Positions 1 to 32,532 of a DNA stretch of 32,532 nucleotides are shown here, piece by piece (the first letter of the stretch is position 1; every line of letters begins with the position of its first letter). The stretch is from Chloroflexota bacterium (GTDB lineage Bacteria > Chloroflexota > Limnocylindria > Limnocylindrales > CSP1-4), in NCBI GenBank assembly GCA_003156975.1, contig PMIE01000060.1, positions 1 to 32,532 of the forward strand, written 5' to 3'. The notes beneath the pieces were generated by a model, which did no database searches, had not been told where the DNA came from, and saw only the letters and a program-made list of their open reading frames with translations. Made by a program: the position numbers and the translations under genes.

Positions 1-34
1 TGAGTAGAGACACAGGAAGGAAAGGGGAAAACCA

Positions 35-619
35 ATGACAGTAACTCCAGAGTCCGGCGACCAGCAGACCGCGCGCACCGCCGGTCAGCCGGCGAGGCAG
101 CCGGCCAAGCAGGATCGCGCGACGCTCATGCTTCTCCTCGTGGCCGCATTCGTGGCGGTCGGCGGGATAGGATTTGCGATCGGTCACGTCACTGCTCAGG
201 GCGGCACGGCGGCCGCTACCGCCGCCGGCTTCGGCCGTGGCGGTCAGGGCGCCCCCGGCCGCGGCGCTTTTGGGTCGCTGGCTCCCGGCCAGAGCTTCAA
301 CCCAGCCCAGTTCGGCGGCGGTCGTGCCGGCGGTCTTGGCGGCGTCAGCGGCGGCATCACCGGAACCGTCCAGTCGGTTAGCGCCACCTCGATCACGATC
401 CAGGAGGCAAGCGGAACGTCCGTCACGATCGATCTCTCCGGCAGCACCACATATCACAGCGCGGCAGCGGCCAGCCCGAGCGATGTCAAGGTGGGCACGA
501 GCGTGACCGTCCAGATTGACACGAGCGCCCTTGCCAGTCAGGCACCTAACTCAAGCGCCACAGGGGCTCTGGGCGGACGCACCTTGACTGCCAAGGATGT
601 CCTCATCACCAATCCTTAG
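35..619 (+). CDS. Exported/membrane-anchored DUF5666-like protein with Gly-rich linker
   Basis: ORF with N-terminal TM (LMLLLVAAFVAVGGIGFAIGHV), Gly-rich region, then ITGTVQSVSATSITIQEASGTSVTIDLSGSTTYH..KVGTSVTVQ, typical of DUF5666/OB-like repeats; purine-rich sequence upstream of ATG. Confidence 0.7.
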   Translation: MTVTPESGDQQTARTAGQPARQPAKQDRATLMLLLVAAFVAVGGIGFAIGHVTAQGGTAAATAAGFGRGGQGAPGRGAFGSLAPGQSFNPAQFGGGRAGGLGGVSGGITGTVQSVSATSITIQEASGTSVTIDLSGSTTYHSAAAASPSDVKVGTSVTVQIDTSALASQAPNSSATGALGGRTLTAKDVLITNP

Positions 620-628
620 GAGTTCAAC

Positions 629-1300
629 GTGCACCTGCTGGTCGTCGAGGACGACGCCCGTCTCAGCCGCCTCCTCAAGCGGCTCCTCAGTCAGGATCGC
701 CACGTCGTCGAGACGGCATTGACTGCGGAAGACGGGTTGGAAATGGCGACATCGAGCCTCGAGCTGGACGCCGTGATCCTGGATGTCGGATTGCCCGACA
801 GGTCCGGGTTCGATGTGGCGCGCACGCTCCGCAAGGGCGGCTCGCAGGTGCCGATTCTCATGCTCACGGCCCGCGACTCGGTTAGCGACCGAGTCGAGGG
901 CCTGGACGCCGGGGCGGACGACTACCTCGTCAAACCGTTTGCCTACGAAGAACTGCTGGCCCGTTTGCGGGCGCTCGGAAGGCGCCCTCCGTCACGCAAG
1001 TCTTCGGTGCTGAAGGCCGGTCCGATCGAGCTCGACGAGACGACTCGGCGGGTCACCGTTTCGGGCAAGCCGATCGATCTCAGCCAGCGCGAGTTCTCGA
1101 TCCTGGAGTGCCTTCTTCGGCGGCCCGGCCAGATCCTTTCGCGCGACCAGCTGCTCGACTACGCCTGGCCATATGGCGTGGCCCTAACTCCGAACACCGT
1201 GGAGGCGTACATCCATCTCTTGCGCGAGAAGCTGGGCGCCGCTGCTGCCACCTATGTCGAGACGGTCCGCGGCGTCGGTTATCGCCTGCGCGAGGGCTGA
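629..1300 (+). CDS. OmpR/PhoB-family response regulator
   Basis: Receiver domain (VVEDDARLSRLL, VILDVGLPDRSG, LMLTARDS, DDYLVKPFAYEELLARLRAL) plus winged-helix output domain; GTG start with AGGAG upstream. Confidence 0.95.
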   Translation: MHLLVVEDDARLSRLLKRLLSQDRHVVETALTAEDGLEMATSSLELDAVILDVGLPDRSGFDVARTLRKGGSQVPILMLTARDSVSDRVEGLDAGADDYLVKPFAYEELLARLRALGRRPPSRKSSVLKAGPIELDETTRRVTVSGKPIDLSQREFSILECLLRRPGQILSRDQLLDYAWPYGVALTPNTVEAYIHLLREKLGAAAATYVETVRGVGYRLREG

Positions 1301-1303
1301 TCG

Positions 1304-2830
1304 GTGAGGCGGCCCAGCCTGCCCAAGCCGTGGCGATGGCGTCCCGGCCGCCCTGGTTCCGGTGCGGCTGCGCCCCGGCTAAACGGCCACGCCGACGATA
1401 TGCGGCTGCTCCGCAACACCCGGTTGCGCCTGATGGCGGTCAGCGGCGTCGTGACGCTGCTGATCCTGGTCGTCCTGGGCGGAGCGGTATATGCCACAGC
1501 CGCGAACGAGTTCACCAACGGCAGCGTCGACCGTCTCCGGGAGTACGCGACGTTCAATGCGACCTGGTACTCGAAGTACGTCAGCGGAACGGGCTTCTCA
1601 AGACAACCTCAGGACCGCGACCTTCAGGTTGGCAATCGGTTCGCCGGGCTGTACGTAATCGGGACCGAGCCCGACGGAACCCTGCTCTTTGCGACCAGGT
1701 TCATGCCGCAGGCTATGATGCCTCTGCAGGCGGGTCTGGACGCTGTGGCGAATGGCGGCTCGGACGTTCGTGACGTCACCACTTCGTCGGGCGCTCCGGT
1801 TCGCGTGTTCAGCGAGTCCGTGAAGTTGCCCGACGGAACCGGGTATCTGATCCAGACTCTGGCGGACAGGACCGAGGAGGCGAGTCTCCTCGGGCTACTG
1901 CAGACGGTGATGCTCTGTGGCGGCCTGCTTGCGCTGCTGGCCGCGCTGATCGCCGGATACTTGTACGCCGGGCGTGCTCTCGTCCCGATCCGGGCCTCCA
2001 TCGACCGCCGCCAGGCGGCTTTGCAGCGGCAGCGAGAGTTTGCTGCCAACGCCAGTCATGAGCTGCGAACGCCGTTGACCGTCATTGGCGCGAGCGTTGA
2101 GGATCTGAAGCGCAACCGTCGCTGCAAGGTGGAGGACGTAGGCGAGGCGGTCGGCGACATCGAGGCCGAAGTGCGGCACATGACGGCCCTCGTGGAGGAC
2201 ATGCTGCTGCTTGCCCGGACGGACTCGGGAGTAGTTCAGATTGAGCGAATTCCTCTGGACCTCGCCGATATCGCCGCGGAGGCCGCTTCGTCGCTGTCGA
2301 TGCTCGGTCAGGAGAGCGGCGTGAACGTGGTGCTGGATCCGCTGCCGGCGCCTGTCACGGGCGACCCACTTCGCCTGCGCCAGCTTGTGACCATCCTCGT
2401 GGACAACGCCGTTCGACACAGCCCGCCCGGGTCGAACGTTGAGGTTCAAGTCCGGCCGGCCGCCGGCGCCGCGGTACTCCAGGTGAACGACCACGGTCCG
2501 GGCATCAAGCCCGAGGATCTGCCCAGGATCTTCGAGAGGTTCTGGCGTGCCGACAATGCGCCGGCCGGCGGCACCGGACTGGGTCTCGCAATTGCAAAGT
2601 GGATCGTGGAACAGCACGGCGGGCAGATCGTCGCTGCAAATGGCCCGGAAGGCGGAGCGAGCTTCAGCGTCTGGCTGCCGAATCTTCCGATCCAGGCGGC
2701 GGGCGGGGATGCCGGCTCGGAGATCGACGCCGCCGAGCCTGCGCCGTCGGTCGTCCCAGCGGTCCTCGGCCAGCCTGCGCCGTCCGCTCCGGTAGCTCAC
2801 GACGGCCCCGACGCCACCCCGGCGGCCTAG
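1304..2830 (+). CDS. Two-component sensor histidine kinase (start may be internal, about 1400)
   Basis: Two TM segments, HisKA motif FAANASHELRTPLTVI, HATPase motifs VDNAVRHSPPG, DHGPGI, GGTGLGLAIAKWIVEQHGG. Confidence 0.93.
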   Translation: MRRPSLPKPWRWRPGRPGSGAAAPRLNGHADDMRLLRNTRLRLMAVSGVVTLLILVVLGGAVYATAANEFTNGSVDRLREYATFNATWYSKYVSGTGFSRQPQDRDLQVGNRFAGLYVIGTEPDGTLLFATRFMPQAMMPLQAGLDAVANGGSDVRDVTTSSGAPVRVFSESVKLPDGTGYLIQTLADRTEEASLLGLLQTVMLCGGLLALLAALIAGYLYAGRALVPIRASIDRRQAALQRQREFAANASHELRTPLTVIGASVEDLKRNRRCKVEDVGEAVGDIEAEVRHMTALVEDMLLLARTDSGVVQIERIPLDLADIAAEAASSLSMLGQESGVNVVLDPLPAPVTGDPLRLRQLVTILVDNAVRHSPPGSNVEVQVRPAAGAAVLQVNDHGPGIKPEDLPRIFERFWRADNAPAGGTGLGLAIAKWIVEQHGGQIVAANGPEGGASFSVWLPNLPIQAAGGDAGSEIDAAEPAPSVVPAVLGQPAPSAPVAHDGPDATPAA

Positions 2831-3576
2831 CCGAGCAGCAGTCGAGCCTCGGCCAGTACGCCGACACCGATGATGGCCACCCTCAGCGCAGAGGCCGGCA
2901 GTCTCCGCCCGACTCCCGCTCCGATCTGGCCGCCCACGACAGATCCGGCTGCGATGAGCAACGCCACGTCGAAGTGAACCGGGGCCACGGCGACGAACAG
3001 GAGTCCGGCAACGCCGTTGATCAGGGCCGCAAGCACGTTCTTGAGCCCGTTCAGGCGCTGGATCGTGTCGGGCACGAAGATGGTCAGCAGGGCGATCATG
3101 ATGATGCCCATACCCGCGCCGAAATAGCCGCCGTAGATGGCCGTGGCATAGAAGAGCACTGCCAGTGGCCACGACCGGTGCGATTCGGCGTGGCGATGTT
3201 GCGCCAGTGCCCGTGACAGCCGAGGCCCGGCGGCAACGAGCACAAGGGCCACCGCGATCAGCACCGGGACTATCGAGGCGAAGGCACCGGGAAAGGCGAG
3301 CAGGAGAAGAGCGCCGGTCAGTCCTCCGGCGCACGAGGAGAGGCCCAGTCGCCACGCTCGCGACCGCTGCCCCACCAGTTCCCGCCGGTATCCGAAGGCT
3401 CCGCTGAGCGAGCCGGGCACCAGGCCGACTGTGTTCGAGACGTTCGCGTCGAGCGGGTGGTAGCCGAAGGCGAGCAGCGTGGGGAAGGTGATCAGCGATC
3501 CAGACCCAACGATGGTGTTGACCGTACCGGCAGCGATTCCCGCGCCGAAGATCGCGCCGGCTTCAAAGGGCGTCAC
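2827..3576 (-). CDS. TauE/SafE family sulfite exporter/permease
   Basis: Multi-TM protein with GAGIAAGTVNTIVGSGSLITFPTLLAFGYHPLDANVSNTVGLVPG N-terminal repeat and second repeat YGGYFGAGMGIIMIALL. Confidence 0.88.
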   Translation of the reverse strand: MTPFEAGAIFGAGIAAGTVNTIVGSGSLITFPTLLAFGYHPLDANVSNTVGLVPGSLSGAFGYRRELVGQRSRAWRLGLSSCAGGLTGALLLLAFPGAFASIVPVLIAVALVLVAAGPRLSRALAQHRHAESHRSWPLAVLFYATAIYGGYFGAGMGIIMIALLTIFVPDTIQRLNGLKNVLAALINGVAGLLFVAVAPVHFDVALLIAAGSVVGGQIGAGVGRRLPASALRVAIIGVGVLAEARLLLG

Positions 3577-3672
3577 GCGCGGAAGTTGCCAATGCGGTCG
3601 TCCACTGGTCGATCGTAGCCGACTGGTCGCATCCGGATCGGCATGGAGTTGCGGCCGGGCCGCTCCCAGGCG

Positions 3673-5211
3673 TCAGCAGAAGTCGATTACCACCCTGGTG
3701 TGTCCGTTGGCCACCCAGACTCCGACTCCCGCCGATCGATAGTGGGAGTTCATGACGTTCGCGTAGTGTCCGCCACGATTCCAGTATTCGTTCTGGAAGA
3801 AGAGCTCGACGGAGATCATGCCCGCCTGGCGTGGGTTGCTCGGCGAGGAGATGTTCTCCCCGCTGCAGTTGTAGCCACCGGCGACCAATCTCGAGTGCGG
3901 AGACGTTCCGTCGAGGTAGTGGGTGAGAACGCCACGTTTGGCCATCTCGGCGGCGTACGGTCTCGAAACGTTGTTGGAGATACCGCTGCTGAGTGACAGT
4001 GCCTTCTGAGCGGGCAGGGTGTGATGGGTGGCTGAAGAACACAGCCCCGATGAAGTAACCCAGGAGCCCGTTCGGGTGCAGTTCATCAGGCTCATCATGT
4101 AGACCTCGGCCGAGTGCCAGGGCGAGGTTTGGGACGCAATCCCTCCGGTCCAGTCGATCTTCGTAGTCTTGGCCGGGGTGTGCGCCAGTCGGTGCGATCT
4201 AGGCGTCGAGACCGTGAATCCGGAGCTTGCCGCGGCCTTCAACGTCAAGCCTCCAGCAGATCGGGCCGACGCCGCGACCCGAACCGAAATCTTCGAGCCG
4301 ATCGCGAACGAGCGCCGTGGCGCGAAGACCAAGACAGTGTTGTTGTCGGTCCAGGAAGTGGAGCCGGCCACCGGCCGACCGTTGGCCTTGATGGACAACG
4401 CGGCAGCCGCCTTCGCGTCCATCGACACCGAGAACTGCACCGAGATCGGCTGATTCGTGTCGTAGGCGTACGTTCCGTCTTGAGGGGTGATGGTGACGAC
4501 TGAGGGAGCCTCGAGGGTCTTGATCGCCAGCGGTGCGACGGGCTGCAGCGGCGCTCCGGCGGAATCGCTCCCTCCATCGAGGAAACTGATCTTGTAGTCC
4601 GTGTTTGTTGCCAGAGCCTTCTTCGGCGTTAGCGTGAAGGCCTGGGAGGTCTCATCGGTTGGGTCGTCACCGAGAATCGAAGCATCGACGGGTGGGTCGA
4701 TACTCAGGCGCAGCAGGACCGTTGCGAGCTTCACGGGCCGGGTAAACGCCACCTGGAACGTCGTCAAGGGCGCGGCGAGGCCGCCAACGACCTTGGTGGC
4801 GGTGATCTCCCCGGAGGTAAGCTCCCCCGACTCGAAGGAGGCGGCGATCGGCTGGGTCAGTCCAAGGCCCTCGTGATCGGTGGCATTGGCCGAGATGTCG
4901 ACGGAGTATTGAGTCGACGGTTGCCAGTGCGGCTCAGGCGCGAGGGATAGGACCTTCCCGGCCGCGTCCCAGTGGTACGCCAGGTTGATCGCCGGCGAAA
5001 TCGTGAGGGCCGATTGAACCGTGTTCTGGTTCATTGGCTTGGTGAACTGCACCTGGAACGGCACGTCGAGAGGCAGGCTCGAGTCTGTGCCCCTGGCGTC
5101 GGCCTGAGGAGCTATCGCGCTGAACGCCTGAAGGGGCTGCGCGGCAACGGGCTTTGTAGGCAGGCCGACCAGGAGCGCGGCCACAACAATCAAGATCGAA
5201 GCGCCGGGCAT
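3673..5211 (-). CDS. Secreted protein with Ig-like (Big_5/SbsA-like) repeats and C-terminal CAP (SCP/PR-1) domain
   Basis: Within ORF 3673..5565; the long ORF runs antisense-free through the tRNA, so the start was moved to ATG 5211 (MPGASILIVVAALLVGLPTKPVAAQ signal). Repeats PFQVQFTKPMNQNTVQSALTISP / PISVQFSVSMDAKAAAALSI; CAP motifs GYNCSGENISS, GGHYANVMNSHYRSAGVGVW. Confidence 0.8.
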   Translation of the reverse strand: MPGASILIVVAALLVGLPTKPVAAQPLQAFSAIAPQADARGTDSSLPLDVPFQVQFTKPMNQNTVQSALTISPAINLAYHWDAAGKVLSLAPEPHWQPSTQYSVDISANATDHEGLGLTQPIAASFESGELTSGEITATKVVGGLAAPLTTFQVAFTRPVKLATVLLRLSIDPPVDASILGDDPTDETSQAFTLTPKKALATNTDYKISFLDGGSDSAGAPLQPVAPLAIKTLEAPSVVTITPQDGTYAYDTNQPISVQFSVSMDAKAAAALSIKANGRPVAGSTSWTDNNTVLVFAPRRSFAIGSKISVRVAASARSAGGLTLKAAASSGFTVSTPRSHRLAHTPAKTTKIDWTGGIASQTSPWHSAEVYMMSLMNCTRTGSWVTSSGLCSSATHHTLPAQKALSLSSGISNNVSRPYAAEMAKRGVLTHYLDGTSPHSRLVAGGYNCSGENISSPSNPRQAGMISVELFFQNEYWNRGGHYANVMNSHYRSAGVGVWVANGHTRVVIDFC

Positions 5212-5461
5212 GGCGAACTTGACGACAGCAGATCTGTCGACGGTGGCAGGGGCAAGGGCTACGACGCGTCGGGCGATGGCCTGCGCGGCAGCCAAGACGT
5301 TATGCAATCTGCCGGTCTCCTGTGCGGGGAGCGCAGTCCCGGTCTGGTGAAGCGCCGGGAGCGTACCACCGCCTTGCCGCAGGAGGCAAACCCGGCCGGC
5401 CGGCCGAGAGCGACCACGGGGCACTCGGCGTGAGACTCCGCGTCGATTCGAGGAAGGGAAT

Positions 5462-5538
5462 TGGGGTGGCCTACGGGGGTCGAACCCGTAACCTGCGGAT
5501 CCACAATCCGCTGCTCTGCCGGTTGAGCTAAGGCCACC
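5462..5538 (-). tRNA. tRNA-His (anticodon GTG), with encoded CCA
   Basis: Minus strand G(-1)-GTGGCCT-TA-GCTCAACCGGCAGAGC-A-GCGGA-TTGTGGA-TCCGC-AGGTT-ACGGG-TTCGACC-CCCGT-AGGCCAC-C-CCA; G-1:C73 identity pair and full cloverleaf. Confidence 0.97.
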
Positions 5539-5800
5539 ATCGCGGTCCACGGGCGCAGCGTCCAATCGGTCGCGCCAGCAGTGGGGCGACGGGGAGTATA
5601 GCGGCTGTCGGCCGCCAGCAGTAGGAGTGCGTTTTCGCGGTGCGCCACGAGGGGCCGCGACGCCGACCCACTCGGCCGCATAGGGTCGCCCCCTAAATCA
5701 TTCGCAGCAGGAGGTGGTACCACCTGACCCATGACGGCGGGACCAGCGGTGGGGGCCGTGGCGAGCGGGGCCGGCCTAACCTATCGGAGTCAAGGCTAGT

Positions 5801-6664
5801 TTGGGCAGACCGCCGAATATGCTGAGCCTCGCAACGCTTCATACCTGCGCGCTTCACCTCTCGCCCCGCAGACTGCGAGTCGCCGGTGTGGCGACGGCGT
5901 TTGCCGCCGCAATGCTGATTTGCACGTCGGGCACCACCTTCGCCTGGAGCGCCTCCTCCTTCAGCTCCTCCGATGAGAGGCTTCTCTTCTCGCTGACCAA
6001 TCGGGACCGTGCCGCTGCCGGTCTGAGCGCCCTCGCCAACGACTCCTACCTTCACAAGGAAGCTGAGTGGCGAGCCAAGGACATGGCCGTTAGGGGCTAC
6101 TTCAGCCACAAGATCCCGCCGGGCAACAGCATGGTCTTCACCTATATGCAGCGCGATCACTACTGCTTCAAGGCGGCCGGCGAAAACATCGGCCTCAGCA
6201 GCTACGGCGACGGCATAGCCACCGCAAGCATCGAAAAGGCCTTCATGGCCTCGTCGGGTCATCGAGCAAACATCCTGGGCAAATGGTCCCGCCTCGGTGT
6301 CGGTGCCTACAAATCAGCCGACGGCAACCAGATCTTCTACGCGGTCCTGTTCTCGATTCCGTGCCCTAAGGCCGCTCCCAAGGCAACTGTAAAGCCGACC
6401 GCGAAGCCGACTCCGGTACCAACCGTCGAACCGAGTCCCAGCCCTTCGCCGACCGACTCTCCAACCCCGAGTCCGAGCTCGTCAGTCGCGCCCTCGACGC
6501 AGGACGTGACGGGTGCGCCGCCGACTCCCGCCGGCATTAGCGGCATCGGGACGGCGCCGATATCGGGTGACGTCATCAGCCTGCGCGTCCATGAGAAGGC
6601 AGTCTCGCAGGGCCCGATCGACTCGCTCTTCCACTCGCTCTTCGGTGGTCTGTTCGGCGGGTAG
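5801..6664 (+). CDS. Secreted CAP-domain (SCP/PR-1) protein with Pro/Ser/Thr-rich tail (TTG start, or ATG 5819)
   Basis: Signal-like N-terminus; LTNRDRAAAGLSALANDSYLHKEAEWRAKDMAVRGYFSH, AAGENIGLSS, SSGHRANILGKWSRLGVGAY. Confidence 0.88.
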   Translation: MGRPPNMLSLATLHTCALHLSPRRLRVAGVATAFAAAMLICTSGTTFAWSASSFSSSDERLLFSLTNRDRAAAGLSALANDSYLHKEAEWRAKDMAVRGYFSHKIPPGNSMVFTYMQRDHYCFKAAGENIGLSSYGDGIATASIEKAFMASSGHRANILGKWSRLGVGAYKSADGNQIFYAVLFSIPCPKAAPKATVKPTAKPTPVPTVEPSPSPSPTDSPTPSPSSSVAPSTQDVTGAPPTPAGISGIGTAPISGDVISLRVHEKAVSQGPIDSLFHSLFGGLFGG

Positions 6665-6728
6665 GACCGGCAGCGACTTCGTTCTGACGCGCGGAATGGC
6701 ATCGCCATCCTCAGAGCGGCCGAGTGAC

Positions 6729-6734
6729 TACACT
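6729..6734 (+). promoter_or_regulatory. -10-like box TACACT, 6 nt before GTG of ABC ATPase (leaderless candidate)
   Basis: TACACT-tgcgac-GTG. Confidence 0.5.
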
Positions 6735-6740
6735 TGCGAC

Positions 6741-7556
6741 GTGGCAACGCAACCGCCCATCTCGTCGTCGTCATTCGGTAGGAGCGTCGGTCAGACGCGG
6801 GCCGACGGCGCGATTCTGGAAGCCCGCAACCTGACCAAGCGCTACCGGCTCGGCAATCGCGATGTTGAGGCGCTCCGCGGCGTCTCCCTGCGCGTCCGCC
6901 GCGGCGAGTTCGTGGCCTTGATGGGGCCCTCCGGCTCGGGCAAGAGCACGCTATTGCAGCTTCTCGGCGGTTTGGACCGCCCGACAGACGGCGAGGTCGT
7001 GCTCGACGGCGAGGTCATCAGCCACCTGAGCGACGCCCAGGCCACTCGCCTGCGGCGCGAGAAGACGGGCTTTGTCTTCCAATTCTTCAACCTGATTCCA
7101 TTGCTCGACGTATACGAGAACGTGGCGCTGCCGTTCACGATCGCCGGCGTCGACCCCCGGCACGGCGAGGCGGCCGCCCGAATCCACGGCGTCCTGGAGC
7201 TGGTGGACCTGCTCGGGCGCGAACGCAACCGGCCGGACCAGCTCTCGGCCGGCGAGCAGCAGCGCGTCGCGCTGGCGCGCGCCCTCGTGGGGAGGCCGGC
7301 GATTCTGCTCGCCGATGAACCCACCGGCAACCTCGACTACGCGACCGGCGGGGAGATCCTGGACGAGTTGTGGCGCTCCTGCGACAAGCTCGGCCAGACG
7401 ATCGTGCTCGTCACGCACGACGCTCGCGCCGCGGCTCATGCCGACCGTGTCCTCGTTGTCGGGGACGGCCGCATCCGCGACGAGATCGAGCTGGGGCGGC
7501 GGGAAAACCGCGATGCCAGACCGCTGATCGACCGCCTCTCTCAACTGGGACTCTAG
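6741..7556 (+). CDS. ABC transporter ATP-binding protein (MacB/LolD type)
   Basis: Walker [12 protein letters not shown], signature [15 protein letters not shown], Walker [14 protein letters not shown]-loop VTHD; probable GTG start at 6741 (VATQPPISS). Confidence 0.95.
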
Positions 7557-7559
7557 CCC

Positions 7560-10160
7560 GTGCGGCGCCTCTCGTCGTTGGCCTGGCGGAGTCTGGCGGC
7601 GCGCAAGATGCGCAGCTTCCTGACCATGGTCGGCATCGCATTGGGAGTGGCCGTCCTTTTCGCCTCCTTGTCGGCCGGGGCAACCATGGACGCCGCCGTG
7701 GACCGCGCGGCCGCCGATGAGTTGGGACGCTCGGACCTTCGCGTTCAGGCGCTGGAGGAACAGGGTCTCAATCCGGCCACTGTCGATGTCATCTCCCGCG
7801 TGCCCGGCGTGTCGGTGGCCGCTCCGGCTCTGGACCGTGAGACCTATCTATCAGTCGGCGCCGGCCAGACGGCTTCGATGCAGCTGCCACCCCCGGTCAC
7901 CGTCCTCGGCATAGACCCGGTTCGAGAGACGCAGCTTCACGACATGCCGCTTTCCGCGGGTCGGGCCCTTGGCGCCGGCGATCTCCGATCGGCTATCGTC
8001 ACGCAGACGCTGGCGGAGCAGGAGCACCTGGGCGTCGGCGATTCGGTCTCTCTCGATGGCGCGGCGGCCGTTGGACCGCAGGCCTACGACGTTGTCGGCA
8101 TCGTGATGGGCAACGGGCCGCTCCCCGAGGCCGACGGACGACTCGTCTTCTTGACCCTGCCGTCGGCCCAGACGCTGTTCGGAACCGACAGCGTGACGCG
8201 CGTGGATCTCGGCGCGGTCCCGGGTACGTCGGTGGAGGAACTCATCGGCCAGCTCGAGGCAAGCATCAAGAGCCAGCCGTACCTGCTGTCCCGAACCGAG
8301 GATCTCGCCGCCTCTCTCCGAAGCGAGATGGCCGACTTCCGAAGCGCGCTCCTGCTCGTGGCCGCGGTCGTCCTTTTCGCCGGCGCCTTCCTGATCTTCA
8401 ACACCCTATCGATGACCGTGGCCGAGCTGACGCGCGAAGTCGGCCTGCTGCGGGCCGCCGGAACCACTCGCTCGCAGGTGATGGGGCTGGTGATGCTGCA
8501 AGCGCTCGCCTTGGGGGTGGCCGGCTCGGTAGCGGGCGTCGTCGCGGGAATCGGTCTGGCGGTTGCCGCCCTGTCGTGGGTGGGTTCGTCCGGGCCGGTA
8601 TCGCTTGCCGGACCGTCCCTGTCGTCCGGCTCGATCGTCATGGCCCTCCTCATCGGCACGGTGCTCACGCTCGCGGCTTCGCTGGAACCGGCCTGGCGCG
8701 CCGGACGCATTCCGCCCGTGGAGGCTCTGCGACGCGGCCCGGCCGGGTTGGCCGCCGGCGCGGCTCGATTGCGCTGGCTGGTGATCGTCTTCGTCGTTCT
8801 GGCTCTGGCGGCGCTGGCGATCTGGCCGAGCGGCGTCGGCGAGGGCTCCGGCGCCGGCTCTTTGGGCACCGGAGCGAGTTCCGGGATGTGGGGGCCGCTT
8901 GCCGTATACGGTCTGCTGCTTGTGTCGGTGCTGCTCGTTCCACGGCTGATTGGGCCTCTGGGCCGTGTCGCCGGTTTTCCGCTCCGCATCTTCCGCAACG
9001 AGGAGCGGCTGGCCCGAAGCTCCCTGTCCCGAGACCGCAGCCGGACCGCCCTGACCGCTGGCGCTCTCGTAGTTGGAGTGGCAATGGTGGTGGCCCTGGG
9101 GACCGCGGCCGAGGATGTCCGCAAGATTGGGTCGAGCTGGCTGACCGAAACGATCCCCGGCAGTGAACTCCTGACCTCCATTCGCCCCGTGTCCACTACT
9201 GACCAGGTCGTCGCGGACCTCGCCGGGACCCCGGGAGTGAAGTCGGTCTCGCCGATCGGGCTCTTCGGAACGCCCTACGTCTTCGTGTCGCAGACCGACG
9301 GGAGGACAGTGAAGTCCGTGGTTCGACAGGAGGCGGCAGCCGTCGTCGGCAGCGACTACCTCAACGATGGTCGGCTCAACTTCGTTCAGGGCGCTCGGGC
9401 CACGGCCCTTGCGGCGCTCGACGCCGGCGGGTCCGTCATCGTCCCCAGGTCCCTGGCCGATACCGCCGGCATCCACGTCGGTGACACGATGGAGTTCGCG
9501 ACCGGTACCGCCGTCACGCAGCTCACCGTAGCCGGGATAGTGGCCCATTCGATCCCGGCGGAATCCCAGGAGGCGATTCTGGTGGGGTGGTCCGACGCCA
9601 CGGCCGATTTCGGTGCCACCGGGGCCGACTTCTTCGCGATCAGATACGACGCGGGACAGGAAGCCACGGCCCGGCCCAACCTCGACGCAACGGCCGTTTC
9701 GTATGCCCTTGAGCCGAATCAGCTCGAGCGGGTCTCCGGTACGGTGGGCGACGCCCTGGATCGCATCTTCAAGTTGCTCGACGCTCTCGCGCTGATCGCC
9801 GTTCTCATCGCCGGCCTCGGCATGGTCAACACCTTCTCGATGAGCGTCCTCGAGCGTGTTCGCGAGATCGGCGTGCTGCGCGCGACGGGCATGACCAGCC
9901 GCCAGGTGTGGAGCATGGTGGTGATCGAAGCGGCGGTTCTGGGGATCGTCGGAGCGTTCATCGGAGCTGCGGTCGGCCTGGTCGTAGGTGCCGTGCTGGT
10001 TGCCTGGTCGAGTCAGGGGTTTGGACTAGCCTTCGATCCGCCGTGGCTGTCGATTGCGCTGGCCGTGTGCTTTGGCGTAATCATCAGCATCGCTGCATCC
10101 ATCTATCCGGCCGGGCTGGCAAGCCGCCTCTCGATCGTAAAGGCTCTCCAGCACGAGTAG
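7560..10160 (+). CDS. ABC transporter permease, two FtsX-like domains (MacB/LolC-like)
   Basis: 866 aa; N-terminal RSLAARKMRSFLTMVGIALGVAV, GAFLIFNTLSMTVAELTREVGLLRAAGTTRSQV and second copy GLGMVNTFSMSVLERVREIGVLRATGMTSRQV. Confidence 0.93.
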   Translation: MRRLSSLAWRSLAARKMRSFLTMVGIALGVAVLFASLSAGATMDAAVDRAAADELGRSDLRVQALEEQGLNPATVDVISRVPGVSVAAPALDRETYLSVGAGQTASMQLPPPVTVLGIDPVRETQLHDMPLSAGRALGAGDLRSAIVTQTLAEQEHLGVGDSVSLDGAAAVGPQAYDVVGIVMGNGPLPEADGRLVFLTLPSAQTLFGTDSVTRVDLGAVPGTSVEELIGQLEASIKSQPYLLSRTEDLAASLRSEMADFRSALLLVAAVVLFAGAFLIFNTLSMTVAELTREVGLLRAAGTTRSQVMGLVMLQALALGVAGSVAGVVAGIGLAVAALSWVGSSGPVSLAGPSLSSGSIVMALLIGTVLTLAASLEPAWRAGRIPPVEALRRGPAGLAAGAARLRWLVIVFVVLALAALAIWPSGVGEGSGAGSLGTGASSGMWGPLAVYGLLLVSVLLVPRLIGPLGRVAGFPLRIFRNEERLARSSLSRDRSRTALTAGALVVGVAMVVALGTAAEDVRKIGSSWLTETIPGSELLTSIRPVSTTDQVVADLAGTPGVKSVSPIGLFGTPYVFVSQTDGRTVKSVVRQEAAAVVGSDYLNDGRLNFVQGARATALAALDAGGSVIVPRSLADTAGIHVGDTMEFATGTAVTQLTVAGIVAHSIPAESQEAILVGWSDATADFGATGADFFAIRYDAGQEATARPNLDATAVSYALEPNQLERVSGTVGDALDRIFKLLDALALIAVLIAGLGMVNTFSMSVLERVREIGVLRATGMTSRQVWSMVVIEAAVLGIVGAFIGAAVGLVVGAVLVAWSSQGFGLAFDPPWLSIALAVCFGVIISIAASIYPAGLASRLSIVKALQHE

Positions 10161-10246
10161 AGTCGACGTCGGTGCGTCCCCGGAACCCCGGATCGCCGGC
10201 TTGGCCGCATTTGCTACACTCGCTGTGCCAGACTTGGAGAAGGGTC

Positions 10247-10960
10247 ATGGTCGTGCCTGCGTCCCGGCAACGCCTCACTGAGGACTATCGAAGAATGCTC
10301 GCGACTCGACATATGAACCGTCTGCCTGCCGCCGAGCGCGGTATCACGATCGGCGATTTCCTCGTCCCCATCCGGGTCGGTGAGCGAATGAGCGCTCGCC
10401 TCCGTCACATCGCGATGATCTGCGTGGGCGCGGCCTTCATTGCCGTCACGTCGAACATAGCGTTCGTCATCCCCGGCAACCCGGTCCCGATCACCGGTCA
10501 GACGCTTTCGGTGCTTGTCGTGGGCGGCGCACTCGGCCTCCGCCGAGGAATGATGTCGGTTGCTCTGTATCTGGTCCTCGGTCTCTTCCTGCCCGTATAC
10601 GCGCATCAGGCTCACGGTCTGGGGACGATCGTGGGCTTCGGGGCGAACGGTGTCGGACTCTCGCCGGTCGGCGGCTACCTGATCAGCTTCTTGTTTGCGG
10701 CGGCCCTGGTGGGCTGGCTGGCGGAGATGGGCTGGGACCGTCATATCGGCGGTGCCGTCGGCGCGATGATTCTGGGCGAAATCGTGATCTACGCCGTCGG
10801 AGTGCCGTGGCTGGCCGTCTCCCTGCACAAGTCGCCCGCGGACGCGATTGCGCTGGGCTTCACGCCGTTCGTGGTCGGCGATGCAATAAAGCTCGCCATC
10901 GCGGCAGGGATCTTCCCCGTGGCATGGTGGCTTGTTGGGCGACGCGCCGGCGATAGGTAG
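10247..10960 (+). CDS. bioY: BioY family biotin transporter S component
   Basis: PGNPVPITGQTLSVLVVGGALGLRRGMMSVALYLVLGLFLPV..GG.LISFLFAAALVGWLAEMGWD..FVVGDAIKLAIAAG; GGAGAAGG upstream of ATG 10247. Confidence 0.92.
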   Translation: MVVPASRQRLTEDYRRMLATRHMNRLPAAERGITIGDFLVPIRVGERMSARLRHIAMICVGAAFIAVTSNIAFVIPGNPVPITGQTLSVLVVGGALGLRRGMMSVALYLVLGLFLPVYAHQAHGLGTIVGFGANGVGLSPVGGYLISFLFAAALVGWLAEMGWDRHIGGAVGAMILGEIVIYAVGVPWLAVSLHKSPADAIALGFTPFVVGDAIKLAIAAGIFPVAWWLVGRRAGDR

Positions 10961-10963
10961 GGT

Positions 10964-11635
10964 CTAGAAAGTCGCCCACTCGTCGGGGCGCAGGTCGCCG
11001 ATGCCGAAGAGCTTGAGACACGGCTCCAGGCCCTCGATCGTGGTTGGAACCACGTCCCGCCTCCACTGATCTCGGGTGACGCGGACCTTCTGCTCCACCA
11101 TTCGTTTACCTTCCACGGCGAAGACCTCCTCGCCGTTGGGGACGTAGCCGAGCTTCTCCGAGACCCGCTGCGACGGCTTGTTGCCGACGACGTAGCCAGA
11201 CTCGGCGACTCCGGCGCCCAGGCCGTCGAACGCGAGGGCGAGCATCCCGCCTCGCATCTCCGTGCCGTAGCCGTGTCCGTGGTAGTCGCGGGCCAGCCAG
11301 CTGGCGGACGCGACGGCGCGCGTGATCGCGAATTCCCTGGCCATGATGTCCTGCATGCCGACTGCCCGGCCATTCAGGATCACCGCCAGCGTGAGCTGCC
11401 AGCGGCTGGGGCTCCACGTGCCGCGCGCCTGCCACCAGTGCAGCAGGAACTGGCGCTCCATGGCGGGGGAGGGGAGTTGATGCCACGGAACCAGGAACAC
11501 GATCTGATCCGGATCGGTTATCCCGGAGCGTGCCGCCGCCGCCAGTTCGAGCAGGTCGGCGTCCGTCGGCACCCGCATCTCCAGGTGGGGAGTACGGATG
11601 CGCAGATCGAAGAGCGGCCACGGGTGTCCAGACAT
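10964..11635 (-). CDS. GNAT family N-acetyltransferase (RimJ/RimL-like)
   Basis: LRIRTPHLEMRVPTDADLLEL; ASWLARDYHGHGYGTEMRGGMLALAFDGLGA; NKPSQRVSEKLGYVPNGEEVF. Confidence 0.88.
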   Translation of the reverse strand: MSGHPWPLFDLRIRTPHLEMRVPTDADLLELAAAARSGITDPDQIVFLVPWHQLPSPAMERQFLLHWWQARGTWSPSRWQLTLAVILNGRAVGMQDIMAREFAITRAVASASWLARDYHGHGYGTEMRGGMLALAFDGLGAGVAESGYVVGNKPSQRVSEKLGYVPNGEEVFAVEGKRMVEQKVRVTRDQWRRDVVPTTIEGLEPCLKLFGIGDLRPDEWATF

Positions 11636-11641
11636 ACCGAT

Positions 11642-11647
11642 AGGTTA
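11642..11647 (-). promoter_or_regulatory. -10-like box TAACCT, 6 nt before ATG of GNAT
   Basis: TAACCT-atcggt-ATG on minus strand. Confidence 0.5.
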
Positions 11648-11730
11648 GCGGAGCGGCCTCGGTCCGGCTGCACCCTCGGCTCGGATGCGGGAGCGTCCGA
11701 AATTCCGGCCATTGGCCGGCTTGGGCGGAT

Positions 11731-12660
11731 TCAGGCCGACTTGCGGCGGCGGGCTGGGACGGCCTCGACTTGGTCGTCGTCGGCCTGCAGAGCGGGAATC
11801 TTCCCGGGCCCAACTGCGACGGACCTGCGAGCTCGGGTCCCGCCGGCGGCCTTCACAGGCTCCGGCGCGGCAGTCGCACGGTTGACCCTGGCTGCCGCAA
11901 CACTTGCCTCCAGGGCGGCCATCAGGTCGCCGACGGTGGCGCTTGGAGTCGCCATGGGCTCGGCGATCTGCTCGCCGGCCGCCTTGGCCTCGATGATCGC
12001 GGCCAGAGCTTCCCGATACTCGTCGTGCTGGGCGGATGGATCGAACTCGCCGGTCATTGCGGCGACCAGCTGCTCCGCCATTGCCCGCTCTGCCGGCTTG
12101 ATCTGGATTTCGTCTTCCGGCAGGGTGAGCTCCCCAGTCGAGCGGACCTCGTCCGGCCAGTACAGCGTCGAGAGAAGCATCGTCGCGGCGAACGGATCCA
12201 GCACCGCGAGCTGCTCGCGATCCCTCAGCACGATCTTGCCTACCGCCCGCAGGCCGCGCTCGGCCAGGACTTGCTTGAGAAGGAAGAACGCCTTGCGGGC
12301 AATGGGGTCCGGCTCCAGGTAGTAGGCCTGCTTCACGAAGCGGGTCGCCTCGCCGTCGGAGTCGGCGGCGATGAATTGCTCGATCTGGATCGAGCGAACC
12401 GTCTTGAGCGGGACGGCGGCCAGATCCGCGTCCGTGACGACGACGTAACGGCCGGGCGCGACTTCATAGCCCCGGACAGTGTCGCTACGCTCGATGTAGA
12501 CATCGTCCGTCGGGCAGTACGTCTTCATCTGGATTCGGCCGTGGCAGTCGGCGTGGAGCATGTTGAAACTCACGCCCTTCGATTCCGTCGCCAGATAGAG
12601 CTTGACCGGGATCGTGACCAGGCCGAACTCGATCGCCCCTTTCCACATCGATCGCGCCAT
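11731..12660 (-). CDS. ku: Ku protein, non-homologous end joining
   Basis: MARSMWKGAIEFGLVTIPVKLYLATESKGVSFNMLH, TVRGYEVAPGRYVVVTDADL, LEPDPIARKAFFLLKQVLAERGLRAVGKIVLRDREQLAVL; basic C-terminus RRRKSA. Start placed at ATG 12660, with GAGGTG upstream. Confidence 0.95.
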   Translation of the reverse strand: MARSMWKGAIEFGLVTIPVKLYLATESKGVSFNMLHADCHGRIQMKTYCPTDDVYIERSDTVRGYEVAPGRYVVVTDADLAAVPLKTVRSIQIEQFIAADSDGEATRFVKQAYYLEPDPIARKAFFLLKQVLAERGLRAVGKIVLRDREQLAVLDPFAATMLLSTLYWPDEVRSTGELTLPEDEIQIKPAERAMAEQLVAAMTGEFDPSAQHDEYREALAAIIEAKAAGEQIAEPMATPSATVGDLMAALEASVAAARVNRATAAPEPVKAAGGTRARRSVAVGPGKIPALQADDDQVEAVPARRRKSA

Positions 12661-12791
12661 CGGAACACACCTCGCATCGCCGGCCCGTCTCGGGTGAGGC
12701 CGCGAGCAATGACCATAGCGCGATCGCGCCGAGTGTCCACGCTGGCGGGCGATCGTCCCGCCCTCCGGGCGGGCCCAAGAGGCTCCGCGCA

Positions 12792-14057
12792 CTACTTCGT
12801 GCGCAGCTCCGTCTCCGCTTCGACGATGCGCGCCAGGATGCCGTCGCGCAGCCTGTCCAGGCCGGCGTAAACCTCTTTGGCGCTCGTGCCGATAGCGGTC
12901 AGCGACATCTTCAGCGCGCGGAGCGTTTCCAGCTGTTCGCGGACGCCGTTGAGGGCCTCGCCGATGGCGGCGGCGTCGACCTCGACGTCGTGGTCCTTGA
13001 GGGTCTGGAGAGCGAGCAGACGGGCCAGCCGGACCGCCGCTTCCAGCGTCGCCGGTTCCGGAGCCGCCGGGTCCTGCACGCAGTAGACATCACCGGCCCG
13101 GATGTCGAACGGGGCGATGCCGGCCGGGGCGTGGGCGGCGGTGAACACGACCAGCGCCACGGCCGCATCGCGGTTGGATTTGGCTTCACGCAGCTCGTCT
13201 CGCATGGCGCGGCCGGAGACGTAGCGGTCCTTGCACTCCACGACGACTCTCAGCTCGTTGCCGGCGGTCACGTCCGCGTTGAGCGTTAGAACGAAGTCGC
13301 CCTTCTTGGAACTCATCATTGCGCCGGATTCCGTGCCGGTCCGCTCGAGGAGGTCTCCCGAGCCGCGGGCCAGCTCACCCAGCATTGCTTCGATGTTGTC
13401 TTCGAAGTCCGCGCCCTTGGCCGAGCCCTTCGCTCGCTCCGAAGCCCGGGCCGCCCCGGCCGCCTCCAGCGCCGCGAGCTTCTCGCCGATGACCTTGAAG
13501 CCCTCGGCCATCTCCGTCCGGAACTGATGGAGCGGCGATCCGAGGCGCGTGGGATCCAGCAACTGGGCGAGCCGGGACGCATCCCCATCGAAGTAGCTGC
13601 CAAGCAGGACCTTCATTCGGCCGATGGCGCTGTCCCGCTTGCCTTCGTCGAAAAGCTCGTCCACGAAGGTTCGCAGTTGACCCTTGTCGCCGAGGAATTT
13701 CTCCAGCGTGCGCGGCAGCCGGCCCTCGCCGTCGGCGAAGTTCTGGCGGAGCATCATGTCCAGCGCCGTCGCCGCGCGCTCGTTGGCGGCCTCCGTCTGC
13801 CGCAGCAGCCCCTGGAACTCGGACCGGACCGCATCCACGTTCACAGTCACGCCGACGCTCTGGATTGCGGTGAGACCGACGCGCAGGGCTCGCTCCAGCA
13901 GGACCGCGCGCTCTTCGTCCGAACGATCTGCCACGAAGGCGGCCAGCGCGGGATCGTCCAGGACGAGATGCTCGATGACGAGCCGATCCGCCTCTACGCG
14001 GATACTCAACAGGCGATTCGACGTGGAGGGAAGTGGAACGAGCCGGGCGGTTTCCAT
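12792..14057 (-). CDS. Predicted PD-(D/E)XK-fold nuclease with helical N-terminal region, function unknown
   Basis: 421 aa; nuclease-like motif series KGADFEDNIEAML ... SSKKGDFVLTL ... LRVVVECKDRY ... ELREAKSNRDAAVALVVFT (E ... GD ... ExK). Confidence 0.7.
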   Translation of the reverse strand: METARLVPLPSTSNRLLSIRVEADRLVIEHLVLDDPALAAFVADRSDEERAVLLERALRVGLTAIQSVGVTVNVDAVRSEFQGLLRQTEAANERAATALDMMLRQNFADGEGRLPRTLEKFLGDKGQLRTFVDELFDEGKRDSAIGRMKVLLGSYFDGDASRLAQLLDPTRLGSPLHQFRTEMAEGFKVIGEKLAALEAAGAARASERAKGSAKGADFEDNIEAMLGELARGSGDLLERTGTESGAMMSSKKGDFVLTLNADVTAGNELRVVVECKDRYVSGRAMRDELREAKSNRDAAVALVVFTAAHAPAGIAPFDIRAGDVYCVQDPAAPEPATLEAAVRLARLLALQTLKDHDVEVDAAAIGEALNGVREQLETLRALKMSLTAIGTSAKEVYAGLDRLRDGILARIVEAETELRTK

Positions 14058-14079
14058 ACCGAGATCATGACATCCGCCG

Positions 14080-14098
14080 GTGACAGCTAGCGTGTCAC
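14080..14098. promoter_or_regulatory. 19-bp inverted repeat GTGACA-GCTAGCG-TGTCAC, candidate operator in the divergent nuclease/merR intergenic region
   Basis: Perfect 6-bp arms, 7-bp spacer that itself contains the GCTAGC palindrome. Confidence 0.4.
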
Positions 14099-14151
14099 TG
14101 GCGCAGGCTCTGCCCGTCGACTGGATCGGCCACCTGCAGCACCAACCTGCA

Positions 14152-14183
14152 CTTTCACGTAAACGGCAAGGTTGCGGTACGAT
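14152..14183 (+). promoter_or_regulatory. Candidate MerR-type promoter/operator: TTTCAC - 19 bp - TACGAT
   Basis: Imperfect dyad CTTTCACGTAAACGGCAAG (14152-14170) overlapping a TTTCAC/TACGAT pair with 19-bp spacing, as in MerR-family promoters; the -35 match is weak. Confidence 0.4.
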
Positions 14184-14189
14184 TCAGAT

Positions 14190-14675
14190 ATGACAGAGAA
14201 GAATCAAGCTGCGGCTTCCGAAACGGAAACCCAGCCCGCGCGACTGCTGCGCATCCAGGAAGCGGCCGCCGAAGTCGGGCTCACGCCCCGATCGGTGCGC
14301 TACTACGAGGAAATGGGGTTGCTCCGGCCGGCCGCGCGGTCGGAGGGGGACTACCGCTTGTACGACTCGACGGACCTGGAGCGGTTGCGCTTCATCAAGG
14401 GGCTGCGCGACGATGCCGGCTTCTCGCTGGCGGAGATCGCCCAGCTGCTCGAGGACGAGGAAGCTCGCGAGCGGGGCCACGCCGCTTTCCATGCCAGCAC
14501 CGATCCGGTTGAGCGCAAGCGGATCCTGTGCGAGCGAGTCGCCAGCTTCGAGCGCCAGATCGAGACGCTCCAGCGCAAGATCGATCGACTGCAGGCCATC
14601 GTCGATGAGACCGAAGGCCGGCGGGCCAGAAGCCTCGCCAAGATCGAAGCCATCGGGACGGACCAGCCATGTTGA
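14190..14675 (+). CDS. MerR family transcriptional regulator
   Basis: RIQEAAAEVGLTPRSVRYYEEMGLLRPAARSEGDYRLYDSTDLERLRFIKGLRDDAGFSLAEIAQLL plus C-terminal coiled coil; ATG at 14190 (the ORF track uses an upstream TTG). Confidence 0.94.
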   Translation: MTEKNQAAASETETQPARLLRIQEAAAEVGLTPRSVRYYEEMGLLRPAARSEGDYRLYDSTDLERLRFIKGLRDDAGFSLAEIAQLLEDEEARERGHAAFHASTDPVERKRILCERVASFERQIETLQRKIDRLQAIVDETEGRRARSLAKIEAIGTDQPC

Positions 14676-16162
14676 GCCACCTCCGTCACCCGGTCGACGC
14701 CACGGCCCCCAACTACCGGTGGTGGGTCCTTGTCGTGACGAGCATCGGCGCGCTGATGGCGTCGCTGACTTCCGGCACCCTGATCATCGCCCTGCCGGAC
14801 ATCCTGCGCGACCTCCATACCGACATCTTCAGCCTGCTTTGGATCGTCGTCGGGTACACCCTCGTCGCCACGGTGCTCGTGCTCAACGCCGGGCGAGTCG
14901 CCGACATGGTCGGGCGGGCGCGTTCGTACACCCTTGGATTCGTCATCTTCACCGCGTCATCCGTGCTTTGCGCACTCGCTCCGGACGCCACCCAGCTGAT
15001 CGCATGGCGCCTCGTCCAGGGCGTCGGCGGGGCGCTGCTGATGGCCAACGCCACAGCTCTGGTCACGGATGCATTTCCGCGCCATGAGCTTGGCCGTGCG
15101 CTCGGCCTCAACGCGATGGTCCTCGGTGCGGGCTCGATCATGGGCCCCATCCTCGGCGGCTGGCTGACCGGCTTCGGCTGGCGGACGGTCTTCTGGTTCA
15201 ACGTCCCGATCGGCCTTGTCGGAGTTGCGGCCGCCGGTCTCATCCTGGTCGAGCAGGTCAGCCACGACAAGAAGGTCGAGATCGACTGGGTCGGTTCCGT
15301 GCTCTATTTCGTCGGTCTCATGGGAGTGATGATCTCGCTCGCGTTCGGCGGCATCTACGGCTGGACGACGTGGTGGGTCATCGGCGGGTTCCTCGGCTTC
15401 CTCGTGGCAACGCCGGTCTTCCTGTGGGTGGAGTGGCATCACCACGCCCCGCTGCTCGACCTGTCGCTCTTCTGCGATCGCCTCTATGCGATGGGCAATC
15501 TGACCGGCTTCCTCAACGCGATTGCCCGCAACGGCGTCCTGTTCCTGCTGGTCTTCTACTTCCAGGGCGCCCGGGGCGAGGATCCGGTCACGGCCGGGAT
15601 CATGCTCGCGCCGCTGGCGATCGGCCTGATCGTTCTCTCGCCGATCAGCGGCGTTCTCGCCGATCGATATGGGTCACGCGCACTGGCGACCCTCGGGATG
15701 GTGATCACGGCTCTCGGGCTCGTTGGCCTGATGACGATCGACGCAACCACGCCCTACTGGCAGCTTGCCCTGTGGCAGCTCATCGTCGGCGCGGGTTCGG
15801 GCATCTTCAACTCGCCGAATACGAGCGCGGTGATGGGCGTCGTTCCGCCGCACAAGCGGGGCGTCGGGGCGGGCACTCGGATGATGCTGATGCAGTCGGG
15901 GTTCGTCGTCTCGATCGCTTTGGCGATCGGCCTCGTCTCGGCCTCGATGGACCCGAAGGTGCTGCTGGCGGTCTTCTCCGGCACTCAAATCGGCGGCAAT
16001 GGGATCAGCCTGGCGCCCTTCATCAACGCCCTCCACCTGGCGTTCCTCGCGGGCGTCGTGGCCAGCGTCCTGGGCGCGCTGGTGTCTCTGATGCGCGGCG
16101 AGCATCGCTCCTACGAATCGGCCGATGTGCGAGCCGCCCCGGAGGGCGGGTCGGCCGAATGA
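14669..16162 (+). CDS. MFS transporter, DHA2/EmrB-QacA-like (14 TM)
   Basis: SLTSGTLIIALPDILRDL, LNAGRVADMVGRARSYTLGFVIF, AWRLVQGVGGALLMANATALVTDAFP, NAMVLGAGSIMGPILGGWLTGFGWRTVFWFNVPIG; overlaps merR stop. Confidence 0.92.
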   Translation: MLSHLRHPVDATAPNYRWWVLVVTSIGALMASLTSGTLIIALPDILRDLHTDIFSLLWIVVGYTLVATVLVLNAGRVADMVGRARSYTLGFVIFTASSVLCALAPDATQLIAWRLVQGVGGALLMANATALVTDAFPRHELGRALGLNAMVLGAGSIMGPILGGWLTGFGWRTVFWFNVPIGLVGVAAAGLILVEQVSHDKKVEIDWVGSVLYFVGLMGVMISLAFGGIYGWTTWWVIGGFLGFLVATPVFLWVEWHHHAPLLDLSLFCDRLYAMGNLTGFLNAIARNGVLFLLVFYFQGARGEDPVTAGIMLAPLAIGLIVLSPISGVLADRYGSRALATLGMVITALGLVGLMTIDATTPYWQLALWQLIVGAGSGIFNSPNTSAVMGVVPPHKRGVGAGTRMMLMQSGFVVSIALAIGLVSASMDPKVLLAVFSGTQIGGNGISLAPFINALHLAFLAGVVASVLGALVSLMRGEHRSYESADVRAAPEGGSAE

Positions 16163-17514
16163 TCGTCGGCGGACGTGTCCGGTTCACGGCGGCCGGCCGC
16201 GCCCTGAAGCATCGCAATTTCCGGCTCTTCTTCTTTGGGCAACTCATTTCGGTCACCGGAACGTGGATGCAGTCTGTAGCCCAGGGTTGGCTGCTGGTGA
16301 CGCTGGTCGGCCCCAAAGAGGCAATCGTCTATCTGGGCCTGCTGGGAGCAGTCCAATTTACGCCGGTTCTCTTGCTCGGCTTGTTCGGCGGCATCATCGC
16401 CGACGTCTGGCCCAAGCGGCGGACGGTGATCTTCACCCAGACGGCCGCCGGACTTCTCGCGCTGATCCTCGGCGGGCTCGTCTTCTTCCACGCCGTTGCG
16501 ATATGGCACGTCTTCGTCCTGGCGTTCCTGCTCGGCCTGGTCAACACGATAGACATGCCGTCCCGGCAATCATTTGTAGTGGAGATGGTCGGATCGGACG
16601 ACATCGCCAACGGCGTGGCGCTCAACTCCGCGGTCTTCAACGGGGCGCGCATCGTCGGTCCGGCGATCGGCGGTTTGCTCATCGCGGTCGTTGGAACCGC
16701 GCTCTGTTTCATTCTCAACGGCCTGAGCTATGGCGCGGTGGTGATCGGGTTGCTCGCAATGCGCGACAGTGAACTCAAGCCGGCCCCTAGACTCGCCATT
16801 CCCAAGAGCGTGTCGGAGGTCCGTTCCAATCTCGCCGAAGGGTTGCGGTACGTGTGGCACACGCCCGTGGTTCTACTGGCCATCGCGGTCATCGGATGTG
16901 TGTCGACCTTCGGCATGAACTTCAACGTGGTGCTTCCGGTTATGGCAGCAGGCGTCCTGAAGGCGGGCCCGACCGGGTTCGGAATTCTCTACGCTTCGAT
17001 GGGTGCCGGCGCTCTTGCCGCCGCCCTAACCGTCGCAATGTTCCAGCGGCCAAGGCTGCGTGTGCTCCTAGGCGGCGGGATGATTCTGGGTCTCTCTGAA
17101 TTCGTTCTCGCGAGTACGACGCTCTTCCCGATTGCATGCGCGGCGGTCTTCTTCACCGGAGTGGGAGCGATAGCGACGGCGATCAGCGCCAACTCATTGG
17201 TGCAAGTCACTGTTCCCGGTCCATTGCGCGGACGGGTGATGAGCGTCTACACGACGGTCTTCACCGGCTCGACTCCCATCGGGAACGGGCTGACAGGCGG
17301 TGTCGGCGGGCTGTGGGGAACGCCTGCCGCACTGGTCATGAACGGGGGTATCACTCTGGTCGCAGAGGTTCTGGCGGTGGTCGCCGTCTGGCGTGGCGGG
17401 ATACGTGTGAGCGGCGGTCGTGGGAAGGACGGACGAGTCGGTCCGCGCCCGACCGAACGGGAGCTGACTCCTTCGGCCCCGGTCGGAAAGCCCGTGTTGC
17501 CCGCGATCGACTGA
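16159..17514 (+). CDS. MFS transporter, EntS/MFS_3-like
   Basis: ALKHRNFRLFFFGQLISVTGTWMQSVAQGWLLV, GLFGGIIADVWPKRRTVIFTQ, GLVNTIDMPSRQSFVVEMVG, ALNSAVFNGARIVGPAIGGLL; ATGA overlap with the preceding CDS. Confidence 0.92.
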   Translation: MIVGGRVRFTAAGRALKHRNFRLFFFGQLISVTGTWMQSVAQGWLLVTLVGPKEAIVYLGLLGAVQFTPVLLLGLFGGIIADVWPKRRTVIFTQTAAGLLALILGGLVFFHAVAIWHVFVLAFLLGLVNTIDMPSRQSFVVEMVGSDDIANGVALNSAVFNGARIVGPAIGGLLIAVVGTALCFILNGLSYGAVVIGLLAMRDSELKPAPRLAIPKSVSEVRSNLAEGLRYVWHTPVVLLAIAVIGCVSTFGMNFNVVLPVMAAGVLKAGPTGFGILYASMGAGALAAALTVAMFQRPRLRVLLGGGMILGLSEFVLASTTLFPIACAAVFFTGVGAIATAISANSLVQVTVPGPLRGRVMSVYTTVFTGSTPIGNGLTGGVGGLWGTPAALVMNGGITLVAEVLAVVAVWRGGIRVSGGRGKDGRVGPRPTERELTPSAPVGKPVLPAID

Positions 17515-17533
17515 AGAGACGAAGCCGCGTCGC

Positions 17534-18877
17534 CTATTTCGCCGCGCCGTAAGTCGCTGGCGGGTCTCCGGGGTTCGGACTGGCGGGGTATACGAGGACT
17601 CCTCTCGGCAGCACCACAAGGGAATTCAGTCCGACGGAGCCACCGCCCCAGGCGATCGGTTTCCAGGTCTTGCCGTCGGTTGAGGTCCATGCGTGGCCGT
17701 CGCTCTTGACTGCCAGGAAGGTCTTCCCGTTCGAGCCAATGGCGCCATCGGGGAAGTTGCCGCACTCGCCCTCGCAGACACGCGGGCCTAGTGGTCCGAA
17801 GCCTGGATCGCTCGTCCATGTCTTGCCGTTGTCCCGGGACCACAAGTAGCCGGAACCGCCGGGAATGGACCCGTAGTCCGTGTGGAGCAACAGGCCGCCG
17901 GACGCGGCGTCGATGTATGCCCCGTACGAGCCGTCGAGCCCGGTCGAGCGAGTCCATGTTCGGCCGTCATCGGACCACCAGATATGAGTGTTGATGACGG
18001 TCGAGAGCAGGACCATGCCGTTGGGGCCGAGCCCGGAGCCCGCGGCCAGCCCGCCCATCAGGAAGAGCCTGCCATTCGCTTCCTGGACGATCGGGCCGGT
18101 GTTGTCCCATTTGAGACCCGCCTCAACCGTGACAGGCGACCAGTGGAGGGCGTCGCTGGAGAACTCCACAGCCGAGTTGCCGCTTGCATCGGAGGTAATG
18201 GCCACGAAGCCGCTGGAATTGCCGGCGATCGAGGTGATGTATGTCGACGCGGAGGTCGTGCCTGCTTTGGTCCATTTGGCCCCGTCCGGGCTCGTCCATA
18301 CAACTTGTCCGCCGATTGCCACGAGTCCGGCCGGCCCGGCGGCCACCAGTGATACGGGCTCGGGGCCCAGAATCCAATTGACGCCATCCGCCGACGCCCA
18401 GACTTCGCTTGGTGGTGTGTCGCCGATCCTTTGCGTCATGGCATAGCCGTGCGCCCAGGAGACTACCCGGTGATCATCCGCCGCACCGAGAAGAGGGCTC
18501 CAATCAGCGACCGGGGTCCAATCGAAGCCTTGCCAGTTATCGGGGATGCCGCTCGTCTTGACGGTGGTAGCGGCGCTGTCCTGTGAAGGGCCGCTGTCGG
18601 CCGAGCCGATCGCCGACGGGGAGGGCACCACCGTTGCGGGGCTTGCGGTCACCGCCTCCGTCGCCGCCGGCGAGTTTCCGACGGCCGGGCCGATCGGCGC
18701 GATAGCGCGGGGAACGAGCACCGCAGCCGCAAGGACGAGCACCACCGCCACGGTGAGGAGCGCCGCCCAGGGCGATCCCGAAGCGGATCCGCGTGGCGCT
18801 CGAGCGGGAGGAGTGGCTCGATCTGCGATGTCCCGCCACTCATTGAGAACCTCGTCGCTGTCGTGGAAGGGGTTCAT
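17534..18877 (-). CDS. Membrane-anchored Asp-box/BNR-repeat beta-propeller protein, putative ECF partner/anti-sigma-like
   Basis: About 40-aa N-terminus, single TM (WAALLTVAVVLVLAAAVLVPRAI), P/S/T linker, then repeated Asp-box motifs (SADGVNW, SPDGAKW, SDDGRTW, SRDNGKTW, STDGKTW). Start ATG 18877 overlaps the sigma stop (ATGA). Confidence 0.78.
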   Translation of the reverse strand: MNPFHDSDEVLNEWRDIADRATPPARAPRGSASGSPWAALLTVAVVLVLAAAVLVPRAIAPIGPAVGNSPAATEAVTASPATVVPSPSAIGSADSGPSQDSAATTVKTSGIPDNWQGFDWTPVADWSPLLGAADDHRVVSWAHGYAMTQRIGDTPPSEVWASADGVNWILGPEPVSLVAAGPAGLVAIGGQVVWTSPDGAKWTKAGTTSASTYITSIAGNSSGFVAITSDASGNSAVEFSSDALHWSPVTVEAGLKWDNTGPIVQEANGRLFLMGGLAAGSGLGPNGMVLLSTVINTHIWWSDDGRTWTRSTGLDGSYGAYIDAASGGLLLHTDYGSIPGGSGYLWSRDNGKTWTSDPGFGPLGPRVCEGECGNFPDGAIGSNGKTFLAVKSDGHAWTSTDGKTWKPIAWGGGSVGLNSLVVLPRGVLVYPASPNPGDPPATYGAAK

Positions 18878-19368
18878 CGCGCGGCCTCCAGTTTCTCTCG
18901 GGCACGGGCTATTGCGGCCCGTATCGCCCCCGGAGTCGTATCGAGCAGCTCGGCGACCTCGGCCGTGGAGCTGCCATAGATCAGATTGAGGACGACGGAC
19001 GTTCGCTCCAGGCCGGACAGAGCCGCCATCGCGGCCTGCACGTCGAGCCAGCGGTCGTGCAGATCGTCGTCCAGAGGTGAGTGTTGAGGGGCGCCAAGGA
19101 CGCGGCGCCGTAGCGCGCGAAATCGGTCCGTGGCGAGGCGGCGCCCCGCGACCAACAACCAGGGCAGGACGGGTTGACTCCAGTCGAGCCGGCCGCGGTT
19201 GCGCCAGAGGCGCACGAAAGCTTCCTGGGTCAGATCCTCCGCCGCGGGCCAGTCGTTGGTCCAGGCGAGGAGGAACTTGAAGACGGCCGCCCAGTGCTCG
19301 TCGAAGGCTCTCTCGTAGAGGATTTCGGTCTCGTTGATAGCTGCCTGTGCCCTCATACCCCTGTACAC
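18874..19368 (-). CDS. RNA polymerase sigma factor, ECF subfamily (GTG 19368 or ATG 19356 start)
   Basis: Region 2 FDEHWAAVFKFLLAWTNDWPAAEDLTQEAFVRLWRNRGRLDWSQPVLPWLLVAGRRLATDRFR; region 4 LSGLERTSVVLNLIYGSSTAEVAELLDTTPGAIRAAIARAREKL. Confidence 0.93.
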   Translation of the reverse strand: MYRGMRAQAAINETEILYERAFDEHWAAVFKFLLAWTNDWPAAEDLTQEAFVRLWRNRGRLDWSQPVLPWLLVAGRRLATDRFRALRRRVLGAPQHSPLDDDLHDRWLDVQAAMAALSGLERTSVVLNLIYGSSTAEVAELLDTTPGAIRAAIARAREKLEAAR

Positions 19369-19428
19369 GACGACCAGACCCGAAACGCACGGCGTATCAA
19401 TAGAAACGGCGCGCGGCGAGGGTACCGC

Positions 19429-19962
19429 TCAGTCGAGATCGAACGCGTAGGCGATCAGGTTGACGTCCGGCACCGGCGTGAAGTCCAGGTCGGGACGACG
19501 GACAAAACCCATCTTCTCGTACATCGCGATCGCCGACGGCATCCACGGTCCCGTGTGCAATACCAGCCGCTGCCTCCCCGCTTCTCGAGCTCGATCCAGA
19601 CAAGCCTGAACCAGCGCCTTGCCGGCGCCGCGGCCTTGTTTCGCCGGATCCACCGCCAGCATCCTCATCCCGGCCTCACCCTCCGACAGCTCTTCGGAGT
19701 AGGGGTCGTCCGGGCCGCGGACGTAGGTGACTCCGCCAAGCAAATCGCCCTCGGCGCCCGCGGCCACCAGCACGCACGAGACTTCTGCTCGGCGAGCCAC
19801 GTCGCGGAGTTGGCGGTCGTAGTCGGCTTCTCGGGCGCTCGAATCCGTATCCCGGTGGAGGTCGGGGAGGGCGTGGTAGGCCGCCACGGTCAGGCTGCCC
19901 AGGGTCTCGTACTCCTCGGGCCGGACCGGGCGGATCAGGAACGTCGATGCGGGCTGACTCAT
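19429..19962 (-). CDS. GNAT family N-acetyltransferase
   Basis: FLIRPVRPEEYETLGSLTVAAY, RMLAVDPAKQGRGAGKALVQACLDRAREAGRQRLVLHTGPWMPSAIAMYEKMGFVR. Confidence 0.93.
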   Translation of the reverse strand: MSQPASTFLIRPVRPEEYETLGSLTVAAYHALPDLHRDTDSSAREADYDRQLRDVARRAEVSCVLVAAGAEGDLLGGVTYVRGPDDPYSEELSEGEAGMRMLAVDPAKQGRGAGKALVQACLDRAREAGRQRLVLHTGPWMPSAIAMYEKMGFVRRPDLDFTPVPDVNLIAYAFDLD

Positions 19963-19968
19963 GGCGGC

Positions 19969-19974
19969 AGCGTA
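19969..19974 (-). promoter_or_regulatory. -10-like box TACGCT, 6 nt before ATG of second GNAT
   Basis: TACGCT-gccgcc-ATG on minus strand. Confidence 0.45.
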
Positions 19975-20250
19975 ACTCCGATGGCCCAAAGGCCGCCGAT
20001 CGGAAGCGTGCCTTCCGTCCGTCGACGGGTCGCGGGCGCAGGCTCAATCGACCCGTGGGCCGTCCTCCGGCCCGATTCCGTCCCCAAAGCAACTAATACT
20101 GACCGGACCAATATTGGAATAGTCCGACCGGCCCGCCCGATCGGGACCTACGGCACCCTATCTAAACAGTGACTACCTATACATTCAATGCATCGAGCTC
20201 ATCGGTCTGGCGACTGGGAGTTACCCCAGATCGCAGGCTGACATGGAAAG

Positions 20251-20778
20251 GTGCAGGGAACTACGGTGGACAAGAAGGATCGCGGCATCTTCGTACTCAG
20301 GGCAGTCGTCGGGCTGGGCTTCCTCTTCGCCGGTCTCGACAAGTTCTTCATGTGGGCGAGCGGGACGCCCTTCACGGCGACCGGCTTCCTCAAGTTCGCC
20401 TCGACCGGTGCCTGGCTGGGCAGCGACCCCAAGGCGATCGTCAACCCGACTCACGGGTTCTGGGTCGCGGTTGCCGGCAACCCCGGCCTTATGTCGATCA
20501 TCGACACCCTCGTGGTCTTCGGTGAGTGCGCAATCGGCATCGCGCTGATCCTCGGCCTGGCCAGCCGCTTCGCCGGGCTCTGCGGCGCCGCGATGATGAC
20601 TCTGCTCTACGTCGCCAACTGGAGCTTCGCGAACGGCCCGATCAACGAGCAGCTGATGTACGGCGTCGTCGCCGGAACCATCGCCTTCGTCGGTGCCGGC
20701 GCCTACGCCCTCGACACTGTAGTAGCCAAGATCCCGGTCCTCCAGAAGGTCCCGGTGGTCAAGTACGCCCTCGGGTAG
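20251..20778 (+). CDS. DoxX family membrane protein
   Basis: FVLRAVVGLGFLFAGLDKFFMWASGTPF, VVFGECAIGIALILGLASRFAGLCGAAMMTLLYVANW, GAGAYALDTVV; GTG start at 20251 or 20263. Confidence 0.85.
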   Translation: MQGTTVDKKDRGIFVLRAVVGLGFLFAGLDKFFMWASGTPFTATGFLKFASTGAWLGSDPKAIVNPTHGFWVAVAGNPGLMSIIDTLVVFGECAIGIALILGLASRFAGLCGAAMMTLLYVANWSFANGPINEQLMYGVVAGTIAFVGAGAYALDTVVAKIPVLQKVPVVKYALG

Positions 20779-20835
20779 TCGTTCCGGACAACGAAACCGC
20801 GGGGAGAGCTCCGTCCCAATTCCTCCCTGCACACG

Positions 20836-20865
20836 GAAACGGCGGGCCGCAAGGCTCGCCGTTTC
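20836..20865 (+). terminator. Strong hairpin downstream of doxX-like gene, probable intrinsic terminator
   Basis: GAAACGGCG-g-GCC-GCAA-GGC-t-CGCCGTTTC: 13-bp stem including a G-U pair, GNRA loop, followed by TTC; U-tract short. Confidence 0.65.
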
Positions 20866-21145
20866 TTCATGCGAGAGGGCGAGCATGCCCGTAACCGCTG
20901 CCGCGAGCAAAGGGACTCGGTGCTTCACATCCACCCCTCAGGTTGCCAAAGGGGCTGGCCGGCCGCGGTGATCGTCGGACCTCGGGGCATTGCAGGTGCC
21001 CCATTCCGACGAGTAGGGTTGGACGCCACCTCGTGTCGGCGAATGGGACGAGGCAGGCGGGCGCGGGGACTCCCATCGGCCATAATTGCCGCGTCCAAGC
21101 AAATCGGTCGAACAGCGGCCGGCCCTCGTGCACCGGCCTCATCCA

Positions 21146-21151
21146 TAGGAT
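21146..21151 (+). promoter_or_regulatory. -10-like box TAGGAT, 6 nt before GTG of serine hydrolase
   Basis: TAGGAT-tgaagg-GTG. Confidence 0.5.
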
Positions 21152-21157
21152 TGAAGG

Positions 21158-22303
21158 GTGAACTTGCGTCGTCGGTATGCCTGCCTCCTGGCGTGCGTGG
21201 CCTGCGTCTGCCTGGCGTGTGGGTCGAGTTCGGTGGCACCGTCGACGCCGTCGGCGCCGGCCGTGACGCCGTCGATCGCGGCCACAGATACGCTTCCGGT
21301 GGTGACCGCCACACCCACGCCCTCGCCGTCGGCGACGCCAACTCCGCTCGTGCTCGCCTGGACAACCAAGGCCGTCGCGATGAATGGGAAGGCGAGCGAT
21401 GACAGCGCTGCCCAGGTTCACCTCGGAGCCAACTTCCCACTGACCCTGACAGGCCAATCGGCCACGGTCGAAGGGAAGGATTGGTACGAAGCCACGTGGA
21501 GCACGCCGGGCCGCCAGTCGACCGGCTGGCTGCCGGCGTCGGCCGTCACGAGAATCAAGCCCTCGGGCATCGCGAATGCGGCCGTCGACGCCCTGGATCA
21601 GGCGCTGGCCGACTACCTGAGGGGCCTCGGCGCCAGGGTCGGCGTGGATGCATACGACGTGACGCGCGGCGTCACCTACACCTACAACTCCGGACTCGCG
21701 TATTTCTGCGCCAGCTCCATGAAGGTGCCGATCATGCTCACTTTCCTCACGCAATTAGAGAAGACGCGGCATGAGCCGACCAAGGGCGAGCTGGGGCAGC
21801 TGCAGAACATGATCGAGCAATCCGACAACCACGCCGCTGAGGCCCTGTACGAGAAGATTGGGGCCCAGGCCGGCATCAACGCCTTCATGAAGGGCGTGCA
21901 CCTTTCCGGGCTGTTGCCGAACAAACCCGGCTGGTGGGGCCACAGCACCATCAAGCCGTCGACGATGGTGGCCTTGCTGACGAAGCTCAACAACGGCACG
22001 GTCCTCAACGCCGCCCATCGCAAGCTGGCGCTCGAGCTGATGCGGCATGTCTCCGCAGACGGGAGAATCGGCGTGGGCGATAGCAGTCCGGCGGGCGCCA
22101 CCATCGCGATGAAGGACGGCTGGACCACGGCGCGGGACGGCACCGGAACCATGGTGGTGAACACGTCCGGGATCGTCACTCTGGGAGCGGAAACCTACAT
22201 CCTCTCGGTCTATACCAACCACGACCACGGGTACCCGGAGGGATGGGCCATCATCCGCCACGTCGCCAAGGTGGTGGGGCAGAAGCTGATGCCGACGCCT
22301 TGA
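21158..22303 (+). CDS. Lipoprotein serine hydrolase (class A beta-lactamase/PBP-like) with SH3-like N-terminal domain
   Basis: Lipobox CLAC; S-x-x-K in CASSMKVPIML, SDN in IEQSDNHAAEALYEKIG, KDGW in AMKDGWTTARDGTGTMV (KTG-box position). Confidence 0.88.
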   Translation: MNLRRRYACLLACVACVCLACGSSSVAPSTPSAPAVTPSIAATDTLPVVTATPTPSPSATPTPLVLAWTTKAVAMNGKASDDSAAQVHLGANFPLTLTGQSATVEGKDWYEATWSTPGRQSTGWLPASAVTRIKPSGIANAAVDALDQALADYLRGLGARVGVDAYDVTRGVTYTYNSGLAYFCASSMKVPIMLTFLTQLEKTRHEPTKGELGQLQNMIEQSDNHAAEALYEKIGAQAGINAFMKGVHLSGLLPNKPGWWGHSTIKPSTMVALLTKLNNGTVLNAAHRKLALELMRHVSADGRIGVGDSSPAGATIAMKDGWTTARDGTGTMVVNTSGIVTLGAETYILSVYTNHDHGYPEGWAIIRHVAKVVGQKLMPTP

Positions 22304-22318
22304 GGCGGGGGAAGTTCG

Positions 22319-22341
22319 TCGGCGCCCTGAGGCGGCGCCGA
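22319..22341 (+). terminator. GC-rich hairpin after serine hydrolase gene, no U-tract
   Basis: T-CGGCGCC-ctgaggc-GGCGCCG-A, perfect 8-bp stem, 16 nt after stop codon. Confidence 0.4.
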
Positions 22342-22415
22342 GGGCAGCCGTTCATCCGACGCGACGCATCGAACGGATGATCTAATACTGCCGCCGCGAA
22401 TATACTTGCCGCCTC

Positions 22416-25400
22416 GTGGCTTCCTCGACTGACCCGCGTCCTGTGCGCGGCGACCCAATGGAACCCTTCAGCCCCGCGGTAGGGGAGTGGTTCCGTTCTG
22501 CCTTCGCCGCGCCCACGCCGGCCCAGGTCGGCGGCTGGGCCAGCATCTCGGCCGGGCGGCATACCCTGATCCACGCCCCAACCGGGAGTGGCAAGACCCT
22601 GGCCGCGTTTCTGTGGTGCCTGGACCGGCTGGCGCGGGAACCCCGGCCCAGGACACCCACGGTCCGCGTCCTGTACATCTCGCCGCTCAAGGCGCTCATC
22701 TACGACGTGGAGCGGAACCTGCGTGCCCCGCTGGCCGGGATCCGCCTGGCGGCCCAACGGCTCGGCGAGCCGATGCCGCAGATCGAAGTCGGCGTCAGGA
22801 CCGGCGACACGCCCGCCCAGGAACGCCGCCACCTCGTCCGCAACCCGCCGGACATCTTGATCACCACGCCCGAATCGCTCTACCTGATCCTGACCAGCCA
22901 GGCGGCCGAAAGCTTGCGCGGCGTTGAGCATGTGATCGTCGACGAGGTCCACGCTCTGGCGGGGACCAAGCGAGGCGCCCATCTGGCGCTGAGCCTCGAG
23001 CGGTTGGAGAAGCTCACAGCTCGCCCGCCACAACGGATCGGGCTCTCGGCGACGCAGCGACCGGTGGCGACGATCGCCCGGTTCCTCGGCGGCATCGGGC
23101 CCGGCAGGGCGGGGGAGTCGCGCGAGGTCGGCATCGTCGATGCCGGATCGCGCAAGGTGCTCGAGCTGTCGGTTCGCGTCCCGGTCGAAGACATGAGCAA
23201 GCTCGGCGAGCTGCTTCCGCCGGAGGATCAGCCCACGGGGCCGGCGGCCGGTCCGGAGGCGCGCCACAGCATCTGGCCGGCGATCCATCCGCAGATCCTC
23301 CAACTCATTCGCGAGCACCATTCCACGATCATCTTCTGCAACTCGCGGCGCCTGGCCGAGCGTCTGGCGAACAAGCTCAACGAGCTTGCCGGCGAGGAGC
23401 TCGTTCGGGCCCATCACGGCTCGCTGGCCCGCGAGCAAAGGGTTCAGATAGAGGAAGCGCTCAAGGCCGGGCGCCTGCCGGCGATCGTCGCCACGAGCTC
23501 GCTCGAGCTTGGCATCGACATGGGCGCGGTGGATCTGGTGATCCAGGTCGAGTCGCCGGCGACCGTCGCGAGCGGGTTGCAGCGGGTCGGTCGGGCGGGG
23601 CACCAGGTGGGCGAGCCGTCCAAGGGGATCTTCTTCCCCAAGTACCGGGGCGATCTTCTGGAGACGGCGGTCGTGACGGCGCGGATGCACGAGGGCGCGA
23701 TCGAAGAAACGAAGCTGCCGCGCAACCCTCTTGATGTGCTTGCCCAGCAGATCGTCGCCATGACGGTTCGCGAGCCGTGGGAAGTGGACGAGCTCTTCGA
23801 TGCGGTCCGACGGGCGGCGCCGTACGAGAGCCTGACCCGCGACGCCTTCGAGGCGGTGCTTGGGATGCTCGCCGGCGCATATCCCTCCGATGAGTTTGCG
23901 GACCTCAAGGCTCGAGTGGTCTGGGACCGCGAGACCGGGCGGATCGAGGGCCGCCGAGACGCTCGGACCGTCGCGATCACGAGCGGTGGAACCATCCCGG
24001 ACCGAGGGCTGTATCCGGTCTTCCTGGTCGGCGAGGCCGGGACTGCGGGCCGTCGGGTCGGCGAGCTGGACGAGGAGATGGTCTACGAGAGCCGCGTCGG
24101 CGAGGTGATCGCGCTCGGCGCGACGAGCTGGCGGGTGGAGGAGATCCGGCCGGATCGCGTGGTCGTCTCGCCTGCGCCGGGCGTTCCGGGCAAGATCCCG
24201 TTCTGGCACGGCGACGGATTGGGCCGGCCGATCGAACTCGGCCGGGCGCTGGGTGAGTTCGTGCGCGAGCTCGAGGGCGACCTGGCAGGCGGCCAGCGCG
24301 GGCATGACCGGGCCCGACGCCGGCTGCTGGAGCATCACGACCTGGACGACCTGGCGGCCGACAACGTCCTGGCATACCTGACCGAAGAGCGTGAGGCGGT
24401 CGGGTCGCTGCCGACCGATCGTCGCATCGTCGTGGAGAAGTTCCGCGATGAGCTTGGTGACTGGCGGATCGTCGTGCTGACGCCGTTCGGCGGGCGGGTC
24501 CATTCGCCTTGGGCCCTGGCGATCGAATCGCGTCTGGAGGAGCGCCTCGGCACCGGGACGCAAACGATCTGGTCGGATGACGGCATAGCCATTCGGATGC
24601 CCGAGGGAGAGGCGGCCGGCGGGCGGGATGGGCTCGCCGACCTGCTCTTTCCATCGGCCGATGAGGTCGAGGACCTGGTCGTGGGTAGGCTTGGAAGTTC
24701 GGCCATGTTCGCGGCTCGTTTCCGCGAGAACGCCGCCAGGGCGCTTCTGCTCCCTCGCCGACGGCCCGGGTCGCGGACGCCCCTGTGGCAGCAGCGGCAG
24801 CGGTCCGCCGGATTGCTCGCGGTCGCCAGCAGGTACGGCTCCTTTCCGATCATCATCGAGACCTACCGTGAATGCCTCGCGGACCTCTTCGATTTGCCGG
24901 CACTGCGCGAGGTCCTCGGGGCAGTGGCTCGGCGCGAGATCGAGGTTCGCGAAGTGGAGACGGTTGCGGCCTCGCCCTTCGCCGGCTCGCTGCTCTTCGA
25001 CTACCTGGCCGCATACATGTACGAAGGCGATGCCCCGCTGGCGGAGCGGCGCGCGGGCGCGCTCGCGCTCGATCGCGAGCTACTCCGCGAGTTGCTCGGC
25101 CAGGAGGAGTTGCGCGACCTCATCGATCCCGCCGCGCTCGCGGACCTGGAGCTGGCGCTGCAAGCGCTCGTTCCGGAGAGGGCGGCGCGCACCGTCGATG
25201 CACTGCACGATTTGCTGCGGCGCCTCGGCGACCTGACGACGGAGGAAGTGGCGGCGCGGGTCGCGGAGCCGGCCGCCGCCGGGGAGTGGCTCGTGGCCCT
25301 GCGGGGATCGCGGCGTGCGATCGCGTTGCGGATCGCCGGGGAGGAGCGCTGGATCGCCATCGAGGACGCGGCCAGATATCGCGATGCGCTGGGAGTGCCG

Positions 25401-27128
25401 TTGCCGGTGGGCGTGCCGACGGCGTTCCTCGGGCCGGCCGAGGCGGCGCTGGACGGGCTCGTTGCCAGATGGGCCCGGAGCCACGGTCCGTTCCACGCGA
25501 TGGAGGCGGCGAGCCGATGGGCGGTGCCGGTGGCGCGGGTAGAGGCGGCGCTCGAGGGGCTCCTCGAGGCGGGCTCCATTCTGCGCGGCGAGTTCCGGCC
25601 CGGCGGCACGCAGCGCGAGTGGTGCGACCCGGAAGTGTTGCGGCAGCTTCGGCGGCGCTCCCTCGCTCGGCTTCGCAAAGAGGTCGAGCCGGTCGAGCAG
25701 ATCGTGCTGGCTCGTTTCCTTCCGGCCTGGCAGGGCGTTCGGCCTGTCGGCCAGGCTGTTCCCGCGCTACCGCGCGGCGAGGCTGCGCTGGAGCGGCTCG
25801 CGGAGGTCGTCGATCAGCTGGCCGGCGTCGCGATCCCGGCGTCGGTGCTTGAACGCGACGTCCTCCCGGCGCGAGTGCCCGGCTACCAGCCGCGCCTGCT
25901 GGATGAGCTCGGTGCGCTCGGTGAGGTCGCCTGGATCGGACGTGGCAGTCTGGGCCGGGACGACGGTCGCGTGGTGCTGTACCGGCCGGGCCGCGAGGGG
26001 TTCCGCGATCTCGCGGTGGGGTCGGACGCCGGCGGAAAGGCCCTCGGAACGGCCGGCGCCGCGGCGGGCAGGGCGGACGCCCCCGCGGGAGACCTCCATG
26101 AGCGGCTGCGGGAGCGGCTTCGAGACCGCGGCGCTTCCTTCTACCGCGACCTGGCATCGGCAGCCGGCTTTGCGCCGGAACGCGAGGTCCTCGACGCGCT
26201 GTGGGATCTCGTGTGGGCCGGGGAGGTCACCAACGACACCTTCGCCCCGCTCCGGGCGTTGAGATGGAGGAGACCCTCGGGCGAGCGGCGGCCACGGCCC
26301 GGCAGATTGCGAACCGGCCCGCCCGAGGCGGTGGGCCGGTGGTCACTCGTAGCCGGTGGCGCGTCGACGGCGAGTGGCGCGTCGACGGCGAGTGGCCAAG
26401 CAACTGCACGTCTCCATTCCGTGGCGACCGTGCTGCTCGACCGCTACGGCGTTCTGACCCGTGAGGCGGTGGCATCGGAGGAGGTCCTCGGCGGCTTCAG
26501 TGCCGTCTATCCGATCCTGCGGGCGATGGAGGAATCGGGCCGCATCCGGCGTGGCTACTTCGTCGATGGACTCGGCGCGGCCCAGTTCGCGCTCCCCGGC
26601 GCCGTGGATCGGCTGCGCTCGATGCGCGAGCCCACCGTCGCAGGTTCGACCGCCACCACGGCCGCGGCCGGCCTGGCGACCGCCTCCGGCCCGGCAATCT
26701 ATCTCCTCGCGGCCGCAGATTCGGCCAACCCGTATGGCGCAGCACTGGCCTGGCCGCGCCGGGGCGAGGCCGACCGCCGGCCTCTTCAGCGGGCGGCCGG
26801 CGCCTACGTGGTTCTGGTTGACGGAGCCGCTGCCATCTACCTGGAGCGGGGCGGCCACTCACTGCAGACGCTGCCCTCGTCGGACGACCCGGCCACGGCG
26901 CACGCGGCTCTGGGCGCACTGGCGACTCTGGTGGACGACGGCAGGTTCCGTGAGCTGGTGATCGCTCGCGTGGACGGGCAGGCGGTCTCGGGCTCGCCGT
27001 GGCGGCCGCTCCTGGAGGAGGCGGGTTTCGCGGCCGGGTATCGAGGCCACGTTCTCCGGTCGGGGTTGCGGCGGGCTGCGGCCGCGGCGCGCAGCTCGGT
27101 CATCGAGATGGACAGGACCAAACGATGA
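22416..27128 (+). CDS. lhr: Full-length Lhr-type DEAD/DEAH helicase
   Basis: 1570 aa; HAPTGSGKTLAAFLWCLDRL, YISPLKALIYDVERNL, ILITTPESLYLILTS, VIVDEVHAL, GLSATQRP, IIFCNSRRLAERL, HHGSLAREQR, ATSSLELGIDMGAVDLVIQVESPATVASGLQRVGRAGHQVG; long C-terminal extension with HTH_42-like region. Confidence 0.95.
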   Translation: MASSTDPRPVRGDPMEPFSPAVGEWFRSAFAAPTPAQVGGWASISAGRHTLIHAPTGSGKTLAAFLWCLDRLAREPRPRTPTVRVLYISPLKALIYDVERNLRAPLAGIRLAAQRLGEPMPQIEVGVRTGDTPAQERRHLVRNPPDILITTPESLYLILTSQAAESLRGVEHVIVDEVHALAGTKRGAHLALSLERLEKLTARPPQRIGLSATQRPVATIARFLGGIGPGRAGESREVGIVDAGSRKVLELSVRVPVEDMSKLGELLPPEDQPTGPAAGPEARHSIWPAIHPQILQLIREHHSTIIFCNSRRLAERLANKLNELAGEELVRAHHGSLAREQRVQIEEALKAGRLPAIVATSSLELGIDMGAVDLVIQVESPATVASGLQRVGRAGHQVGEPSKGIFFPKYRGDLLETAVVTARMHEGAIEETKLPRNPLDVLAQQIVAMTVREPWEVDELFDAVRRAAPYESLTRDAFEAVLGMLAGAYPSDEFADLKARVVWDRETGRIEGRRDARTVAITSGGTIPDRGLYPVFLVGEAGTAGRRVGELDEEMVYESRVGEVIALGATSWRVEEIRPDRVVVSPAPGVPGKIPFWHGDGLGRPIELGRALGEFVRELEGDLAGGQRGHDRARRRLLEHHDLDDLAADNVLAYLTEEREAVGSLPTDRRIVVEKFRDELGDWRIVVLTPFGGRVHSPWALAIESRLEERLGTGTQTIWSDDGIAIRMPEGEAAGGRDGLADLLFPSADEVEDLVVGRLGSSAMFAARFRENAARALLLPRRRPGSRTPLWQQRQRSAGLLAVASRYGSFPIIIETYRECLADLFDLPALREVLGAVARREIEVREVETVAASPFAGSLLFDYLAAYMYEGDAPLAERRAGALALDRELLRELLGQEELRDLIDPAALADLELALQALVPERAARTVDALHDLLRRLGDLTTEEVAARVAEPAAAGEWLVALRGSRRAIALRIAGEERWIAIEDAARYRDALGVPLPVGVPTAFLGPAEAALDGLVARWARSHGPFHAMEAASRWAVPVARVEAALEGLLEAGSILRGEFRPGGTQREWCDPEVLRQLRRRSLARLRKEVEPVEQIVLARFLPAWQGVRPVGQAVPALPRGEAALERLAEVVDQLAGVAIPASVLERDVLPARVPGYQPRLLDELGALGEVAWIGRGSLGRDDGRVVLYRPGREGFRDLAVGSDAGGKALGTAGAAAGRADAPAGDLHERLRERLRDRGASFYRDLASAAGFAPEREVLDALWDLVWAGEVTNDTFAPLRALRWRRPSGERRPRPGRLRTGPPEAVGRWSLVAGGASTASGASTASGQATARLHSVATVLLDRYGVLTREAVASEEVLGGFSAVYPILRAMEESGRIRRGYFVDGLGAAQFALPGAVDRLRSMREPTVAGSTATTAAAGLATASGPAIYLLAAADSANPYGAALAWPRRGEADRRPLQRAAGAYVVLVDGAAAIYLERGGHSLQTLPSSDDPATAHAALGALATLVDDGRFRELVIARVDGQAVSGSPWRPLLEEAGFAAGYRGHVLRSGLRRAAAAARSSVIEMDRTKR
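26356..26391 (+). repeat. Perfect in-frame 18-bp tandem duplication (2 copies) in Lhr linker
   Basis: GTGGCGCGTCGACGGCGA x2, encoding the repeated GASTAS segment. Confidence 0.85.
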
Positions 27129-27403
27129 CCCAGATCGTCGTCCAATGCTCGCCGACAGACGGCGGTTGGCTGGCCCGCGTCTCCGTTACGGACGACGACT
27201 CCCGCCGCAAGTTCGAGGTCGCCGTCTCTCAAGCTGAACTGGCGCGCCTCGATTCGAATTCGGCCGATCCGTCCGCCCTCGTTCGCCGGTCCTTCGAGTT
27301 CTTGCTCGCCCGTGAATCCAAGGACTCGATCCTGCCGTCGTTTGAGCTCTCCGTCATTGGGCGCTACTTCCCGGAATACGAGCGAGAGATCCGCCGCAGC
27401 TGA
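27125..27403 (+). CDS. Small uncharacterised protein (92 aa), translationally coupled to lhr
   Basis: ATGA overlap with the lhr stop; MTQIVVQCSPTDGGWLARVSVTDDDSRRKFEVAVSQAELARL...VRRSFEFLLARESKDSILPSFELSVIGRYFPEYEREIRRS. Confidence 0.8.
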   Translation: MTQIVVQCSPTDGGWLARVSVTDDDSRRKFEVAVSQAELARLDSNSADPSALVRRSFEFLLARESKDSILPSFELSVIGRYFPEYEREIRRS

Positions 27404-27417
27404 TCGCGTCGCCACCC

Positions 27418-28446
27418 CTACAGTCCTTCGGCCACCTCTTGGGCTTCGCTGCTCCCCGCATATGCGATGAGGAATGAGTCCACTGCGTCGGGATCCCATT
27501 GCTCGCCACGGCCATCCTCCAGCCTCTGGAACGCCACGGCCGGCGCGAGAGCCGCCCTGTATGGCCTGTCCGTCGTCATCGCGTCGAAGGCGTCCGCCAC
27601 GGCCACGACTCGGGCGGCCAGCGGTATCGCCTCACCCCGAAGGCCGTATGGGTAGCCGGTTCCGTCGAAGTGCTCGTGATGGTGCAGAACGGCCGGTTCC
27701 GGGCCATCGAATGCTCGAAGAGGCCGCACTATCTCCGCTCCGGCCTCCGGGTGCTTCCGCACCAGGGCGAACTCCGTGCGATCCAGTGACCCGGGCTTGA
27801 GGAGGACGCTGTCGGGCACGGCGATCTTGCCAAGGTCGTGCAGCAAGCCGCCGAGTCGGACGCCTTCCACTTCACGATCCGACATACCCATTCGCCGAGC
27901 AACCTCAACGGACCGATCGGCTACGCGGCGAAGATGCTTCTCGGTGTAGTTGTCGCGAGCCTCAACAGTCCTTGCCAGGGCCACAACCACTGCCTCGATG
28001 CTGACGAGGTGGTCTGTCAGGCGCTTCGTCCGCAGCAGCGAGCGGACTCGGACCAGCAGTTCTTCGATGTCGAATGGCTTGCCAACGAACTCGTCCGATC
28101 CCGCGGCCAGAGCTCGGAGGCGCTGTTCTCGCGTAGTGAGACCGGTAATGTGGATGACAGGCGTGAGATGCGTGGCCGGGTCGCTCTTGATTCTCCGGCA
28201 GATGTCGATGCCGTCGATCTCCGGCATGGTGATGTCGAGAATCAGCAGATCCGGCCGTTCGGCCTCCGCCAGAGCCAGGGCTTCGCGTCCCGTGGCCGCT
28301 TCGGTCACCCGGTAGCCGGCGGGCTCCAGGATGCGTCGCAGGAGCTTACGCGCCGCCGGCTCGTCGTCGGCAACCAGCACCGTGGCCGGCGATAGTGCGC
28401 GCAGTGAGTCGATCTGGGGCATCGCCAGCGCCTCTTTGTTGATCAA
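27418..28446 (-). CDS. Response regulator with HD-GYP domain (putative c-di-GMP phosphodiesterase, RpfG-like)
   Basis: Receiver VLVADDEPAARKLLRRIL, LLILDITMPEIDGIDICRRI; HD-GYP GLLHDLGKIAVPDSVLLKPGSL, LHHHEHFDGTGYPYGLRGEAIPLAARVVAVADAFDAMTTDRPYR; TTG start at 28446 or ATG at 28422. Confidence 0.93.
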   Translation of the reverse strand: MINKEALAMPQIDSLRALSPATVLVADDEPAARKLLRRILEPAGYRVTEAATGREALALAEAERPDLLILDITMPEIDGIDICRRIKSDPATHLTPVIHITGLTTREQRLRALAAGSDEFVGKPFDIEELLVRVRSLLRTKRLTDHLVSIEAVVVALARTVEARDNYTEKHLRRVADRSVEVARRMGMSDREVEGVRLGGLLHDLGKIAVPDSVLLKPGSLDRTEFALVRKHPEAGAEIVRPLRAFDGPEPAVLHHHEHFDGTGYPYGLRGEAIPLAARVVAVADAFDAMTTDRPYRAALAPAVAFQRLEDGRGEQWDPDAVDSFLIAYAGSSEAQEVAEGL

Positions 28447-28452
28447 GAGGGA

Positions 28453-28458
28453 ATGCTA
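28453..28458 (-). promoter_or_regulatory. -10-like box TAGCAT, 6 nt before TTG of HD-GYP regulator
   Basis: TAGCAT-tccctc-TTG on minus strand. Confidence 0.45.
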
Positions 28459-28533
28459 GACCGAGAAGGGGCCTGTGTGGGACTCGTCCAGCCAGCCGAA
28501 ACGTTTCATCCATGCGCCAAGCGGGACGCGAAC

Positions 28534-29544
28534 CTAGGCGCCCAGCCCAAGAAAGGTCCTCAGCCGGGACCGCGTGACTCGGAGGAGCGTCTCGATCGTT
28601 CGCTCCGGGCTGCGCCGCCAGCGGATGTGCCACACGTTTGCAGCCGCGGCGCCGGCCTGAGCCGCACCCGGCCACGTCGAGGGCATCAGCCAGCGGAACG
28701 CCTCCGGGTGACGCCATGCCCACGGCACGATGGCCCAGATGAAGACCAGGTAGTCCACCCGCAGTGGGCGCTGGAACGAGAACAGCACCTGGAGTTGGAC
28801 AAGGGTCGCCGGAAGAGTCACCGCCGTGAGGATCAGGGCCAGGACGAACCAGGCAAGTCCCCATAGACGCCCACGCGGCGACATGAAGGGCCAGAAGACG
28901 CCCGGTACCCACTTCACCGTTGTCGCGACCATCCAGAGCAAGCCGGCCAAAGCCGGTCCCGAGAACTGGGCTCCGAAAAGCAGAAGAGTCAGCGGCAGAT
29001 TGATGTTGCCGGTGTCGAGGTTGGCGGCCAGCGGGAACGCCAGAAGGACGAGCAGGATGGCCGTGGTCATTGGACGGCGCTTGTAGGCCCAGTGAACGCT
29101 CCACACCAGGGCGATGATGGTGGCGCCGCGCCATACGAACCAGGCCACGTCCCATGGCAGAACGGACCACGGCACGAAGAGAGGCAGCATCCAGGGGGAG
29201 TAGACATAGGGCATGAACGGGCCCAACGGGTGATACGGGTCGCCGCCGCTGAGCCACAGGCGGCCCGCCGCCCAGTAGGCCCGAGTATCGGCCCCGGCGG
29301 CCTCGCCCCGCGCAAGGAGACCCGCCAGCACCAGGCCGCCGACGACGCCCAGGATCACCATCAGCAGCAGCCGTCGCGGGTCTCGAATGCGATGGAACTC
29401 ATGGCGTATTGCCCGGCGGAAGACCCCGGCGCGCCGCCGCGTCGGCGTATCGACTCGCGCCGCGGCCGGCAGACTCGCCACTTGCTCCGAGACGCGATCG
29501 GAGACCATGGCGACACGCGGCAACACGGGCTGGCGTGCCGACAT
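28534..29544 (-). CDS. Polytopic membrane protein, GT87/DUF2029-like glycosyltransferase
   Basis: ADTRAYWAAGRLWLSGGDPYHPLGPFMPYVYSPWMLPLFVPWSVLP, TVKWVPGVFWPF, multiple TM; AGGAGGAG upstream of ATG. Confidence 0.75.
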   Translation of the reverse strand: MSARQPVLPRVAMVSDRVSEQVASLPAAARVDTPTRRRAGVFRRAIRHEFHRIRDPRRLLLMVILGVVGGLVLAGLLARGEAAGADTRAYWAAGRLWLSGGDPYHPLGPFMPYVYSPWMLPLFVPWSVLPWDVAWFVWRGATIIALVWSVHWAYKRRPMTTAILLVLLAFPLAANLDTGNINLPLTLLLFGAQFSGPALAGLLWMVATTVKWVPGVFWPFMSPRGRLWGLAWFVLALILTAVTLPATLVQLQVLFSFQRPLRVDYLVFIWAIVPWAWRHPEAFRWLMPSTWPGAAQAGAAAANVWHIRWRRSPERTIETLLRVTRSRLRTFLGLGA

Positions 29545-29787
29545 AGACCGTCTCCTCCTGCAGATGCGTCAAGCGGATGATGCGAGTCCCGGACCGGACG
29601 CGCAAGGCCAGAGCGGGCTCACGAGGGCGTTTTGGTGCGCGCGCGCCACGATCAGCGGGCGGGCGATCCCCGGACGAGGCACAAATGCCGGCCGCATCTG
29701 ATCCGGATCTGATCTTGCGCGCTGCGCGTATCGGCCCGGTTGTTTCGGAACGCATCGCTCGCGGTGCAGCCGTTAGGCTATCGCCTT

Positions 29788-31077
29788 GTGAATCGCTCCA
29801 TCGTTTCGATGCTCCTGGCCACATTCGTGCTTCGGGTAAGTACGGCCATCACCGGCGGCCTGCTCGTCTTTCTGGTTGCCGATGTCACGCGGGGCAACGG
29901 CACGGGCCCAAGCGTCCAGGCGCTTCTCTCCGGCGGGTTCTACACCACGGAGCTGACCGGAGCGATCGTTTTTGGGGTCCTGGCAGATCGATACGGGCGC
30001 AAGGTCATCATGCTGCTGGGCCCCATCTTCGGCGGCATCGCCGTCTTCATGACCGGCCTGACGACCCACATTCCGGTCCTGTTCGTCACGCGGCTGCTGG
30101 AGGGCGGGTCGACGGCCGCGTCGGTCCCCTCAACCCTGGGCTTCATCGCGGCCGAGACCGCCGACGACGAGAGGCTTCGCGGCCGCGTCGTCTCGCTCTT
30201 CGAGCTTGTCTCCCTGGGTGGGATGCTGGCCGTGGGTCCGGCGCTCTCCGGCATTCTGTGGGACCGCCTTGGCCGCCCGGCGTTCTTTCTCAACTGCGTC
30301 TTCTACGCGATGGCCCTGTGCCTGTACGCGTACGGAGTTCACGAGGTCAGGACAAGTCGCCGGGTCGATGTCGCTGCCTCGTCGGACATTCACGAGAAGA
30401 CGGTGTCTCCCGTCTCGCGCTACATGCGGATCGTGACGAACCGAAAGGTCCTGCTGTTTGCGCCAACATGGCTCGCAATTAACGCGACTCTGGGCCTGTG
30501 GGCAATTCAGGCACCGCTCCTGCTCACAGGCAACAAGCACGATCCGGGCCAGTTCCTGATGCGGGGAATCTCGGCTACCTCGATCGGCATCGGCGAGGCC
30601 GTCCTGGCCGTGGTCTTCGGAGCGGGGCTTCTGTTCTGGGGTTTGACCTACGCCAGATTTCGTCGGACCACGATGATGCTGATGGGCGTGGGCGCCTTCG
30701 TCGCAATGGCGTTCGACGTTCTCGCGGTGAACCATCTTGGCGGCACGTCAACGACCATCCTCCTCGGGCTCGGAGGGGTGGGCGTAGTGGCCCTCTTCGT
30801 GATGTCCGGAGCCACTCCGGCGGCGCTCGGACTGCTCGCCGATGTCAGCGAGGGCTTTGAGGAGGACCGCAGCGCGATCATGGGTCTGTACTCGGTCTTC
30901 CTCGGGCTGGGGCAGGTGGTCGGGGCCGTCCTCGGCGGACTTGCGGCGACCTGGAACGGCATCGACGGCTTGATAGTGGCCACGGCAGCGTTGCTGGCGG
31001 TGGGGGTGATCGCGCTGGTGAACCTTCGAGCCCACGAGGGCTCAATTCTCGAAGCAGCATTCAAGGAGGAGCGATGA
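29788..31077 (+). CDS. MFS transporter
   Basis: VFGVLADRYGRKVIMLLGPIFGGIAVFMTGL, RLLEGGSTAASVPSTLGFIAAETADDERLRGRVVSLFELVSLGGMLAVGPALSGILWDRLGRPAFF; probable GTG start at 29788. Confidence 0.88.
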   Translation: MNRSIVSMLLATFVLRVSTAITGGLLVFLVADVTRGNGTGPSVQALLSGGFYTTELTGAIVFGVLADRYGRKVIMLLGPIFGGIAVFMTGLTTHIPVLFVTRLLEGGSTAASVPSTLGFIAAETADDERLRGRVVSLFELVSLGGMLAVGPALSGILWDRLGRPAFFLNCVFYAMALCLYAYGVHEVRTSRRVDVAASSDIHEKTVSPVSRYMRIVTNRKVLLFAPTWLAINATLGLWAIQAPLLLTGNKHDPGQFLMRGISATSIGIGEAVLAVVFGAGLLFWGLTYARFRRTTMMLMGVGAFVAMAFDVLAVNHLGGTSTTILLGLGGVGVVALFVMSGATPAALGLLADVSEGFEEDRSAIMGLYSVFLGLGQVVGAVLGGLAATWNGIDGLIVATAALLAVGVIALVNLRAHEGSILEAAFKEER

Positions 31078-31919
31078 CGGTCGCCATCGTCACCGATTCG
31101 GGCTCTGATCTCACGCCGGCTCAGATCCAGGAAACCGGCATCCGGCAGGTTCCATTGTCGGTTTCCTTTGGAGAGCAATCCTTCCTGTCGCCCGCCGAGC
31201 TCACCCCGGAGGCGTTCTGGGAGAGGATGGGCACCCCGGACTGCCCATTCCCTCTGACTGCCGCGCCCAGTGTCGGCCTCTTCAAGCAGGCGTTCGACAG
31301 AGCTTTCGAGGAAGGCCACGACGGGGTTGTGTGCGTCTGCCTGTCCGAAGGTCTCTCGTCCACCGTCAGACACGCTCAGCTGGCCAGGGAGATGCTGCCT
31401 GCCAGGCAGATATTTGTCGTCGACTCCAAGTCCGCCTCGATGGGTTCGGGCGCGCTGGCCATGCGCGGAGTGGCGTTGGCCGGGGCCGGCCTTTCGGCCG
31501 CGGAGATCAGCTCGAAGCTCCAGGAGATGCGGGACGTCACGACCCTCTTCGTCGGCCTGGACACGCTGGACTACCTGCGCAAGGGTGGCCGCATCAGTTA
31601 CGCCAAAGCGGCGATCGGCGGCCTTCTGGCGATCAAGCCGATCATCACTGTGATTGACGGCCTGGTGGCCGTCACGGACCAGCCGCGGACCCGCTCCAAG
31701 GCAATCGAGCGAGTCGTGGAACTCATGACCGACAGACCCGTCACGGAGCTCCACCTGATGTACTCACCGCCCGCCGACATCGAAGCGTTCCGCAGCGCGG
31801 TACTGGCTAAGATGCCGGAGCCGGCCCCGAAGGTGGTTACCGTGCAGATCATCGGGCCGGTCATCGGGGTCCACATCGGGCCCGGCGCGTACGGCGGCAT
31901 CCTGGTTCATGAGATCTAG
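31074..31919 (+). CDS. degV: DegV family (fatty-acid-binding) protein
   Basis: VAIVTDSGSDLTPAQIQETGIRQVPLSVSFGEQSF, TAAPSVGLFKQAFDRAFEEGHDGVVCVCLSEGLSSTVRHAQLA, VDSKSASMGSGALAM, LRKGGRISYAKAAIGGLLAIKPII, IGPVIGVHIGPGAYG; ATGA overlap with upstream MFS. Confidence 0.95.
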   Translation: MTVAIVTDSGSDLTPAQIQETGIRQVPLSVSFGEQSFLSPAELTPEAFWERMGTPDCPFPLTAAPSVGLFKQAFDRAFEEGHDGVVCVCLSEGLSSTVRHAQLAREMLPARQIFVVDSKSASMGSGALAMRGVALAGAGLSAAEISSKLQEMRDVTTLFVGLDTLDYLRKGGRISYAKAAIGGLLAIKPIITVIDGLVAVTDQPRTRSKAIERVVELMTDRPVTELHLMYSPPADIEAFRSAVLAKMPEPAPKVVTVQIIGPVIGVHIGPGAYGGILVHEI

Positions 31920-32202
31920 CAGGGTCTGAGGCTGGACGCCGTCCGTGCCATCGATTCAGTTGGCCGGGCGGCAATGGAGTAGCGCAACGTTAGGCTATTC
32001 GTCCCATGGGCCAATGACATCGGGTAGTGGCGTGCTTTGGCGGGAGGGCTATACTCAGCTCCAGATGGATCCTGCGGTGCTGCTCTCCGATGCCAATTTG
32101 GAAGGCCGCCGCTACATTGCCGGGACCGTCTGAGGGCGAGGTTCTGCCCGTCGGCAACACGAGCCGGCAGGAAGCGCCGCTTCCGCGACGACGGTCAAGG
32201 CC

Positions 32203-32532
32203 ATGGAGGGTATCCGGCCAATGGCGACCGAGCAGATCGCTGTAGCGATCAACGCATGGCACGTCGCCCAGCAGCAGTTCGATCTTGCTGCAGAGCGCCT
32301 CAACCTGTCCCCGGGTCTTCGCAAGGTCCTTCGCGAGCCCAAACGCGAACTGACCGTCCACTTCCCCGTGAAGATGGACGACGGCTCGGTTGAGGTTTTC
32401 ACTGGCTATCGTGTCCAGCACAACCTGAGCCGTGGACCTGCCAAGGGCGGCATCCGCTACCACCAGAACGTGACCCTCGACGAAGTCAAGGCTCTGGCCA
32501 TGTGGATGACGTGGAAGTGCGCCGTCGTCGGC
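32203..32532 (+). CDS. Glu/Leu/Phe/Val dehydrogenase, N-terminal part (runs off the window)
   Basis: Direct translation from ATG 32203: [110 protein letters not shown]; open to window end, so absent from the ORF track. Confidence 0.95.

Follow-up and report, generated by a model that had tools for sequence, protein, structure and literature searches.

The 421-aa protein encoded upstream of ku in the 32,532-nt stretch of soil Chloroflexota DNA analysed here (the window) is, as its fold and invariant residues strongly support, a nuclease of the PD-(D/E)XK type, and the reading that fits best, with roughly an even chance of being right, is that of a DNA-end-processing repair nuclease that was recruited into the neighbourhood of the non-homologous end joining (NHEJ) genes and for which Ku is optional. 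As described, bacterial NHEJ consists of two proteins, and separate nucleases for end processing are poorly defined. The conserved array nuclease–ku–ligD offers a concrete candidate for such an enzyme, and the natural ku-linked and ku-free versions of the gene make the question testable by comparison. No account of the nuclease or of the array was found in the literature searched, the coverage of which was incomplete.

On the minus strand the order of transcription is the 421-aa ORF (14057-12792), a gap of 131 bp, ku (12660-11731) and then a GNAT acetyltransferase-like ORF at 11635-10964(-), assigned by eye. The principal features are:

12792-14057, minus strand: nuclease gene (421 aa), with a helical N-terminal half, a nuclease domain at residues ~213-330 and a helical C-terminal tail
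13068-13421, minus strand: predicted PD-(D/E)XK catalytic domain (residues ~213-330; AlphaFold2 model, invariant residues, Foldseek)
11731-12660, minus strand: ku gene (309 aa, Ku beta-barrel; Pfam PF02735 E 5.6e-37, NCBIfam TIGR02772 E 7.4e-77)

The start of ku is the ATG at 12660, hence the gap of 131 bp. A preliminary description of this DNA had placed the 421-aa ORF upstream of ku and co-oriented with it and had read the motifs FEDNIEAML, KKGDFVLTL and VVVECKD from it; all of these were recovered at their positions, the identity of ku is borne out by both profile matches, and the helical N-terminal half agrees with the structure model. In profile searches the 421-aa protein matched no Pfam, NCBIfam or PADLOC family. 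The ORF is not a chance reading frame, since 102 of the 177 class genomes have an ortholog (131 have ku) and purifying selection acts on the gene, with a median within-genus pN/pS of 0.19 vs. 0.33 for ku.

The model of the full-length protein (pLDDT 69.8, pTM 0.43) is usable for the catalytic domain only. An AlphaFold2 model of residues 200-345, built with 49 related sequences, reached pLDDT 86.0 and pTM 0.80, and its elements (H17-34, E37-40, E56-59, E71-77, H83-97 and E101-106 in model numbering) follow the order alpha-beta-beta-beta-alpha-beta of the PD-(D/E)XK core fold. In protein numbering, the helix 216-233 bears E219 (codon at 13401-13403), D254 (13296-13298) stands just ahead of the strand 255-258, the strand 270-276 bears E274 and K276 (13230-13238), and the helix 282-296 is that of the motif N295-R296-x-A298; the catalytic D and the E-x-K thus lie in adjacent strands, with a supporting E in the first helix. 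The four residues E219, D254, E274 and K276 do not vary in any of three alignments (14, 24 and 49 sequences) and, together with N295-R296-x-A298, are invariant from Chloroflexota to haloarchaea, whose homologs share 24-29% identity. Foldseek against the PDB placed MspJI at the top, followed by EcoT38I, BamHI, McrBC and PaqCI, with EndoMS further down; the best E-value was only 3.6e-3, at probabilities of 0.97-0.99 for the leading matches. Mrr-type restriction enzymes were among the top matches in a viral structure library, and a PDB sequence search with the family profile gave matches at chance level only. The nuclease prediction of the preliminary description is thus backed by the fold, the invariant catalytic residues and an Mrr-like profile match, and the protein is very probably a catalytically active nuclease with the fold of restriction enzymes.

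The nearest named family is Mrr_cat (PF04471), with which the protein shares a PD-(D/E)XK core comprising the F-E helix, the D and the E-x-K, and by model and profile it resembles an Mrr-type nuclease. Alignment of the nuclease family with a set of Mrr_cat domains by hhalign gave a probability of 91.7 (E 8e-7), and a distant homolog on a Methanomethylovorans plasmid (L155:6007-7329) scores 27.6 bits for Mrr_cat vs. a cut-off of 21. The window protein itself is not classed as Mrr_cat, since its own score in the Pfam profile search stays below the curated cut-off; unlike Mrr_cat proteins, it carries no recognised DNA-binding domain and has a helical N-terminal half instead. The preliminary description had also named DUF2130 (PF09903) beside Mrr-like folds as a possible relative, and here the likeness is weak: it is seen in six of 24 orthologs (best E 0.0018), the hhalign probability is 72 over the E-x-K half, the window protein itself gives no match, and one genome of family f4 contains a separate DUF2130 protein. 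As judged by sequence, this is a nuclease family without a name, common to the Chloroflexota class, haloarchaea and methanogens.

Of the 107 genomes in f1, the window's family, 80 encode the nuclease, and where both genes lie on one contig ku is located downstream, on the same strand and less than 10 kb away, in 51 of 53 genomes; 27 of the linked pairs lie within 500 bp, and the pairs span 14 genera. Both genes occur in 70 genomes of f1, the nuclease only in 10, ku only in 13 and neither in 14 (Fisher p 7e-5, uncorrected for phylogeny). A frequent arrangement, found in many genera and in several different upstream contexts, is the array nuclease–ku–LigD, and the LigD proteins tested in these arrays possess phosphoesterase, ligase and polymerase domains. 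The gap between nuclease and ku varies from ~100 to 1470 bp, and one to six unrelated genes, some of them on the opposite strand, often split the pair while its order is still kept. The association with ku, without which the preliminary description would have withdrawn its proposal, is therefore present in f1, with order and orientation kept in 14 genera.

Outside f1 no conserved neighbourhood with ku or ligD was found. In family f2 (genomes of ~1.1 Mb), which may correspond to the published reduced-genome freshwater Limnocylindraceae (PMC13212565), 16 of 19 genomes encode the nuclease and none of the 19 has ku or LigD_N. Nuclease and ku are both present and unlinked in f4, f3 has ku and not the nuclease, and 43 kb separate ku from a full-length homolog in another part of the phylum. 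The gene hence does not occur only with ku, given f2 and the ten nuclease-only genomes of f1. The f2 loci L054-L062 show a tight operon of a conserved 91-aa protein without Pfam match (e.g., L058:5140-5415(+)), the nuclease and an MFS-type transporter gene that overlaps the nuclease by 4 bp.

Upstream of the nuclease gene a palindromic element was recognised, which is new relative to the preliminary description, and promoter-like sequences were found ahead of both genes:

14080-14098, minus strand: operator-like palindrome GTGACACGCTAGCTGTCAC, 22 bp upstream of the nuclease ATG
14064-14069, minus strand: predicted -10 box CATGAT (xAnnnT), 6 bp ahead of the nuclease ATG
12712-12739, minus strand: ku promoter-like TGGACA-N16-TATGGT, in the nuclease–ku gap

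The element has the consensus GTG[A/C]CA-[C/G]nCTAG[C/G]-TG[T/G/A]CAC with a 7-base spacer, derived from aligned upstream regions. Of the 49 class loci scored outside f2, 43 have it, its end lying 22-23 bp ahead of the nuclease start, and it occurs both with and without an adjacent ku. Ten bases past it stands the xAnnnT box, the A and T of which are invariant in 43 of 43, and the ATG follows 6-7 bases on. From this geometry transcription is predicted to start at about the ATG, so that the nuclease mRNA would be leaderless and made from a dedicated promoter both where ku is linked and where it is not, while a dimeric regulator may sit over the -35 region. A scan of 1.31 Mb (~60%) of one genome (G107) gave a single full element, that of the nuclease gene, and neither full nor half elements precede any other gene there; of the 42 full matches at other class loci, 41 belong to nuclease genes, and the remaining one precedes a small ORF that is closely followed by a TM0106-family RecB-like nuclease-helicase gene. 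An element so specific to the nuclease predicts a dedicated regulator, or autoregulation. The f2 nuclease genes do not have it, and in most f2 operons a TATACT-type box immediately precedes the first ATG. As for ku, the -10 region of the gap sequence has been kept within the genus, reading CTATGCTCG in most sister genomes, and for this reason a promoter of its own is probable. The preliminary description had considered operon membership unproven because of the 131-bp gap, and an operon with ku is indeed argued against by the separate promoter-like sequences, the variable gap and the opposite-strand inserts.

Several other interpretations of the palindrome were set aside. The neighbouring MerR gene (14190-14675) is not favoured as its regulator, since the element persists where MerR is not adjacent; an RNA hairpin is disfavoured by a fold z-score of 0.24 and by the many sites with an arm mismatch; and a broad SOS- or PafBC-like regulon was not seen in the 1.31 Mb of G107, in which neither lexA nor recA was found. 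The mycobacterial RecA-NDp/PafBC promoter, tTGTCRgtg-8nt-TAnnnT (PMC5656591), has the same spacing as that from the right arm TG[T/G/A]CAC to the xAnnnT box, and a similar position near -26. However, the RecA-NDp motif is not palindromic (PMC6789036) and serves many genes, whereas the element described here is palindromic and was found at one gene only in the 1.31 Mb of G107, and for these reasons the likeness is taken as a lead only.

Genera g32, g17 and g33 have second copies of the operator-like palindrome within a few kb of the nuclease gene (L134:12835, L136:13263, L135:1608 and L133:10825), near adenosine-deaminase-like and C-terminal-processing-protease-like genes, named by eye. In four genomes of three genera a TM0106-family RecB-like nuclease-helicase gene lies directly upstream of the nuclease; an operator-like copy precedes the helicase itself at L049:2894 and a small ORF before the helicase at L045:2121, in different genera. 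The helicase genes are:

L045:2379-5870, TM0106-family nuclease-helicase
L049:2980-6501, TM0106-family nuclease-helicase
L139:7168-10323, TM0106-family nuclease-helicase
L148:1-1518, TM0106-family nuclease-helicase

In the preferred reading, an Mrr/MspJI-like PD-(D/E)XK nuclease, single-copy and widespread in the class and served by its own tightly positioned promoter-operator, would act as a general repair enzyme on DNA ends that are damaged or aberrant; within f1 it would have become genetically coupled to ku and ligD, apparently once, and would probably provide end-cleaning or resection before or alongside joining by Ku and LigD. We infer a DNA substrate, an action at breaks and a coupling to Ku that is functional rather than merely positional. 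The co-occurrence within f1, the clustering of the linked state on the nuclease tree and the TM0106-family helicase, as a DNA-processing partner upstream, lend this reading further support. Against it stand the retention of the nuclease in f2 without ku and LigD and in ten f1 genomes without ku, its unlinked state in f4 and in the homolog from elsewhere in the phylum, a linkage that partly rides on larger syntenic blocks, and the archaeal homologs located by restriction- or defence-type genes. Known NHEJ modules, composed of Ku and LigD (or of LigC and a separate polymerase), resemble the locus in the ku neighbour and in the full LigD of many genera; they differ in having no separate PD-(D/E)XK nuclease. 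End trimming in bacterial NHEJ has been ascribed to LigD's own nuclease/phosphoesterase domain (PMC5124664), and a published neighbourhood analysis covered ku–ligD proximity only (PMC7719229). A bolder wording, which we regard as doubtful though worth keeping in sight, makes the protein a third NHEJ component, i.e., an Mrr-like nuclease with a dedicated palindromic leaderless promoter that would trim or resect break ends for Ku and LigD, or for alternative joining or recombination where Ku has been lost.

It is unlikely that the protein is instead a restriction- or defence-type nuclease (Mrr/MspJI-like, possibly modification-dependent) that became fixed on the chromosome, its ku linkage either allowing the repair of self-inflicted breaks or being incidental. 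Its fold neighbours are restriction enzymes, and distant archaeal plasmid homologs (eight at 22-28% identity, seven of them nearly full length) adjoin a type III restriction-modification pair (L155), a PbeA-like helicase (L156), an MkoA-like helicase (L152) and AAA/VWA/MBL genes, with no ku beside them in the stretches read. However, PADLOC assigned the window protein to none of its families, no phage homolog was found, and the distribution is not patchy as that of defence genes: the nuclease is mostly single copy, has low pN/pS and is kept in genomes of 1.1 Mb.

About equally unlikely is the view that the genes are neighbours merely through inherited synteny, with no functional tie and with an unrelated job for the nuclease. 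The region is itself partly syntenic across several genera (shared upstream clusters 3, 4, 7, 13 and 25), so that common descent accounts for part of the linkage, and the inserted genes break any operon. On the nuclease tree the linked state changes seven times, a number as low in none of 500 shuffles, i.e., it is clustered; this may reflect a single gain of linkage in f1 followed by several losses, the deep branches being weak. Yet the upstream flanks vary by genus while the order nuclease–ku(–LigD) survives, and all three partners are DNA-end enzymes.

The strong form of the preliminary description, a dedicated end-processing factor working only with Ku, is improbable: the order and orientation conserved over 14 genera and the co-occurrence within f1 speak for it, but the nuclease is retained in f2 and in ku-less f1 genomes, 13 f1 genomes and family f3 have ku and not the nuclease, and the two genes have separate conserved promoter-like sequences. 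Since the nuclease persists in f2 without ku and LigD and is unlinked in outgroup families, a dedicated Ku-dependent trimming factor is unsupported; of the proposal that it trims Ku-bound ends, the ku association in f1 stands, while Ku-specific trimming is weakened by the ~16 f2 genomes, the unlinked deep lineages, the distinct promoter, the inserted genes and the defence-type neighbours in archaea.

LigD is missing from the window, as previously described, and neither LigD nor a LigD-type polymerase was found in the 2.78-Mb, 85%-complete assembly of the window genome (LigD_N 0, LigD_Prim-Pol 0). The Ku of this genome is probably not alone, because sister genomes carry either a full LigD (six of 21) or a split pair of LigC-like ligase and LigD-type polymerase, identified by sequence likeness. 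In the split loci of the window's genus, a LigD-type polymerase (~445 aa) faces a LigC-like ligase (~360 aa), away from ku:

L157:4020-6597, split NHEJ locus
L158:5452-7930, split NHEJ locus
L159:3414-5820, split NHEJ locus
L166:3357-6227, split NHEJ locus

Short DNA-ligase-like proteins without the adenylated lysine of motif I (EPKWDGFR changed to EPWWPGTR or EPRWGGRR) were also noticed, three of the five being encoded directly downstream of ku; possibly they are catalytically dead, ligase-fold partners of Ku:

L070:5181-5792, minus strand: lysine-less ligase-like protein
L077:5263-5967, minus strand: lysine-less ligase-like protein
L045:11288-11899, minus strand: lysine-less ligase-like protein
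L046:11367-11999, plus strand: lysine-less ligase-like protein
L163:5186-5920, plus strand: lysine-less ligase-like protein, window genome, contig C19

At L049:9136-11199(+) the phosphoesterase and ligase domains of LigD are fused in one ORF to an ABC-transporter permease domain; this is probably a truncated LigD or a chimera of the assembly. In genome G006 the gene L078:10775-11317(+), which closely follows ku, encodes a homolog of NpmA-type 16S rRNA A1408 methyltransferases (Pfam E 4e-43). In the window itself, ~8 kb from the nuclease, a 1556-aa ORF at 22458-27128(+) is Lhr-type helicase-like, as judged by eye.
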